Shown here: positions 1-56,492 of the stretch, piece after piece
Layout of the letters: each line of letters opens with the position of its first letter
How positions within the stretch are numbered: position 1 is the stretch's first letter
From: an uncultured Fibrobacter sp.
GTDB taxonomy: Bacteria; Fibrobacterota; Fibrobacteria; Fibrobacterales; Fibrobacteraceae
Assembly: GCF_947305105.1 (NCBI RefSeq)
Contig: NZ_CAMZCS010000021.1
Location: forward strand, 1-56,492
Direction of reading: 5' to 3'
Length of the DNA stretch: 56,492 nucleotides
Translations under genes and position numbers: made by a program
Notes under the pieces: generated by a model
Database searches by the model: none
What the model was told of the DNA's origin: nothing
Seen by the model: only the letters and a program-made list of their open reading frames with translations

Positions 1-15
1 AACGCTTGCGTTTCG

Positions 16-40
16 GCATGGCTGAGCCGACGAGTCATGC
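16..40. repeat. Imperfect palindrome in non-coding start of window
   Basis: Arms GCATGGCT (16-23) and AGTCATGC (33-40) pair with one wobble around a 9-nt loop. The stretch shares the string CATGRCTGAGCCG with the palindrome at 52726-52795. Positions 1-257 hold no convincing gene, only this hairpin and two heptamer arrays. Confidence 0.5.
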
Positions 41-64
41 GCCTGCGAATGACAATTTTTTTTT

Positions 65-102
65 AGGCTCCAGGCTCGAGCAATGAGCAGTGAGCAATGA
101 GG
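65..102. repeat. Heptamer array A
   Basis: Five 7-nt units in unbroken phase: two of the AGGCTCC type, then three of the AGCAATG type, plus a partial unit. It contains TGA on the plus strand, like the arrays that lie on stop codons elsewhere in the window. The gene that would precede it is outside the window. Confidence 0.75.
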
Positions 103-148
103 TTTCAGATAATTGGTAAGCAGTTAAAGGGCAAATGCAGAATCCCCC

Positions 149-253
149 TAACCACCAACCACTAACCACTGTCTACTTCCTACTGCCTACTTCCTACTTC
201 CTACTTCCTACTGCCTACTTTCTCTCGTCTCTCGTCTTTCGTCTCTCGTCTAA
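149..253. repeat. Heptamer array B, 15 units
   Basis: Fifteen 7-nt units run from 149 to 253 without a phase break. They change from TAACCAC through TGTCTAC and TTCCTAC to CGTCTCT types but keep the same 7-nt register. The array ends 4 nt before the -10 element of dgt. An apparent ORF through it encodes a 7-residue peptide repeat, which is a by-product of the DNA period. Confidence 0.9.
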
Positions 254-257
254 ATTT

Positions 258-263
258 TATATT
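258..263 (+). promoter_or_regulatory. -10 element of dgt, predicted leaderless
   Basis: TATATT is followed by 7 nt and then the ATG at 271. No Shine-Dalgarno is present. This spacing would put the transcription start at or next to the A of the start codon. No clear -35 is seen. Confidence 0.5.
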
Positions 264-270
264 TTCCCCC

Positions 271-1578
271 ATGTTACAATGGGACACGCTTCTTTCTGCG
301 ACTCGCTACGGGCACCCGGCCGATCCGGACCCGAACCGCTCCGATTTCCATCGCGACTATGACCGCATCGTTTTCTCGACGGCATTCCGTCGCCTTGGCC
401 GCAAGACTCAGGTTCACCCGTTCTCGGTGAACGACCATGTTCATAGCCGCCTCACGCACAGTCTGGAAGTTTCCAGCGTGGGCCGCAGCCTTGCCATTAC
501 AGTCTACCACTTGATCAAGGAACACTTGCCCAAGTACGTGAATGAGTACCAGTTCGGTACGATTGTCCAGTCGGCGTGTCTCGCTCACGATATCGGCAAT
601 CCGCCGTTTGGCCATGCGGGCGAGGCGGCAATTCGCGAGTGGTTCCGCAAGAACCGCAACAGCGCTCCGCTCAGGGATTTGGGCGACCGTGAAATGGCCG
701 ATTTCGAGAATTTTGACGGCAATGCCCAAGGGCACAGAATCCTGAGCAAGCTGGAATATCACTTTTTAGACGGCGGCATGCGCCTCACGTACGCGACCAT
801 CGGTTCGATGATCAAGTACCCGCGCCTCGCCATGTACGGCACGCCGACGAGCCTGTTCTCGACCGAGGCGGACCTTTACCGCGAAACGGCGGATACGCTC
901 GGCTTGCCGGAAGTTGCCAAGGGCCAGTGGGTGCGCCATCCGCTGGTGTACCTGATGGAAGCTGCCGACGACATTTGCTATTCCATCCTTGACGTCGAAG
1001 ACGCTATTGAACTGGGTATCCTTTCTTTTGCCGACGTGCGTGGCATGTTCTCGTACCTTTGCGGCCCCGACGTGGATATCGACCGCGAATACGAAGAAAA
1101 CGGCCAGAACTTCCGCGACTTCTTGAGCAGCATCCGCGGGCACGCCATCCAGAACCTGATTGACGACGTGGCCGTCCTTTTCATGAAGCATTACGAAGAA
1201 ATCATGAACGGGGCGCTCCAGAAGCATTTGATTGACCTCTCGCGCAGCGAGACGATGGAAGGTATCCGCATCGCGAAGCGCCTGGGCGTGGAGCGCATCT
1301 ACCCGGACCGCCGCAAGACGGAACTGGAAGTGGGCAGCTACACGACGCTCAGCACCGTGCTCGATGCCTTCATCAACGGCGTTCACGATTATCGCCTGAA
1401 CGGCAAGAATTCTTACCGTGCCGACCGCATCGTGCGCCTGATTGGTCAAGCAAAAATCGGCCAGAGTGTCACAGCTGCAGAAGCGTACCACCAGGTGCTT
1501 GACTTTGTGAGCGGGATGACGGACAACTATGCGACCTACCTGGCGCGCCAGATTGGCGGGTTGGTCATGGGGCTTTAA
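271..1578 (+). CDS. dgt: dGTP triphosphohydrolase family protein
   Basis: HD-domain dNTP triphosphohydrolase (435 aa), which splits dNTPs into deoxynucleoside and triphosphate and so tunes the dNTP pool in the cytoplasm. The metal site is visible: His63 in RLTHS, His106-Asp107 in AHDIGNPPFGHAGE, and an Asp in MEAADDICYS near residue 233. The N-terminal arginine-rich stretch up to residue 50 is typical of the family. The ATG at 271 is chosen because the family N-terminus starts close to it and a -10 hexamer lies directly upstream. The stop TAA overlaps the next start by one base (TAATG), so the two are co-translated. The exact dNTP preference cannot be read from sequence. Confidence 0.92.
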   Translation: MLQWDTLLSATRYGHPADPDPNRSDFHRDYDRIVFSTAFRRLGRKTQVHPFSVNDHVHSRLTHSLEVSSVGRSLAITVYHLIKEHLPKYVNEYQFGTIVQSACLAHDIGNPPFGHAGEAAIREWFRKNRNSAPLRDLGDREMADFENFDGNAQGHRILSKLEYHFLDGGMRLTYATIGSMIKYPRLAMYGTPTSLFSTEADLYRETADTLGLPEVAKGQWVRHPLVYLMEAADDICYSILDVEDAIELGILSFADVRGMFSYLCGPDVDIDREYEENGQNFRDFLSSIRGHAIQNLIDDVAVLFMKHYEEIMNGALQKHLIDLSRSETMEGIRIAKRLGVERIYPDRRKTELEVGSYTTLSTVLDAFINGVHDYRLNGKNSYRADRIVRLIGQAKIGQSVTAAEAYHQVLDFVSGMTDNYATYLARQIGGLVMGL

Positions 1579-2231
1579 TGGTCTGGTTGTTCGACTACGA
1601 CCTGACTTTGTACGGCGAAGAGGAACGCCATGTCCTCGTTTCCCTGGACCGTCGCATTTCGGCTTACGTGCAAAAGACGATTGGTGGTACGTTCGAACAT
1701 GCCTCGGAAATCCGGACGGAGTATTTGCACCGCTACGGCACGACCCTTGCGGGGCTCATGGCTTTGCACGGTACCGATCCGGACGACTTTTTTGATTTCA
1801 TCCATGATGCTCAATATCTGGTGTACCCGGTCCCGGCACCGGCGAAGCGAGACCTGCTGCTTTCGCTGAAGGGCCCGCGCGGTGTGTTTACGAATGGCCG
1901 CCACGATTGGAGCGAGGCGGGGATGCGCTCGATGGGAATTCTGGACTGCATGGATTTCGTGTTCGACCTGAAGGCCCTCGGTTGGGTCGGCAAACCCCAT
2001 GACATCGCTTACGAGAAGATGGAAAACTTCCTGAAAGGGCGCCTTGGTGCCGATTTTAACGCATCCGGCATCGTCCTTCTGGAAGATTCCTTGCGTAACT
2101 TGGAACCTGCCCATGCCCGCGGCTGGATCACGATTCTTGTCAATCCGGTTGAAAACGCTCCCGATTGGGTGGATTTTCATATTCCCCATTTGCTAGATTT
2201 AGACAAGATAGTCAATAAATTACCTTGCTAG
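1578..2231 (+). CDS. HAD-superfamily pyrimidine 5'-nucleotidase-like hydrolase
   Basis: 217 aa HAD phosphatase related to the yeast SDT1-type pyrimidine 5'-nucleotidases. Motif I is FDYDLTLY with the nucleophile Asp6 and acid Asp8, motif II is FTNGR, motif III has the Lys of WVGKPHDIAYEKM, and motif IV is LLEDSLRN. It probably dephosphorylates nucleoside monophosphates, which fits its overlap of one base with dgt as a nucleotide-clearing pair; the substrate is inferred. Start ATG at 1578. A 21-nt gap separates it from the next gene. Confidence 0.82.
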   Translation: MVWLFDYDLTLYGEEERHVLVSLDRRISAYVQKTIGGTFEHASEIRTEYLHRYGTTLAGLMALHGTDPDDFFDFIHDAQYLVYPVPAPAKRDLLLSLKGPRGVFTNGRHDWSEAGMRSMGILDCMDFVFDLKALGWVGKPHDIAYEKMENFLKGRLGADFNASGIVLLEDSLRNLEPAHARGWITILVNPVENAPDWVDFHIPHLLDLDKIVNKLPC

Positions 2232-2252
2232 AAACGTTTTTGAAAGACTCTT

Positions 2253-3377
2253 ATGAATAGAATTTCTCTCTCCGTGATTTGCCTCCTGTGCCTGATGTTG
2301 TCCCCGCTGTTTGCGTCCCCGGCTATTCCGGTCGCTGCGCGTAACGGGTTTAAGAACATGACCGTGACGACGGAGTATTCCGACCTGCTCAAAGAAAAGA
2401 ACGCGAGGAACGATTCCCTGCTCCCCGCACTCGATGGCGACAAGGCTTTTGCCGAGGTGCTCCGCCTGAACCCGAATTTCTGGAGCCTGGGTGGCGCTAT
2501 CGACAAGGAAGCTTCGCTTGTGACAAAACTGAATGCGAAGGTCATTTTTATCGACGGTATCCGCGAGGAACCGTACTGCGAACTGGAAAAGGGCTCGTCG
2601 AGCGATGCCGGCACCTGGAACGTGCGCATCGGTGTCGACTTTGTGTCGGGTGGCTCGAACATCGTGCATATCCACGTGCAGCAGTGCTTGGACTATGTCC
2701 GCGACGAACTGGGTTATGCCGTAAAGAAGGGCGACAAGGTCATTGTGGTCCCGCCCAAGAAGGTTCTTGACAAACTCAAGAAAAGTGAAATTCCCGATGC
2801 CATTGACCTTGACTTGCAACAGACGCTCCTCAAGGCTCACGAAGAAGTCGAACTTGACGGAAAGTGCCCGAAGAACATTGAGGCCTATGTCATCCTGATG
2901 AACGTCTACAATCAGGTGAAAGACAAGAAAATGGATTACGTTGTCATCAACGACCAGTTGAATAAGCAGAAAAACGGTGGCTTGCGTGTGCAGAGCTGCG
3001 CCTTCAGTCGCGAATGGAACAAACGCTACCAGGAAAGCGCAAGTTTCGAATGCGATATCGACAATGACCGCTGCCTGTACCGCCAGGAAAACGACGGCGA
3101 TACGGAATGGCATATAAACTATGACCAGGACCGTTTTGAGTATATCAACAAGAAATTCTTGTTCTTCAATCGCAACCCCAAGAGCATCCACAAGGGCGGA
3201 ACCATGCTGGATTTGCGCCTGATCCGCCTCTCTACGACTCTTTATCTGGAAGCCTATATCAACCTGAAGGGTGAACCTGTGACACTCGGGCTCGTGATTG
3301 TCCCTGGCGAGAAGACCATCAAGGATTACGAAGATAACAGCGCCACTGCCGAAGAAGATGGCGAAATGATGGAATAG
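2253..3377 (+). CDS. Secreted protein of unknown function
   Basis: 374 aa with a signal peptide (hydrophobic core at residues 4-20, cleavage probably after the Ala-Ser-Pro-Ala stretch near 25). I recognise no domain in the mature part. It has scattered Cys residues (near residues 109, 147, 209, 250, 268 and 275), charged stretches, and an acidic C-terminus ending TAEEDGEMME. It follows the HAD gene closely, with no promoter seen in the 21-nt gap, and is closed by a hairpin terminator at 3408. Real gene by length, signal peptide and codon use; function unknown. Confidence 0.8.
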   Translation: MNRISLSVICLLCLMLSPLFASPAIPVAARNGFKNMTVTTEYSDLLKEKNARNDSLLPALDGDKAFAEVLRLNPNFWSLGGAIDKEASLVTKLNAKVIFIDGIREEPYCELEKGSSSDAGTWNVRIGVDFVSGGSNIVHIHVQQCLDYVRDELGYAVKKGDKVIVVPPKKVLDKLKKSEIPDAIDLDLQQTLLKAHEEVELDGKCPKNIEAYVILMNVYNQVKDKKMDYVVINDQLNKQKNGGLRVQSCAFSREWNKRYQESASFECDIDNDRCLYRQENDGDTEWHINYDQDRFEYINKKFLFFNRNPKSIHKGGTMLDLRLIRLSTTLYLEAYINLKGEPVTLGLVIVPGEKTIKDYEDNSATAEEDGEMME

Positions 3378-3407
3378 ATACGTTTTTTTTCATAAAAAAT
3401 TACTTTG

Positions 3408-3433
3408 ATTGTCGGATTTCCGACAATTTTTAT
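3408..3433 (+). terminator. Rho-independent terminator
   Basis: Perfect 9-bp stem ATTGTCGGA/TCCGACAAT with a TT loop, followed by TTTTTATT. It ends the dgt-HAD-secreted protein unit. Confidence 0.8.
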
Positions 3434-3472
3434 TATATATTTAGAATGGAATCTAATTTATAAGGAGTCCTT

Positions 3473-4285
3473 ATGAAGAATCTTGTCAAGTTGTCCCTTT
3501 TGGCCGCAATGGCCGTTGCTCCTGTTATGGCCGATGAATCTTTCGGTGGTATCGGAGTGACTATTTATCAGATCCACGAAGGAGTCAAGGTGGCCGAGGT
3601 CATCCCGGGTACTCCCGCAGCCGAGACTAAGCTCCAGGCGGGCGACGTGATTACCGCTGTCGACGGTGTCAGCCTCCAGGGCAAGGATATCGAAGCTTCC
3701 AAGGAAATGCTCCGTGGCCAGGTGAACAAGCCGCTCGAGATTACTTATGTGAGCGCAGGCGAAACCTACAAGGAAACGGTCCGCCGCACCCAGATTACCG
3801 TGAAGGAATTCGAAGGCAAGTCTGTGCAGAACTGGTATGGTGACAAGGAAAATGTGAACTCTCACGAACTTGAAGCCTTCGCCAGCGCAAAGCAGAGCGA
3901 CAAGCAGCTCGTGGCTGTCCTCCAGAACGGCAACCTCGTGAAGGAAGACGTCAAGGCCGCTTCTGCTGGCATCAACGGTGTCTACATCGAAAGGGTGAAC
4001 GAATTTGAACCCAAGGTCCAGAAGAAGAATGTCGTTCGTTCCAGCGACGCTCGCCTCCGTGGCTTTACGCGCAAGGCTGTGAGCTTCGGCCTCAAGTCTT
4101 CGGGCAAGGCTGTTGTCTCCATCTTGAACGCTGATGGCGAATTGGTTGCCACCCTCCGTGCCGACGACGCTAAGGCCGGCATCAACACGATTGCTTGGGA
4201 CGGTAGCCAGCTGACGAGTGGCCGCTACATGGTGAGCATTGACCATAACGGTTCCGTTAGCGGAACGATGGCTGTGCTGAAGTAG
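3473..4285 (+). CDS. Secreted PDZ-domain protein with C-terminal sorting-like domain
   Basis: 270 aa. Signal peptide 1-20 (cleavage ...PVMA/DES). One PDZ domain at about 22-100, starting with a GIGVTIY strand and containing LQAGDVITAVDG. The middle is unassigned. Residues about 195-270 form a FlgD/T9SS-tail-like beta domain with a GINTIAWDGS core and the ending SVSGTMAVLK. Such C-terminal domains mark type IX secretion cargo in Bacteroidota; use of the system here is inferred. The start is fixed by AAGGAG at 3462-3467, 5 nt from the ATG. A strong terminator follows. There is no protease domain, so it is not an HtrA; it may be a scaffold or cell-surface protein. Confidence 0.8.
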   Translation: MKNLVKLSLLAAMAVAPVMADESFGGIGVTIYQIHEGVKVAEVIPGTPAAETKLQAGDVITAVDGVSLQGKDIEASKEMLRGQVNKPLEITYVSAGETYKETVRRTQITVKEFEGKSVQNWYGDKENVNSHELEAFASAKQSDKQLVAVLQNGNLVKEDVKAASAGINGVYIERVNEFEPKVQKKNVVRSSDARLRGFTRKAVSFGLKSSGKAVVSILNADGELVATLRADDAKAGINTIAWDGSQLTSGRYMVSIDHNGSVSGTMAVLK

Positions 4286-4308
4286 CTCCAGTCCATAACT
4301 TTTAATGG

Positions 4309-4337
4309 GACCGGTCAGAAGTGGCCGGTCTTTTTTT
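4309..4337 (+). terminator. Rho-independent terminator
   Basis: GACCGGTC pairs with GGCCGGTC (one G-T wobble) around a 6-nt loop, followed by seven T (4331-4337). Confidence 0.88.
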
Positions 4338-4409
4338 GTCGTGTTTGTTTGAAAAAAAATCAATTTGGTTCCTACTGAAGAACTGCGATTTTCTATCTTA
4401 TCGCGCAAC

Positions 4410-6887
4410 GTGTTTTTATTGAGAACCCATAGTCTCCTGTGGGCCGTTTTGCTGTTTGCATTGGCTGCCCTCTGTGCTCCTGCCGCGTTTGGCGAGGAGA
4501 TGACCCGCTTTGAACTTGAAGAGCGAGTCCAAGAGGAAGAGGACACGACGGAAGTCACCTGGATGAATGACACTTCTGGAGTGGATACAATCGAGTATCG
4601 TGCTGTAGACCTTGTATATGATGTGGAAAAATCCACTTTCAACTTGAACAACAACGCCCAGCTGAAATACCGCACTGCGACGTTGGATGCCGATACCATC
4701 CTTTTTGACCAAGAGAATAGCATGCTCGTGGCGAGCGGCGAACCCGTACTCCGAGAGACGAAGAACCCTTCGTTGTCAGGGATGCGCCTCAAGTACAACA
4801 TGAAAAGCCGCATCGGCGAGATTTACTATGCGACGACGTATCAGGATAACCAGCAACTGAACGGCATGGAGGTGCGGCGTCTGCCAGACACGCGTATCCA
4901 GATTGCCCGAGGGGATTTTAGTACTTGTAACGATTCAACGCATCAGCACTTCTACTTTTACGGACGGCGCATGGTCGTGAAGCCGAAAGAGACCATCACA
5001 GCACGTCCCGTGGTTCTGAATATTGCCGATGTCCCTGTGGCGGTCCTCCCGATGATTGTTTCTCCCTTGAAGAGTGGTCGCCGTTCTGGTTTGCTGACTC
5101 CGAAGTTTGGTGGCGACCAGAAGCAGGGCTTTTACATTAGCAATCTGGGTTACTATTACGCACCCAATGACTACTGGGATGCAACGATGAAGGGCGATAT
5201 CATCGAAGGCGAGGAGGGACGGTTCGAACGTTCCACGTTGACGGGGGAAGCGCGTTACAAAATCCGCTACGTTCTTGATGGGAACATTTCGTACACCAGT
5301 TACCTTGAAGAATTTGATTTGGCGAATAGTGGCTACGATGTGAGGTTTACGCACAACCAGAATTTGACTCCCGACGGCAAGAATACGTTGAGCGGCTCCG
5401 GTTCGTTTGTAAGTGACCGCAGCGTGCGTAAGAAAAACGCCCTGGATGCAGAAACGATTTTGAATCAACAGGCGAATGCTCAGTTGACGTATTCCGGTAA
5501 GTACGGCACCAATAAGAGCCTCACGGTGAAGTTGAGCCAGCAGCACAACTTGACGACCGATTTGATGGAACGCCAAATTCCCGACGTGCAGTACAGGCAG
5601 AGTGGCCCGCTTTTCAACTTTGAACTCGATGAAGACGAGCTTGCGTCTGACGATGGTTCAATTGAGACGTACTTGGAAAAGTTCAATTACAGCTTTACGA
5701 ATAGGGCGAACATCTTTACGCGTCGTGCCCAGGATACCGTCAACAATGTGGACACGACGGCGAAGTATTATGGTTATACGGGTAACTACTCGTTGGACTA
5801 TTCTGGTTCGCTGTTCGATGTCATCAACCTCACGCCGAGGGCGTCGTTCACGGGTTACTGGACGGGCCGCTCCTGGATCAACCCTGAAGATTCGGCAAAG
5901 TACCGCAGGGCGCGCACGACGCTTGAACCTTCCGAAGGAAATTTTGGTGAGGTGGCGTACAACCACAACTACAGCCTCACCGCCGATACGAAATTGTACG
6001 GAATATGGGTGCCTGAATTAGGCCGATTTACGGGTGTGCGACATGTGCTTTCGCCAAGTGTCTCGTACACGTATGCCCCCGAAATCGATACAGTGAAAAC
6101 TTTTGCACCGCACCCGTTGCTAGGGCAAACTCCATACCAGATTGAGCAGAAAACGGTGGGATTCGGCTTGAACAACGACTTTGACCTCAAGTACCTGAAG
6201 GTGGTCGGGCACAAGGCCGACACGACCAAGGGGGATACGGCCAAGTCCGTCGAAGACCAGTATGGGACACGCCGCTTGCTCACGACCCGTCACAGCACTT
6301 CGTACAACTTTGCCGCCGATTCGTTGCAGTGGTCCGATATCTCGTCCAGTTTCGGTCTCCAGGTATTGCCCGATTACATGTTCACGGTCCGTACCACGCA
6401 CAGTGTATATCACAAGTACACCGATAACCCGACCAAGGCGCAGTTCCCTGAACTCACATATTGGGGCTACGAACTTTCTCGTGCATTCCACTGGAACGGT
6501 CAATTCAACGCGGGGTTGCCTTCGCAGATGGGCAAGTACGAGATGCTCAAGTGGGGCTTTGGCCTAGATTACCGCTATACGTTCTCGAGTACGCGCGTGG
6601 CGAGGGACTTGTTCAAGGACAACGTTTCACATTCCACTGAAATTTCGGCTTCATTCCAGCCTACGGTTAACTGGGAAATGACTTACAGGACGCGCTACGA
6701 CTATAACGAGGGCCGTTTCGTGACTCATGCGTTTACGTTCAATCGTTCCTTGCACTGCTGGCAACTTGATTTCAGTTGGACTCCGACCGGGCCTGCTGCT
6801 GGCTGGAGCTTCTCCATCTACGTGAAGGAACTCCCGGATATCAAACTGAATGCTGGCAGCACCGACACGAAGACTGGCAGCTACTAA
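4410..6887 (+). CDS. lptD: LptD-like LPS-assembly outer membrane protein
   Basis: About 825 aa. A signal peptide follows the GTG at 4410 (LLFALAALCAPAAFG). An OstA/LptA-like beta-jellyroll covers about 45-190, with YDVEKSTFNLNNNAQLKYR and a 'LYADTILFD'-like strand. A large beta-barrel then carries the LptD landmark PMIVSPLKSGRRSGLLTPKFG near residue 230. It would insert lipopolysaccharide into the outer leaflet. The frame stays open to a TTG at 4365, but that adds 15 unlikely acidic residues before the signal peptide; a TATCTT (4394-4399) ten bases before the GTG also favours 4410. No lpt partner is nearby. An 11-nt gap leads to maf. Confidence 0.85.
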   Translation: MFLLRTHSLLWAVLLFALAALCAPAAFGEEMTRFELEERVQEEEDTTEVTWMNDTSGVDTIEYRAVDLVYDVEKSTFNLNNNAQLKYRTATLDADTILFDQENSMLVASGEPVLRETKNPSLSGMRLKYNMKSRIGEIYYATTYQDNQQLNGMEVRRLPDTRIQIARGDFSTCNDSTHQHFYFYGRRMVVKPKETITARPVVLNIADVPVAVLPMIVSPLKSGRRSGLLTPKFGGDQKQGFYISNLGYYYAPNDYWDATMKGDIIEGEEGRFERSTLTGEARYKIRYVLDGNISYTSYLEEFDLANSGYDVRFTHNQNLTPDGKNTLSGSGSFVSDRSVRKKNALDAETILNQQANAQLTYSGKYGTNKSLTVKLSQQHNLTTDLMERQIPDVQYRQSGPLFNFELDEDELASDDGSIETYLEKFNYSFTNRANIFTRRAQDTVNNVDTTAKYYGYTGNYSLDYSGSLFDVINLTPRASFTGYWTGRSWINPEDSAKYRRARTTLEPSEGNFGEVAYNHNYSLTADTKLYGIWVPELGRFTGVRHVLSPSVSYTYAPEIDTVKTFAPHPLLGQTPYQIEQKTVGFGLNNDFDLKYLKVVGHKADTTKGDTAKSVEDQYGTRRLLTTRHSTSYNFAADSLQWSDISSSFGLQVLPDYMFTVRTTHSVYHKYTDNPTKAQFPELTYWGYELSRAFHWNGQFNAGLPSQMGKYEMLKWGFGLDYRYTFSSTRVARDLFKDNVSHSTEISASFQPTVNWEMTYRTRYDYNEGRFVTHAFTFNRSLHCWQLDFSWTPTGPAAGWSFSIYVKELPDIKLNAGSTDTKTGSY

Positions 6888-6898
6888 GTGATTGAAAA

Positions 6899-7507
6899 AT
6901 GGAAATTACAAACAAAATAACAGATTTGAAGCCGTCCGCTTTTGACGAAGTCGTGCTTGCGAGCGGCTCTCCCCGCCGCAGGGAAATTCTCTCGCAAATC
7001 GGGATGAAGTTTAGGGTGGTTGTTTCCAATGACGAAGAATCCCCCAAGTCGAATAATCCTCTGGATTTTCCGCGTGAAAATGCGAGCGCAAAAGCGCTTT
7101 CGGTTTCGGCCAAGGAGCACGATTCTTTGGTGTTGGGCTTTGACACCCTGGTTTTTCTGGACGGCGAGCCTCTCGGCAAGCCCGGAACCCCCGAAAAGGC
7201 CCTGGAAATGCTCAAACGTTTGAACGGCCGGTCCCATAAAGTGATTACCGGGGTGGCTGTAGCCTGGAATGGAGCCATTCTCAGCGCTACAGAAGAGGAA
7301 ACGGAGGTGTTTTTCAGGAACAACACCTTACAAGAACTCGAAGATTATGTAAATTCTAAAGACCCGATGGATAAAGCGGGGGCTTACGGCATCCAGACGC
7401 AGGGTGCGAGGCTCATTAGCGGAATCCGAGGGTGTTACTACAACGTTGTCGGGTTGCCGGTAGCCCGGCTCCTGGATGTTTTGGGAAGGTTGAAGGAAAA
7501 AACATGA
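6899..7507 (+). CDS. maf: Maf-family nucleotide pyrophosphatase
   Basis: 202 aa house-cleaning nucleoside triphosphate pyrophosphatase. The family signature ASGSPRRREIL is at 21-31, the catalytic Asp82 is in LGFDTLV, and the conserved PMDKAGAYGIQ and GCYYNVVGLP blocks lie in the C-terminal half. It hydrolyses non-canonical or excess NTPs (dTTP/UTP class) to NMP and pyrophosphate. Its stop overlaps the rodZ start in ATGA (7504-7507), so the maf-rodZ-hisB cluster is translationally coupled. Confidence 0.92.
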   Translation: MEITNKITDLKPSAFDEVVLASGSPRRREILSQIGMKFRVVVSNDEESPKSNNPLDFPRENASAKALSVSAKEHDSLVLGFDTLVFLDGEPLGKPGTPEKALEMLKRLNGRSHKVITGVAVAWNGAILSATEEETEVFFRNNTLQELEDYVNSKDPMDKAGAYGIQTQGARLISGIRGCYYNVVGLPVARLLDVLGRLKEKT

Positions 7508-8496
7508 TTCCTGTTGAAGATAAACGTACTGACGAATCTTTAGGTGCCTATTTTGCGCGTGTCCGCGAGGCACATTCCCTGACTGTCGAAAAACTTTCTG
7601 CCGAGACAAAGATTTCGGTCAAGCATATCACTTCTATAGAAAAGAGTGATTGGAAGGCGTTCCCTGTCGAAGCCTATTTGCGTAGTTATTTGAACTCTCT
7701 TTGCTCCAAACTTGGCCTGGAAACCAAGAAGGTGATGGAGTGGTATACGAAGGAAAGTGGATCCCAGTATATGAACGTATCTCTAGATACGGCAATAACT
7801 TCCACGATTTCACCCATGGCCGAGGAGAACGTGAAAAAGCATAGCAAGGCGATTCCTATCGTCATCATTTTGCTTGGTCTTGGGTTCTTGGCCGCAATGC
7901 ATTTCATGGACCAGCTAGGCCGGTTCGACGAGTCTGGCGATGCCGCCAAGAGTGATTCTGCTGTTGTCGACGAGTCCGAAAATGTCACTCCGTCCGAAAT
8001 TCCTGAGGGTGCTGAGGCTGTTCCTGCAGATTCCCTGCGCGCCGATTCCATCGCTGCTGCCAAGAAGGATTCTGCCGAACGCAACGGCTCGGTGAGTCAG
8101 GCTGTCGTGGACGAGGCCATCAAGAAATCCGATCGTCCTGCATCGGCCACGATTTTCATTTCGTCTACGTCCAAGAAGGAAGACAAGGCTGAGCAGCCAG
8201 CGTCTAACGACGGCAATACAAGGTTTGAACTTATCGGTTCCGGCAACGCCCGCACGTGGATTGGCCTCAAGCATCACGACGAGGATGATGCATTCCTCAA
8301 AGAATCGAACATTTCTGTTGCAGGGACAAAGATGGTTTACAACACGAAGGACACAATCCTCGTGATTATCGGTGAACCTCGCGCTATCGCGAAGATGATC
8401 CTGAATGGTGTGGAAACTCCGCTCCCGGAAATGCAGTTTGGCCGCGTGACCCGTTTCCATGTGTATGACGGAAAAATTGTCCGCAGGGGTAACTGA
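7504..8496 (+). CDS. rodZ: RodZ-like cytoskeletal HTH membrane protein
   Basis: 330 aa. An N-terminal Cro/C1-like HTH of the RodZ type (about 10-80, with ETKISVKHITSIEKSDW) is followed by one transmembrane helix (about 116-135, IPIVIILLGLGFLAAM), a Ser/Ala/Asp-rich periplasmic linker (140-240), and a DUF4115-like beta domain (about 240-330). RodZ couples MreB to the wall-elongation machinery. The start at 7504 is chosen over an upstream in-frame ATG at 7432 because the latter lies in the maf 3' end and adds non-family residues. The gene overlaps hisB by one base. Confidence 0.85.
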   Translation: MIPVEDKRTDESLGAYFARVREAHSLTVEKLSAETKISVKHITSIEKSDWKAFPVEAYLRSYLNSLCSKLGLETKKVMEWYTKESGSQYMNVSLDTAITSTISPMAEENVKKHSKAIPIVIILLGLGFLAAMHFMDQLGRFDESGDAAKSDSAVVDESENVTPSEIPEGAEAVPADSLRADSIAAAKKDSAERNGSVSQAVVDEAIKKSDRPASATIFISSTSKKEDKAEQPASNDGNTRFELIGSGNARTWIGLKHHDEDDAFLKESNISVAGTKMVYNTKDTILVIIGEPRAIAKMILNGVETPLPEMQFGRVTRFHVYDGKIVRRGN

Positions 8497-9080
8497 TGCG
8501 AATTTCGAAAATTTCTCGCAAGACGAGCGAAACCTCCATTGAACTCGCTCTGAACTTGGATGAGGCCGGTCGCGGAAAGATTGATTCCGGCAATGCTTTT
8601 TTGGACCACATGCTCGATTTGTTCCAAGTCCATGGCGGATTCCGCTTGGATTTGACCTGCAAGGGCGACGTCGAAGTCGACATGCACCACAGCATGGAAG
8701 ATATCGCCATTGTGCTCGGACAGGCACTGGTGGAATGCCTGGGCGACAAGAAGGGTATTGAACGTTACGGATTTTACTTTGTTCCAATGGACGAGGCCCT
8801 GAGCCGCGTTTGCATTGATTTCAGCAATCGCATTGGCTTTGTCTGGAATGTGCAACTCCCTGCCGCAATGGCTGGTGGTATTGAAGCGAGCATGTTTGAA
8901 CACTTCTTCAAGAGCCTTGCCGAAAATGCCCGCATGAACTTGCATGTGGAACTGTTCTACGGTAGCGATAACCACCATTGCCTTGAATCGATTTTCAAGG
9001 CGTTTGCCCGCGCCGTGGCGATGGCTGTTGCTCCTGGCCGCAACAAGAATGCTATCCCCAGCAGTAAAGGTGTGCTTTAG
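8496..9080 (+). CDS. hisB: Imidazoleglycerol-phosphate dehydratase
   Basis: 194 aa, the usual length of the monofunctional enzyme. It performs the sixth step of histidine synthesis. The manganese-binding repeats are visible: FLDHMLDLFQVHG, DMHHSMEDIAI and SDNHHCLESIFK. The start TGATG overlaps rodZ. It is not in a his operon; the only other his gene in the window, hisI, is 33 kb away. The 75 nt after it hold only a weak hairpin and the next promoter. Confidence 0.95.
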   Translation: MRISKISRKTSETSIELALNLDEAGRGKIDSGNAFLDHMLDLFQVHGGFRLDLTCKGDVEVDMHHSMEDIAIVLGQALVECLGDKKGIERYGFYFVPMDEALSRVCIDFSNRIGFVWNVQLPAAMAGGIEASMFEHFFKSLAENARMNLHVELFYGSDNHHCLESIFKAFARAVAMAVAPGRNKNAIPSSKGVL

Positions 9081-9142
9081 ACCGGCGTGGGGGACCTTCT
9101 AGGTTCCCTCGTTAGCGCTGGTTTCTGATGCGTCACTTTTGC

Positions 9143-9148
9143 TATCTT
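9143..9148 (+). promoter_or_regulatory. -10 element, predicted leaderless
   Basis: TATCTT, then 7 nt, then ATG at 9156. There is no Shine-Dalgarno. Confidence 0.45.
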
Positions 9149-9155
9149 GATTTCC

Positions 9156-9734
9156 ATGCGTTTATTTCAATTTTTCTTGCTCGTATTAATTCTTGTTTCC
9201 GCAAGCTTTGCGGTGACGGCTCCGAAGTCTTCTGCTGCGGCGAATAAGCCCCAGCAAGTTCCCGCAATTTCCATTTCTCCCGAGGAAATGATGATTTTCA
9301 TGGCTCTCCTGCAGAGCCCTGCATTCAAGGATAATTTTGTGCGTTCCTGCTCGGCACAATCGGAGGAATGGCTTGGAGCTACGCAGGCGAACAAGTCGTG
9401 TGCTTGTGCTTTTAATCGGCTTGCTGGCGACCAGGCTGCTTTGAATAAACTTGTTAACGCGGTCGCTCTTGATGGCAGCGGGATTAATTTCGAAAAGATT
9501 GGCTTTAGTGTCGTGGAACCTTGTATTCCTAACGAATATCCTTCTGAAACGGATAACGCCTTTGTGAAGGAATGCCTTAAGCAGAAAGATTTGAACAAGC
9601 CTACATGTGAATGTATTCTCAAGTCGGTCAAGAGGGATTATACGGTCCATTCCCTGATAAAGCTCGCTTTTGAAAACCAGAGACAACTGGAAACGGATCT
9701 CAATTTGAAAACGGCTCAGTGCCTTTCCAAATAA
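9156..9734 (+). CDS. Cys-rich secreted protein of unknown function
   Basis: 192 aa with a signal peptide (1-about 18, LLVLILVSASFA). The mature part has two similar modules: a single Cys, a spacer, then a CxC. The first is RSCSAQ...KSCACAF, the second is KECLKQ...PTCECIL, and a last Cys is near the end (AQCLSK). This suggests an internal duplication stabilised by disulfides or a metal. The ATG at 9156 is preferred over a TTG at 9147 because the signal peptide starts there and a -10 element lies directly upstream. Product function is not recognised. Confidence 0.72.
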   Translation: MRLFQFFLLVLILVSASFAVTAPKSSAAANKPQQVPAISISPEEMMIFMALLQSPAFKDNFVRSCSAQSEEWLGATQANKSCACAFNRLAGDQAALNKLVNAVALDGSGINFEKIGFSVVEPCIPNEYPSETDNAFVKECLKQKDLNKPTCECILKSVKRDYTVHSLIKLAFENQRQLETDLNLKTAQCLSK

Positions 9735-9764
9735 AAAAGATTCCGACCTAATGGCCGGAATCTT
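9731..9764 (-). terminator. Terminator of the GH26 gene
   Basis: On the minus strand, AAGATTCCGGCC pairs with GGTCGGAATCTT (one mismatch, ATTA loop), followed by a T-rich run TTTTTTAT. It overlaps the stop codon of the convergent plus-strand gene. Confidence 0.75.
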
Positions 9765-9782
9765 GGAGAGGAGTGCACATTT

Positions 9783-11543
9783 CTATTTCTTGATGTACAG
9801 TGTGTTCACGGTAGAACCCTGTATTTTGGAGCGGACGACGTAGCGGCCCTGCGGCAGTGCGTTTACGCTTTTGCCCATGAAGTGGCCGTTCATATCGAAA
9901 ATTCCGATGGTGGTTGCTGTCCCGAGCAGACGCGGTGCTGTCGCGAGGTGGGTCTTGCCTGAGTCGGGAGGCGTTACTGTTGTATCGGGCGATGTTACTG
10001 TCGTATCGGGCTGTGTTACGGTTGTGTCGGGCGGAGCTACTGTCGTGTCGGGCGGAGTTACGGTCGTATCAGGACTGATATTCGCCGTGTACTTGTCCCA
10101 GCCGGGCATGTCCTCGAGGCTGATGATGCGCTCGTCTTCCATATTGCTTTTCCATACGGCATCCTTGGTCTGTCCGGGCCAGGTCCCGCTCCAGGTGCTG
10201 TACCACGGCATCCACCAGCTCCATACCGCTTCGTCGGCGTGCATGTTGTTCACGTCGGGGATGGGGCCGTTTTCGCTGAGCGCGAGAATCTTCGTGCCGT
10301 TCGATGCGCTCTTGAACTTGTCGAAGGCGCTCGCGTTGCTGGAATGGTCATTTGCGTTGTTGTAGATGTCGATGGAAAGCACATCGTAGTATTCGCTGCC
10401 CGGATCCCAGGAGGTGACGGTGCTCCCTTCGGGGTTGAACACCCAAATCATGTTCTTCACGCCCTTGACTTTCACCATGCGGTCATAGACAAGGCGATAG
10501 AGGGCGGCGAACTGGTCGCCCGAATTGATGCTCCACCAGAACCACTTGCCGCCCGCTTCGTGCAGGGGGCGGAAGATTCCTGCCACGCCTTCTTTCTGCA
10601 GTTCGAGGAAATAGTCGGCGATGTGGTCGATGTCGGCGACGATTCCCTTGTAGGCCGCGCTTTCGGTGTTCCATTCGGTGGTGCCGGGCTTGAATCCGGT
10701 CGCGAAGTCAAAGGTCGTGTATCCCTGCCCGTTATCGGCGCCCTGGATGTAGAATGCGTCTTCCTTGTCGAGAGGGTCTTTCCAGTGCCAGGTGAATGCG
10801 GGTATGCCGCCGGCTTTCCAGAGACCCTTTGCGATAGAAATCGCCTTGTCGGTGTATTCCTTGTTCCAGCTTTCGTTGGCCTTGGGGCCGGTTGCAAACA
10901 AGAAATCCAGCCCGACGATGACGGGATATTTCTGGGTCCTTGTATAGATGTACTTCACGTCGTCGTGGGTCTTGAAGTCGGCCCCCAGCGTGAACCCGCT
11001 CATGTCGCCGGTCATGATGCCGCTGATGGTCTTCTTGCCGAAGTTTTCGCGCAGGAAACTGTAGAGCTTTACCGCACTCTCGGTCGCGTTGGGGGTGACC
11101 GGCTTTGCGGAAAGCTTGAAGGGGGCTGATTCGTATGGTTCCACGTCGATGTAGTCCACGCTAATCCATCCCCAGAATTTCTGGAGGGCGATTGTATTTG
11201 TACCTGCCTTGAGCGTGACAATTGTCGAAACGTCCTTCCAAGTGGAAGCTTCTTCGAAATCTACGGTGCCCGATGTCGAACCGTTCACGGCGATGTAGTT
11301 TGCTTTGAATTCAGGAGCCTTGTAGTGGATTGTCACTTGGTATTTCCCGGCTGTTTCCGCGGTGACGCCTTCAAACGAAATGTTGCCTTCCTGCATGTCG
11401 GCGTAACCCGTTCCCGAGTCCCCACCGCTGTTGACAATTTTGGCACCTTCCGAAACGGTTGCCGATTCACCTTCGTACTTGGTGGCAAAAGCTGCCACCG
11501 CCAAGCCGAGCCCGATGATTATGATGTTTTTTCCAATAAACAT
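9783..11543 (-). CDS. Secreted GH26 (beta-mannanase-type) glycoside hydrolase
   Basis: 586 aa. Signal peptide 1-20. A CBM35/CBM6-like beta-sandwich covers about 22-138 (KYEGESA start, FWGWISVDYIDVEPY end). The GH26 barrel covers about 150-480, with the acid/base Glu329 in FRPLHEAGGKWFWW and the nucleophile Glu424 in LALSENGPIP. A linker of five PDTTV heptapeptides spans about 490-528, and a sorting-like beta domain ends in TLYIKK. GH26 members mostly cleave beta-1,4-mannan, fitting a plant-cell-wall degrader; the substrate is inferred from family. The start is the ATG at 11543, 5 nt after AAGGAG, rather than the GTG at 11549. It is divergent from the TIGR02147 gene. Confidence 0.92.
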   Translation of the reverse strand: MFIGKNIIIIGLGLAVAAFATKYEGESATVSEGAKIVNSGGDSGTGYADMQEGNISFEGVTAETAGKYQVTIHYKAPEFKANYIAVNGSTSGTVDFEEASTWKDVSTIVTLKAGTNTIALQKFWGWISVDYIDVEPYESAPFKLSAKPVTPNATESAVKLYSFLRENFGKKTISGIMTGDMSGFTLGADFKTHDDVKYIYTRTQKYPVIVGLDFLFATGPKANESWNKEYTDKAISIAKGLWKAGGIPAFTWHWKDPLDKEDAFYIQGADNGQGYTTFDFATGFKPGTTEWNTESAAYKGIVADIDHIADYFLELQKEGVAGIFRPLHEAGGKWFWWSINSGDQFAALYRLVYDRMVKVKGVKNMIWVFNPEGSTVTSWDPGSEYYDVLSIDIYNNANDHSSNASAFDKFKSASNGTKILALSENGPIPDVNNMHADEAVWSWWMPWYSTWSGTWPGQTKDAVWKSNMEDERIISLEDMPGWDKYTANISPDTTVTPPDTTVAPPDTTVTQPDTTVTSPDTTVTPPDSGKTHLATAPRLLGTATTIGIFDMNGHFMGKSVNALPQGRYVVRSKIQGSTVNTLYIKK

Positions 11544-11688
11544 ATACACTCCTTATATATTCATAAAATATGTTTTTTCTTTATAAAACGCTGTGATGGA
11601 AATCAAATGGTGTGGACAAAAATGTCTACGCTCCCGTAAAAAAAATGGATGTTTCCCGAAAAAGAATGGATATTGATATTGAATAATG

Positions 11689-11694
11689 TATTTT
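11689..11694 (+). promoter_or_regulatory. Possible -10 of the TIGR02147-lipoprotein unit
   Basis: TATTTT about 19 nt before the ATG at 11714. The AT-rich divergent region 11544-11713 must hold promoters for both this unit and GH26. A short AGGT lies before the start. Confidence 0.35.
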
Positions 11695-11713
11695 TGGCAA
11701 TGGTAGGTCTCCT

Positions 11714-12559
11714 ATGTTTGCAAGGAACAAAATCAACATTTTCGACTATTCGGACTACCGCAAGTTCTTGCGGGAGTTTTACGAGGTTGAAAAGTCGTTA
11801 GACCCGACGTTCAGTTACCGCGTGTTCGCCACGGCGGTCGACATGGACGCGAGCCTGCTTCTCAAGATTTTGCAGGGCAAGCGCCACGTTTCCCCCAAAT
11901 GCATTGAATCGTTCGTGCAGTTCTTCCGGTTCAAGGAAGGCAAGGCGGAATATTTCCGCGAGATGGTCGCCTACGGCAAAGCAAAAAACGACGAACAGGT
12001 CCGCCGGCATTTTGAAACTCTACAGAAAATGCGCCCGTTGGCTTGCCGCGAACTGGACGAGGCGCGCTATCGCTATTTCCAGCAGTGGTTCTACCCGATG
12101 ATCCGCTCTGCGCTGGATGTCTTTGATTATCGCGGGCCGCAGGATGCAGCCTCCCTTGGGGATTCCTGTGTCCCGAAACTGACTGCAACCCAGGTGCAGG
12201 GCGCTGTGGACGCCTTGCTGCAACTCGGGCTTGCCCAAAAGCGGAAGGATGGCCGTATTGTGCCGACCGAGGCGCATATCAAGACCAAGGAACGCTGGTT
12301 CAGCGCTTCTATTAGCGAGTACCAGCAAAACATTGCCGACTTGGCCCGCCGCTCGATTGCTGAAACGCCCAGGGAAGAGCGCGATATCAGCACGCTCACG
12401 ATGGCTCTGGATTCCTCCCAAATCGAAAAAATACGTGAAATTCTCGCTGAAACGCGCAAATCTATCGTAAATGTGGTGAATGCGATGCCGTCCAAGATTT
12501 GCGACAGCGTTTATCAGCTAAATTTCCAGTTGTTCCCGATGATGAAAAAGGTAAAATGA
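11714..12559 (+). CDS. TIGR02147-family protein (putative regulator)
   Basis: 281 aa matching the Fibrobacter-expanded TIGR02147 family by its opening (NIFDYSDYRKFLREFYE), the KILQGKRHVSPKCIESF block near 55-72, and the long helical C-terminal part. The N-terminal half looks like a helix-turn-helix fold and the family is often regarded as regulatory, but its role is not established. The stop overlaps the next start in ATGA, so it is made together with a lipoprotein. It diverges from the GH26 gene, which suggests a possible control link; that is inference. Confidence 0.8.
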   Translation: MFARNKINIFDYSDYRKFLREFYEVEKSLDPTFSYRVFATAVDMDASLLLKILQGKRHVSPKCIESFVQFFRFKEGKAEYFREMVAYGKAKNDEQVRRHFETLQKMRPLACRELDEARYRYFQQWFYPMIRSALDVFDYRGPQDAASLGDSCVPKLTATQVQGAVDALLQLGLAQKRKDGRIVPTEAHIKTKERWFSASISEYQQNIADLARRSIAETPREERDISTLTMALDSSQIEKIREILAETRKSIVNVVNAMPSKICDSVYQLNFQLFPMMKKVK

Positions 12560-13764
12560 TGAAACGTTTAATTTCGGCAGTTTCTCTGTTGTCTTGTTTG
12601 TGGGCTTGCTCCAGTTCCGATCCGGATACTGCCGGCGCGACGAGCGAGACGACGAACGGGATCGCCGTTATGGTGGTGGATGCCGCAACCAAACCGGTTC
12701 CGCAGGCGCGCGTTACCTTGTTCAAACGTTCTGGAGCCGTTCCTGCGGACAGTCCGTCCGAAGTCCAGGATGTGACGCAGTTCCTCCCGTCCTATGTCTC
12801 TGCGCTGGAAACCGCCACTGCAGATGATTCTGGAATGGTGCAGTTCGAGATTTTGCCGGATCAGTGCCAAAATGCAAGGTGCTATGTCGAGGGAATTGCG
12901 GGCGAGGACTCCTCGCTCATGGTGTGGACGAAACTCAATGCGGCTGATTCCATGACAGATAAAATTGAACTCTTGCCGTCCGTGTCGCTTACGGTGTACA
13001 CCGGGGCGTCTTCCTCTGACTCTACAGTCTTGGGCGCAACATTGATGCTTGATGCGACGCCCTATTGGGCCCAAAATGAAGGAAGCGCGTTTGTCTTTTC
13101 GCATGTTCCGGCTGGTTTATATACCGTTGTCGCAGATAATCAGCCCGTTGCTGAAGTCTCGCTTGATGCCGGAACTTCCGTCGATACGCTCGTGCCCCTT
13201 CCCGGACTGACCCGCGAATTCGTGTTCGAAGATTTCGAGGATGGTGACAGCCTGAACAACCTTGCGAAAACTTATCCGAACTATGGCTGGTATTTCTCCG
13301 CATTTAAGGGGGCTTCCTGGACCAAACCGGATTCGTCAGGCTTTGCCGCTGCGCTCAAGGACGATACCTCCCACGGCAAGTTCCTTGCGACGGATTTTGC
13401 TTTAGGCGATACGGGATATGTGCTGATGGGGACTCGCCTGGGCCTCGATACCGCCCATTATGATTTGAGTGCGTTGACCGCTATCCGCTTGACGGTGCGC
13501 GGCGATTGCGAATTCCGTGTCGCGCTGGAGCATTACCTCGATGTGGGTGACAATAATTTCAGGAAGGCCCTCTGGCTTGCAAAGGCGTCCGACGACTGGA
13601 CCGATGTCGTGTTGCTCCCCGGCAACGAACTTCTGGATGAGTTCAGTTATCAGGTGCCGTGGGGCGAGGTCTCGAAGGAAATCGGCCTCTTCAGCATATT
13701 CATCACGAGCGGTACGCACCTGGAAATAGACAGGATTGTCTTCGAAGGGATTGAACTCCACTGA
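12556..13764 (+). CDS. Lipoprotein with C-terminal jelly-roll (CBM11/CIA30-like) domain
   Basis: 402 aa. Lipobox LWAC with acylated Cys18. Residues about 30-110 and 150-210 look like carboxypeptidase-regulatory or Ig-like beta domains (IAVMVVDAATKPVPQARVTL). Residues about 230-402 begin FVFEDFEDGDSLNNL and end EIDRIVFEGIEL, resembling the CBM11/CIA30 jelly roll that binds beta-glucans. It is probably a surface carbohydrate sensor or binder; this is inferred. The start is placed at 12556, overlapping the TIGR02147 stop by 4 nt; the ATG at 12559 is an alternative. Confidence 0.75.
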   Translation: MMKRLISAVSLLSCLWACSSSDPDTAGATSETTNGIAVMVVDAATKPVPQARVTLFKRSGAVPADSPSEVQDVTQFLPSYVSALETATADDSGMVQFEILPDQCQNARCYVEGIAGEDSSLMVWTKLNAADSMTDKIELLPSVSLTVYTGASSSDSTVLGATLMLDATPYWAQNEGSAFVFSHVPAGLYTVVADNQPVAEVSLDAGTSVDTLVPLPGLTREFVFEDFEDGDSLNNLAKTYPNYGWYFSAFKGASWTKPDSSGFAAALKDDTSHGKFLATDFALGDTGYVLMGTRLGLDTAHYDLSALTAIRLTVRGDCEFRVALEHYLDVGDNNFRKALWLAKASDDWTDVVLLPGNELLDEFSYQVPWGEVSKEIGLFSIFITSGTHLEIDRIVFEGIELH

Positions 13765-13779
13765 ATGTTTTGAGTTGCT

Positions 13780-14376
13780 TTAAACAAATAAGAAGAAAAG
13801 AATCAATCCAAGCGTAAGTACGATTCCCGCATAGACGCCACCTAAAAGGTCGTCGGCCATGACTCCCCAAGCTCCGGGGAGTTTTTCCATTTTATGGATG
13901 CCAAGCGGCTTGAGAATATCGAAAAAGCGGAACAGTCCGAATGCAATGGCAAGAATCCAAGGGTGGGCGAGGATGATTTCGGCCGGGATGAACGCGAGGC
14001 TCATGAAGATGCCGCAGACTTCGTCTATCACAATCCAGCCAGGGTCTTTGGTGCCGGTGTCCTTCATCGCTTTGTTCACGAACGGGATGGAGGCGAAGAA
14101 TACGATGAGGGCTGCGACGAGGAAAAGCCCGTATGTGCGGGTTCCGGTGGCCTGCTCGTTGATGGCGTGAGTGTACTGGAACCAGTATTTGGAACTCAGG
14201 ATGGCCAAGGGGTAGGCGACAATCGCGGCGGCCAAGCTTCCCATGGTGCCGGGCGCTTTTGGCGACATACCCGAGCCAAAGAATGTCACGATAAGAGCGG
14301 TGAGCTTGTCGGTCCCGCGCCACTCGTGCGGCACGCGCTTCTTTCCGTATTTTTCTTTCAACTCAGCACTATTCAT
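13780..14376 (-). CDS. pgpA: Phosphatidylglycerophosphatase A
   Basis: 198 aa integral membrane phosphatase that converts phosphatidylglycerophosphate to phosphatidylglycerol. Family landmarks: GSGMSPKAPGTMGSLAA near residue 35, DPGWIVIDEVCGIF near 118, and the LFRFFDILKPLGIHKMEKLPGA-type block with the final GVMADDLLGG. About four membrane helices. The start codon CAT (14374-14376) lies at the edge of heptamer array C, which also supplies a GAGGA upstream of the ATG. It is downstream of hflX. Confidence 0.9.
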   Translation of the reverse strand: MNSAELKEKYGKKRVPHEWRGTDKLTALIVTFFGSGMSPKAPGTMGSLAAAIVAYPLAILSSKYWFQYTHAINEQATGTRTYGLFLVAALIVFFASIPFVNKAMKDTGTKDPGWIVIDEVCGIFMSLAFIPAEIILAHPWILAIAFGLFRFFDILKPLGIHKMEKLPGAWGVMADDLLGGVYAGIVLTLGLILFFLFV

Positions 14377-14448
14377 TTCTCATTCCTCACTGCTCACCGC
14401 TCATTGTTCACTGCTCATCGCTCATCGCTCACCGCTCGTTGCTCATTG
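14372..14448. repeat. Heptamer array C between hflX and pgpA
   Basis: Eleven units of 7 nt in phase, mostly CTCATTG, CTCACCG and CTCATCG on the plus strand. The hflX stop (14415-14417) lies inside it, so the last ten or so HflX residues are encoded by repeat. The array also fills the whole gap to pgpA. Confidence 0.9.
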
Positions 14449-15641
14449 CTCTTGTCCGAGATGCTTTCGGCAGGGTGTAACGGCCAGGGCGATTCCACGA
14501 CTTCCTTGATTTTTTCGGCCTGGGCCTCGCGCTTCTTTTTCCAAATTTTCAGCTGTTCCTTGAAAGCGTTCTTCAGCCTTTCCATGCCGATGTTTTCCTT
14601 GGCGCTCACCTGGATGGCTTCCGGGTAGTTCTCGCGAAGTTCCGAGCGGCGCGCTTCGTCGCAGATTTCGGCCTTGTTGAACACGCGGATGCGCGGAGTG
14701 TCTTTGCTGATAATGCCTTCGAGTGTCTTGTGCGTCACTTCCAGGTGCTCGCGATAATCGGGGGCAGAGCCGTCCACAACTTCGAGGATGCAGTCGGCGT
14801 GCGCAGCGACCCCGAGCGTGCTCTTGAAAGTCTCGATGAGGTTGTGCGGCAGCTTGCGGATAAAGCCCACCGTATCGGAGAGGATGATGTTTTCCCCGTC
14901 GAGGTAGAGCTTGCGCGTGGTGCTGTCGAGGGTCGCGAACAGCTTGTCTTCTACATAGACGTCGGCGCCGGTAAGGCGGTTTGTGAGCGTGGACTTGCCT
15001 GCGTTTGTATAGCCGACAATGCCGACCTGGAAAATGTCGTTGCGTTTGTTCGCCTGGCTTTCGCGGGCCTCCTCGATTTTCTCGAGTTTTTTCTTGAGTT
15101 CCTGGATGCGCTTGCGAATCATGCGGCGGTCGGTTTCGAGCTGCGTCTCACCCGGCCCCTTGGTGCCTATGCCGCCATTGTGCTGGCGGCATAGGTGCGT
15201 CCACGCACCGGTGAGCCGCGGCATCATGTACTGCAGCTGCGCGACTTCCACCATCAGGCGGCTTTCTGCCGTGATGGCGTGCTTTGCGAAAATGTCGAGG
15301 ATGAGGCCCGTACGGTCGAGCACCTTGATTCCGGGCAGGCGCTGTTCCAGATTTCTCACTTGGGAACCCGAAAGGTCATCGTCGAACACGACCATCTTGG
15401 CGTGTTGTTCTTCGAGGGCGCGCTTGACCTCGTTTACCTTGCCTTCGCCGATAAGCGTTGCCGGGCTAAAGTTCTGTACGCGTTGCAAAAAGCTCTGCAC
15501 CACCTCTGCTCCAGCGGTTTCGGCGAGCCTTCCCAGCTCCGCGAGCTGTTCTCCGGCAAGCCACGGACGTACCTTGGGTGTCGAAATGCCTACGAGAATG
15601 CAGCGCTCTTTTTCGGGTTTGTGCTCTGTTATTTGCTTCAT
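14415..15641 (-). CDS. hflX: GTPase HflX
   Basis: 408 aa ribosome-associated GTPase that splits stalled or stressed 70S ribosomes. The N-terminal HflX domain contains LIGEGKVNE and FDDDLSGSQVRNLE; the linker carries GGIGTKGPGETQLE; the G domain has GYTNAGKSTL (G1), DTVGFIRKLPHNLI (G3) and FNKAE (G4). The C-terminal tail SNEQRAVSDER is encoded by heptamer array C and is unlikely to belong to the ancestral protein. The gene lies 7 nt after a 46-codon ORF. Confidence 0.93.
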   Translation of the reverse strand: MKQITEHKPEKERCILVGISTPKVRPWLAGEQLAELGRLAETAGAEVVQSFLQRVQNFSPATLIGEGKVNEVKRALEEQHAKMVVFDDDLSGSQVRNLEQRLPGIKVLDRTGLILDIFAKHAITAESRLMVEVAQLQYMMPRLTGAWTHLCRQHNGGIGTKGPGETQLETDRRMIRKRIQELKKKLEKIEEARESQANKRNDIFQVGIVGYTNAGKSTLTNRLTGADVYVEDKLFATLDSTTRKLYLDGENIILSDTVGFIRKLPHNLIETFKSTLGVAAHADCILEVVDGSAPDYREHLEVTHKTLEGIISKDTPRIRVFNKAEICDEARRSELRENYPEAIQVSAKENIGMERLKNAFKEQLKIWKKKREAQAEKIKEVVESPWPLHPAESISDKSNEQRAVSDER

Positions 15642-15648
15642 TAAAAAA

Positions 15649-15789
15649 TTACTTGTCGTTTCCGCTTAACTTTAAAAACCAATAGTCTTCGCTATTGATG
15701 GAACTGGCGTTCAGAATCGGATCGTCGGCCAGATTTTGGGCTGCGTCATTTGGCGCTTTGTCTTCTTTTTCAAGTTTTTTATCGTCCAT
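15649..15789 (-). CDS. Small acidic ORF upstream of hflX
   Basis: 46 codons, ATG at 15789 to TAA at 15649. The peptide begins MDDKKLEKEDKAPND and ends DYWFLKLSGNDK; it is charged with no membrane segment. Support: a -10 hexamer TATATT ends 6 nt before its ATG, it fills the only space between that promoter and hflX, and it ends 7 nt before the hflX start. I do not recognise the product. It may be a leader peptide or a real small protein. Confidence 0.55.
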   Translation of the reverse strand: MDDKKLEKEDKAPNDAAQNLADDPILNASSINSEDYWFLKLSGNDK

Positions 15790-15795
15790 GATTCT

Positions 15796-15801
15796 AATAT
15801 A
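15796..15801 (-). promoter_or_regulatory. -10 element for the small ORF-hflX-pgpA unit
   Basis: On the minus strand TATATT is followed by 6 nt and ATG (15789). It sits directly after the T-run of the upstream terminator, so terminator and promoter are fused. Confidence 0.5.
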
Positions 15802-15830
15802 AAAAAACTGGCCAATTACTTGACCAGTTT
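15801..15830 (-). terminator. Terminator after the radical SAM gene
   Basis: On the minus strand AAACTGGTCAA pairs with TTGGCCAGTTT (one mismatch, 4-nt loop), followed by a T-run that merges into TATATT. It closes the peptide/radical SAM cassette. Confidence 0.82.
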
Positions 15831-15863
15831 AGTGTAATATTCCTGCAGAAAAGTTATGCTTGG

Positions 15864-17963
15864 CTAGATGATATTGGGTGGTGCTTGTTCAAGCGTTTTC
15901 CCTGCTAGGCAATCTAGCCCGATTTGTAGGCAAGACGTGTCATCTCCAGTTTTGTTCAAGAGGAATACGAGGTTCTTTTTCCACAGTTTATCTTCGCCGA
16001 TAGACGAAAGCTTGACCTGCTGTGAAAGCCCCTTTTCGTTGAGGGTAATGAGGAGAATGTTCAATGTTTCGATGTCTTTTTCGGTATCGCTTGAGTTTGA
16101 CAAGATGATTATATCTTTTTCGCCTAGTTCTAGACTTTCTAAATCTGAAAGGATTTTCTCCATAGAATCTGGAGAATGAACCAAAGAGATGTATAAAGGA
16201 ATATTGCATTCCTTGTCCTTACGGCATTCAGTGAATTTTTTGATTAGCGGGTTTATGCTTTTGCCGTCTGTTGTAAAATCAAGTTGGACCGCTTGGATAT
16301 TTGATTTTACGAGTAAATTGTATATGTCATCACTGGCAATAGTTTCATCATTGGTGATGATGTCGTAAGTGACATATCTCTCTTTTAAAAGTTCAAGAAT
16401 TTTAGAGAATTCGGCGCAATGACTTATCTTGTCGATTCCAATATGGAGTAAGCATGTGTCGTTGATGTTGTGGGTGTTGAGGAGTGCTCCTAATAGTTCA
16501 ACATCCATGACATCGTTGTTGTATGGTTCCAAAGAAATGAAAATGTTGCGTGTTTTTTTATTTTCGATTTCTGGGTCAATTATATATGGAATACTTGGAT
16601 CTTCGGCTATTTTTTCTATCAAGAATGGAATTATTTTTTTGTTGAATGAGCAGACTTCTGTTTCGTCTTCTTCCTTGATTCCAGAATAGTACTCTTCTGA
16701 ATAGCAGAGTCCTCCGCACAGCCCTTGCCATGTGCAATTTTTGCATCGTTTTAGTTTTTCTACGCAGCGGGATTCCGCCTTTTTTCTGACCGGACTATTG
16801 AGAATTTGGTCTTTTATATGTCCCTTGTCTAGGGCCCCCATCAAGAAATCCTTGTCGCCGGTAAAATTGTCGCAAGCGTAAAGATTTCCGTGAACGTCTA
16901 TTCCGAGTATTTTACGAGAGGCTCCACAAGGTGAGTTCATGCACATGAATTTCTTTTGATTTAAATAAATGCTTTGAACGAAATTACTCAAAACGCGTTC
17001 CGAAACCCATTCGTTCTTTGCGTGATTCTTATTGTGAGCCACAATTCGTTCAAAAATGATTTTGTAAGCCTCAAATATTGTGTCTCCATCCACATAATAA
17101 TTGGATTCGTCTTTTCCGCGGCCGTTTTTTTGGATGGGAGAGAATGATAAAGTATTGATCTTGTTTTCTATAAAAAAATCAAGAGTTTCGTTCATGTGTT
17201 TTGCATTCAGGCCATTCAGTACGGATATGGTTCCAAAGTGAACATCGTGCTTTCTAAGAATATTTATTCCTCGCATTACCTGTTCAAAAGAACCTTTACC
17301 ACCAAGGTAATGTCTTGATGCATCTTGAATGAACTGAGGGCCATCAATGCTTATGCCGACTTTTACATCGTATTTTTTGAAGAACTCTGCAATTTCGTCA
17401 TTAATCAATGTCCCGTTTGTTTGAATGGCTAGGTCTAATTTATCGCGATAAGGTTTTACATATTCCGCGACCTTTTTCATTAAATCAAAGTTTAATAATG
17501 GTTCTCCTCCATGAAATGCGTAATTAATCATTCGTTCGTCATTTTTGTGCATCTCCAAATATTCATCGGCAACTTGGAATGCAATTTTTTCAGACATCTT
17601 GCAAGTTTTTTTGCTTTCCGCATCTATGTAACAGTAAGAACAATTTAAGTTACACTGCTCTGTTAGTTTTACGACAGCCAAAGTAGGTAATGTGTTTGAA
17701 TCTCTATCCTTACGTACGTTATTTATTGTTTCTTGTATGCGGAATTCGTTTTCTTGTAGTGCTTTAAGAATATCTAAAATTTCTGATTGTGATAGATTTG
17801 GGAACTTGTTTATGACACTCTCGATGTCGGATGTCTTTTCCATTTCTTCGACGACATCTTTGTAAGATTTGTCAAGGAGGACCCATGCTCCAGTTGGAAC
17901 GTGAATCGCCAATAGTCGGTTCTCAAAAGGAATCCATTCTCTTTTTACTTGATTTAAAAGCAT
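15864..17963 (-). CDS. Radical SAM/SPASM peptide maturase
   Basis: 699 aa. Residues 1-80 resemble a PqqD-like RiPP recognition element. The radical SAM core starts near 90 with CNLNCSYCY (Cys104, 108, 111) and has HGGEP at 151-155. A complete SPASM set follows: Cys346 and Cys364, Cys407-x2-Cys410-x5-Cys416-x3-Cys420, and Cys438, giving two auxiliary 4Fe-4S clusters. Residues about 465-699 form an extra domain I cannot name. Such enzymes install thioether or C-C crosslinks in ribosomal peptides; the likely substrate is the repeat peptide encoded directly upstream. AT-rich compared with its neighbours, so probably acquired. Confidence 0.85.
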   Translation of the reverse strand: MLLNQVKREWIPFENRLLAIHVPTGAWVLLDKSYKDVVEEMEKTSDIESVINKFPNLSQSEILDILKALQENEFRIQETINNVRKDRDSNTLPTLAVVKLTEQCNLNCSYCYIDAESKKTCKMSEKIAFQVADEYLEMHKNDERMINYAFHGGEPLLNFDLMKKVAEYVKPYRDKLDLAIQTNGTLINDEIAEFFKKYDVKVGISIDGPQFIQDASRHYLGGKGSFEQVMRGINILRKHDVHFGTISVLNGLNAKHMNETLDFFIENKINTLSFSPIQKNGRGKDESNYYVDGDTIFEAYKIIFERIVAHNKNHAKNEWVSERVLSNFVQSIYLNQKKFMCMNSPCGASRKILGIDVHGNLYACDNFTGDKDFLMGALDKGHIKDQILNSPVRKKAESRCVEKLKRCKNCTWQGLCGGLCYSEEYYSGIKEEDETEVCSFNKKIIPFLIEKIAEDPSIPYIIDPEIENKKTRNIFISLEPYNNDVMDVELLGALLNTHNINDTCLLHIGIDKISHCAEFSKILELLKERYVTYDIITNDETIASDDIYNLLVKSNIQAVQLDFTTDGKSINPLIKKFTECRKDKECNIPLYISLVHSPDSMEKILSDLESLELGEKDIIILSNSSDTEKDIETLNILLITLNEKGLSQQVKLSSIGEDKLWKKNLVFLLNKTGDDTSCLQIGLDCLAGKTLEQAPPNII

Positions 17964-17989
17964 TTTTGTTCTCGTTATAATAAAATAAT

Positions 17990-18016
17990 AACCAGTCTTG
18001 TATTACAAGACTGGCT
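17990..18016 (-). terminator. Hairpin between precursor and radical SAM genes (likely leaky terminator)
   Basis: CCAGTCTTGT and ACAAGACTGG form a perfect 10-bp stem with a 3-nt loop. On the minus strand it is followed by TTATTATTTTATT. A partial terminator here would give much precursor mRNA and less enzyme mRNA, a common arrangement in peptide natural-product operons. Confidence 0.65.
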
Positions 18017-18026
18017 GTGAAAAATA

Positions 18027-18485
18027 CTAGAATTCTAATAGTGTCTTAAGATCATTATCTTTAACGAAACATTCGAATTCAGCTGCTTTTGCTGCGGGAA
18101 TTGTCAATGTCTTATTTTCTATTTTCGCACCATAATTTTGAAGTTGAAGAATATGGTCCTTGTTTAGACTTGCTCCTTCTGCAAGATGAACGACGATGTT
18201 TTCACGTTCTGCGACGAAAATGTCTGTGTGAACGTCTTTATGAGGAATGAGATCTTTGTACGGAGGATTGAAGTCTTTGTACGGAGGTGTGCCACAGCGC
18301 CTATACGGAGGTGGGGCAAAGTCCTTATACGGAGGTGGAATGACAACTTTGTGAGGGTTAAGGTCTATATGAACTTTGCCAGGTATTCTTGCTTGAGCGC
18401 TTACGCTTGCTGCTGGCTTCACGACTTTTTCAACTTTCTTGGCGGCTGATAGATCCGTTCTGTTGGCTTTTTTTATGTCTGCCAT
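18027..18485 (-). CDS. Repeat-bearing peptide, putative RiPP precursor
   Basis: 152 aa. The N-terminal 36 residues are Lys/Ala-rich. Residues 43-85 carry six spaced units of Pro, then Tyr or His, then Lys or Arg: PHKV (44), PYKD (52), PYRR (60), PYKD (68), PYKD (75) and PHKD (81). The Tyr units are preceded by one or two further Pro. Residues 85-152 form a folded-looking segment (VAERENIVVHLAEGAS) that may serve as a follower or recognition part. There is no signal peptide. AGGAG precedes the ATG. Together with the downstream SPASM enzyme it is read as a precursor whose aromatic-x-x motifs are crosslinked; the chemistry is inferred. Confidence 0.72.
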   Translation of the reverse strand: MADIKKANRTDLSAAKKVEKVVKPAASVSAQARIPGKVHIDLNPHKVVIPPPYKDFAPPPYRRCGTPPYKDFNPPYKDLIPHKDVHTDIFVAERENIVVHLAEGASLNKDHILQLQNYGAKIENKTLTIPAAKAAEFECFVKDNDLKTLLEF

Positions 18486-18505
18486 TTTGTTTTCTCCTGT
18501 TGGGG

Positions 18506-18542
18506 TTATAAACTTATTCCAAAATAAATAAGTTGTTTATAA
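18506..18542 (-). promoter_or_regulatory. Inverted repeat in precursor mRNA leader
   Basis: TTATAAACTTATT and AATAAGTTGTTTATAA pair except for a 3-nt bulge, about 20-57 nt before the precursor ATG. It could be a leader hairpin or an operator. A candidate promoter lies upstream: minus-strand TAAATT at 18552-18557 and TTGAAA at 18577-18582 (19-nt spacer). Confidence 0.4.
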
Positions 18543-18643
18543 CATTAATTTAATTTATGGGAAAGAGAGTGTTTTTTTTCAAAAAAAAAGAGGATTTTTG
18601 TGTAAATTTTTCGGAACAAAGTTTGTTGTGATTGATGGATGTA

Positions 18644-18677
18644 TGTTCAACGAATGAACAATGTATTACAATGTAAT
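18644..18677. promoter_or_regulatory. Two adjacent small palindromes
   Basis: TGTTCA-5 nt-TGAACA (18644-18660) and ATTACA-A-TGTAAT (18665-18677) lie next to each other, 160-190 bp before the precursor start. They may be regulator sites. The rest of 18543-18712 is AT-rich and shows no gene. Confidence 0.3.
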
Positions 18678-18712
18678 CCGTTGTGCCAAGACAATTTGGA
18701 CGAATTTATCGA

Positions 18713-18743
18713 GAGAATCTAAAAACGTGATTTTCAGATTCTC
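18713..18743 (-). terminator. Hairpin after lipoprotein gene
   Basis: GAGAATCT/AGATTCTC stem with inner AAAA/TTTT pairing, 9 nt after the stop codon of the minus-strand lipoprotein gene. No T-run follows, so termination is uncertain. Confidence 0.4.
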
Positions 18744-18752
18744 GTTTTGCCC

Positions 18753-19244
18753 TTAGTTGCCGTTTTCATTGACAATTATGCTTGGAAAATTCCTGTTGCC
18801 GTTTATATAAAGAATTTTGGCAGATGTCATCTCGTCTGGGATTTCGAAATCAACGACCGAAATGCAACTACAGGTGGGGACTCCATCGCTATCGTAACTA
18901 GTGTTTACGAATAGAGTATCGTCAATTCTTTTTGTATGTAGTGAAAAATCCAATCCACAGTAGGTGGGAATCTTTAATTCAACAAATATAGAGCCGTTTC
19001 CCGTTTTTCGGAAATAAACTGTATCTACTTTTATAGCATCATCAAAAATGTTACTTCTTGTTTTTTGTGGAATGGTTCGGCGTAGTGCTTTATCCGATAA
19101 ACTATCTGTGAGACTTTCTTGCTTATCTTCCACTAGACAAGCTGCTTTCAATTCATAGGGAATTCCTGGCTTTTCATCGTCAGAGCACGAACATACTGTT
19201 ACCCATGTTGCCATTAGCAAAATCCATGCGATGTTTTTTACCAT
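18753..19244 (-). CDS. Small lipoprotein of unknown function
   Basis: 163 aa. Signal peptide with Cys18 and Cys20 (WVTVCSCSDD), typical of short Fibrobacter lipoproteins. The mature part is mostly beta-rich with further Cys residues (AACLV, PTYCGLD, PTCSCIS). AAGGAG lies 9 nt before the ATG. It is encoded just upstream of the RiPP-like cassette but 268 nt away with its own hairpin, so it is probably a separate unit. I do not recognise a domain. Confidence 0.7.
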   Translation of the reverse strand: MVKNIAWILLMATWVTVCSCSDDEKPGIPYELKAACLVEDKQESLTDSLSDKALRRTIPQKTRSNIFDDAIKVDTVYFRKTGNGSIFVELKIPTYCGLDFSLHTKRIDDTLFVNTSYDSDGVPTCSCISVVDFEIPDEMTSAKILYINGNRNFPSIIVNENGN

Positions 19245-19389
19245 TTTAGGACTCCTTTATGGGGTTATGGATATAAAACTAAATCTGATGCGTAAGAAAT
19301 GTAACGGCTTACGAATAAATTTACAAATGTTTTGCGTTTTTTTATGAGCCTTTCTGTTCTTTGAATAAAATGAAATTGGCTAAATTATG

Positions 19390-19395
19390 TAAATT
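19390..19395 (+). promoter_or_regulatory. -10 element of yejE-like gene, predicted leaderless
   Basis: TAAATT, then 6 nt, then ATG at 19402. No Shine-Dalgarno. Confidence 0.5.
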
Positions 19396-19401
19396 TACTG
19401 C

Positions 19402-20481
19402 ATGAAATTTCGCCTTTCGACAGAGACTTTGAACCGCCTGAAGCGCTTCCGCAAGAACAAGCGTGCGTTCTGGTCCCTTGTCGTCCTTGTGGTGGCGTAC
19501 CTGCTCTCGCTTACCAGCCCCTGGACGGTGAACGACGAACCCCTTTATTTAAAGTACAACGGTAAGTCCTATTTCCCGGCGTTTGCGCGTTACAGCGATG
19601 CGGATTTTGGCGGGGATTACCAGACGGAAGCCGATTACGCGAAGATTTTTGCCGAAGTGCGCGAGTGCGAGGAAGATGCTGCCGAGGGCTTTACCCGTGC
19701 CGGTGGTTGCCCCGAGACCTGGGCGATTATGCCGCCCATTGCACACGATCCCTTGAAAGCGGACTTGAGCGAAGACGGAACGCCCCCGTTTGCTCCGAGT
19801 GCAAGGCACTGGCTCGGCACCGACAGCAACGGCCGCGACGTGCTTTCTCGCCTGATTCACGGTTTCCGCATTTGCATCAGCTTCAGCCTCCTGTTGACCA
19901 TCCTCGGGACTTTTCTTGGAATTGTCATTGGTGGCATCCAGGGCTACCTGGGCAAATTCTGGGACACGGGTATGCAGCGTATGATTGAAATTTGGTCGTC
20001 GTTGCCGATGCTTTACGTGGTCATCCTTATCGGCAGCATTTATGGTCGAAGTTTTTGGCTCCTGATTCTCATCATGGCGGCGTTCAACTGGATTTCGCTC
20101 AGCTACTACATGCGCGCGGAATTCCTGAAGTTGCGCAGCATGACTTACGTGCAGTCGGCGAAGGTGCTGGGCTTGGGCCACCGCCATATCTTTTTCAAGG
20201 AAATTTTGCCGAATGCGCTCACTCCCGTAGTGACGCTTTTCCCGTTTACGCTTATTGGCGGTATCGGGAGCCTCACTTCGCTGGACTTCCTTGGTTTTGG
20301 CCTGCAACCGCCCACACCGAGCTGGGGCGAACTCATGAGCCAGGGACTCAATAATTTGTATGCACCGTGGATTTCGGTGAGTACGGTTGCCGCTTTGTTC
20401 GTAACGCTTTTGTTGACCACCTTCGTTGGCGAGGGCGTGCGCGATGCCATGGACCCCAAATCGGGAGATCGTTATGTCTAA
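19402..20481 (+). CDS. yejE: YejE-like ABC transporter permease
   Basis: 359 aa inner-membrane permease of the peptide/microcin C class. The N-terminal arginine-rich segment (FRKNKRAFWSL) and first helix are followed by a YejE-type periplasmic insert (about 48-115) containing KSYFPAFARY and FGGDYQTEADY. The LGTDSNGRDVLSRLIHG motif is at about 140, then five helices with the EAA-like loop (SAKVLGLGHRHIFFKEILPNA) near 255. It needs a second permease (YejB), a binding protein and an ATPase; only the ATPase is nearby. The 3' end overlaps the patatin gene by 8 nt. Confidence 0.87.
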   Translation: MKFRLSTETLNRLKRFRKNKRAFWSLVVLVVAYLLSLTSPWTVNDEPLYLKYNGKSYFPAFARYSDADFGGDYQTEADYAKIFAEVRECEEDAAEGFTRAGGCPETWAIMPPIAHDPLKADLSEDGTPPFAPSARHWLGTDSNGRDVLSRLIHGFRICISFSLLLTILGTFLGIVIGGIQGYLGKFWDTGMQRMIEIWSSLPMLYVVILIGSIYGRSFWLLILIMAAFNWISLSYYMRAEFLKLRSMTYVQSAKVLGLGHRHIFFKEILPNALTPVVTLFPFTLIGGIGSLTSLDFLGFGLQPPTPSWGELMSQGLNNLYAPWISVSTVAALFVTLLLTTFVGEGVRDAMDPKSGDRYV

Positions 20482-21328
20482 AAAGGGCTTGGTTCTTGAG
20501 GGGGGCGCAATGCGCGGACTTTTTACCTGCGGCGTTCTCGACCTTTTTATGGAAAAGGGGATTGAGTTTGACGGCGCGGTAGGTATTTCTGCCGGAGCCT
20601 GCTTCGGATGCAACCTCAAGTCCCGCCAGCCGGGGCGTGCTTTGCGCTACAATCTGCGCTTTGCGGGCGACAAGCGGTATTGCAGTTTCCGTTCCCTTTT
20701 CAAGACGGGCGACATCTACAATGCCGATTTCTGCTACCACAAAATCCCGCAAGAACTGGATCCGTTTGATTTCGATACGCTCAAGAAAAATCCGATGGAA
20801 TTCTACATGGGCGTGACGGATGTCGAGACAGGCGAGGCGGCGTTCCCGCAGCTTGTTGACGGATGCGACAAGGACTTGGAATGGATGCGCGCTTCGGCCT
20901 CGATGCCCCTGGCCGCGAAGATCGTGGAGATTGATGGCGGCAAGTATATGGACGGAGGCATTGCCGATTCCATCCCGCTGCAGTTCATGCAATCAAAGGG
21001 CTACGACCGCAATGTGGTCATATTGACGCAACCCAGAAATTACGTGAAAAAGCCCAACAGCCTCATGCCGCTGATACGCTTAGTTTATAGGAAATATCCG
21101 AATTTTGTCCGTGCGGTGGCATGCCGGCACGAGATGTACAACGCCGAGACTCGCTATATATTTGAACAGGAAAAGGCGGGGAATGCCTTGGTGATTTGCC
21201 CTGACGCTCCGCTGGGCATCAGCCGTATCGAGAAGAAAGGCGCTGAACTGCAGCGCGTGTACGACATGGGAAGGAATATTGCGGAACGTCGCCTAGACGA
21301 AATTACGGAATTTCTTTCGAAGGGTTGA
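20474..21328 (+). CDS. Patatin-like phospholipase
   Basis: 284 aa. Oxyanion-hole motif EGGAMRGLFTCG (7-18), nucleophile elbow GISAGA with Ser near 39, and the catalytic Asp in DGGI near 160. It resembles the YjjU-type cytoplasmic patatins that cleave acyl esters of phospholipids. The ATG at 20474 is chosen because the family N-terminus (KKGLVLEGG) follows directly; it overlaps the permease stop by 8 nt. Only 1 nt separates its stop from the ATPase start, so it is embedded in the transporter operon. Confidence 0.87.
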   Translation: MSKKGLVLEGGAMRGLFTCGVLDLFMEKGIEFDGAVGISAGACFGCNLKSRQPGRALRYNLRFAGDKRYCSFRSLFKTGDIYNADFCYHKIPQELDPFDFDTLKKNPMEFYMGVTDVETGEAAFPQLVDGCDKDLEWMRASASMPLAAKIVEIDGGKYMDGGIADSIPLQFMQSKGYDRNVVILTQPRNYVKKPNSLMPLIRLVYRKYPNFVRAVACRHEMYNAETRYIFEQEKAGNALVICPDAPLGISRIEKKGAELQRVYDMGRNIAERRLDEITEFLSKG

Positions 21329-21329
21329 T

Positions 21330-22463
21330 ATGTCGGAATCAGTGCGTTTACCCGTTCTCTCGGTGAAGTCCCTTTCGGTTGCGTTCGGTTTTGATAAAAA
21401 CGGGACGCCGCGCGATGGCATCCCGCCGCTGCAGGTGACCGACAAGGTGAGCTTCGACATCTATCCCGGCGAATTCTTTGCACTGGTGGGGGAGTCGGGG
21501 TGCGGAAAAAGCGTGACGGCCATGGGAATACTCCGCTTGTTGCCGCAGCCGAGCGCCCGCATTGTCGATGGCTCCGTTCTTTATCGTTCAGGAGCTGCCG
21601 AAGGGAACGATGCTTCGCTGGATTTGGCAAAAATTCCGCTGGCCGATTTGCAGAAAATCCGTGGTTCCGAAATCGCTTGCATCTTCCAGGAGCCCATGCA
21701 GGCGCTGAATCCCGTGGTAACCATCAAGAAGCAGTTGCTTGAAGTCTTCCGCTATTCCCAGCGCTCTTCTGACAGCCGTTCTAAGCATTCTTCTGATTGT
21801 CATTCCCGGCTTGACCGTGGATCTCCTTCTGACAATCTCGCCGCAATCCGCGAAATGCTCACTTTGGCGGGCTTCAAGGACATCAACCGCGTCCTGGATG
21901 CTTACCCGCACGAACTTTCCGGTGGAATGCTGCAGCGCGTGTGCATCGTGATGGCGCTGCTGCCCAAGCCCAAGATCATTATCGCCGACGAACCGACGAC
22001 CGCCCTCGACGTGACCGTGCAGGCCCAGGTGCTTGCCGTACTCAAGGACATGGCTGGCCGCACGGGTACGGCAGTGCTTCTGATTACGCACAACATGGGA
22101 ATTGTCTCGCAATATGCGGACCGCGTGGCTGTCATGTATGCCGGACGCATCGTGGAAACTGGCCCTGTCCGCGATGTCATCGACGCCCCGATGCATCCTT
22201 ATACGCAGGGACTGCTGGCCGCCATTCCCGAAAGCCATGGCGACATGCGCACGATGAAGTCCATTCCGGGAAGTGTCCCGCATCCGAGAGATTTTGCTTT
22301 AGGCTGTCGGTTTGCCGACCGTTGCGAAAGATGCGCCAGCGGCAATGCCGAACTGCAGGCGATGTGCCGTTCGGCCCAAGTCCCGCCGCGAGTGTTCGCC
22401 GACAATTCGACACAACACGAAACGAACTGCTTTGGGATGGTTATTCCACGACCGGTCTCATAA
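21330..22463 (+). CDS. Peptide-class ABC transporter ATPase with repeat insertion
   Basis: 377 aa ATPase of the DppD/OppD/YejF class. Walker A GESGCGKS at 54-61, Q-loop FQEPMQALNP at 119-128, signature LSGGM at 196-200, Walker B IIIADEPTTALD at about 215, H-loop LITHN at about 250, and a C-terminal oligopeptide-transporter tail with FADRCERC. Residues about 144-169 (QRSSDSRSK...SPSDN) lie between Q-loop and signature, in the helical subdomain, and are encoded by a palindromic repeat. The frame is intact. Unlike YejF it has one ATPase domain, so a partner subunit must be elsewhere. Confidence 0.88.
   Translation: MSESVRLPVLSVKSLSVAFGFDKNGTPRDGIPPLQVTDKVSFDIYPGEFFALVGESGCGKSVTAMGILRLLPQPSARIVDGSVLYRSGAAEGNDASLDLAKIPLADLQKIRGSEIACIFQEPMQALNPVVTIKKQLLEVFRYSQRSSDSRSKHSSDCHSRLDRGSPSDNLAAIREMLTLAGFKDINRVLDAYPHELSGGMLQRVCIVMALLPKPKIIIADEPTTALDVTVQAQVLAVLKDMAGRTGTAVLLITHNMGIVSQYADRVAVMYAGRIVETGPVRDVIDAPMHPYTQGLLAAIPESHGDMRTMKSIPGSVPHPRDFALGCRFADRCERCASGNAELQAMCRSAQVPPRVFADNSTQHETNCFGMVIPRPVS
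21795..21837. repeat. Palindromic repeat inside ABC ATPase gene
   Basis: 43 bp bounded by GATTGTC and GACAATC, containing GTCATTCCCGGCTTGACC, a form of the widespread bacterial GTCATTCCCGG...GACC repeat. Three TTCTGA copies lie in and just before it. It is read in frame as part of a serine-rich insert. Confidence 0.65.
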
Positions 22464-22464
22464 T

Positions 22465-22632
22465 CATTATGTCCTCATAGCTAAGAATAAGGAGCTTATT
22501 CAGTTTCGGGGGCCCGATGTACCTCAAGAAGCTTTTCAATTTGATATGAATCCTGCTGATCCTGTGATTCTGAATCGTTGGAGTATAGATGAAAATTGGG
22601 GCTGGAAATGGGATTTTAGATATAGGTGGTAA
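22465..22632 (+). pseudogene. Possible C-terminal remnant of a lost gene
   Basis: An open frame without its own start runs from just after the ABC ATPase stop to a TAA at 22630-22632. It encodes HYVLIAKNKELIQFRGPD, then an aromatic-rich end with five Trp before the stop (NWGWKWDFRYRW). The composition is AT-rich like the next gene and unlike the ATPase gene. It may be the 3' end of a gene whose front was deleted. No family is recognised, and it could be chance. Confidence 0.35.
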
Positions 22633-22641
22633 GATTCGATT

Positions 22642-23757
22642 ATGAAATGTATGCTTCTATGTGTATTGCTTAGTGCGACATTTATGCTGATATCGTGTTT
22701 TGGACCTTTCCCAAAAAAGAATCCTGCCGAAAAACAAACGGCGGAAACGCATGAGATTTGGAGCAGTCGATTCTCTTTTCCAAATAGTCCAAATGTCATT
22801 TCGTATCGCTTCCATAACCCTCAAATAATGTTTGATGCGTGGGAAAACATTCAAATAGACTTATCGTGCAATGAGGATAGCGTTGATATTCTTGTAATTC
22901 GTTCGTATATGGAGTGGAATAATTCGCCAAAATCTGTAAAAGAAGAACATTATAAGGCGCCTTATTCTTGTAGCATGTTTAATGAATTTATAAGACGTCT
23001 TGCCTCTGTTAAACCAGAAAAATGTGAATCACGTAATGCTTATTCGATTAATAGCGACATTAGTCCAACTATAATTTTTACTGATGGATCGAATACGCTT
23101 CGTCACGTTTCGTACTATGGGAGGTTCTGTGCGTTTGGTCGTAATGAAATGGAACGGACCCCGTTAGAGTCAATCGACTATGACTTGAGAAAGTTTATAA
23201 TGGATGCGGGAGCCTGGAAAAACTTGGTTGTAAACCGTCCTTTGCGGATTATTGATAATCCAGATGCGGTGAAATATTCTATGACATCGTCGTTAAAGAA
23301 TTTTGACAAACGTTTCATGAAAAAAAAGCAAATTTTATCATTGAATCAAGACACTTCTTTTACGTTTGTTGAAAATCTAGATGTCCTTCCATATTTCAGG
23401 GCTTATATAGAAGATAATCGCGTTGTATATGAACTCAGCGAAAATGGGAAAATTTTGAAGACAAGTGAAGATACGGATGTCCTTTCATTTGAGAAAATGC
23501 TGGAGTCATTGAGGTCTTACAAGATTGAAACATGGGTAATTTCTGCAAGTTGCAAGGGACCGTGGAAATCTTTTTATTGGAATGATGAAAATTTCTTAAA
23601 TTCAATTTACTTCCACTGCGAAACAGAAAACCAGGAAGTTTGGTCGTTGCGTAAAAAAGTAGAGGATTGGTTTAAGTCGAAGTTAAATATGTTGGAAGAA
23701 AACGAAATGAATACAGATGGTTCCAAAAACGAACCGGGCAATCAGGGAATACCATAA
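22642..23757 (+). CDS. Lipoprotein of unknown function
   Basis: 371 aa. Lipobox LISC with Cys19. No recognised domain; the mature protein has several aromatic and Cys residues (SCNED, YSCSMF, EKCES, RFCAF, ASCKG, FHCET). Strongly AT-rich and codon-biased unlike the GC-richer genes around it, which suggests acquisition together with the remnant in front of it. The ending is Asn/Gly/Pro-rich (SKNEPGNQGIP). A small lipoprotein after a truncated ORF could be an immunity-type gene, but nothing in it proves this. Confidence 0.65.
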   Translation: MKCMLLCVLLSATFMLISCFGPFPKKNPAEKQTAETHEIWSSRFSFPNSPNVISYRFHNPQIMFDAWENIQIDLSCNEDSVDILVIRSYMEWNNSPKSVKEEHYKAPYSCSMFNEFIRRLASVKPEKCESRNAYSINSDISPTIIFTDGSNTLRHVSYYGRFCAFGRNEMERTPLESIDYDLRKFIMDAGAWKNLVVNRPLRIIDNPDAVKYSMTSSLKNFDKRFMKKKQILSLNQDTSFTFVENLDVLPYFRAYIEDNRVVYELSENGKILKTSEDTDVLSFEKMLESLRSYKIETWVISASCKGPWKSFYWNDENFLNSIYFHCETENQEVWSLRKKVEDWFKSKLNMLEENEMNTDGSKNEPGNQGIP

Positions 23758-23815
23758 TTATATAGACGTTCCAGACGGAATTTTTGTCCACTTTTTTTTG
23801 GAAAATTAAGTTTGC

Positions 23816-23844
23816 TTGACAAGCTTTTCTTGCCGGTTTATATT
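23816..23844 (+). promoter_or_regulatory. Consensus promoter of Rpn-like gene
   Basis: TTGACA (23816-23821), a 17-nt spacer and TATATT (23839-23844). It is the best match to a sigma-70 consensus in the window and shows that TATATT is used as a -10 here. Confidence 0.75.
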
Positions 23845-23891
23845 GTTCGTGTTTGAAATTAAGAACGACAATATCGACGGGGGAATGTACA

Positions 23892-24833
23892 ATGGCCAAG
23901 CGCAAGCCGCTCAAGGATTGTATCGTGAAGCCGGGCGAGAGGAGCCCGTTTGCAAACTTGCTGGTGGATCTGGCCTTCAAGAAGGCCTTTGACCCGGATA
24001 AACCTTCAAGCCGTGAAAACCTTGTGAACCTGCTGAACGACCTGCTGGAACCTCAGCTCAAGCGGCCCATCAAGAACGTGTGGACTCGCAACGTGGCGAA
24101 AAACCTGAGTGGCAGCAGGGAATCCCGCACGGCGATTTTTGATTTGCACTGCGAAGACGATGCCGGAAATTTGATCGAGATTGAAGTGCAGATTCGCAAG
24201 TTGAGAAATTTTCGCAAGCGCCTCGCTTTCTATGCGAGCGAATTGGTGGCAAACCAGGCGGAGCCCGGCCAAGAGTGGAAATTTGACGTAAAGCCGACCT
24301 ACGTCATCGCGTTTGCACAGCATAACGTATTCGATGATGACCGGATTGTTCATCGTGCAACAACTACAGATTTGGAAACGGGAGAGCAGTTTGTCGATAC
24401 CTACAATTATACGGTTGTCGAACTTCCGAAAGTTCCGTTCTTCATTGATAAGAAATCCGACGATTTGAGCAAATGGCTCTTTTTCTTCCGTTTCTTGAGT
24501 CGGCTCAAGGAACTTCCTGCCGAATTTTCCGAGCATAAGTTCGAACGCTTGACGGAAAGCTCAAAAGTATCTAATTTCAGTAAGGAAGAATTCGAGGCAT
24601 ATCAAAAAATGTACCACAAGGAATGGGACCATAACGCCATGGTCGACGGCGTCTTTGAGGAATTCGCGAAAGAAATAGACGCGAAGGTCGAGGAACGTGT
24701 GTCTGAACGCATTTCCAAGGAAATCAGCGAAAGTAAACGCGAAATGGCGAAGGCTATGCTCGCCGATAATGTCCCTGTTGAGAAGATTGCCGCTTATTCC
24801 GGCCTTTCCAAGGAAGAAATCGCTCAGCTCTAG
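23892..24833 (+). CDS. Rpn/PD-(D/E)XK nuclease family protein (TIGR01784 type)
   Basis: 313 aa. The opening AFKKAFDPD...ENLVNLLNDLL and the nuclease core FDLHCEDDAGNLIEIEVQI (about 90-110, with Asp and the ExE pair) match the transposase-like Rpn nucleases. The C-terminus is a charged coiled coil (AKEIDAKVEERVSERISKEI) and ends in a short helix-turn segment (MLADNVPVEKIAAYSGLSKEE). E. coli Rpn proteins cut DNA and promote RecA-independent recombination; these genes are often present in many copies. The start is ATG 23892, with GGGGGAA upstream. Its TAG stop is the first unit of heptamer array D. Confidence 0.82.
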   Translation: MAKRKPLKDCIVKPGERSPFANLLVDLAFKKAFDPDKPSSRENLVNLLNDLLEPQLKRPIKNVWTRNVAKNLSGSRESRTAIFDLHCEDDAGNLIEIEVQIRKLRNFRKRLAFYASELVANQAEPGQEWKFDVKPTYVIAFAQHNVFDDDRIVHRATTTDLETGEQFVDTYNYTVVELPKVPFFIDKKSDDLSKWLFFFRFLSRLKELPAEFSEHKFERLTESSKVSNFSKEEFEAYQKMYHKEWDHNAMVDGVFEEFAKEIDAKVEERVSERISKEISESKREMAKAMLADNVPVEKIAAYSGLSKEEIAQL

Positions 24834-24865
24834 TCTCTAGATTCTAGCCTCTAATCCTTAACTAC
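24831..24865. repeat. Heptamer array D shared by two stop codons
   Basis: Five 7-nt units, each beginning TAG or TAA on the plus strand (TAGTCTC, TAGATTC and so on). The plus-strand Rpn gene stops at its first triplet (24831-24833), and the minus-strand cobB stops at 24862-24864 in the last unit. It fills the entire convergent gap. Confidence 0.8.
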
Positions 24866-25548
24866 TCAAACTCTTCTGCCCATTTGGGGACGACTTCTGT
24901 TGCTTTCCCTTGAATCACGACATCGGTGTAGGGGTCGTTTTCTGGAACTTCAAGGTTCAGGCACGTGACTTTTGCGCCGCAGCTCTTGGCGAAGCTCTTG
25001 AAGCCTGCCGCTGGGTAGACGACGCTGCTTGTCCCGATGTAGGCGAACTCGTCGCAGTTCCGCAAGGCATCCTGGATTTCTTCCATGTAGAGCGGGACTT
25101 CCCCGAAAAAGACGATGTCGGGACGCACAGGGCTCCCGCAAATGGGGCAGCGCGTATCCATGGTTTCTTCGCCCCGGAATTCGAATTCGTGGCCCGCATG
25201 TGTGCAGCGGAGTTTCATCAGGTCGCCGTGCATGTGCAATACGTTCTTGCTGCCGCCGCGTTCGTGGAGGTCGTCGACGTTCTGGGTAATCAGCAGGAAC
25301 TTGTCGCCCAGGCGTTCTTCCAGTTTGGCGAGCGCGATGTGCGCTGCGTTCGGCTGGTGCTCGGGCAGGCCCTTGCGCAAGAAGTTATAGAAATCCTTGA
25401 CTCGTTTGGGATCACGACGGAGTGCATCGGGTGTGCAGACGTCCTCGATGTTTTCGTGTTCCCACATGCCGTCGTTGCCGCGGAATGTGCGGAGTCCAGA
25501 TTCGGCGCTGATTCCGGCACCGGTAAGTACGACCAGTCTTTTTCTCAT
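24862..25548 (-). CDS. cobB: NAD-dependent deacylase (sirtuin)
   Basis: 228 aa sirtuin. NAD-binding GAGISAESGLRTFRG at 10-24, the QNVDDLH motif and catalytic His in LHMHGDL near 130, and zinc-region Cys residues (LRCTHAGH and CPIC). It removes acyl groups from lysines and releases nicotinamide. The Tyr-x-x-Arg that marks desuccinylating CobB appears here as FYNFLRKG, with Arg one place later, so acyl preference is uncertain. It overlaps the M20 peptidase by 4 nt (ATGA). Confidence 0.92.
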   Translation of the reverse strand: MRKRLVVLTGAGISAESGLRTFRGNDGMWEHENIEDVCTPDALRRDPKRVKDFYNFLRKGLPEHQPNAAHIALAKLEERLGDKFLLITQNVDDLHERGGSKNVLHMHGDLMKLRCTHAGHEFEFRGEETMDTRCPICGSPVRPDIVFFGEVPLYMEEIQDALRNCDEFAYIGTSSVVYPAAGFKSFAKSCGAKVTCLNLEVPENDPYTDVVIQGKATEVVPKWAEEFE

Positions 25549-26930
25549 TTTCCCTCCTTGGCGATGGATGCGAAGAATAAAGTCTCGGCAAGTATTCCGT
25601 GCTCGAAATCGGGCAGGTAAAGGCTTTCATTTTCCCCGTGGGCGTTGCATTCCGGGTCTTCGAGGCCGGTGAGCAAAATGGGAATGTCGCCGAACGTGTT
25701 GCGGAAAAGCTCCGCACCCGGGATGCTCGCTCCGCAGCCGATGAACTTGGTGGGCGTTCCGTAAGCGTCTCCCATGGCTTCGCTCATCTTCTTGAAGAAC
25801 GGGTGTTCGGTGTCGGTGACGAAGGGGTTCGCGCCGTCTTCGCGTTCGACCTGGAATTCCATGCCGTTCGGGACGCGTTCCTTCAAAAAGTCAATGAGCA
25901 TGTCGGTGCATTCTTCGGCGTCCATGCCCGGCGCGAGGCGAATGCCGATGCGTGCGTAGGCGCTGTCTTGCAGTACGTTGCCTGCATTCTTGCGGGAACC
26001 GATTTCCATCGCCGTGACGACAAGGCTTGGCTTGCGCCAGAGCGAAATCAGCAATTCGCTTTCAGGGACATGTAAGACAACGTTGTTTAAAACGCCACCG
26101 TCGTTGCGGAATATCGCTTCGGTCATGCCGAGGCTCTTGTAAGATTCCAGCTCTTCTTGGGTTGGCTTGACAAGTTTGTCTTCAAAATGCGGGATGAGAA
26201 TATTGCCGCTTGCATCCGTGAGGCTTGCGATCATCTTGCAGAGTGCCTGGCCCGGGTCGGGGATGGGACCTGACCACGAACCGGAATGGAGCGGTGCCTT
26301 CGTGGCGCGGAGCGTAACCGAGATAGCGCTCATGCCGCGGAGCGTCGTGGTGATGGAGGGCGTTCCCTTGGCGAAGTTGCCGAGGTCTGCGACAATCACG
26401 GCATCGCATTTCAGGAGTTCAGCATTTTCCTTAAGGATTTGGGCGAAACCGGCACTGCCGGATTCTTCTTCGCCTTCGATGATAAACTTGAGGTTCGGTC
26501 CTTTGTTGCCGAGCAGGTTGCGGACTTGTTCCGTGGCGGCAAAGTGCGTAATGATGCCCGCCTTGTCGTCGGCGGTGCCACGCCCGTAAATGCGGTCCCC
26601 CTTGACGATTGCTTCGAAGGGGGGTGTGTCCCAGAGTTCGGTGCGCATGGGGGGCTGCACGTCGTGGTGTGCGTAGAGCAGGACTGTCGGCTGGTCTGGC
26701 GAGGTCAAACTTTCGGCGTAGACGGTGGCGCGTCCGCTGGGCGGGCGCAAAAATTGGATGTTCTGGAACCCGGCTTTCGCGAAGAGGCTTTTGACCGCAT
26801 TCGCAGAATCCTCGACGTGTTTTTGGTCGAAATTGTCAAAACTGATGGAGGGAATGCTGACTAGGGCCTTCAGCAGGTCCAAGTAGCGCGGAATGGATTG
26901 GTTTATATTTCTTTCTAGTGCGTTCTTCAT
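25545..26930 (-). CDS. M20-family dipeptidase
   Basis: 461 aa zinc-dependent exopeptidase of the M20/M25/M40 family. Metal ligands: His in YAHHDVQP near 92, Asp in GRGTADDKAG near 125, Glu pair in EGEEESGS near 160, Asp in VADLGN near 185, and the C-terminal His in NAHGENESL near 437. The lid/dimerisation domain lies between about 200 and 330. It probably hydrolyses dipeptides in the cytoplasm (no signal peptide). First gene of a two-gene unit with cobB; divergent from pyrD, 35 nt away. Confidence 0.88.
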   Translation of the reverse strand: MKNALERNINQSIPRYLDLLKALVSIPSISFDNFDQKHVEDSANAVKSLFAKAGFQNIQFLRPPSGRATVYAESLTSPDQPTVLLYAHHDVQPPMRTELWDTPPFEAIVKGDRIYGRGTADDKAGIITHFAATEQVRNLLGNKGPNLKFIIEGEEESGSAGFAQILKENAELLKCDAVIVADLGNFAKGTPSITTTLRGMSAISVTLRATKAPLHSGSWSGPIPDPGQALCKMIASLTDASGNILIPHFEDKLVKPTQEELESYKSLGMTEAIFRNDGGVLNNVVLHVPESELLISLWRKPSLVVTAMEIGSRKNAGNVLQDSAYARIGIRLAPGMDAEECTDMLIDFLKERVPNGMEFQVEREDGANPFVTDTEHPFFKKMSEAMGDAYGTPTKFIGCGASIPGAELFRNTFGDIPILLTGLEDPECNAHGENESLYLPDFEHGILAETLFFASIAKEGK

Positions 26931-26952
26931 GGTTTTTTCGCTCTTTTTTATC

Positions 26953-26958
26953 TAATTT
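26953..26958 (+). promoter_or_regulatory. -10 element of pyrD, predicted leaderless
   Basis: TAATTT, then 7 nt, then ATG at 26966, in a 35-nt divergent gap with the M20 gene. No Shine-Dalgarno. Confidence 0.45.
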
Positions 26959-26965
26959 ACTTATT

Positions 26966-28141
26966 ATGGCTTTTGATTGCATCAATCACGAATATTATTT
27001 ACGTTCTGGCGACAAGATGCTGGCTCTGATTCGCAGGATTTTCCATAAATATCCCGAATTCAGGCACGATTCGTTCAAGCATGTCGCTCGGCTCGCTCCG
27101 TTCATCCCGTTTTTGGGTGGAAGGCCGTCCAAGAGCAAGGTGCTCAAGAAGGTGGTGACGTTTGCGGACCATAGCAATTCCATTTACATGAGTGCTCCGA
27201 TTATCCTTGCTGCCGGAGCGAACAAGACGGCGAATCGCATCAAGGATTATGCGAACGTCGGGTTTGGCGGCATTACGGTGGGCACGGCTACGCGTCATTT
27301 CCGCGAAGGCAACACGCATCGCCCGAGAATTGGTTTTTTGGAAAATGACCGTGCCATTTACAACAGCATGGGCCTCAATAACGAAGGGGTTGATGTTGTT
27401 GCCAAGCGGGTCGATTCCCAACTGGTGGCGGCGCACAAAGTGGGGCTCAGCGTGGGTATTTCTGTCGCAGAGACTCCGGGCATTACCGACGAGCAGGAAA
27501 AGCTCAAGGACATCCTCGAAAGTTTCTCCATTGCCTACAAGGCGGGTGATTATATAGAAATTAACGTCAGCTGCCCCAATACCGGTGAAAACCGCGTGGA
27601 CTTGGACATGAGCTTCTCCGAGAAGTTGTTCGGGGAAATCATGAAGTTCCGCAATGGCCAAGGGCTGCGCAAGGCCGTGTATGCCAAGCTGAGCCCGGAC
27701 ATGTCGGAACGCCACTTGATGGCGATTATGGACATGCTCGTGCGTACTGGGGTGAACGGTGTCGTTATCGGCAACACTTACCCGACGGCGAAGATCAGCG
27801 AACTTGGGACCCAGACAAAGCGCGAGGACTTGCATCCGTTGCGTGCCGATGGCGATTGTGGCGGGCTTTCGGGCCGTCCTCTTTACGAGAACATGGTCTG
27901 GAACGTGAAGTTTATCCGCGAGCACTATCCGCAGATGAGCGTGATCGCTTGTGGCGGCATCGATAGCGGTTACAAGATTTTTGACCTGCTCAAGATGGGC
28001 GTTGATGCAGTCCAGTGCTATTCCGTGGTTGCGTTCCGCTGGATGGCTGCACATGCGATGCGCCTTGAACTCGAAGATGCCTTGCTTTCCGAAGGCTACT
28101 GTTCCATTGCCGAATTTGACGACCGTAATCCAAAGAAATGA
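26966..28141 (+). CDS. pyrD: Dihydroorotate dehydrogenase
   Basis: 391 aa FMN enzyme of pyrimidine synthesis. The N-terminal helix pair (to about residue 45, with HKYPEFRHDSFKHVARLAPF) resembles the membrane-associated class 2 form. FMN and substrate motifs: VGFGGITVGTAT, the Asn-containing EINVSCPNTGENR, KLSPD, GGLSGRPL and ACGGIDSG. Class 2 enzymes usually read NxSSPN at the active-site loop; here it is NVSCPN. ATG 26966 is chosen over 26918 because the latter lies inside the divergent promoter. The stop overlaps the next gene in ATGA. Confidence 0.9.
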   Translation: MAFDCINHEYYLRSGDKMLALIRRIFHKYPEFRHDSFKHVARLAPFIPFLGGRPSKSKVLKKVVTFADHSNSIYMSAPIILAAGANKTANRIKDYANVGFGGITVGTATRHFREGNTHRPRIGFLENDRAIYNSMGLNNEGVDVVAKRVDSQLVAAHKVGLSVGISVAETPGITDEQEKLKDILESFSIAYKAGDYIEINVSCPNTGENRVDLDMSFSEKLFGEIMKFRNGQGLRKAVYAKLSPDMSERHLMAIMDMLVRTGVNGVVIGNTYPTAKISELGTQTKREDLHPLRADGDCGGLSGRPLYENMVWNVKFIREHYPQMSVIACGGIDSGYKIFDLLKMGVDAVQCYSVVAFRWMAAHAMRLELEDALLSEGYCSIAEFDDRNPKK

Positions 28142-28704
28142 AATTTACAAATAAAATAATTTTAATCCTCGTGTTGCTCGCGGGCTCCAGCTTTGCGTCG
28201 TATTTTCTAGATGACCCTACGGCGAAGGCGGTGGCTTCGGCACCCGAACTGCCCACGTGGCGTTTTGGCGCGACCTTTTCTCCAGCTTTTTACTTGAATA
28301 CTTTTGGCTTTGGGGGCTCGCTTGCTGCGGAATACAGGCTCCACAAGAATCATTCCATTGATGTCTTTGCCGGTTCCATTGTTACGCAACCGCTTTACGA
28401 GGCGGGCATTGACTGGAGGTTCTTCTTCACGGGGGACCTGATGACGTCTCACCATGACGACTTCATTTTGCTGGGGGCGTCGGTGCTTGCCTTTGAAAGT
28501 TATGACGAGTATTACTATCCGCCTCGTGCTTCTGTAGGGTATGGCCGTGACATGCTTTTTTTTGACAAGGCGGATTTCCTTTGCCGTCTCGCATTCCGTT
28601 TGACCTATATCTTCGGGGAACCGATTCCGGAGAAGGATGCTGAACTGATGACGAGAAGTGCTAATTTCGTGGCGTATTTTGACTTCTCGATATATTTCTT
28701 CTAG
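28138..28704 (+). CDS. Small outer-membrane beta-barrel-like protein
   Basis: 188 aa with a signal peptide (cleavage near residue 20, ...SSFA/SYF). The rest alternates hydrophobic and polar residues in barrel-like strands (FGATFSPAFYLNTFGFGGSL, AEYRLHKNHSIDVFAG), and ends in Phe-Phe, the usual outer-membrane targeting residue. No family recognised. It overlaps pyrD by 4 nt. Confidence 0.65.
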   Translation: MKFTNKIILILVLLAGSSFASYFLDDPTAKAVASAPELPTWRFGATFSPAFYLNTFGFGGSLAAEYRLHKNHSIDVFAGSIVTQPLYEAGIDWRFFFTGDLMTSHHDDFILLGASVLAFESYDEYYYPPRASVGYGRDMLFFDKADFLCRLAFRLTYIFGEPIPEKDAELMTRSANFVAYFDFSIYFF

Positions 28705-28715
28705 GACTTTATAAA

Positions 28716-29489
28716 ATGAATAGTTTGTTCAAAGTTTCTCTTGTGGCACTTGCATTTTCGAGTGCCGGATTTGCTGCTCCTTGGCTCGGTGTTACGTTTA
28801 AGAAGGCCCAGTACGAAAATCATCTTGCGCTTGCTGTGGTTGGTGTGCATCCGAATTCGGGTTGCTTTTCGATTGGCCTTGCTGCTGGGGATACGATTAT
28901 TGGTATCGAAGGGAAAAAACTGGAATCGGTAGCCCAATTGCAGGACATTGTTTCTAAGGGCAAGGCTGGGCAGAAGATGTCTGTCGAGTATATTCATGGG
29001 GGCAAACGGATCAAGAAAGATGCGAAACTCACCGAGAGGCCCGATGACATCAGCAGCCTGACAGGTTCGGCTATCGGTAGCAAGATTGCCGAGTTCGGCA
29101 AGAACTTCTACCAGAACGGGGACAAACGGTTGGCCAAGCCCAAGGCGACGTTGCTCGATTTCTGGGCGACCTGGTGTGGCCCGTGCCGCAAGACGCTTCC
29201 GGTGCTTGCGAGTGTTTACAACAAATATTCGTCGAAGGGGCTCGAGGTTATTGGTGTCGCAAACGAATCGGTGAGCGTGCTGAACCAGTTCTACAATACG
29301 CAGCATGCGTCCCCTTATCCGCTTTACCGCGATGCCGACCAGAGCCTGTGGCGGAGGTACGGGATCAGTGCTGTGCCGACGCTGATGTTACTGGACGGGA
29401 ATGGCTATATCAAGCGCGTGTGGAGCGGAGCTCCGAGCGAAGCTATGGTTGAAAAACTCGTTCTTGAAATCTTGAACGAAAATCCCTAA
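28716..29489 (+). CDS. Periplasmic PDZ-thioredoxin fusion protein
   Basis: 257 aa. Signal peptide 1-20 (SSAGFA/AP). PDZ domain about 22-108, beginning PWLGVTFKK and containing LAAGDTIIGIEGKKL. A TlpA/AhpC-like thioredoxin domain covers about 115-257, with redox motif WATWCGPCRK near 150 and the cis-Pro in SAVPTLML. It probably reduces or isomerises disulfides of envelope proteins, with the PDZ presenting a substrate tail; this is inferred. Fusion of PDZ directly to a TlpA-type domain is unusual. A bidirectional terminator follows. Confidence 0.85.
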   Translation: MNSLFKVSLVALAFSSAGFAAPWLGVTFKKAQYENHLALAVVGVHPNSGCFSIGLAAGDTIIGIEGKKLESVAQLQDIVSKGKAGQKMSVEYIHGGKRIKKDAKLTERPDDISSLTGSAIGSKIAEFGKNFYQNGDKRLAKPKATLLDFWATWCGPCRKTLPVLASVYNKYSSKGLEVIGVANESVSVLNQFYNTQHASPYPLYRDADQSLWRRYGISAVPTLMLLDGNGYIKRVWSGAPSEAMVEKLVLEILNENP

Positions 29490-29504
29490 TAATTTCTGGA
29501 TACC

Positions 29505-29540
29505 AAAAAAAGGCCCGGGGTTGGCCCGGAGCCTTTTAAA
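29505..29540. terminator. Bidirectional terminator
   Basis: AAAAGGC-CCGGG pairs with CCCGG-A-GCCTTTT around GTTGG, with A-runs before and T-runs after. It serves the convergent PDZ-thioredoxin and lipoprotein genes. Confidence 0.88.
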
Positions 29541-29551
29541 AGCGTATTTGC

Positions 29552-29908
29552 TTATTCGTTAGAAGCGCCCTGCTGGCCGGCGAGAATTTCGTCGTACTTC
29601 TGCTTGGAGATGCGGGCGTAACCGGTGACGATGCCGCTGAACGTGTAGTATGCGGAGTCGCCCTTGACGGCCATCTTGTATTCCATGTCAAGGGAGTTCT
29701 TGCCGCGGAGCGTGTCGTCTACGATTGTGGCGTTCAGGTCGCCATTCACGTTGCGAATGATGTAGTCCATGCCGTTTTCGGTGAGGACTTCGAATACCAT
29801 GTTGGCTTCACCCTGCCAGTAACCGATGAAATTCGGGGTTTCCTTGCTGCAGGCGAAGAACATGACGGACAAAAGAAGAAGAGCGATAATAAGGATTTTC
29901 TGTTTCAT
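29552..29908 (-). CDS. Small lipoprotein of unknown function
   Basis: 118 aa. Lipobox FFAC with Cys20. The mature part is a small beta-rich domain beginning IGYWQGEANMVFEVL, reminiscent of lipocalin-like lipoproteins, with a helical Gln/Ala-rich C-terminus. It has a predicted leaderless start and shares a short divergent promoter region with the M15-like gene. Confidence 0.7.
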   Translation of the reverse strand: MKQKILIIALLLLSVMFFACSKETPNFIGYWQGEANMVFEVLTENGMDYIIRNVNGDLNATIVDDTLRGKNSLDMEYKMAVKGDSAYYTFSGIVTGYARISKQKYDEILAGQQGASNE

Positions 29909-29914
29909 GCTAAT

Positions 29915-29927
29915 AAAATAGTATTTT
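29915..29927. promoter_or_regulatory. Divergent pair of -10 elements
   Basis: Minus-strand TATTTT (29915-29920) ends 6 nt before the lipoprotein ATG at 29908. Plus-strand TATTTT (29922-29927) lies 11 nt before the ATG at 29939. The two -10 boxes are one base apart, so the two promoters probably exclude each other. Confidence 0.4.
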
Positions 29928-29938
29928 TGATTGTGAAA

Positions 29939-30466
29939 ATGCGATATGTTTATCTAATTGCTCCGATTTTGGTGATTTTTTTACTTTTGGGCGCTTACTG
30001 GCTAGTCAAGACAAACGATCGGCCTATCCCGAAATTTGAACCACCGGAGGACCCGCTGGCGACATGGAGCCCGGAGGAATATTACCGGCATTTGCAGATG
30101 AAGCCGATTAACGGCAAACGCGTTCATAATTTGCTCATTCAACGGACTCGGCAAAAGCCGGGGGTTTATCTGGAAAGTTTGCTGCCGGCCATGGATTCTG
30201 CTGGGCTCAAGGTCATTCATGTCTACCATGTCGTGGTGGGGGATGACTATACGCCAGTTATCACCAGTGGGAACGATTACCCTTACCACGCGCGAAATTC
30301 AAAGCATTATTTCAATGCGGCCATAGATTTCCGCATAGTCGATGTTCCCATGAAACTCAGGAAGCAAATCGTGGAATCGTGTACGGAGCGACTCGGACCG
30401 CGATTCAGGGTGTTGTGGGAGCGCGGCGCGAAAGAACACCTGCATGTGGAACTGATAGAGCCGTGA
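29939..30466 (+). CDS. Membrane-anchored M15/LAS-type peptidase-like protein
   Basis: 175 aa. One N-terminal transmembrane or signal-anchor helix (IAPILVIFLLLGAYWLV). The C-terminal half shows the LAS metallopeptidase pattern: His and Asp ligands in SKHYFNAAIDFR (HxxxxxxD) and the EHLHVEL motif near the end with catalytic acid and third ligand. Such enzymes cleave D-Ala peptide crosslinks of peptidoglycan. Start could be TTG 29927, GTG 29933 or ATG 29939; the ATG is chosen. Its TGA stop is the first heptamer of array E. Confidence 0.65.
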   Translation: MRYVYLIAPILVIFLLLGAYWLVKTNDRPIPKFEPPEDPLATWSPEEYYRHLQMKPINGKRVHNLLIQRTRQKPGVYLESLLPAMDSAGLKVIHVYHVVVGDDYTPVITSGNDYPYHARNSKHYFNAAIDFRIVDVPMKLRKQIVESCTERLGPRFRVLWERGAKEHLHVELIEP

Positions 30467-30483
30467 GCGGTGAGCAGTGGGTA
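30463..30483. repeat. Heptamer array E
   Basis: Three 7-nt units of the GTGAGCG/GTGAGCA type in phase. The TGA of the first is the stop codon of the M15-like gene (30464-30466). Confidence 0.65.
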
Positions 30484-30503
30484 TAGAAACCTCACACTTC
30501 AAA

Positions 30504-30517
30504 GGGGCTTTAGCCCC
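30504..30517. repeat. Short GC palindrome
   Basis: GGGGCT-TT-AGCCCC, perfect 6-bp arms. A similar palindrome lies inside tilS at 36669-36689. Confidence 0.55.
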
Positions 30518-30542
30518 GACCTCATACCTTTTAGATGAATGG

Positions 30543-30582
30543 CAGAGATTGCTTCGGGGCTTTGCCCCTCGCAATGACAAAG
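30543..30582. repeat. Widespread GCAATGACA-type palindromic element
   Basis: Nested palindrome: ATTGC, then GGGGC, TTT loop, GCCCC, then GCAAT, followed by GACA. It matches the common bacterial intergenic palindrome that begins TGTCATTGCGAGG and ends CGAAGCAATC. Confidence 0.7.
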
Positions 30583-30584
30583 CT

Positions 30585-30640
30585 TAACCACCAACCACTT
30601 CCTACAGTCTACTTCCTACTGTCTACTTCCTACTTACTTA
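30585..30640. repeat. Heptamer array F
   Basis: Eight 7-nt units: TAACCAC, CAACCAC, then alternating TTCCTAC, AGTCTAC and TGTCTAC. The stop of the minus-strand FGE-like gene (30634-30636) is in the last unit. The unit order resembles arrays B, J and K. Confidence 0.88.
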
Positions 30641-31890
30641 CAGCAACGGAACCCGACACTCGGGTACTGGTTCTGCGGGTAGAAGCTGAACTTGCTTTCG
30701 CCGCAGTGGCTTCCGTTATTCGTATTCCATGCACCGCCGGCCACCAGGTACTTGTCCGGGTGCTGCTTGTGCGTGGTGGACGTCCATTCCCAGAGGTTGC
30801 CGTTCATGTCGTACATGCCCCACCAGCTGCGGCACTGTTCCTTGCGACCGCTGCGCTTGGCTGCGTTCGTGTTGGTGTTACACTTGCTCGGCTTGTAGGC
30901 GTCGCCGTAGGAATAGCGCGTCTTGTCTTTACCGCGGCAGGCAGCTTGCCATTCTTCCAGCGAGCAGAGGTGTTTGCCTTCTTTTTCGCAGAGGGCGGCG
31001 GCTTCTTCGCGGCTGACCATGTCCTTCGGGTTCTCGTCGGCGACGTTCGGGTATTCGTAGGCGTCTACGCAGACGGTCTTACCACCGACGGGCACGGGGT
31101 AGGCGTTCTTGCCGCAGAAGTTGTCCGAGGCCATGTCGTACTTGGCTTCTTCCCACTTGGTGCGGTTGCCGACAGAGTCCTCGGCCTGGAAAAATACGCT
31201 GCCAGTCTTGTTGTAGTCCACGGCCTTGCTTGCATCGACGGGGTGCAGCGTGTCACCGACGGAGAGGTATGTCTTGCACTTGATTTCGTCGCACTTGACC
31301 TTCAGCTTGATGGGGTCGTAGTACCTGCCGGCGGGCGGTACGATTTCTGCGTTCGGTGGAATCTGGTCGGCGGCGCGGATGCTGTCCTGGATGCGTTTTT
31401 TCTCGAGGGAGTCCTGACGGGCTTTTTCGAGGGCGGCAAGCGAGTCGGCTATACGGGCGAGGCTATCGGCGCGAGCCTTTTCAAGAGCGGCGAGAGAGTC
31501 CTGGATGTGCTTGAGGCTGTCGCGCACATGGCGCAGGCTGTCCCAGTTGGTATTTCCCTTGAGCGCAGCGAGGGAGTCGGCGATGCGGATGCTGTCCGCG
31601 ATACGGGCCGCTTCGGCCTGGGCGATGCTGTCGGCGATGCGCTTGGCGTTGAGCACGCTGTCGTTATACATTTCCAGAGCGCGGAGGCTGTCCAAAATGA
31701 ACTTCTGGCGCGCTTCTTCCTCGGTCTCTTGCTGCCTGCGCAGCGCGTCCTGCTTCATCTTTTCCAGGTGGCATTGCACAATAAAAAGGCAGAGCAGCAA
31801 AAGGAACATCAATGCGAGAATGACAAGGTTCTTCTTCTTGCGGCTTTTTTTCTGCTGTTCGTTAATGTCGGAATGCTCTTCGTTCTTCAC
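30634..31890 (-). CDS. Membrane-anchored protein with coiled coil and FGE-sulfatase domain
   Basis: 418 aa. Basic N-terminus (KKSRKKKN), one transmembrane helix (about 21-41), then a long coiled coil (45-170) with repeated ADSLAALEKAR-type units. A short beta linker follows (about 175-245) and then a formylglycine-generating-enzyme-like domain (about 255-418) containing GKHLCSLEEWQAAC, MYDMNGNLWEWTS, the GGAW block and a final VGFRCC. In this fold many members are not oxidases but surface or ligand-binding proteins, so catalysis is not assumed. Last gene of the tilS-ftsH-folP-cdaA run, 23 nt after cdaA. Its stop lies in heptamer array F. Confidence 0.8.
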   Translation of the reverse strand: MKNEEHSDINEQQKKSRKKKNLVILALMFLLLLCLFIVQCHLEKMKQDALRRQQETEEEARQKFILDSLRALEMYNDSVLNAKRIADSIAQAEAARIADSIRIADSLAALKGNTNWDSLRHVRDSLKHIQDSLAALEKARADSLARIADSLAALEKARQDSLEKKRIQDSIRAADQIPPNAEIVPPAGRYYDPIKLKVKCDEIKCKTYLSVGDTLHPVDASKAVDYNKTGSVFFQAEDSVGNRTKWEEAKYDMASDNFCGKNAYPVPVGGKTVCVDAYEYPNVADENPKDMVSREEAAALCEKEGKHLCSLEEWQAACRGKDKTRYSYGDAYKPSKCNTNTNAAKRSGRKEQCRSWWGMYDMNGNLWEWTSTTHKQHPDKYLVAGGAWNTNNGSHCGESKFSFYPQNQYPSVGFRCCK

Positions 31891-31913
31891 AATACGGGTT
31901 CCATGTTAAATGT

Positions 31914-32735
31914 TTAGTTGTCTTCGAGGTTGGAAATCTTGTTGGCGTCGAACAAGTCTTTCCAGTGACGCTTGATTTCGGCTTCCACTTCCTTGATGGA
32001 TAGCTTGCGGCGCAGCGTGTTGCGGTAGGCGATGGAAATGCCACCGGTTTCCTCGGATACGACGATGACAATGGCGTCGCATTCTGCGGCAAGAGCCTTC
32101 GCTGCGCGGTGGCGCATACCGTAACCGGCATCGCCTTCGGCGTTGCCTGTGGGCATGGGGAGGATACATCCGGCTGCGACGATACATTCGCTGTTCAAGA
32201 TGACTGCACCGTCGTGCAAGGCGGAATTGGGGAAGAATAGCGAGCGCAACAGTCTGGAGCTGATTTTTGCGTTGAGGATTTCACCGGTCTCTTCGTAGTT
32301 GCGGAGGCCGACTCGCTTTTCAAGGACGATCAGGGCGCCGAACTTGTTCTTGGCCAAATCTTGGACTGCACTGCAGATGGCTTCGGTCACGCCGTCAAGG
32401 CCGCTGCTGTGGAAAAAGATGCTGCGGAGGTTCGCTTGGCTCACGGACTGGCCGATTCGCGTGAGGGCGCTTCGGATTTCGGGCTGGAACAGGATGACGA
32501 CCGCGACGATACCCATGGTCGCAAGGTTACTCAGCAACCATACCAAGGTGTTGAGTTCCCACCACTGAGCCAAAAGCCATGCGAGGATGAGCAGGAGACC
32601 GCCGAAAATCATCTGTACGGCGCGTGTCCCGCGGAACAGGAGGAATACGTAATACAAAATGATGGTAATAAGGAGGATATCCAGGATATCCGCCATGCGA
32701 ACGTCGATGATGTCGAACAGTTTAAATAGAACCAT
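31914..32735 (-). CDS. cdaA: Diadenylate cyclase CdaA
   Basis: 273 aa membrane enzyme making the second messenger c-di-AMP from two ATP. Three N-terminal helices (about 15-85) precede the DAC domain, which shows LHDGAVIL near 172 and GMRHRAAKALA near 205, the two motifs that hold ATP and metal. The start at 32735 (MVLFKLFD) is preferred over upstream in-frame codons because it begins the family N-terminus; this overlaps folP by 14 nt. c-di-AMP typically controls potassium and wall homeostasis; the partner regulators are not in the window. Confidence 0.92.
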   Translation of the reverse strand: MVLFKLFDIIDVRMADILDILLITIILYYVFLLFRGTRAVQMIFGGLLLILAWLLAQWWELNTLVWLLSNLATMGIVAVVILFQPEIRSALTRIGQSVSQANLRSIFFHSSGLDGVTEAICSAVQDLAKNKFGALIVLEKRVGLRNYEETGEILNAKISSRLLRSLFFPNSALHDGAVILNSECIVAAGCILPMPTGNAEGDAGYGMRHRAAKALAAECDAIVIVVSEETGGISIAYRNTLRRKLSIKEVEAEIKRHWKDLFDANKISNLEDN

Positions 32736-33636
32736 CGCTTTGCAGCGCCTCCAGGTAGAGCATGGACTCCTTGGCCTCGAGTACGTCGTGCACACGTATG
32801 ATGCTCGCTCCGCCCAGGGCGGCGACGATTCCCGCCGTGACGGTCGGGATCAGACGGTCGCTCTTTTCGAGGCCACTCATTTTACCAATATAAGATTTTC
32901 GAGATGTGCCGACCAGTACAGGATAGCCATCATCGAGAAAATTTTCTACGGATTTCATCAGGTCAATGTTGTCCTGAACCGTTTTCCCGAATCCAATGCC
33001 CGGATCGAGGCAGATTTTTTCTTTTTTCACGCCCAGCGCCATCAGCTTTTCGGCTTGGACGAGCAGTTCTTCGCGGACTTCCTGCACCACATTGTTGTAG
33101 GGCTTGAAGTCCTGCTGCATCTTGCCGAAGCTCCCGCGCATGTGGTTCAGCACGACGGAGGCTCCCGTGTCGGCGACGGCGGCGGGCATGTCGGGGTCCA
33201 TGGTGCAGGCGCTGATGTCGTTGATGATATGCGCGCCGAGCCGCATGCATTCGCGGGCGACCTTGGCTTTCACCGTGTCGACGGAAATGTAGAACTTGCG
33301 GTTCCCCGGATTGTCCAGGTCTTCGGAAATGTTCGAAAGCTGTGCGAGTGCCTCGACGACGGGGCAGACGCGGTCCAGTTCTTCCTGTTCGCTGACAGGC
33401 TCGCTTCCCGGGCGGCTGCTCTCGCCGCCGATGTCGAGAATGTCTGCGCCTTGCTGCAAAAGGGAAACCGCATGCTCGTAAGCGGCGTCCGGCGTGTTGT
33501 GCTTGCCTCCGTCAAAAAAGCTGTCGGGCGTGACGTTGACAATCCCCATGATAAGCGGGGACGGGCGGCAGGGGAGCACTTCGTTTCCAATCTGCCAAGC
33601 AATGGCGCGTGACTTGTCAAGAACAGGAAATAGCAT
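32722..33636 (-). CDS. folP: Dihydropteroate synthase
   Basis: 304 aa folate enzyme joining p-aminobenzoate to dihydropterin pyrophosphate. Signatures: MGIVNVTPDSFFDGG near residue 29, the DIGGESSRPGSEPV loop near 65, ISVDT near 118, NDIS near 140, LDPGIGFGK near 215 and a C-terminal IRVHDV. It lies 20 nt downstream of ftsH and overlaps cdaA, a known type of ftsH-folP-cdaA grouping. Confidence 0.95.
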   Translation of the reverse strand: MLFPVLDKSRAIAWQIGNEVLPCRPSPLIMGIVNVTPDSFFDGGKHNTPDAAYEHAVSLLQQGADILDIGGESSRPGSEPVSEQEELDRVCPVVEALAQLSNISEDLDNPGNRKFYISVDTVKAKVARECMRLGAHIINDISACTMDPDMPAAVADTGASVVLNHMRGSFGKMQQDFKPYNNVVQEVREELLVQAEKLMALGVKKEKICLDPGIGFGKTVQDNIDLMKSVENFLDDGYPVLVGTSRKSYIGKMSGLEKSDRLIPTVTAGIVAALGGASIIRVHDVLEAKESMLYLEALQSDGSI

Positions 33637-33656
33637 AGGGGGGGCGAAAAAACTTA

Positions 33657-35777
33657 TTAGTTCTGGGTATTGTTGACGGAATTGGTGGCGGTCTCGTTCC
33701 CGGCCGCAGGCTTGGGCTGCACTTCGCTTACGGGCGCGTCGGCTACGGGGGCCACGGGCGGCTGCTTTCCCGGATCAGGCGGGGGAGTTTCCTCGCGCTT
33801 TTTCTTCTCGGCGAGTTCCTCCATGGCCTGGTACTGGCGGCTCTTCTTGGTGCCGGTGAGCTTTTCGCCCGCCATGACCTTGTCGATTTCTTCGCGGTCG
33901 AGCACTTCGAATTCGAACAGCGCTTCGGCGAGGTCGATGAGCTTGTCCTTGTTCTCTTCGAGGAGCTTGCGTGCGGCCTGGTCCATACGCTTGATGAGGC
34001 TGTTGATGGCGTCGTCGATCATCTCGGCCATCTTTTCGGACATTTCCTTGGGCTTGCTGATCTCGCGGCCGAGGAAGATTTCTCCGTCGTTACGGCTGTA
34101 GCATACCGGGCCGATGTTGTCGTCGAATCCCCATTCCGTGACCATCTTGCGGGCGAGTTCGGTGGCGCGCTGGATGTCGTTGCTGGCCCCCGTGCTCTGG
34201 TGGTTGAAGAAGATGAGTTCGGCGAGACGGCCGGACATCATGATCATGATGCGTTCTTCGGCGTATTCGCGGCTGTAGCTTACCTGGTCGCGTTCGGGCA
34301 GACTCATGGTCACGCCGAGGGCGCGGCCGCGCGGGATAATTGTAATCTTGTGGAGCGGGTCGCTGTGCTTGCACAAAAGCGTCATGAGGGCGTGGCCCGC
34401 TTCGTGGTAGGCCGTGTGGCGCTTTTCCTCGTCGGTCATCAGGAGGGTGCGGCGTTCGGCGCCCATGCTGAGTTTGTCGCGTGCTTCCTCGAAGTCGAGC
34501 ATCGTCACCTTCTTGTTGTTGAAGCGTGCGGCGAGGAGGGCTGCTTCGTTCACCAGGTTTTCGAGGTCGGCGCCGGCAAGCCCCGGCGTTCCCTTCGCGA
34601 TGGCCGAAACGTCTACGTCCTTGTCCAGCGGAACCTTTCTCTTTTTCAGGTGAACTTTCAAAATCTCTTCGCGGCCCTTCAGGTCGGGCAGCCCGACCAC
34701 GATTTGCCTGTCGAAACGTCCCGGACGCAGCAAAGCCTTGTCGAGCACGTCGGGGCGGTTGGTGGCAGCAATCAGGATGACGCCTTCGTTTGCAGCGAAA
34801 CCGTCCATTTCCACGAGCAACTGATTGAGCGTCTGTTCGCGTTCGTCGTGCCCGCCACCGAGGCCTGCGCCACGCTGGCGACCCACGGCGTCAATTTCGT
34901 CGATGAACAAAATGCAGGGCGCGTTCCTCTTGCCGGTCTCGAACAAGTCGCGCACGCGGCTTGCGCCTACGCCTACGAACATTTCCACAAAGTCCGAACC
35001 CGACATGCTGAAGAACGGCACGCCGGCTTCGCCTGCGACTGCACGGGCAAGCAACGTCTTGCCGGTACCCGGAGGGCCGACAAGCAGCGCACCCTTCGGA
35101 ATGCGTCCACCGAGTTCGTCGTACTTTTTCGGATCTTTCAAAAATTCTACGAGTTCCTGCAGGTCCTGCTTGGCCTCGTCGCAGCCAGCGACATCGCTGA
35201 ACATGGTCTTTTTCTTGTTGTTGTTCAACTGCTTCACTTGGCTCTTGCCGAAACTGAACGGGTTCTTGCCGCCGCCGCCCATCTGCCTGCTCGTCATGAT
35301 CCAGAAGAATGCGATGAGGAGGAGGACCGGGAGGAATGCAATCAGAGTGTCAATCCATGTGGTCGATTCGTGGATGACCTTGACTTTGACGCCCTTGTAG
35401 GTTTCCCATGCCGATGCCATCTCGTTTGTGACATCGAGCATGTGGGTCTTGAAATGCTTCTTATTCGAAACCTCGCTGCCGGCCTTGGTAAAGCGGGCGA
35501 TGGCGCTCTGTTGCTGCTTGGCCTCGGCGATTTCCTTGTCGCTCATCATGCGGGTGCCCTCGACAATCACACCGTCGGGAGTCCTTTGCAATGAGAGCTC
35601 GGTAATGACCTTGGTGGAGTCGCCCATCATGGCGAGGAATTCCGTGCGCGTCATTTCTTCGTTGTTGTCGTTCGTTGCGAGCGGGAACATGACGAAGAGG
35701 AGCAAAATCATAATAATCAGGACGATGAAGTTCCTGTTCTTGAAGGGGGAGGTGGGCTTTCCCTGCATCTGGCTCAT
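33657..35777 (-). CDS. ftsH: ATP-dependent zinc metalloprotease FtsH
   Basis: 706 aa. Two transmembrane helices (about 15-33 and 125-145) flank the periplasmic domain. The AAA+ module has [19 protein letters not shown] near 235, Walker [10 protein letters not shown] near 290, and the SRH segment. The M41 protease domain has HEAGH near 455. The C-terminus is Pro/Glu-rich and ends in Asn. It degrades membrane and short-lived cytoplasmic proteins. ATG 35777 is chosen, with AAGGA upstream; the longer open frame extends into tilS. It overlaps tilS by 4 nt (ATGA). Confidence 0.96.
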
Positions 35778-37264
35778 TTCAATCCTTTTCTTTTCAAATT
35801 CTCTGTTCGGATTCCGGATACGAATAAAACCCTTGTTCCCTGCGCAAACACCTGGAGCGAGTCGCGTTCCCAGCGGGGAATGCCTTTCTCTTGCAACCAT
35901 TCGGCAAGTTTGCGGGGGGAGATTTTCATATCCATCGGGCTAAGGATGTCGCCTTGTTGCGGGTGACGCCATTGCCCGGAGATTCCGGAAAATCTTTGTT
36001 TTTCGTTGGAAAAATACAAATTTGACGGCGCTAAGATTGTGTTTGAATCGTAAATCCAGACGATATGGCGACATTTCTCGATAAAGCGCGTGCGGAACGA
36101 GAGCGTGCGCATCGTCTGGGAATTGCCCGTGTAGATGGGATTGGGCTTGGCAAACGTGTCGACGGGGAAGCGGAATCCCCGGGAGTCCAGCCACAGCCTC
36201 AGAAGTTCCGGGTAAGGCGGGATGGAGGCGAGTGCACCGGCATCGAGTGCGAGGACCTTGCCGTATTTGGCGCAAGAGGCTTCGAATGGCCAGGTGTCGG
36301 GCGGGACGATGGCGGGGGCGTATAGCTTGTCCGCAGCGTCCAGGACTTTCTTGTAGGCACGGTCGGCAAGGCTTGCGATGCGGCAAAGCTGTGCTGTCGC
36401 GCCGGGGCAGGATTTCTCCAGCTGGGGCAGCGATTCGTGCCGCACCTTGTTGCGTGCAAAATTTACGTCGGCATTGCTTTCGTCTTCGCACCAGGTGAGG
36501 TTGTGCTCGCGGGCGTAGGCGAGGAGGTCTTCGCGGGTAACGGAAAGGAAAGGACGGTAGATGAATTTTGATTGATGATTGATAATTGATGATGGATGAT
36601 TGATGATGAGGGGGGAAGTATCCCCCTGATTGCAGCCCGTTGCACGGTCTTCCATCACCCCCTCTAGCGGGGCTTCAGACGTCAGCCCCGCAACGCCCTG
36701 GCTATTGCCTAAAACGCGGATTTCCTGAATTCCCCTTAGTCCCGCAAGGGTTGTGCCGCGGCGGAGGCGCATGAACATCGTCTCTGCCTGGTCTCCAGCA
36801 TGGTGAGCCGTGACGATGGAGGTACGAGGCTCGAGGCTCGGGGCACGAGGTTCGACATTCTTTTCTGTCATCCCCGCGGAGGCGGGGATCTCCTTTTCCT
36901 CATTGCTCACTGCTGATAGCTCACTGCTCATCGCTATTTCGACCAGCGCCTTGTACCTTGCATCCCTCGCGTTTTCTTCGAGCGAGCCGTCCATTGCCTT
37001 GAGCGCTTCGCCATCCAACTTTTTCAAGAAAAACGGAATATTGTGCGACTTCGCAAATTCCTCGACAAATGCAGCATCCCTGTCGGCAGTGCCTTCGCGC
37101 AGCCCGTGATGCACATGTGCAATGCCGAGCCATTCAATACCCAAAGCCTCTTTGTTCTCAATAAAATAATGCGCCAAGCAAATAGAATCTAACCCGCCCG
37201 AAACCGCAAGCAGCAGGCGCTTGAAACCATAATGGCGAATATTTTCTGCGAAGGAACTTTTCAA
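35774..37264 (-). CDS. tilS: tRNA(Ile)-lysidine synthase with two repeat-derived insertions
   Basis: 496 aa. It converts C34 of tRNA-Ile(CAU) to lysidine. PP-loop VSGGLDS at 21-27, HVHHGLR at 51-57, TAHHAGDQAET at 152-162, RPFL at 237-240 and the RNKVRHESLPQLE block near 271. Two stretches do not belong to the family: residues about 114-150 and about 185-233. Both are encoded by heptamer arrays plus small palindromes, and both fall in loops between conserved motifs, leaving the frame intact. The C-terminal tRNA-binding part is complete. The enzyme is essential in most bacteria, so the inserts are presumably tolerated. It lies 9 nt after a lipoprotein gene and overlaps ftsH. Confidence 0.93.
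   Translation of the reverse strand: MKSSFAENIRHYGFKRLLLAVSGGLDSICLAHYFIENKEALGIEWLGIAHVHHGLREGTADRDAAFVEEFAKSHNIPFFLKKLDGEALKAMDGSLEENARDARYKALVEIAMSSELSAVSNEEKEIPASAGMTEKNVEPRAPSLEPRTSIVTAHHAGDQAETMFMRLRRGTTLAGLRGIQEIRVLGNSQGVAGLTSEAPLEGVMEDRATGCNQGDTSPLIINHPSSIINHQSKFIYRPFLSVTREDLLAYAREHNLTWCEDESNADVNFARNKVRHESLPQLEKSCPGATAQLCRIASLADRAYKKVLDAADKLYAPAIVPPDTWPFEASCAKYGKVLALDAGALASIPPYPELLRLWLDSRGFRFPVDTFAKPNPIYTGNSQTMRTLSFRTRFIEKCRHIVWIYDSNTILAPSNLYFSNEKQRFSGISGQWRHPQQGDILSPMDMKISPRKLAEWLQEKGIPRWERDSLQVFAQGTRVLFVSGIRTENLKRKGLK
36566..36712. repeat. Composite repeat in tilS (array G plus palindromes)
   Basis: Array G, six TGATTGA-type 7-nt units (36569-36610), is followed by the palindrome GGGGGA-AGTA-TCCCCC (36611-36626) and by GGGGCT-9 nt-AGCCCC (36669-36689). 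The whole segment is translated in tilS between LAGLRGI and the RPFL motif. Confidence 0.85.
36815..36935. repeat. Composite repeat in tilS (arrays H and I plus palindrome)
   Basis: Array H (36819-36853, five GAGGCTC-type units), the palindrome ATCCCCGC-4 nt-GCGGGGAT (36870-36889; the widespread GTCATCCCCGC repeat) and array I (36900-36934, five TCACTGC-type units). They are read in frame in tilS between the ATP-binding and TAHHAGDQAE segments. Confidence 0.87.
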
Positions 37265-37273
37265 AAGAAACCT

Positions 37274-38497
37274 TTATTTCAAATTAAATTGTTTTATACA
37301 TTCTTTGAACTCATCGTTATTGTCGCTGTAGCTGACTAACTTATCAACGTATGTTCCGAGAATCGTGCTGTAATCTTTTTGAATAAAATCTAAATCAGGG
37401 TTGTTGTCTTCGCAATACTGTTGTGTAATATCAAGGTTCTTATACCAAGAGGTACAGGTCGTTCCTTGGTATGATATGTTTTTTGTTTGTACAATGTAGG
37501 TTGTTGGTTGCGCATCTATTGTGTATGTAATATTGACTTCAAAATTTTTGTTGCCTATCAAAATATTTGCTGCGGTAGGATTTTTCTGCACAATTCGTAA
37601 ATCGTTATCTATAAGCAATGTGTCTGAAGAGGGTTGTTGGTTTTTCTTGAAGTAATTAAAACAAGTTTCTTCTTTTGATTCGTCTTCAAATAATTTGTAA
37701 ATTAAATAGCAGTATTCATATGGCTCATAGATTTCGTTAAGGTTCCTGTAGCTAGTTCTTACTGTTCTTTGGTTTGGCTCTAATATAAGTGTGATTTTGA
37801 AATAGGGCTGTTTGGGAGTGTATACTCCTTCGTAAATTCGACCAACAAATTCCCATGTAGAAAAAATAGATTTTGATGTTCCTACATATACATATGCGTT
37901 TTCGATTGTATCACAGGCATTACCATAATAATCACATTCGTATAGGGTGTCGTTTGATATTTTGAAGCCGTATGAATGGTCAATTATGTATTTAAGTGAA
38001 TCACCATTATACTCGGATTGGAGTAAGGCGGAATCGTATTTGTCAAATACTCCAGTGTAATTTTCTGCGACCCATATGAATTTACCTGTGGATGAATCAT
38101 AATCACATTCGTCGTCTAGTAAATAGTATCTCATGTTTTTTTCATCAAAAAAAGAAAAATGATTGATTTTTACCGTAGTAATCCAGTTGTCATCTGAAAT
38201 GAATTCTTTCGATGAAGATGATTTTTCTTTTGCTTCCAAAGACGAAGATGTGGTGTTGTTGCTTGAAGAACTTGCTTTTTGGCTGCTCGAAGAAGATTTT
38301 TGTTCATTCTTTTTTTCGGAGGACGAACTGTTAATCTCGTTGTCCGAAGATGATTCAACAGACGTTTCTTCCACAGAAGAACTGAGAGTTGTTTTTTCAG
38401 AAGACGATGAAATGTCATCCGTTGCAGAAGATGAATTGTCGTCACCGCAGGCGATCATCAGTAGGGCGGAAAACAGAACGCAATATGCTTTTTTCAT
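37274..38497 (-). CDS. Lipoprotein with poly-Ser linker
   Basis: 407 aa. Lipobox MIAC with Cys17 followed by GDDNSSS. Residues about 22-98 form a Ser-rich linker with charged breaks, typical of Fibrobacter surface lipoproteins. The C-terminal domain (about 100-407) has no recognised family but shares its layout with the lipoprotein at 38767-39738, including the signal sequence and the C-terminal DNN-E-ECIKQF pattern, so the two are paralogues. AAGGAT precedes the ATG. First gene of the run into tilS. Confidence 0.75.
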   Translation of the reverse strand: MKKAYCVLFSALLMIACGDDNSSSATDDISSSSEKTTLSSSVEETSVESSSDNEINSSSSEKKNEQKSSSSSQKASSSSNNTTSSSLEAKEKSSSSKEFISDDNWITTVKINHFSFFDEKNMRYYLLDDECDYDSSTGKFIWVAENYTGVFDKYDSALLQSEYNGDSLKYIIDHSYGFKISNDTLYECDYYGNACDTIENAYVYVGTSKSIFSTWEFVGRIYEGVYTPKQPYFKITLILEPNQRTVRTSYRNLNEIYEPYEYCYLIYKLFEDESKEETCFNYFKKNQQPSSDTLLIDNDLRIVQKNPTAANILIGNKNFEVNITYTIDAQPTTYIVQTKNISYQGTTCTSWYKNLDITQQYCEDNNPDLDFIQKDYSTILGTYVDKLVSYSDNNDEFKECIKQFNLK

Positions 38498-38528
38498 ATC
38501 AATCCTTTGTATGTCCTAAAAAATAATT

Positions 38529-38534
38529 TATATT
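38529..38534 (+). promoter_or_regulatory. -10 element with leader and strong Shine-Dalgarno
   Basis: TATATT at 38529-38534, then AAGGAGG at 38543-38549 and ATG at 38555. The leader is about 14 nt. Confidence 0.5.
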
Positions 38535-38554
38535 TGCCCCTTAAGGAGGCCGTT

Positions 38555-38770
38555 ATGGCTAAAAACAAAGCGAAGGCGCTCGGCAAAGTTGCCGAAACCG
38601 CCAAGGAAAGCGCAAGGCTCAGAACGCTGCGCATCGACGGCTCCCAGAACGGAGCCACCCTGCGGACCAGAATCGTCCGCGACAAGACAAAGTATAACAG
38701 AACCCTTAAACACAAGAAATCCCTCGCCGAAGCGGGGGATTTCCCTTTATTGAATCTTTGTTTTAGTTAG
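38555..38770 (+). CDS. Small basic protein of unknown function
   Basis: 71 aa. It starts MAKNKAKALGKVAETAKES and is rich in Lys and Arg up to residue 50 (RTLKHKKS), then ends in a short hydrophobic tail (DFPLLNLCFS). The best Shine-Dalgarno in the window (AAGGAGG) and a -10 element support it. The last 20 or so codons run through a terminator-like hairpin (38717-38742), and the stop overlaps the stop of the convergent lipoprotein. The original stop may have been lost so that the protein now reads into its terminator. A nucleic-acid-binding role is possible but not shown. Confidence 0.6.
   Translation: MAKNKAKALGKVAETAKESARLRTLRIDGSQNGATLRTRIVRDKTKYNRTLKHKKSLAEAGDFPLLNLCFS
38717..38742. terminator. 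Terminator-like hairpin overlapping a CDS end
   Basis: AAATCCCTCGC pairs with GCGGGGGATTT (one wobble) around CGAA. A weak CCCTTTATT follows on the plus strand. It lies before the stop codon of the small basic ORF. Confidence 0.55.
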
Positions 38771-39738
38771 TTGAATGTGCGGTTGAATTGGCCGAGGAAG
38801 TTCAGGGTCTCTTCCGTAAACAGTTTTTTCACACATTCGTTATATTCTTCGTTGTTGTCTACGGAAAAGCCGCTTACAGGACCATCTTCATAATAGTAGC
38901 GTTCTTCACTTTTATCCCTAGCGCTAAGCAAGAAATCTTCGCTTTTCTCCTTACACATTTTTTCAGTAATGAACCCTAGTGTCTGAATGTTGGTGCAGGT
39001 CTTTCCGTTGCTAGACATGGTGCGGATGTAGTTCATTCCCGTAGAGTCAAAACGGGCGTCGCCCCCTTCGGTAAATTCCTGATTGTGGATACGGAATTTC
39101 ATGTCGAGAAGTTGCTCGAGTTCGTTTGCCTTAATAAGCGAGTCTACCGTAAGGTCGCCCACATTATATCCAGTGTATCTATTGATAATGTTATCGAAGT
39201 TGGTCTTGTACGGATGAGTGCCGGAGCTTATGTCGACTACGGTTTTGTTGTAGACGGAATCTTCGGTAAAGGTCAAAGTCTTGGCTATGCCGCTCAGGCT
39301 AGCGATATACGCTGTACATTTTATTTCTGTTTGACCGAGATTTCGCTTACAACCCGTAACGTTCCATGTTCCCAAAATGCCGTTATGGTTGGTGCTTAGC
39401 GCTAAAGTTTCTGAATTGTAGTAATCAGAGTCTTCTACAATGTCTTTGCTTGTGGGACCAATCCACATCGAGTCCCCGACAATTTTAATGGCTTTGGCTT
39501 CAATTGATTCTGGATTTTCTTCCCATGCAAACGTTTTTGTGTCAGCGTGGTAATTGCAGGAAAAAGTACCTTGATAAATGATGCCCGAGGCTTGATCGTA
39601 GCGGTACGGCATGGCGTATACGTAACCATCACCAAAATTATGACCTATGTCTTGTTGGTTGTTAGCAGACGTAGAATTGTCGTCGCCACAGGCGACCATT
39701 AGTAGGGCGGAGGAAAGAATGTAGGATGTTTTTTTCAT
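38767..39738 (-). CDS. Lipoprotein, paralogue of 37274-38497
   Basis: 323 aa. Lipobox MVAC with Cys17, followed by GDDNSTSANN. It lacks the long poly-Ser linker of its paralogue but shares the signal peptide, the arrangement of the beta-rich domain and the C-terminal DNNEEYNECVKKLF. Function unknown. It starts 12 nt after the histidine phosphatase stop, so it is likely co-transcribed with it. Confidence 0.72.
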   Translation of the reverse strand: MKKTSYILSSALLMVACGDDNSTSANNQQDIGHNFGDGYVYAMPYRYDQASGIIYQGTFSCNYHADTKTFAWEENPESIEAKAIKIVGDSMWIGPTSKDIVEDSDYYNSETLALSTNHNGILGTWNVTGCKRNLGQTEIKCTAYIASLSGIAKTLTFTEDSVYNKTVVDISSGTHPYKTNFDNIINRYTGYNVGDLTVDSLIKANELEQLLDMKFRIHNQEFTEGGDARFDSTGMNYIRTMSSNGKTCTNIQTLGFITEKMCKEKSEDFLLSARDKSEERYYYEDGPVSGFSVDNNEEYNECVKKLFTEETLNFLGQFNRTFN

Positions 39739-39750
39739 AATGGAATTTTT

Positions 39751-41091
39751 TTATTTCCCGTAGAAAGCTCTCACGTCTTCCCAGCGGTAATAGGGGGCGG
39801 CGGGGCAGTTTTTGACGGTCGTGGAATCGCATGTCACAGGCAGTTTCTGTTCGATTTCGTTAAGCATCACCTTCACCAAAATCGGGGTGCCCTTCTTGCT
39901 GGACTTGTAGAATACAAATTGCACGTTTGCGGCCATCGGGCTGATTTCGTAGTCGCGCCAGACCTTGTGCAGGTTTTCCATGTCGGCGGTTTCGATGCCG
40001 GTATTCTGTGTGCCGTTTTCCAGTTGCAACAAGACGGCGAACGGGAAGATGACGGTGTCGTGGCCAAAGCGGAGCGTCGCGGACGTTTTCTTCGGAGCGT
40101 TCTTTGCCGCGGTCTTGTCGACCTTTGTTGTATCCGCTGCGATTACCTTGTCTGCAACTTCAAGGAAGTTCTTCAGGAGCGGCCTTGCGTTTTCGAGTCC
40201 CTGTTTCTTGGCGAAGGGATTGTTGCCGAGAACGCTGTACCACCAGGCGTTCTGTGCGCGCCAGCGTTCGAACTTGTCTTCGGCGGTCCATAAGTCATCG
40301 AAGTTGAACTCAATTTCGGGGCTGCCTTGGAGGCTGTTGCCGATTTCGTAAATCTTGCTGTAAAGGTCGCCAGCATTCACCTTCTTCTTGATGTAACTCG
40401 TGTCGTTGAAGATGGCGCGCATCATGCGTGTCGGGTCAACGTGGCTGTAAAGCTTTTCGTTTTCTTTTTGCCATGCGGGTGTATTCGATTCGCCGATGAT
40501 TTTACCGAAGTCGAGCGGACTGATGAAGCTCATGAGGTATTTGCCCGATTCCTGGTGGATGTCGAGCTTGGGCTTCTGGGCGCGCAGTTCTTCGAGGAAG
40601 GCGGCCATGCTCACGACGCAACGTACGCTGGTGCTCGCGTAGGCTTCGATGTAGGCGTCGTTCTTGAAAACTTCAGGGAAGTTCTTGACCATGCGTTTCG
40701 CGATGCCCTGGTGCTGCGCAACGCCGAGCTGAGTGAGGTCACCTGCACGCGGGGCGGCGTATTCGTCCAGATACTTGGCGCGTTCAAGCAGGTTCTTGCC
40801 CAGATCGGTGAGCTTGCCTGCGGAATCGGCTTTGGCCAGTGTATTGTAAAGGTCGTGATAGTGGTCGGCGGGCTGGTGGAAACGGCTGCCGTGCCTGCCG
40901 TAGTGACTCAGGTAGAAGGGCTTGTACCCAGCGGGGGCCTTGGTGTACTTGGCTTCAGGAGTGGGATAGGCGTAGTAGTTGCTGCCCAACTTGCGGAAGT
41001 CCTTGATGATATCGCCTTGGACCGAGTCCGTTTGCGCAAAAATCGAGCACGCCAAAAAGGCAGAAATAAAAAGGGTTGCCTGAAATTTCAT
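39751..41091 (-). CDS. Secreted histidine acid phosphatase (MINPP/phytase-like)
   Basis: 446 aa with a signal peptide (cleavage near 19, ...SIFA/QTD). Branch-2 histidine phosphatase motifs: SHYGRHGSR near 63-71 (nucleophile His in RHG) and FGHDTVI near 345 (proton-donor HD). Related enzymes release phosphate from inositol polyphosphates; the substrate is inferred from family. AAGGA lies upstream of the ATG. It precedes a lipoprotein gene. Confidence 0.88.
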   Translation of the reverse strand: MKFQATLFISAFLACSIFAQTDSVQGDIIKDFRKLGSNYYAYPTPEAKYTKAPAGYKPFYLSHYGRHGSRFHQPADHYHDLYNTLAKADSAGKLTDLGKNLLERAKYLDEYAAPRAGDLTQLGVAQHQGIAKRMVKNFPEVFKNDAYIEAYASTSVRCVVSMAAFLEELRAQKPKLDIHQESGKYLMSFISPLDFGKIIGESNTPAWQKENEKLYSHVDPTRMMRAIFNDTSYIKKKVNAGDLYSKIYEIGNSLQGSPEIEFNFDDLWTAEDKFERWRAQNAWWYSVLGNNPFAKKQGLENARPLLKNFLEVADKVIAADTTKVDKTAAKNAPKKTSATLRFGHDTVIFPFAVLLQLENGTQNTGIETADMENLHKVWRDYEISPMAANVQFVFYKSSKKGTPILVKVMLNEIEQKLPVTCDSTTVKNCPAAPYYRWEDVRAFYGK

Positions 41092-41108
41092 AGATGGAGT
41101 TTCCTTTT

Positions 41109-41648
41109 TTATAGACGGAACAGCAAATTTATTCCGGCAGAGGAATTGTCGAATCCAAAGGTGGGGATGAAGTCTATGTTAATTTGCTCGCTTCTTCGGC
41201 GTTTGTAGATTTCGTAGATTTTATCGTAATTGTGTGTTTTTTTGGATCTCGGGGCGTCGCGGATGATAGCATACGTATTGTAGCTGATTAAAGTGGCTCC
41301 GATGATGTGAAATGCGATAGATGTGCTGAGAAAGGCTTTTGAACTTGTTGTAGAGGACTCGTCTATTGTGTTGTATTGTTTTGAGTAGACAATCCCGGAT
41401 GTTCCGAAATCAATGATGAATGCCCCGGCTGCGCACCCTACGATATTCTCCCATATAGTAGGAAGCATTTTCTCTTGCTTGACGAGTTTTTGGTAGAAGT
41501 CGTCGTAATCCCTGTAGGTGTCGTCGGCGTTTTGTATAGCCTTAAGGGAATCTCTGTAAAACTGGGACTGTGCGTTATACGTACTTGGAACGACCTGCGC
41601 AAGGCCGGCTACCGTCATCGTAAGCAATAACGCAATCACCCGTTTCAT
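41109..41648 (-). CDS. Secreted protein of unknown function
   Basis: 179 aa. Signal peptide 1-17 (TMTVAGLA/QV). A helical stretch (SQFYRDSLKAIQNADDTYRDYDDFYQKLV) is followed by two hydrophobic helices (about 68-90 and 110-130) and a basic part, ending FGFDNSSAGINLLFRL. It may be an inner-membrane protein with an envelope tail. No family recognised. It follows hisI after heptamer array J and precedes the phosphatase by 17 nt. Confidence 0.65.
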   Translation of the reverse strand: MKRVIALLLTMTVAGLAQVVPSTYNAQSQFYRDSLKAIQNADDTYRDYDDFYQKLVKQEKMLPTIWENIVGCAAGAFIIDFGTSGIVYSKQYNTIDESSTTSSKAFLSTSIAFHIIGATLISYNTYAIIRDAPRSKKTHNYDKIYEIYKRRRSEQINIDFIPTFGFDNSSAGINLLFRL

Positions 41649-41652
41649 TTCC

Positions 41653-41701
41653 CGTCCACTTCCTACAGTCTACTTCCTACTGTCTACTGCCTACTGTCTA
41701 C
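41653..41701. repeat. Heptamer array J
   Basis: Seven 7-nt units (CGTCCAC, TTCCTAC, AGTCTAC, TGTCTAC types) in phase. The hisI stop (41684-41686) and its last five codons lie inside it. Same unit types and order as arrays B and F. Confidence 0.88.
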
Positions 41702-42040
41702 TTTTTTAAAAAAGCAACTCCTCGCTCCCGTGTGGCATGCCACCTGCGGCCCCTGCATGCGCACCTTGAACAAGAGCGCGTCGCTGTCGCAGTCGGCGGC
41801 CCATTCCACGACGGTCATCACGTTGCCGCTCGTGTCGCCCTTGTGCCAGTATTCCTTGCGGCTGCGGCTCCAGAAAACCATCTCGCCACATTCGTGCGTA
41901 CGGCGCAGAGCTTCTTCGTTCATCCAAGCCATCATGAGTACATCGCCTTTGTCGGCGTCCTGCACGATAGCCGGGGCGAGTTTCACGCCGCCGAATTCCA
42001 CTTCAAACTTGATTTCCTTGATGATTTCTTCGAATTTCAT
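41684..42040 (-). CDS. hisI: Phosphoribosyl-AMP cyclohydrolase
   Basis: 118 aa, third step of histidine synthesis. Signatures: [33 protein letters not shown], the metal-binding [15 protein letters not shown] block, and the zinc Cys/His in [11 protein letters not shown]. The C-terminal VDSRQ is encoded by heptamer array J and is not part of the family. It is a monofunctional HisI without the HisE domain. No other his gene is adjacent. Confidence 0.95.
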
Positions 42041-42067
42041 AAGATGAAAATAGAAAAGGTTGGATTG

Positions 42068-44140
42068 TTAGTTGCTGAATGTCCATACGATGCCGTAGGC
42101 GAATCGCAGGCCTTCCGGCGTGTATCCCGCTTCGGGCATGTAGATGCTGTGATTGAAGTTCTCGATTCGTGTATAAAGTTCAAAGGAGAGAATTTGCATG
42201 CGCGCCTCGAAATCGAGGGCGAGGTAGTGGCTCATCTCAACCAGTTCGGGGATGTCGTGTTCGTTGATGGTGCAGTCCATCCTGTTGTTGAACCACTGCC
42301 AGTCTACGCGAACGCTCACGCCCAGCCTGTCCTTGACAAAACGGTTTTGCCAGTGGATGCTTCCCTTGTAGTAGAGTTCTGGCGTGTCGATGAGTTTTCT
42401 TGAACGGTCGATGACCTGTCCGCGTTCCAGGTAGAACTTCCAGTTCCCAAGACGGAATCCGACTTGCAAAATCCAGTCGAGCGTGTTTGCCTCGTCGATG
42501 TTTGCCCAGCGGTAGAGCGTCTCGATGGAGTCCGCCGTAACGATGGTGTCGACGATTGTTTTTTCCCCATATTCTCGGGTATTGTACGTAACCGTGCTGT
42601 CGACGCTGCCCTTCTTGACCCAGTAGGGCCTCATCAGGTTCTCGACTTTTTCGTAACGGAATCCCAGCCCGTAAAAGACTTCGCGTGAATGCCAGCCAAC
42701 GTGTGTGGCATAGCGGTCCCGCTTTTCGTATTTCAAATCTTCGTTCGGGAACGAGAGACGGCCTGTCTCGTAAATCTTGATTTGGTTGATGTCGGGGAAC
42801 CTGTTGTCGTGGCGGATGTTCCCGTTCAACTGGAAGTGGTACGGCAAGAATATCGTTGCATCGGTAGAATAGGCGGGGGCGTATTCTTGTTTGTCGAGCA
42901 GGGAACTGTTGCGCTGCATGCCTGCCTGCGCACGGAACATCGTGAATGCGATGGTGTCGGAAACTTGCATGTAGCCCACTTCGCGGTCCTGGAAGTATTC
43001 GCTCTTTTTGTCGTCGCGAGCATCATCGGCGTTCAGGAATTCGTAGCTGAACTTGAGTGTGGGGTTGAGGAGTGTCCGGTAGCCGAGCTCGAAGTTGCCG
43101 AGGATGGTTTCGTATTCGAGTGTGGTGGTCGTGTCATAGTAGATTTCGTCTACGCTGGCAATCCCGTTTTCGGCGATGACGGTTGCGGTGTCCTTAAGAA
43201 TGGAGGGGAGGGAGTCTTCTTCGATTTCATGCGTGCCGTACTGGAAGTCTGTCGAGAAGAAACTTTTGGAGGTGGGATAAATTTCGAAGCCTGCTCCGTA
43301 GGTGACGGCCTTGATGTCGATGGAGTATGGGTTGGTCTGGAACGTGCGTATGGAATGGTCCATGGTGTCGAGCAACACTTTGTGGTTCGTGTTGTCTGCA
43401 TTTTCCAGGCTCAGGTAGTTCATTTTGAGGTACGCCTTGCCAACCCCGAAGCGCCAGGTGAGCATGGGTTGGATATGCATGCTGTTCATGGCGATGTTCC
43501 TGCCGCCGAACGGGATTTGCGTGGAGTCGCGTCCTAGGGCAAAATAGGGCGAGTGCGTGACGTTCTGGTACGTGTAATCCTTGGAGTCGTGGTTCGAGTG
43601 GCTCTGGACGCCAAAGTCCAGCATCACGGAATCGGTGACGAGTCTGCGGAAGTCGAGCCGGAGTGCGTTGCCGTCGAACGAAGAACGCTCCCAGTTCAAG
43701 TCTGTTATGGGCGTGTCAATCGGGATACCGTGCCGTTCTTCGAATAGGATTCCGTTCTCGCCGTTCAGGGTGAGCGTGGTCGCGTCGTAGCCCAGTCGCG
43801 TCGTGTAAAGGCCGGCCAACTTGCTCGGGTAGCGGGTGGAAAGGGACGATATGCTTACCGCCATCGGGTCGAGTTCGGGGTGGCCGAGGATGGAGGTCCC
43901 GAGGACCCATTCGGATTTTTGACCCGACACGTCGAAGGTGCGCTGCATGACTTCCCGTAGCGGGATGGCCCAGCGTCCGGCGTCCGTTTCCCGGACTGCG
44001 GGGTCCGGCCTATCGGGGGAATCCCACGAGGAATCCTGGGCTGCCGGTATCGTATAAGGTTTTGCCGGGATGATATCGGCAAGGGCACTTGTAGCAAGTG
44101 CTACCAAAAGTACGGCTATGGTCTTGAACGATATTTTCAT
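42068..44140 (-). CDS. Outer-membrane beta-barrel (porin or TonB-receptor-like)
   Basis: 690 aa. Signal peptide 1-20 (LLVALATSALA/DI). After about 120 residues of periplasmic sequence the protein alternates aromatic-bounded beta strands to the end, closing with GLRFAYGIVWTFSN. It resembles the barrel half of TonB-dependent receptors or 'putative porins' but no plug domain or TonB box is visible. The ATG at 44140 overlaps the PHP gene stop by one base (TAATG). A longer open frame upstream runs antisense-free through the PHP gene and is not used. Substrate unknown. Confidence 0.75.
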   Translation of the reverse strand: MKISFKTIAVLLVALATSALADIIPAKPYTIPAAQDSSWDSPDRPDPAVRETDAGRWAIPLREVMQRTFDVSGQKSEWVLGTSILGHPELDPMAVSISSLSTRYPSKLAGLYTTRLGYDATTLTLNGENGILFEERHGIPIDTPITDLNWERSSFDGNALRLDFRRLVTDSVMLDFGVQSHSNHDSKDYTYQNVTHSPYFALGRDSTQIPFGGRNIAMNSMHIQPMLTWRFGVGKAYLKMNYLSLENADNTNHKVLLDTMDHSIRTFQTNPYSIDIKAVTYGAGFEIYPTSKSFFSTDFQYGTHEIEEDSLPSILKDTATVIAENGIASVDEIYYDTTTTLEYETILGNFELGYRTLLNPTLKFSYEFLNADDARDDKKSEYFQDREVGYMQVSDTIAFTMFRAQAGMQRNSSLLDKQEYAPAYSTDATIFLPYHFQLNGNIRHDNRFPDINQIKIYETGRLSFPNEDLKYEKRDRYATHVGWHSREVFYGLGFRYEKVENLMRPYWVKKGSVDSTVTYNTREYGEKTIVDTIVTADSIETLYRWANIDEANTLDWILQVGFRLGNWKFYLERGQVIDRSRKLIDTPELYYKGSIHWQNRFVKDRLGVSVRVDWQWFNNRMDCTINEHDIPELVEMSHYLALDFEARMQILSFELYTRIENFNHSIYMPEAGYTPEGLRFAYGIVWTFSN

Positions 44141-45009
44141 TAGTACCATTCCGCACGGGATTTTTCGCGCCTTTCGCGAAGCGCCTGGACTACACTGTAA
44201 GGCATCTTCATGCAACCGGGCGGGTATGTGCCGCTTTCGGTGTGGAAGTCGGAACCTCCTGTGCCGATGAGCCCGTACTTGTGAGCCATGTCTTTGTACT
44301 TGCGAGCCACGGCGCCCTTCTGGGCGGGGCTGTAGACCTCGATACCCTGGATGCCCCATTCCACCATGTTCTCGATGAACTCGTCGCTGAGCCCGGACTT
44401 GTACGGGTGGGCAAGCACGGCGATGCCGCCGGCGTTTTCGATGAGGCGGATGGTCTGTTGCGGGTTGAGTCCCTTCTTCTCGACGAAGGCGACGCAGCCG
44501 TCCCCGAGGTATTTCGAGAAGGCTTCGGAAAAGTTCGAGATATATTCTTCGTCGACCAAGGACATGGCAATGTGCGGTCGCCCGATGACTTTCCCCTTGC
44601 AGTAGGAATTCACCTTTTCGAACGTGATGTCGATGCCGAGCGCATTCAGTTTCTTGATGATGGCCTTGGCGCGGCTCACTCTCTGCTTGGCGAAGTCCTC
44701 GAGCTCCATGTTCAGGGCGAGGTTCGTCGGGTCGCAGAAGTACCCCAGGATATGGATGTCCTTGCTTTGCCACACGGCAGAAATTTCAATGCCCGGGATG
44801 ATTTCGAGCCCGATTTGCTTTGCGGGTTCTTCGGCCAGCTTGAACGAGTCGAGGTTGTCGTGGTCGGTGATGGAAATGCAGCGCAGTCCCTTGCGCTTGC
44901 AGAGCCGGAGCAGTTCTTCAACTTCCAGGTTTCCGTCGGAGAGCTTTGTGTGGAGGTGCAAGTCCGCGAACCCACCGCTTTCGGTGATGATGGTGGATCC
45001 CTTTTGCAT
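44140..45009 (-). CDS. PHP-domain phosphoesterase (RNase AM/YciV-like)
   Basis: 289 aa. PHP metal motifs: DLHLHTKLSDG (18-28), SITDHDN near 47, the EISAVW Glu, GRPHIA, LAHPYKSG and GSDFH near 258. It is closest to the nucleoside 3',5'-bisphosphate phosphatase/5'-3' exoribonuclease group (E. coli Rnm/YciV, also called TrpH). It may recycle pAp or trim small RNAs. One-base overlaps on both sides (TAATG) place it in a three-gene unit with the GT9-like protein and the barrel. Confidence 0.88.
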   Translation of the reverse strand: MQKGSTIITESGGFADLHLHTKLSDGNLEVEELLRLCKRKGLRCISITDHDNLDSFKLAEEPAKQIGLEIIPGIEISAVWQSKDIHILGYFCDPTNLALNMELEDFAKQRVSRAKAIIKKLNALGIDITFEKVNSYCKGKVIGRPHIAMSLVDEEYISNFSEAFSKYLGDGCVAFVEKKGLNPQQTIRLIENAGGIAVLAHPYKSGLSDEFIENMVEWGIQGIEVYSPAQKGAVARKYKDMAHKYGLIGTGGSDFHTESGTYPPGCMKMPYSVVQALRERREKSRAEWY

Positions 45010-45557
45010 TAGCCGACTCCGTAATACTCGGAGATAGTTTGGGCTTCGGACTTGTTGTCTCTGTGAAGGCTCAGGTTGAGGAATGGATAGTAGTTTTCAG
45101 TGGCAAAACCGATGCGGCAGGGGGCACCGCTGGTTTTGGCGAGGAACAAGCGGGGGAGGAACGGGTCGTCGAGGTACAGGCAGACCTGCGGAGCGAACTC
45201 CTGAATCTTGCGCTGGATTTCGTTGAAGACGGGTTCTCCGAAACGGCATTCCTTGTCGCTGTAGTACACGGCGTGGGAGCGCCTAGAAGAAATCAGGGAA
45301 TGCTGCGACTCGTGCGTGCAGAACAGCATGTTCTTGAACCAGGCGTCAGGCATGGCGCGCATGAACTTGTTGGCGCGTTCCAAGTCCTTCGGCAGGAACG
45401 TCAAAGTCTTCGGGTGGTCCTTCAGAATGTTCGGGAAGTCAAACGCGGCGGAGTCTTCGCCAGCCTGCCTCAGGAACCACTGGAACAGCCTGGGGGCGGA
45501 ATAGAATCGCTTGAAGAAATAGCGAAATGTATCTGTAAAATAGGGCGAAGGTGTCAC
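45009..45557 (-). CDS. GT9/heptosyltransferase-like protein, short form
   Basis: 182 aa. The C-terminal part contains CLYLDDPFLPRLFLAKTSGAP followed by CRIGFATENYYPFLNLSL, which resembles the GT9 (heptosyltransferase) segment around the acceptor pocket, but the nucleotide-binding C-terminal domain of GT9 is absent. It is therefore a truncated or divergent relative, perhaps structural. It begins with GTG at 45557 behind GGAG, and overlaps the PHP gene by one base. Assignment is tentative. Confidence 0.5.
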   Translation of the reverse strand: MTPSPYFTDTFRYFFKRFYSAPRLFQWFLRQAGEDSAAFDFPNILKDHPKTLTFLPKDLERANKFMRAMPDAWFKNMLFCTHESQHSLISSRRSHAVYYSDKECRFGEPVFNEIQRKIQEFAPQVCLYLDDPFLPRLFLAKTSGAPCRIGFATENYYPFLNLSLHRDNKSEAQTISEYYGVG

Positions 45558-45593
45558 GTTTGCTCCAAGTCAAATATCCGATGGATAATATAC

Positions 45594-45599
45594 TAAATT
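45594..45599 (+). promoter_or_regulatory. -10 element of rnhA, predicted leaderless
   Basis: TAAATT, then 6 nt, then ATG at 45606. No Shine-Dalgarno. Confidence 0.5.
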
Positions 45600-45605
45600 T
45601 ACGCC

Positions 45606-46214
45606 ATGCCTAAAGTGAAGTTCTACGCCATAAAGGCCCCCGAAAAAAGTCAAATCGTGACTTCGTGGGCCGAATGTGAATCCCTGACGCACGGAATTAA
45701 GGGTGTTTTGTTCAAATCTTTTGCGACAAAGGCCGAAGCCGAGGCCTGGATTGCCGGAATCGAGGCTCCGGTCCCTGCCGGGATCCGCGTTTTCGTGGAT
45801 GGCTCCTTCTCGCCGACTTTCGCTCCGGCCGGGTGGGCTTATGTTGTCGTGGATGGCGACAAGGAACTTGCGCGCGGGTCGGGAATCACGGCGTTCCCCG
45901 CCGAAAGCCGCAATATCGACGGCGAGGTGATGGCGAGCTACCAGGCCATGCGCTGGCTCGATGCCAACGACAAGAACGGCGTCATCTGCCACGACTACGA
46001 GGGCATTGCCCGCTGGGCCAAGGGAGAATGGCAGGCCAAGAGCAATGTCGCCCAGCAGTACGTAAAGGCGGTCAAGCCCTACCTGCACCGTGTACAGTTC
46101 GAAAAGGTGGCGGCCCACACGGGCGTCAAGTGGAACGAACTTGTAGACAAACTAGCTAAAGAGGCTATTGAGAAAGCCAAAAAGGCTTCTGACAAATCGG
46201 AGAAAAAAGACTAG
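45606..46214 (+). CDS. rnhA: Ribonuclease H with N-terminal hybrid-binding domain
   Basis: 202 aa. Residues 1-48 form the caulimovirus-VI-like RNA/DNA hybrid-binding domain (FYAIKAP, FKSFATKAEAEAWI). The RNase HI core follows: catalytic Asp in RVFVDGSFS near 64, Glu in NIDGEVMAS near 107, Asp in ICHDYEG near 129, and the AHTGVKWNELVDKLAKEA block with the last acid. The C-terminus is Lys-rich. It removes RNA primers and R-loops. Leaderless-type start. Convergent with the next gene, 8 nt away. Confidence 0.92.
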   Translation: MPKVKFYAIKAPEKSQIVTSWAECESLTHGIKGVLFKSFATKAEAEAWIAGIEAPVPAGIRVFVDGSFSPTFAPAGWAYVVVDGDKELARGSGITAFPAESRNIDGEVMASYQAMRWLDANDKNGVICHDYEGIARWAKGEWQAKSNVAQQYVKAVKPYLHRVQFEKVAAHTGVKWNELVDKLAKEAIEKAKKASDKSEKKD

Positions 46215-46222
46215 CGTCGAGC

Positions 46223-47518
46223 TTAGTCGCCGAGATTCGTTCTCCGCACACTTCTGTGCTTTTTGCCGTAGTCCTTGACGTTTAGCCTAGACAGCGGTTG
46301 CCTTCCTTCGAAGGTGAACCCCAACAGGAACTGACTGACCATGCCCCATTTTTTTCGGTCGTCGATGGGGTCGTCAAAATGGATTACCTTGGCAAGCCAC
46401 TGGAATTTTGGAGAAATGTAGAGGAGGTCCCCCACGGGGAGCCGCTTTGTGAACTGGATGCTTCCCAGGTAGGCCAGGTTGTCGGAGGAGTCGCTTTCGA
46501 ATAAGAACTGCGCATATCCAAGACCGCCCATGACATCGATGCCGTAATTGCCGAATTCAAAAGCGTATCCGGAGAGCCCGTTAAAAGCGACTTGCTTGAG
46601 CTTTGAGCCGTTGAATATTGCGTCTAACTGGATTTGGAACACCAAATGGTTGATTTGGAGGCGCCCTTGAGGAAACCCGATAGAGAAGGATTCGTCCACG
46701 TTGTCGAAGGCGGACGTCATTAGGGCTTTGCCGAAGGATAGTGTTACACCAAAACTGAAAACTCCGTCTTCTTTGTCGTAATTCCGCAATTTGTTGCAGA
46801 CGTCGTCGTCCATGATGGCGTCTATTGCCGCCTTGTAACGACTTTCGGGGTATTTTTCCAAGAAGTTGTTCCTGGCTTGCAGTATCCAGGTGTAGTCGTT
46901 GTCGAATTTGGGATGGCGTCCAATTGGACTTTCGTTTTGGATCCAAAGCCCCGCCCAGGATTGCATCAGGTCGAGAGCCGCATCAGAAGGAGGCTTTCCT
47001 ATTTTGCGGGCGAATCCTGCGATTTGATTTGTTGAGATAAGTTTGTTTAAAATCAGTTCCCCAAGCACCGTAGGACTGAGTGGTGCGTTGCTCAGCATTT
47101 CCTTTTTTTCGTAGGCGAACCAACTGTCATACTTGGCTATCATGTAATCCAGGAGCATGTTGTACATCGCGTTGTCTTCTTCCGTTATCGTGCGGCCATT
47201 AATTTCCCGATTCGCGATAAAGGCGTACTTTGTATAGACGTCGTTATATTCGTGTTTGCCTTTTTTTTCGTCATAAAGTGTGTAGGCTATCCGCACCAGT
47301 TTTTCCCGTCGGGATTCAATCGCACATATCTCCGGATCTGCCATGTGCCCGTATTCTGCGACAAAATCCAAAAGCTCCAGATGCCTCGTGGTGTCTTGCG
47401 AAACGGTAATTTCGTTGAACATACCAAGAACGTATTCGTCGAATGTGCAGGCGTCGATTTCTGCAGAAAGGGAATGCGTAGTGCAAAGCAAGTACAGGAT
47501 AAGGAACAGACGCTTCAT
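46223..47518 (-). CDS. Secreted protein with C-terminal barrel-like part, paralogue 2
   Basis: 431 aa. Signal peptide 1-19 (CTTHSLSA/EID). Helical N-terminal half with the EDNAMYNMLLDYMIAKYD block, then a beta-rich part resembling a small outer-membrane barrel with strands such as FEFGNYGIDVMGGLGYAQF. It is a clear paralogue of the gene just upstream: shared spacing, Cys pattern and DEDNAxYNxxLDYxIAKYD. Function unknown. 12 nt after its paralogue. Confidence 0.7.
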   Translation of the reverse strand: MKRLFLILYLLCTTHSLSAEIDACTFDEYVLGMFNEITVSQDTTRHLELLDFVAEYGHMADPEICAIESRREKLVRIAYTLYDEKKGKHEYNDVYTKYAFIANREINGRTITEEDNAMYNMLLDYMIAKYDSWFAYEKKEMLSNAPLSPTVLGELILNKLISTNQIAGFARKIGKPPSDAALDLMQSWAGLWIQNESPIGRHPKFDNDYTWILQARNNFLEKYPESRYKAAIDAIMDDDVCNKLRNYDKEDGVFSFGVTLSFGKALMTSAFDNVDESFSIGFPQGRLQINHLVFQIQLDAIFNGSKLKQVAFNGLSGYAFEFGNYGIDVMGGLGYAQFLFESDSSDNLAYLGSIQFTKRLPVGDLLYISPKFQWLAKVIHFDDPIDDRKKWGMVSQFLLGFTFEGRQPLSRLNVKDYGKKHRSVRRTNLGD

Positions 47519-47530
47519 GCCGGGTATATC

Positions 47531-48811
47531 CTAAATTTCAGAGAGCGGAATAAGAAAATCGAGGGCTATGCCGAAATAAAACTGATTTATATAAACACGG
47601 CGTTTGCGTTTTGTTATGGGAGAATCAAATTCGAGTGTTTTTAGCGTCCATTGCAACTTGGGCGTGAAAGCGCCGATTGCTCCAAAATAAAAATGCTTGA
47701 AACCCTGAATTCCCGCTAACAGAGCGCGACTCGTTGTGGTGTCTTCGCCCATGAAGAATTGGTCGAATCCGATGCCGACCAAGAAATCGGCCCCGAACGA
47801 TTTGTATTCGAGGCTATAGCCGAACAGCCCTTCCAATCCCATGGCGGATGTGCCGTCGCCGATGTACATGTCCCCCTGCAGTTGCGCTACCACATGGATT
47901 ATCTGGAGTCTAAAGTTGGGGACGGAAACGGAAACCTTTTCTTTCATGGGCTCCATATTCGAACCGAGCAGAGTCTTTCCTACCATGACGCCTAGGCCGA
48001 AACCGACGCGTCGGTTGTCTTTCTTGTAGGTCTGGATTTCTTCTTTTTCTTCGGTCTGGGCGAGGTCCTGTATCAACTTTTCATCGGACATAAAAGAAAA
48101 TGTCGCGGTATAAGGGCTTTCGGGATATTTTTTTGCGAAGTTTTGAATGGGTCTCTGCAACCAGCTATACTTACTTGCGCTCAGTTCTTTGGAAGAGTTC
48201 TCCGTAATCCATAAGCCGGCCCAGGAGTTTTCCCGTTCCTTTTTTATTTCGCTTGCGGGCTTGCCTTCGATCATGGACGACTTGGATATTTCCAGATCTT
48301 CGAACAAGGCGTCGATTTTTGAAGCGTAGCCGTACTTGTTCATGTCGCCGTTCATGGCGGCAGATATCATGCTGTGTTTTACGTTGGCGAATCGCTTGTC
48401 GTATTTTGCGATGATGTAGTCAAGTACGATGTTGTATGCGGCGTTGTCTTCGTCGGTAAACGTTTTTCCGTCTTCTTCGCTCCCGGTAAAATGGGCGTAC
48501 TTTGTGTATGCGACATCATACTCTGCGACGTACCGGGCGGTATTGCTCGTGCGGAAAAGCGCCGTAACTTTTTTCGAGATGTCCTGCGACTTTTCCTCGT
48601 CAGGGCAAACTGCATTGTTCGGGGGAAGGCTGTCTTGCTGGATGAAATCGAGAACCTTGGCGTAGCCGGAATGGGACTGGATGCTTTCTGTTAACGCATC
48701 GACGAGTTGCTCGTCGAATGCGCAAATGTCCAACTCCGCTGCACCTGCAAACGTAAACCCGAAAATGCAGAGGCCAAATGTGAACTTGTTGAGCTTGCGG
48801 ACAAAGTTCAT
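47531..48811 (-). CDS. Secreted protein with C-terminal barrel-like part, paralogue 1
   Basis: 426 aa. Signal peptide 1-23 (GFTFAGAA/ELD). Same architecture as the next gene: mature start with one Cys in CAFDE, a helical domain with DEDNAAYNIVLDYIIAKYD near 125, and a beta-rich C-terminal half (FGADFLVGIGFDQFF). Start ATG 48811 is chosen because the signal peptide follows it; the open frame continues upstream through aguA but is not coding. It starts 14 nt after aguA. Confidence 0.72.
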   Translation of the reverse strand: MNFVRKLNKFTFGLCIFGFTFAGAAELDICAFDEQLVDALTESIQSHSGYAKVLDFIQQDSLPPNNAVCPDEEKSQDISKKVTALFRTSNTARYVAEYDVAYTKYAHFTGSEEDGKTFTDEDNAAYNIVLDYIIAKYDKRFANVKHSMISAAMNGDMNKYGYASKIDALFEDLEISKSSMIEGKPASEIKKERENSWAGLWITENSSKELSASKYSWLQRPIQNFAKKYPESPYTATFSFMSDEKLIQDLAQTEEKEEIQTYKKDNRRVGFGLGVMVGKTLLGSNMEPMKEKVSVSVPNFRLQIIHVVAQLQGDMYIGDGTSAMGLEGLFGYSLEYKSFGADFLVGIGFDQFFMGEDTTTSRALLAGIQGFKHFYFGAIGAFTPKLQWTLKTLEFDSPITKRKRRVYINQFYFGIALDFLIPLSEI

Positions 48812-48825
48812 GCGGACTTCCGGTT

Positions 48826-49848
48826 TTACCTGGATTCGTGCTTGCTCATGCAGTGCAGGCTTCCGCCCTCTTCGATGACGGTGCGGCAGTCGATGCCGAT
48901 GACGAACCTGTCGGGGTAAACGCTTTCGAAGTACTTCTGGGCCACGGCGTCGTTCGCGCACTTGTATTTCGGGTAAATCAAGCCGCCGTTCACGTAGATG
49001 TAGTTCATGTAGCTGGCCGGGAGAATCTGCCCGTCGTCGAGCTTGCGCTGCGGAGGCAGCGGGAGCGTATCTACCTTGGCGTCCTTGCCGTAGTGGAGTT
49101 CGAGGAATTCCTGGATGGCGGCCTTGGCTTCTGCGAGGTACTTGCCGTTGGCGCTGTTCGGGGCTGCGAAATCGAGGACAATGCGGTCCTTGGCGATAAA
49201 TCGCGCCACGTTGTCGATGTGCCCGTCGGTATGGTCGCCCACGAGCCCCTTGGGGAGTACCAGCAGCGCTTTGAGACCAAGCATGTCGCAGATGGCCTTG
49301 ATGATTGCGCTCAGGTCGGCCGGCTTGTTGCGGTTCTTGCCCACGAGGCAATCCAGAGTCGTCATGCCGAGCCCGTCACCGTTGACTTCGATGGCGCCGC
49401 CCTCGAAAATGTAGGGAACGCTTACGCCCTTCTTGTATTCGAAAATTTCGGCGATGCGCGCGGGAATCTGGTTGTCGTTTTTCCAAGGCGGGAACTTTGC
49501 GCCCCAGGCGTTGAACGCCGTTTCGGAAACGACAGTCTGTTTGCCCTTCTTCACGAAAAACGGGCCGTAGTCGCGAATCCAGATGTCGTCGGTCTTGACG
49601 GTGTAAAAGCTGGCGGGGAAGGGCCTGTCGGCGACGGCGAATTTCTCTTCGGTCGTGAGGAAGTTCTTTTTCGGGACGAGGACGTTTACCGGCTGGAACT
49701 CGCTAATGGTACGGATAAGGTCAATATAGAACTTGCGGATCTTGACGCCGCGTTCGCCGTGCCAGTTCTGCTTGTTGTGCGGGAAGGCGAGCCAGGTGGC
49801 TTCTTGAGGTTCCCACTCTGCGGGGTAGCGGTAAAGAGTTTTTTTCAT
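48826..49848 (-). CDS. aguA: Agmatine deiminase
   Basis: 340 aa amidinotransferase-fold enzyme, agmatine to N-carbamoylputrescine. Landmarks: EWEPQEATWLAFP near 12, DIWIRDYGPFFV near 88, FEGGAIEVNGDG near 148 with the active Glu, GDHTDGHIDNVARF near 208 with His and Asp, and the catalytic Cys in GGSLHCMS close to the end. The next enzyme of the pathway, aguB, is 4.2 kb away beyond two FISUMP lipoproteins and a Fic gene. Confidence 0.93.
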   Translation of the reverse strand: MKKTLYRYPAEWEPQEATWLAFPHNKQNWHGERGVKIRKFYIDLIRTISEFQPVNVLVPKKNFLTTEEKFAVADRPFPASFYTVKTDDIWIRDYGPFFVKKGKQTVVSETAFNAWGAKFPPWKNDNQIPARIAEIFEYKKGVSVPYIFEGGAIEVNGDGLGMTTLDCLVGKNRNKPADLSAIIKAICDMLGLKALLVLPKGLVGDHTDGHIDNVARFIAKDRIVLDFAAPNSANGKYLAEAKAAIQEFLELHYGKDAKVDTLPLPPQRKLDDGQILPASYMNYIYVNGGLIYPKYKCANDAVAQKYFESVYPDRFVIGIDCRTVIEEGGSLHCMSKHESR

Positions 49849-49913
49849 GGTAAAAAATCCTTTTATTGCCCTAAAATATAGGTAAAGATGATGGATTTCC
49901 GTATGATTTAGCT

Positions 49914-49919
49914 TATATT
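49914..49919 (+). promoter_or_regulatory. Candidate -10 of first FISUMP gene
   Basis: TATATT about 45 nt before the ATG at 49965, so this mRNA would have a leader of roughly 40 nt containing GGAG. Confidence 0.35.
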
Positions 49920-49964
49920 ATGTTGCGAAGAGAACTTTTGCCTTAGGAAACGGAGTTGGTTGTT

Positions 49965-51569
49965 ATGTCTTTGAAAAAATGTATCCCTGCAATAGCGGCA
50001 TTCCTTCTCGCAGCTTGCGGCGGAGATAACAATAAAGCTAGTGATCCGGACCCTTCCGCCGAGGCCGATTTTGTGGTGGATACCTTCGGCGACCTTTCTG
50101 TTTGCACCGACAAACGCGAAGGCGCAACCGCTTACGTGAAAGACGAAGAAAAAGATTACATCTGCACCGACGGTGGTTGGACCATCGACACCAACGCCGA
50201 TACTCGCAAAAAATCCAGCAGCAGCAAAGACAAAGCGAAGTCTGGCAGCAGTTCGGGGAATCAGAAAGCCGCATGGGTTTATTTGAATCAAGAAATTGAT
50301 TATGGCGAAATGGTCGATGACCGCGACGGTCAGATTTACAAGACGGTGAAGATTGGCGACCAGGTGTGGATGGCAGAGAACCTGAACCTTGTGACAGAAA
50401 ACAGTTGGTGTGGCGGTGGAAGTTATGAGAATGAAGGCGATTGCACTAGTTTCGGTCGCCTTTATACCTGGGCGGCGGCAATTGACTCGGTGAAGCTTGC
50501 GACCGATGCTGACAACCCGCAGGACTGCGGCTACCTCAAGACTTGTGCGCTCCCGGCAAAGGTGCAGGGTGTTTGTCCGCCGGGCTGGCACTTGCCTGAT
50601 ACCACGGAATGGAAAACGCTGTTTACCGCAGTGGGTGGAGAATACACTGCAGGCAGGATGCTCAAATCGCAGACAGGTTGGGAATATTACCATGGTACAA
50701 GTGGTAAAGGTACGGACGCCTACGGTTTCTCTGCGTGCCCTGCTGGTTACATGTACCGCACTGGCTACTTCTACGATGTGGGTCACTTCGCTCACTTCTG
50801 GAGTGCCACTGAGAAGAATAGCGACTACGCCTACCGCATGCTTCTGTACTACAACTACGAGAATGCGTACTGGAGCGGCTACGACAAGAACTACGCCGTT
50901 TCGGTTCGTTGTCTCCAGGACGATGCATCAGGGCAAACCGCACAATCCTCGTCCAGCGAAACAAGCGAGTCTGCCGGGACCATGACGGATTCCCGCGACG
51001 GTCAAACCTACAAGACAGTGACAATCGGTACGCAGACCTGGATGGCCGAAAACCTGAACTACAAAACGGACTCCAGTTTCTGCTACGAAAATGAAGAAAC
51101 CAACTGCACCAAGTACGGTCGCCTTTACACGTGGGTGGCAGCCATGGACAGCGCTGGAACGTGGACAACAAACGGCAAGGGCTGCGGATATAACAAGACA
51201 TGCTCGCCGATATACCCTGTTCGAGGAGTTTGCCCCGAAGGCTGGCATCTGCCGACCCTAACGGAATGGAATACCCTGTTTACGGCAGTAGGAGGTGACG
51301 TAGGCACAAGGCTCAAGTCCACATCTGGCTGGATCGATTACAACAAAGATGAAAGTGGCAACGGCACTGACGCTTACGGTTTCTCTGCGCTCCCTGCTGG
51401 CCATTACGATGGGGATTACATCTCCGAGGGCAGCATCGCGCACTTCTGGAGTTCTATGGAGTGCGGTAGCGACGGCGCATACTACATGCTCGTCTCCACC
51501 TACCGCTATGCGGAGCTGTACAGCAGCCTTAGGTATTACGGGTCTAGTGTTCGTTGCATCCAGGACTAG
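49965..51569 (+). CDS. FISUMP lipoprotein with two domains
   Basis: 534 aa. Lipobox LAAC with Cys18. An N-terminal module to about residue 80 (FVVDTFGDLSVCTDKREGATAYV) is followed by a Ser/Lys linker (84-100). Two FISUMP domains lie at about 117-325 and 346-534, each starting DRDGQ-YKTVKIG-Q-WMAENLN, with GRLYTWAAA, the VCPPGWHLP block and a final SVRCLQD. The domain is a fibrobacter-expanded beta fold related to FGE-sulfatase-like modules and is usually cell-surface. ATG 49965 matches the start of the next paralogue. Precise ligand unknown. Confidence 0.88.
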   Translation: MSLKKCIPAIAAFLLAACGGDNNKASDPDPSAEADFVVDTFGDLSVCTDKREGATAYVKDEEKDYICTDGGWTIDTNADTRKKSSSSKDKAKSGSSSGNQKAAWVYLNQEIDYGEMVDDRDGQIYKTVKIGDQVWMAENLNLVTENSWCGGGSYENEGDCTSFGRLYTWAAAIDSVKLATDADNPQDCGYLKTCALPAKVQGVCPPGWHLPDTTEWKTLFTAVGGEYTAGRMLKSQTGWEYYHGTSGKGTDAYGFSACPAGYMYRTGYFYDVGHFAHFWSATEKNSDYAYRMLLYYNYENAYWSGYDKNYAVSVRCLQDDASGQTAQSSSSETSESAGTMTDSRDGQTYKTVTIGTQTWMAENLNYKTDSSFCYENEETNCTKYGRLYTWVAAMDSAGTWTTNGKGCGYNKTCSPIYPVRGVCPEGWHLPTLTEWNTLFTAVGGDVGTRLKSTSGWIDYNKDESGNGTDAYGFSALPAGHYDGDYISEGSIAHFWSSMECGSDGAYYMLVSTYRYAELYSSLRYYGSSVRCIQD

Positions 51570-51677
51570 CCAATGGCGATTCTTTCCGTCAACCTTGTTC
51601 AATGGCTTTCTTCTTTTGAGTGCAATTTTTCATAAAAGAATGTAAATTAAGAGAAATCCTTTGCGAAAGAGCGGCTT

Positions 51678-52715
51678 ATGTCTTTGAAAATATGTATTCC
51701 TGCAATAGCGGCATTCATTCTCGTGGCATGCGGCGGCGACGGCAATAAAGCCAGTGATCCGGAACCCTCTGCCGAGGCCGATTTTGTGGTGGATACCTTC
51801 GGCGACCTTTCTGTTTGCACCGACAAACGTGAAGGCGCGACCGCCTACGTGAAAGACGAAGATAACGCTTATATTTGCACCGACGGTGATTGGACCATCG
51901 ACACTAACGCCGATACTCGCAAAAAATCCAGCAGCGGCAAAGACAAAGCGAAATCATCCTCCTCGCGTTGCGAAGATTGTAAGGATGGTGCAAATTCTAA
52001 CGGCAGTTCGGGGAATCAAAAAACCGCATGGGATTATTTGAACCCAAATATTGATTATGACGAAATGGTCGATGACCGCGACGGTCAGGTTTACAAGACG
52101 GTGAAGATTGGCGACCAGGTGTGGATGGCGGAGAACTTGAACTACAAAGTGGACTCTAGTTTTTGCTACAACGATTCTCTCGAATATTGCGAAAAGTATG
52201 GACGGCTTTACAAGTGGGCTGCGGCGGTTGACAAGTCCGAAGAGGAATGTGGCTACGGCAATGTTTGCAGGCTTTCCGGCAAGGTACGTGGTGTGTGTCC
52301 TGAGGGCTGGCATTTGCCCGATACTACGGAATGGATAACGCTGTTTACCGGAGTCGGCGGACAATTTGTCGGAGCCGGCGTACAATGGACTGCGGGCAAT
52401 ATCCTGAAATCGCAGACTGGTTGGAATAATGATGGCAACGGTACTGATGATGATGACAACATGAATGAATTAATGTCGCAGATGGGTTGGAATGGTAATG
52501 GCGATGGCTCAGACGCTTATGGTTTTTCCGCGATTCCATCGGGCTACAGGAACAGCTATGGCTTCTTCCGCAACAACTCCTCCTACTTCTGGAGTGCCTC
52601 TGAAAACGATGGCGACTACGCCTACTGCATGTCCCTCTTCTACTACATCGAGAATGCGTCCCTGAGCTTCGGCGAAAAGAGTGAAGCATCTTCTGTTCGT
52701 TGTCTCAAGGACTAG
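51678..52715 (+). CDS. FISUMP lipoprotein, single domain
   Basis: 345 aa. Lipobox LVAC with Cys18. The first 82 residues are nearly identical to the preceding gene (for example FVVDTFGDLSVCTDKREG), showing recent duplication. After the Ser/Lys linker an extra CEDCKDGANSNG insert precedes the single FISUMP domain (about 133-345), which carries an Asp/Asn-rich loop of its own. Ends SVRCLKD. It is followed by two palindromes. Confidence 0.88.
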   Translation: MSLKICIPAIAAFILVACGGDGNKASDPEPSAEADFVVDTFGDLSVCTDKREGATAYVKDEDNAYICTDGDWTIDTNADTRKKSSSGKDKAKSSSSRCEDCKDGANSNGSSGNQKTAWDYLNPNIDYDEMVDDRDGQVYKTVKIGDQVWMAENLNYKVDSSFCYNDSLEYCEKYGRLYKWAAAVDKSEEECGYGNVCRLSGKVRGVCPEGWHLPDTTEWITLFTGVGGQFVGAGVQWTAGNILKSQTGWNNDGNGTDDDDNMNELMSQMGWNGNGDGSDAYGFSAIPSGYRNSYGFFRNNSSYFWSASENDGDYAYCMSLFYYIENASLSFGEKSEASSVRCLKD

Positions 52716-52725
52716 AAAGGCGAAT

Positions 52726-52795
52726 GTCATGACATTGTGCTGGCACAATGCCATGACTGAGCCGCTTGTCCTGCGCTACGAAGTAGCGCCAGGAC
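52726..52795. repeat. Two tandem palindromes between FISUMP and fic genes
   Basis: First: GTCATGACATTGTGC-TG-GCACAATGCCATGAC (52726-52757), 15-bp arms with one mismatch. Second: GTCCTGCGCTAC-GAA-GTAGCGCCAGGAC (52768-52795), one bulge. Between them is TGAGCCGC, shared with the palindrome at 16-40. No T-run follows, so it looks like a repeat element rather than a plain terminator, though it separates convergent genes. Confidence 0.7.
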
Positions 52796-52810
52796 TAGCT
52801 TTAGGCACAT

Positions 52811-53875
52811 TTACCGGGTTATGATCACGCGCCATTCCCTGTTTTCTGTTCGGACAATGTAGCCCTTATCCATCATTGATTTTAGCTGTTTTTGTATGGC
52901 GGACATGTTTATGCCGATATTCTCTCTAAGTTCGGCGTAGGTTATGTCCGGATAATCAGAGAGTAGTTCCAGAATTTTGCTGGAATTTTCAGTGCGGAAC
53001 TGCACTTGTTCACCATCAAACCACCAGACTCCGGGGCCTTGCTCCTTGACAAATCGCACGTTGAACATAATTTCGTTGGCGTACATTTTTCGGAAATAGT
53101 TCCGGAAGGGGCGGATTTGCGTTAGTGTCGCCCGAGCTCCGTCGGATGGAGCGGGGCCCACATTTAAATCAGTTTCGTGAAGTGCTTCGAGATAATCGTT
53201 CTTTTGGCGGCTGCGCACTACGAGCAACGGGTAACCATGCCTTGCAAGGATATAGTTGACCATCAGTCGGGCTATTCTTCCGTTTCCGTCTTCAAATGGA
53301 TGTATTCGAATATACCGATAATGGAATAGGGCGGCAAGGTCTACCGGCGATAGCTTTCCTTCGCTCTCGCTCAGGTTGTACCAGTCTACTAGATCGCTCA
53401 TCAGCGAGGGCGTTTCCTCGGGCGATGCGTAAGTGAATATGTCCCCATAGCGGGTGACGACGCTGTTCGGCCTTGTCTTGTACTGGCCTGCGTGAATTGT
53501 GTAGGATGAAGCGTTTCCGTCGGGACGAACGTAGTGGACCTGGTAATCTTCTCGAAGAAGGGTCCTGTGCAACTGCCGTATAAAGTGCTGGGTAAGGGGA
53601 AAACTTTTTTCTTGCGACTCTGCCAGAGATAGCTTTAGACAGACGTTGCTTGCTTTCATTTCTTCGCAATCTTTTAGCTTGGCGGTCCCGCTTACCTTTC
53701 CGAAGAAGAGCAGGAGTTCCGTCTGCCCGTAAGTGAGGGTGTTGCCCTCGATGTGGTTGCTATTGTAGTTGAAATCGATTGTAAACCGTCTGTTTAGGCG
53801 ATGCTTGTTGTACTCGCAGAGGGGCTGCAGCGAATTCCATGATTCCAGGGCTTCTTCGAGATTTTTCGACGTCAT
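52811..53875 (-). CDS. Fic-domain AMP-transferase-like protein with winged helix
   Basis: 354 aa. The inhibitory motif SNHIEGN (about 38-44, S/TxxxEG/N) is followed by the Fic core with HPFEDGNGRIARL near 205. A C-terminal winged helix (about 290-350, ITYAELRENIGINMSAIQKQL) follows. Fic enzymes usually transfer AMP to a target Tyr/Ser/Thr; the built-in motif predicts autoinhibition. ATG 53875 is preferred over the longer frame because a TATATT ends 6 nt upstream and two operator-like palindromes lie in the extra part. No antitoxin gene is adjacent. Confidence 0.88.
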   Translation of the reverse strand: MTSKNLEEALESWNSLQPLCEYNKHRLNRRFTIDFNYNSNHIEGNTLTYGQTELLLFFGKVSGTAKLKDCEEMKASNVCLKLSLAESQEKSFPLTQHFIRQLHRTLLREDYQVHYVRPDGNASSYTIHAGQYKTRPNSVVTRYGDIFTYASPEETPSLMSDLVDWYNLSESEGKLSPVDLAALFHYRYIRIHPFEDGNGRIARLMVNYILARHGYPLLVVRSRQKNDYLEALHETDLNVGPAPSDGARATLTQIRPFRNYFRKMYANEIMFNVRFVKEQGPGVWWFDGEQVQFRTENSSKILELLSDYPDITYAELRENIGINMSAIQKQLKSMMDKGYIVRTENREWRVIITR

Positions 53876-53881
53876 GATTTT

Positions 53882-53887
53882 AATATA
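53882..53887 (-). promoter_or_regulatory. -10 element of fic gene, predicted leaderless
   Basis: Minus-strand TATATT, then 6 nt, then ATG at 53875. No Shine-Dalgarno. The proximal palindrome covers where a -35 would be. Confidence 0.5.
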
Positions 53888-53899
53888 ATAAAAAAAATG

Positions 53900-53931
53900 T
53901 GATAAAAGTGGTGTTATACCACCTTTTATCA
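53900..53931. promoter_or_regulatory. Proximal operator-like palindrome at fic
   Basis: TGATAAAAGTGGT and ACCACCTTTTATCA pair except for one bulged base. The core is GTGGTGTTATACCAC (53908-53922). Confidence 0.55.
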
Positions 53932-53965
53932 TGTTTTTCTTAATTTAATGCGCGAAAAATAGCCG

Positions 53966-53989
53966 AAAAGGTGGTATTATGCCACTTTT
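53966..53989. promoter_or_regulatory. Distal operator-like palindrome at fic
   Basis: AAAAGGTGGT-ATTAT-GCCACTTTT, core GTGGTATTATGCCAC (53971-53985). It is a near copy of the proximal element in inverted form. Core centres are 63 bp apart, six helical turns. Confidence 0.55.
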
Positions 53990-54017
53990 ACGGCCGAAAA
54001 TTGTATTGTCTTTAGGC

Positions 54018-54881
54018 TCAGTCGCCCCAGATTTTCAGGATGTCCCCGTACAGGTCGATGCGGCGGTCGCGGAAGTGCGGCCACCAGCGGCGATTCTCTT
54101 CGGTTTCGGCGAGGTCGATTTCGACGGTGGAGACCCCGAGGAATTCGGGGGAGCACTTTTCGAGAATGTAGCCGTCGGGTGCGGCGGCAAAGCTCGTGCC
54201 CCAGAACGTGAGGTGGCCTTCGGTGCCGCCACGGTTTGCCGCAATCACGAAGGTGCGGTTCGCAATGGCGTGGCCGCGCATGACGGTCATCCAGCTGTCC
54301 TGCTGGCGCGGGTAGATTTCCTTGGGTTCAGAATCCATCCAGCCGATGGCGGTGGGGTAGATGAGCACGTCTGCGCCCTTGAGGCTCATGATGCGGGCGG
54401 CTTCCGGGAACCACTGGTCCCAGCAGATGAGCACGCCCAAAGTGCCTGCGCTTGTCTTGATGGGCTCGAAGCCCGTGTCGCCCGGGATGAAGTAGTACTT
54501 TTCGTAGAAGGCGGGATCGTCGGGAATGTGGCTCTTGCGGTAGAGCCCGGCGATGCTGCCGTCGCGCTCGAATACGAAGGCGGAATTGTGGTAGATGCCG
54601 CGGGCGCGCTTCTCGAAGAAGGGGAACACCACGACGGCGTTCAGTTCCTTCGCGATGGACTGCCACTGGCCCACAATCGGGTGGTCCTTTTCGATAGCGA
54701 GGTCAAAGAAGTCCGCGTTCTCCTCGAACGGGAAGTACGGCGTGTGGAAGAGTTCCGGCAACACGACCAGGTCGTAGCCCTTGCCCTTGAGGGCGCGGGC
54801 CTGTTCCACGTACCAGGCGTTATTCGAATCGAAATCGCCCGTCCACTTGCCTTGCAGCGTGGCTACTTTAATCTTGCTCAT
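54018..54881 (-). CDS. aguB: N-carbamoylputrescine amidase
   Basis: 287 aa nitrilase-superfamily enzyme, N-carbamoylputrescine to putrescine, CO2 and ammonia. Catalytic triad: Glu in LPELFHTPYF near 43, Lys in YRKSHIPD near 115, Cys in LICWDQWFPEA near 150. Total length and the C-terminal RRWWPHFRDRRIDLY block match AguB. It lies downstream of proS, separated by heptamer array K, and is not next to aguA. Confidence 0.94.
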   Translation of the reverse strand: MSKIKVATLQGKWTGDFDSNNAWYVEQARALKGKGYDLVVLPELFHTPYFPFEENADFFDLAIEKDHPIVGQWQSIAKELNAVVVFPFFEKRARGIYHNSAFVFERDGSIAGLYRKSHIPDDPAFYEKYYFIPGDTGFEPIKTSAGTLGVLICWDQWFPEAARIMSLKGADVLIYPTAIGWMDSEPKEIYPRQQDSWMTVMRGHAIANRTFVIAANRGGTEGHLTFWGTSFAAAPDGYILEKCSPEFLGVSTVEIDLAETEENRRWWPHFRDRRIDLYGDILKIWGD

Positions 54882-54911
54882 AAGTCATTCCCGCGATTAT
54901 GTTGTTATTCC

Positions 54912-54939
54912 TAACCACTAACCACCAACCACTGTTTAC
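54912..54939. repeat. Heptamer array K
   Basis: Four 7-nt units: TAACCAC twice, CAACCAC, TGTTTAC. The proS stop (54936-54938) lies in the last. The order matches the start of array B. Confidence 0.78.
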
Positions 54940-56492
54940 TTCTCAAAGAACTCCTTCGCCTTGGCGACAACGTCTTCCACCTTGACCATGGTGAATTCCT
55001 TCTCGTTGCGGAACTTCCATTCCACTTCGCCGTTCACGAGGCCCTTCTTGCCGATAGCGATACGCACCGGAGAACCCCAGAGGTCGGCGTCCTTGAATTT
55101 GACGCCCGGGCGTTCGTCGCGGTCGTCCACCAGCACGTCGATGCCGGCTGCTTCGAGTTCCTTCTCGAACTTTTCGGCGAGTTCCATGAGTTCGGCTTCC
55201 TTGCCAATCGGAACGATTTCCACCTGGAACGGGGCGATGGACTTGGGCCAGATCGGTCCGAAGTCATCGTGGCTGTTTTCCACGACGGAGGCCATCAAGC
55301 GACCCACGCCGATACCGTAGCAGCCCATGATGGCCGGAGCGGTGGTCTTTTCGGCAGTGAGGAACTTGGCGCCCATAGATTCGGAGAACTTGGTGCCGAG
55401 CTTGAAGATGTTGCCCATTTCGATGCCGCGAGTTTCCGTGAGGAGTTCACCGCAGCAGGGGCACTTGCAGACTTCGGATGCTTCGGCAATGTCGGCCACT
55501 TCGAACTTCGGGAAGTCGCGCTTCGGGTTGCAATGCTTGAAGTGGAAGCCTTCTTCGTTGGCGCCGGTCACGAGATCGAAGGAATCGGCGATTGCTTCGT
55601 CCACGATGATGCGGGTGTCGTGAGAATTGATCGGGGACGCAAAGCCCGGAACCATGCCGCAAGCCTTGATGAGGCTGTCTTCGGCCGGGTAGAGTTCCTT
55701 GGCCTTCAGCAAGTTGTGGAGCTTGATTTCGGAAACATCGAGGTTGCCCGGAACAACGACCGTGATGAGCTTGCCTTCGAAGTCGAAGAACACGCACTTG
55801 GCGGTCGATTCAGCCGGGACGTTCAGGAACTTGGTGAGTTCGTCGATGCTTTCGCTGTTCGGCGTGGCGACCTTTTCGAGCGTAGCGTTTTCGTCGCCCT
55901 TGAACGGGACGCGCTGGAACTTCGCAATTTCGCGGTTGGCCTGGTAGCCGCACTTCTTACAAAGAATCAGGTAGTCTTCGCCGTTCGGGGTGTCGAGCAT
56001 GAATTCGTGGGCCACCTTACCGCCCATGATACCCGTATCGCTCTGCACCACCACCGGTTCAATGCCCACGCGACGGTAAATGCGGAGGTAAGCATCGTAT
56101 TCTTCCTGGTAGTGACGGTCGAGGTCTTCTTGGCTGGTGTGGAAACTGTAGGCATCCTTCATCAGGAATTCGCGGACGCGGATAAGGCCGCCGCGGGCAC
56201 GAGCTTCGTCACGATACTTGGTCTTGAACTGGTAGAGCATCACCGGCAGCTGCTTGTAGCTGTTGAGCACGTAGCGCACGAGGTCGGTCATGGCTTCTTC
56301 GTGCGTCATGGCGAGCACCATGTTGTGGTTGTTGCGGTCCTTGAAGCGCAGGAGTTCTTCGCCGATGGCCTGGTAACGGCCCGATTCGCTCCAGAGTTCA
56401 GCGGTCTGCACCACCGGCAGGTCCACTTCGATACCGCCAATCTTGTTCATTTCTTCGCGGATGATGTTTACAATCTTCTGGATCACGCGGAA
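54936..56492 (-). CDS. proS: Prolyl-tRNA synthetase, 5' end outside window
   Basis: The last 519 codons are present; the frame is open to the window edge, so the start and roughly the first 50-60 residues are missing. Class II motifs: RDEARARGGLIRVREFLMKDAYSFH (motif 2 region), the INS editing domain (about 220-390 of the visible part), GIEMGNIFKLGTKFSESMGAKF, GCYGIGVGR (motif 3) and a C-terminal anticodon domain with DDRDERPGVKFKDADL. It attaches proline to tRNA-Pro. Its TAA is inside heptamer array K. Confidence 0.95.
   Translation of the reverse strand, partial: FRVIQKIVNIIREEMNKIGGIEVDLPVVQTAELWSESGRYQAIGEELLRFKDRNNHNMVLAMTHEEAMTDLVRYVLNSYKQLPVMLYQFKTKYRDEARARGGLIRVREFLMKDAYSFHTSQEDLDRHYQEEYDAYLRIYRRVGIEPVVVQSDTGIMGGKVAHEFMLDTPNGEDYLILCKKCGYQANREIAKFQRVPFKGDENATLEKVATPNSESIDELTKFLNVPAESTAKCVFFDFEGKLITVVVPGNLDVSEIKLHNLLKAKELYPAEDSLIKACGMVPGFASPINSHDTRIIVDEAIADSFDLVTGANEEGFHFKHCNPKRDFPKFEVADIAEASEVCKCPCCGELLTETRGIEMGNIFKLGTKFSESMGAKFLTAEKTTAPAIMGCYGIGVGRLMASVVENSHDDFGPIWPKSIAPFQVEIVPIGKEAELMELAEKFEKELEAAGIDVLVDDRDERPGVKFKDADLWGSPVRIAIGKKGLVNGEVEWKFRNEKEFTMVKVEDVVAKAKEFFEK

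Follow-up and report, generated by a model that had tools for sequence, protein, structure and literature searches.

What does a two-gene unit that couples a short peptide rich in aromatic motifs with a radical SAM enzyme produce in a gut-dwelling Fibrobacter? The window, a stretch of 56,492 nucleotides from an uncultured Fibrobacter sp. (contig NZ_CAMZCS010000021.1), carries such a transcription unit on the minus strand, encoding a 152-aa precursor and a 699-aa radical SAM/SPASM enzyme. A preliminary description had read it as a RiPP cassette of the triceptide kind, in which an aromatic residue is joined to the second residue after it. The two genes very probably form a pair of precursor and maturase. 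We put a probability of roughly 70% on this self-contained RiPP-type pair forming i/i+2 cyclophanes on its aromatic motifs. Co-occurrence of the two genes, covariation of the repeats and a bias at position +2 support the triceptide reading, and it is the cross-link itself that we infer.

The precursor gene (18027..18485, minus strand) encodes a leader (residues ~1-36), a core (~37-90) and a C-terminal domain (~95-152), and the enzyme gene (15864..17963, minus strand) follows it. The AT-rich region upstream (18486..18700, minus strand) is presumed to hold the promoter and 5' UTR, and contains one weak sigma-70-like element at 18689-18660, as a consensus match only. The intergenic stretch holds a hairpin of 12 pairs whose tail is rich in T (17990..18016, minus strand), and an intrinsic-terminator-like hairpin (15805..15830, minus strand), with its sequence kept in loci L008 and L009, ends the unit. 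Other lineages have an intergenic hairpin at the same place with other sequence and intact stems (fold z-scores of -3.5 to -5.6 at four loci), so the unit has conserved this hairpin. It probably sets the precursor-to-enzyme ratio. The AT-rich composition noticed earlier was confirmed, as the GC content of the cassette was 0.35-0.41 versus 0.52-0.60 in the flanking genes. A lipoprotein-like ORF is present upstream of the cassette (18753-19244, minus strand) and also at L009; it was rejected as a cassette member because the listing of the L008 site does not include it.

The precursor contained all six described units of the form P-[YH]-[KR]-x (PHKV 44, PYKD 52, PYRR 60, PYKD 68, PYKD 75 and PHKD 81, numbered by start residue); no more than three such units occurred in any of 50,000 shuffled versions of the peptide. 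The six units are bracketed by two similar sites that the preliminary description had overlooked, HID (39-41) and HTD (86-88). Direct reading of the core (residues 39-88; 18222..18371, minus strand) therefore gives eight aromatic-x-residue sites: HID 39, HKV 45, YKD 53, YRR 61, YKD 69, YKD 76, HKD 82 and HTD 86. The mid-protein position of the repeats and the long C-terminal segment after them had been listed as unusual points. Both are real, and the segment (residues 95-152; 18030..18203, minus strand) is a conserved domain which marks the family and is kept in all full-length family precursors. AlphaFold2 predicted a beta-alpha-beta-beta-alpha arrangement for this domain (pLDDT ~70-80) and disorder for leader and core. 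In fold comparison the best match of the domain was to the YebC family (Z 6.3, rmsd 2.2, 57 residues aligned), with other middling matches to ACT-like and propeptide-like folds; we accepted none of these identities, since the matches reflect a common alpha/beta arrangement.

Precursors of the family share a common leader, a variable core and a conserved C-terminal domain of ~50 aa. The leader, which is weakly constrained, reads roughly LN[VA]KxSxxxxGxR in distant members and is weak in the window precursor, while the domain of distant members carries the motif L-x-K ... LGC-x-[IL] ... AVEKILK. The dN and dS values of leader and core were noisy and do not support a claim of positive selection. 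The 192-aa precursor of genome G027 consists, by eye, of the leader-core-domain unit twice. Genome G151 has a fourth family precursor gene (L042:13593-13856) with a frameshift in its C-terminal domain.

The enzyme can be divided into a putative RRE-like part (~1-90), a radical SAM domain (~91-335), a SPASM domain (~336-445) and a C-terminal extension (446-699). Its cysteines agree with the motifs of radical SAM/SPASM peptide maturases (CxxxCxxC, CX9-15GX4C...CX2CX5CX3C...C), as previously stated: C104, C108 and C111 form the CxxxCxxC, and the SPASM set is C346-x12-G-x4-C364 ... C407-x2-C410-x5-C416-x3-C420 ... C438. All of them, and an extra C341, are invariant in six homologues. Radical_SAM and SPASM of Pfam each matched 6/6 proteins, with the SPASM of the window protein just below the gathering score. 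The N-terminus had been called PqqD-like. Pfam gave no PqqD match. The enzyme profile aligns with the SCIFF maturase CteB (PDB 5wgg) from residue 15; since this includes the N-terminal domain of CteB, an RRE-like domain may well be present at this end of the protein. The alignable region continues through the radical SAM domain to SPASM. CteB differs in its substrates, which are Cys-rich SCIFF peptides, while Fibrobacter cores can be free of Cys. Residues 446-699 had no significant Pfam match and look specific to this Fibrobacter family, and profile comparison with the enzyme's own radical SAM domain gave no sign of a second such domain in them. The AlphaFold2 model of the enzyme, made from three sequences, was poor (mean pLDDT 44).

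No family model of Pfam or NCBIfam matched above its cut-off except the general radical SAM and iron-sulfur domains. The leading NCBIfam matches were peptide- or protein-modifying SPASM enzymes, all well under their curated cut-offs, and included sulfatase maturase, DynA, PapB, CbpB, HxsB, GrrM/OscB, AmcB and YhhB; PapB, CcpM, the SCIFF maturases and DarE were also found among the profile matches. The named 3-CyFE families in NCBIfam all fell below their curated cut-offs (bits/cut-off: GrrM/OscB 151/310, AmcB 134.5/425, YhhB 131/445, XyeB 94/450, FxsB 93/370). The enzyme profile also aligns with anaerobic sulfatase maturases, which were the top match; this identity was rejected, as the score was 185 bits versus a cut-off of 349.

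Profiles of the enzyme extension and of the peptide domain matched the same seven of 168 Fibrobacterota genomes (G000, G004, G027, G031, G121, G148 and G151), so that the pair of the window occurs in six more Fibrobacter genomes, always with the two genes adjacent. Homologous pairs, which the preliminary description had asked for, therefore exist in seven genomes. Peptide homologues without the enzyme would have spoken against its proposal. Among the 168 genomes no strong peptide-domain match lacked an enzyme, and the enzyme adjoins the peptide in 7/7. The orthologous pair of G031 (contig JAEERM010000069) has an enzyme 91% and a peptide 62-64% identical to those of the window and lies at the same chromosomal site, beside hflX. 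A Fibrobacter from yak reticulum (L009, JAGCPF010000009) has its pair at this site too, with 73-74% identity in the enzyme and 26-28% in the peptide. More distant pairs, with enzyme identity of 34-41%, are found in G004 and in G027, where one locus has two enzymes.

Three unrelated settings are occupied: beside hflX (G000, G031, G121), at another site (G004), and beside a PapB-like gene (G027, G148, G151). The family is small, with seven genomes and some five core types that are independent of one another. Divergence is much quicker in the cores than in the enzyme: window and L008 are 91% identical in the enzyme with dN/dS of ~0.11, and 62-64% in the peptide with gain and loss of units. The pair has the features by which RiPP pairs are recognized, namely a short precursor that co-occurs with the enzyme gene next to it and has a variable core between conserved flanks. 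A scan of genome contigs extended to two close relatives, and a search of viral contigs and plasmids gave none.

The PapB-like gene is a second radical SAM gene next to the cassette (L010:11061-12173, L041:8013-9125 and L042:14069-15220 in G027, G148 and G151). In the latter two genomes the next gene encodes a small protein rich in Lys and Ala that carries two LGG[MI]xAEK[AS]LF units, and the two genes are probably another RiPP pair. G148 also encodes, at L041:1115-4424, two proteins with a HEAWHVAQQ motif, DUF4157-like by eye, whose downstream parts differ.

The motifs of the variable cores are PYKD/PHKD in the window, YKD/HRR/YVD in G031, RHLD/YHFD in L009, YLQ/YIK/YKE/YKK in G004, WYD/FSD/WDK and HCK/WCK/FSD/HIK in G027, YCN/WLD/FTN in G148 and WDE/WIK/WMD in G151, and the cores have a suitable partner at i+2 of an aromatic residue as the triceptide motif demands. 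We counted D, E, K, R, N and Q at each offset from W, F, Y and H against composition-preserving shuffles, with cores bounded by eye and with shuffles that ignore the shared ancestry of lineages. A polar or charged residue was at +2 in 48/70 cases (69%) versus 38% in shuffles, and 0/4,000 shuffles reached this count. The other offsets of the full core set (-3 to +1, +3 and +4) were at or below expectation. With one core per lineage +2 gave 34/45, and offset -2 was also mildly raised (P 0.05). Leaving out the window and G031 gave 29/39, and collapsing repeated tripeptides gave 32/53 (0/5,000 shuffles). The aromatic sites which do not fit are HKV in the window and WEL and WKL elsewhere. The polar bias confined to +2 is, as read from these sequences, the i/i+2 signature of triceptide cyclophanes.

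This bias also bears on a rival explanation, by which the repeats are no more than a Pro-rich disordered linker and the substrate of the enzyme is the C-terminal domain or a different protein, for example a sulfatase-like one. The sulfatase maturase as top match, the predicted disorder of leader and core and the weak constraint on the leader are in agreement with it. The score of that match is far under its cut-off, however, and aromatic residues make up 16% of cores versus 6% of C-terminal domains, where +2 was polar in just 5/21 cases with no such bias. Between orthologues, moreover, H and Y are swapped at position 1 while Asp or Arg is mostly kept at position 3, which bears out the covariation that had been proposed as a check; the swaps of window and G031 (HID/YLD, PHKV/PYKD, PYRR/PHRR, PHKD/PYVD) are partly our own reading of an ambiguous alignment. 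We consider a plain linker very unlikely.

Thioether chemistry on Cys, of the ranthipeptide or sactipeptide type, is suggested by PapB, CcpM and SCIFF maturases among the profile matches and by Cys in some cores of G027, G148 and G151. The window core has a single Cys (C64), and the cores of G004 and G031 have none with the same enzyme family, so we rejected this explanation as extremely improbable.

The main rival reading keeps a true precursor-maturase pair but assigns it other radical chemistry on the aromatic motifs: C-O or C-N bonds of the kind made by darobactin and dynobactin enzymes, cross-links that join one unit to another, or oxidized Tyr and His. The dynobactin maturase DynA was the second-best profile match (184 bits, far below its cut-off of 450) with DarE also listed, and at the level of sequence a C-C bond looks no different from a C-O or C-N bond. 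Against this, the bias at +2 fits a partner within the unit, Pro-rich spacers of varying length separate the units from one another, and simple oxidation would make a partner residue needless. DynA and DarE products do contain radical C-C cross-links; dynobactin and darobactin have one fused bicycle, versus repeated units in the Fibrobacter precursors. We consider such other chemistry unlikely.

In triceptides the enzyme forms a bond between a carbon of the aromatic residue i and the beta-carbon of residue i+2; the described links are Tyr-Asp for YxdB, Tyr-Arg and His-Arg for YhhB, His-Ala for HaaB/ScaB and Trp-Asn/Asp for OscB (PMC11002830). Tyr-Asp, Tyr-Arg and His-Arg are thus known chemistry, and the Fibrobacter cores offer these pairs. 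Because the cores of the family present the published kind of residue pair, i/i+2 cyclophane formation is the best explanation. In such a scheme the RRE-like N-terminal domain would, from what is known of related families, bind the leader of the precursor. The radical SAM cluster would produce a 5'-deoxyadenosyl radical, which would remove a beta-hydrogen at position 3 (Asp, Arg, Lys or similar), and the carbon at this position would attack the ring of Tyr, His, Trp or Phe at position 1, with the SPASM clusters taking up the electron. Each event would cost 2 Da and leave one three-residue cyclophane, up to eight per window precursor, and the hairpin after the precursor gene would probably provide more precursor than enzyme. 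The C-terminal domain could be a follower recognized by the extension of the enzyme, or it could fold into a carrier and remain part of the product. We regard it as no better than a tentative possibility that domain and extension together serve follower-type recognition and that the product is protein-sized, a Pro-rich stalk with at most eight staples and the domain still attached.

The known triceptide/3-CyFE systems (YxdB, YhhB, HaaB/ScaB, XncB, OscB and MscB; PMC11002830) likewise have a SPASM enzyme adjoining a precursor with aromatic-x-polar motifs. The Fibrobacter enzyme differs from them in falling under the cut-off of each named family seen and in having ~250 aa extra, and the core of the precursor is internal with a folded C-terminal domain after it. 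The His-Xaa-Ser maturase HxsB (171-185 bits, below the cut-off of 370) also acts on a substrate with repeated short aromatic-containing motifs, but the motif residues differ, and no second radical SAM partner is beside the window pair. Our literature search found no paper on this Fibrobacter peptide-enzyme family and no record which combines Fibrobacter with radical SAM, RiPP and SPASM. What is new here is that a multi-site core inside the protein, a conserved folded C-terminal domain and a private enzyme extension of ~250 aa come together; the proposed chemistry, should it be borne out, is already known in kind. If the proposal is true, a Fibrobacter family joins the cyclophane-forming enzymes, with Tyr/His-rich or Trp/Phe/His-rich cores handled by related enzymes and at most eight sites per chain. 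It would be a good system for studying the choice of aromatic residues by such enzymes and their repeated action on one chain.

At none of the three chromosomal settings does the pair have an exporter or protease beside it, which weighs against the proposal and agrees with what had been said of the window, and the genome of the window lacks a Peptidase_C39 domain. A dedicated protease or exporter is optional for RiPP pairs, and two-gene RiPP pathways have been reported (PMC9062424). The neighbouring oligopeptide ABC permease gene was rejected as an exporter, as it is a genus-wide gene present in 57/61 Fibrobacter genomes. The folded C-terminal domain together with the lack of exporter and protease raises the question of the purpose of the product in rumen bacteria.

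The chromosomal site of the window pair looks variable, as if the cassette had been gained and lost there. The permease of G008 is 100% identical to that of the window, and in this genome the flanks are 68 bp apart versus 3.6 kb in the window; the same site is likewise empty in G138. G018 (L128:300-920) strongly resembles L009 in its upstream region and encodes a 74-aa peptide with no enzyme; the promoter of the cassette looks to be retained, and this single case speaks for the proposed pair. The peptide, which contains seven consecutive Asp and lacks the aromatic core and the C-terminal domain, is possibly a decayed precursor. G012 has a different, unrelated ORF at the same site (L131:2560-3330), by eye resembling a GIY-YIG nuclease, so insertions may be frequent at this position next to the oligopeptide permease gene.

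Follow-up and report, generated by a model that had tools for sequence, protein, structure and literature searches.

The analysed window is a contig of 56,492 nucleotides from an uncultured Fibrobacter sp. It harbours an intact gene for an ABC transporter ATPase that belongs to the DppD/OppD class, as indicated by its ABC_tran (1.5e-23) and oligo_HPY (8.5e-18) Pfam domains together with intact motifs, which we take to be a Walker A motif at about residues 54-61, a Q-loop at Q120 and an LSGGM signature at residues 196-200. The top fold match of the protein is DppD from E. coli (8z1v_C), and no stop codon occurs within the gene. Within 19402-22463 (plus strand), a patatin-like gene with a DUF6363 domain separates the ATPase gene from a gene for an OppC-type permease. 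The next open reading frame of at least 200 aa downstream (22642-23757) had no Pfam match at E <= 0.001, so an OppF-type partner does not lie directly downstream of the ATPase. A gene for a PD-(D/E)XK nuclease family transposase (PDDEXK_2, 6.2e-40; 23853-24830, plus strand) is located 1.4 kb downstream of the ATPase. Among plasmid records, 11 matched the ATPase gene partially and none reached 80% gene coverage. The features of interest are the following:

21330-22463, plus strand: intact gene for the DppD/OppD-type ABC transporter ATPase, 377 aa (Pfam, motifs, fold match)
21759-21837, plus strand: whole extra stretch, residues 144-169, QRSSDSRSKHSSDCHSRLDRGSPSDN, predicted to be disordered (translation, orthologue comparison, AlphaFold2)
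21773-21783, plus strand: decayed half-copy of the repeat, aligned to TTGTCATCCCC of locus L094 (alignment with L096 and L094)
21798-21829, plus strand: full copy of the CGTC-type REP (TGTCAT, hairpin, ATCTCCTTC), read as CHSRLDRGSP (covariance model R1, 34.7 bits)
21827-21837, plus strand: tail TTCTGACAATC, which pairs into an outer 8-nt palindrome with GATTGTCA (alignment of four rows)
36866-36896, plus strand: second window copy, lying within TilS (gene at 35774-37264, minus strand) and translating to EIPASAGMT (R1, open frame)

A composite insert in the ATPase gene

The initial annotation described a palindromic repeat translated in frame inside an ABC ATPase, supplying about 26 residues between the Q-loop and the LSGGM signature. 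Both the repeat and its place are confirmed: in a whole-genome search, model R1 recognised the hairpin with E 4.1e-6, and the extra residues are 144-169 of the 377-aa frame, between Q120 and the signature. Furthermore, TGTCATTCCCGGCTTGACC with at most three mismatches had one match in the window versus 0.01 expected. The full copy accounts for only about 11 of the codons; to its left, some of the residues are contributed by the decayed half-copy and a spacer. The three TTCTGA copies reported as belonging to the repeat are present (21767, 21791 and 21827) but are no defining part of it: some hexamer occurs at least three times in 333 of the 8059 79-nt stretches of the window and in 281 of 20000 letter shuffles of 21759-21837, and TTCTGA was rejected as a repeat unit because such threefold hexamers are ordinary.

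The stem of the window copy contains one mismatch and one wobble at places where the stems of L096 and L094 are perfect, which suggests that the window palindrome is decaying with its frame still open. The tail is the same in L096, differs by one base in L094 and is missing from L011; the outer 8-nt inverted pair between GATTGTCA (21795-21802) and TGACAATC (from 21830) is complete only in the window and L096 among the four rows compared. The layout is shared with L011, located elsewhere on the orthologue tree, where a half-copy is likewise followed by a 13-nt spacer and a full copy, and a half-copy also lies upstream of three further copies of the source genome (L078, L081 and L093). A repeat finder at default settings reported nothing within 21600-22000, and Rfam gave no match at E <= 1 within 21300-22500. 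The RNA fold of 21750-21850 was no better than that of shuffled sequences (z = 0.00), a result that counts against the reading favoured below.

In an AlphaFold2 model built from 41 sequences, the ATPase reached a mean pLDDT of 86.6, and runs of at least three residues with pLDDT below 50 were confined to residues 1-3 and 145-164. The latter run is placed by the model between helices 132-141/144-147 and 166-179 of the helical subdomain, and the repeat-coded loop is predicted to be floppy or disordered. The initial annotation had located the site in the helical domain that contacts the permease; its position between helices of that subdomain agrees with the model, whereas a contact with the permease finds no support in a stretch predicted to be disordered.

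A dispersed repeat family and its host genes

The repeat is a 32-nt hairpin with consensus TGTCATnCCCGGCTTGACCGGGnATCTCCTTT. Model R1, a covariance model built from 16 distinct copies that do not include the window copy, with recognised gene-internal loci left out, identified 23 places in the 3.57-Mb source genome at E <= 0.001, including the window copy. Across the 16 seed rows, 99.2% of the stem cells were paired and 18 cells had changed on both sides; none of 500 shuffles equalled the stem pairing, the both-sides cell changes or the covariation score. Two coarser covariation counts were not beyond the shuffles (pairs changed on both sides, 35/500; further pair types, 192/500). The seed pattern fixed most alignment columns, and the free pair 7-24 was seen as GC, UA and CG. 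A 28-nt consensus with at most three mismatches was found in 23 of 25 genomes of the genus and in none of the 16 outside it, with no reversed-control matches; genome G014 had the most copies (26) of the 41 genomes searched. The 22 pattern matches of the source genome comprised 16 in reverse and 6 in forward orientation, although contig orientation is arbitrary and this strand bias may mean nothing. The only close pair among the 23 places, C38:5979 and C38:6015, has both members in the same orientation. We found no paper on Fibrobacter repeats, as judged by titles and abstract openings.

At least four of the 23 places of the source genome lie in frame inside genes, namely those for the ATPase, TilS, a topoisomerase (C-terminal region; L326/L087, G000:C36:24539) and a type-ISP methylase (L310/L088, G000:C38:2666). 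Four other places (L315, L321, L322 and L330) remained unclassified, and L323, within a 438-aa frame, was left out of the gene-internal count. TilS had been singled out by the initial annotation as the second gene of the window with repeat-derived residues, as its in-frame copy bears out. Across the genus, the TilS orthologues differ greatly in their loops at the corresponding position, with best-match open frames of 349-604 aa.

Further in-frame host genes in the genus include a CN hydrolase, a UvrA-like gene and a GT2 gene. Gene-internal copies accounted for 5 of the 26 pattern copies in G014 (in a type-ISP methylase, a CN hydrolase, two serine-rich stretches and the ATPase) and for one among the 16 examined of 25 copies in G004; these counts disregard the open frames that span L215 (ahead of the probable start), L240, L242 and L246. 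The G014 copies L228 and L236 read VIPASSGNL within poly-serine stretches of long open frames. In the few rows that were readable, the UvrA-like gene had the repeat in G001, a nested version in G014 and none in G004, and the nitrilase had it in G014 and G001, a nested version in G006 and none in G019; the loop pattern was unmatched in 24 of 28 nitrilase and 9 of 28 UvrA-like loci, and misplaced in L287, L289, L296 and L307. TilS, the UvrA-like gene and the nitrilase thereby resemble the ATPase in their patterns. Second palindromes or short repeats in or beside a copy were observed in the ATPase loop (L110, L111, L113, L114, L117 and L121), in the UvrA-like gene (L283 and L295) and in the nitrilase (L255). 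Such nested repeats often sit in the hairpin loop of an existing copy; no long frame was found across one of them, L320 (G000:C60:3688).

The Y1 transposase domain PF01797 (Y1_Tnp) was present in 7 of the 25 genus genomes and was found neither in the source genome nor in G014. At up to six mismatches, the repeat was absent from 12 PF01797 loci, of 21 matches listed. An origin through RAYT transposases was rejected, as the number of copies does not visibly follow PF01797: G014 combines 26 copies with no such domain, and G021 no copies with two.

Recurrence in the ATPase loop across Fibrobacter

We compared 58 Fibrobacter orthologues of the ATPase, consisting of the 50 measurable rows of one 52-row set and eight from another, and recognised loop repeats by inspection in 13 of them, in both orientations and three reading registers, some of them nested. 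Five carriers have a forward repeat (L008, L096, L094, L011 and L015), and four more (L110, L111, L113 and L114) have a forward repeat with a second palindrome nested in its hairpin loop; L117 has two elements, forward and in another register, L107 and L121 have the repeat in reverse orientation, and L146 has a different repeat. R1 matched all carrier loops except that of L146, the weakest matches being those of L107 and L117 (E 0.0014 and 0.0011, respectively, over 402,769 bases). Judged by match position, R1 at E <= 1 had no loop match in the 45 rows labelled non-carrier, and its other matches in the orthologue loci were all located beyond the portion of the ATPase gene that had been matched.

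On an orthologue tree built without the loop columns, in which several branches of a 20-row group are weak, the carriers occupy five separate places. Carrier status requires 10 changes, of which seven are forced by well supported branches; it is only weakly clustered, since shuffled labels required a mean of 12.0 changes and 29 of 500 shuffles were as low as 10. Repeats in the ATPase loop span several distinct lineages of Fibrobacter and occur in either orientation, and the differences in orientation, register and repeat type by themselves require no fewer than four insertions. L095 is without the insert though nested in the carrier clade (99/95), so inserts must also have been lost or exchanged from one lineage to another. 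No cleanly empty site showing a target duplication came to light, filled and empty loops differing beyond the repeat itself. The distance from FQEPM-AL to LSGG ranged from 42 to 95 residues among the 50 measurable of 52 orthologues, and several orthologues had Ser/Ala/Gly-rich loop expansions without repeats.

The insert is not specific to one strain, a point that the initial annotation had proposed to check: it is common to two other Fibrobacter species, represented by L094 and by L096 (genome G008), and related inserts recur in the genus. Conservation of the insert in distant homologues, named there as the result that would refute the repeat reading, was not observed; in the Mycobacterium tuberculosis relative Rv1281c, a gap of 16 columns falls at the position of the extra stretch, and the repeat pattern had no match in the 16 genomes searched outside the genus.

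In five carrier pairs, dN/dS was 0.04-0.06 for the core of the ATPase and 0.27-0.59 for the loop, the latter estimated from few sites. The core in carriers is under strong purifying selection, and the loop much less so. One stop codon was found within the match in each of four genus orthologues (G020, G003, G016 and G022); in the carrier G020 (L060), the open frame spans the loop and extends into the C-terminal portion.

Relation to known repeats and origin of the insert

Short dispersed hairpins are also found in REP/RAYT systems, whose GTAG tag is lacking in the Fibrobacter repeat. A closer likeness is offered by the CGTC REPs (Di Nocera et al. 2013, PMC3733652), which are described with an unpaired TGTC/CGTC tag, an 8-9 bp stem starting with AT and a 4-5 nt loop, and as being without a dedicated transposase and mostly intergenic, with some intragenic copies that include uvrA among their targets; all these traits are shared. 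The tag, CGTC but often TGTC or CCTC in that superfamily, is TGTC at 21798 in the window and in all 16 seed rows, where the seed pattern required it, and CGTC in L090 of the source genome. The stem has eight pairs, A-U followed by U-A, in 16/16 rows (columns fixed by the seed pattern), and the loop is CTTGA in the window copy and the main consensus, with other lengths among the seeds. No linked transposase was found for Y1 (PF01797), the one family tested. In contrast, the tail, mostly CCA in CGTC REPs, is CTCC(TTT) in Fibrobacter; CTCC was required by the seed pattern, and the seed-free 28-nt search also returned mostly CTCC. Because PMC3733652 gives CCA for most tails, not for all, we claim membership despite this exception: judged by these features, the Fibrobacter repeat fits the CGTC-tagged REP superfamily except for its tail. 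Head-to-head dimers, which predominate among CGTC REPs as a usual trait rather than a definition (PMC3733652), are absent from the 23 places of the source genome.

In-frame translation in unrelated genes is likewise known from the Rickettsia palindromic elements (RPEs; PMC10969869, PMC2229807, PMC3733652), among which RPE-4 and RPE-6 have been identified with CGTC REPs (PMC3733652). RPEs measure about 105-150 bp (PMC10969869, PMC2229807), so that the 32-nt repeat does not have the size of the RPE-1 type, and its hosts are not Rickettsia but Fibrobacter, here sampled from gut and rumen. Events of this kind are therefore known; what is new is its unusually clear recurrence. A CGTC REP occurs at about the same site of recB in two Xanthomonas (PMC3733652), whereas in Fibrobacter one loop carries repeats at five places on the tree, a recurrence stronger than any in the parts of PMC3733652 that we consulted, whose main text has no occurrence of Fibrobacter.

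The repeat belongs to a dispersed family and lies in frame without stops, in a gene with an intact core on which purifying selection acts. Very probably, a dispersed CGTC-type REP was copied into a disordered loop of a DppD-type ATPase, where it persists as a near-neutral passenger. The site that received the palindrome would be the interhelical loop of the helical subdomain; selection would purge most insertions into genes, and those that keep the frame within a disordered loop would survive as nearly neutral passengers, which decay by point mutation and can be lost or struck again. As the inserts are in frame, free of stops and in a loop predicted to be disordered, they are most likely tolerated, and selfish or inert elements are their most likely nature.

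A single ancestral insertion, kept in a few species and lost or replaced elsewhere, with loss and recombination producing the scatter, is improbable. The distant loci L094 and L011 do share the same composite of half-copy, similar 13-nt spacer and full copy, and these two inserts may have one origin; L095 moreover demonstrates that an insert can vanish. Point changes cannot, however, produce the opposite orientation of L107 and L121, the other register of L117 or the different repeat of L146, and the 45 non-carrier rows in which R1 had no loop match also speak against it. Somewhat less probable still is a co-opted loop that tunes the ATPase, for instance through contact with the permease or a regulator. 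In its favour, coupling to the permease runs through the helical subdomain in ABC importers, and carriers have kept the frame open, but the stretch appears disordered in the model, is less constrained than the core and varies widely in length, and close relatives do without the insert.

A Ser/Arg-rich low-complexity loop that resembles a palindrome by chance would accord with the repeat-free expansions of several orthologues and with the ordinary TTCTGA count; it is extremely unlikely in view of the genome-wide significance of the window copy, which L009, L094 and L015 exceed in score. A pseudogene in decay, or an insert created by faulty assembly, is in our view just as implausible: the assembly is a draft in 72 contigs and four orthologues contain a stop within the match, but the same insert occurs in two MAGs (L094 and L096), the core is strongly constrained and the window gene has no internal stop.

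Beyond the passenger reading, it is conceivable, though doubtful, that a few loops of conserved proteins in Fibrobacter (ATPase, TilS, UvrA-like and nitrilase) act as standing landing pads where successive nested insertions, each in frame, lengthen the proteins, the hairpin loop of a resident REP being the preferred next target of a still-active mobiliser other than Y1. Whether new CGTC REP copies still form was left open in the paper that defined them (PMC3733652). No mobiliser is known for CGTC REPs, and the repeatedly struck loops of Fibrobacter supply many filled and empty sites, which make the mechanism of insertion, its tolerance and its loss directly testable. Stretches resembling HSRLDRESP, IPGQARND or VIPGLTGN in Fibrobacter proteins would accordingly be read as DNA parasites rather than as functional motifs.
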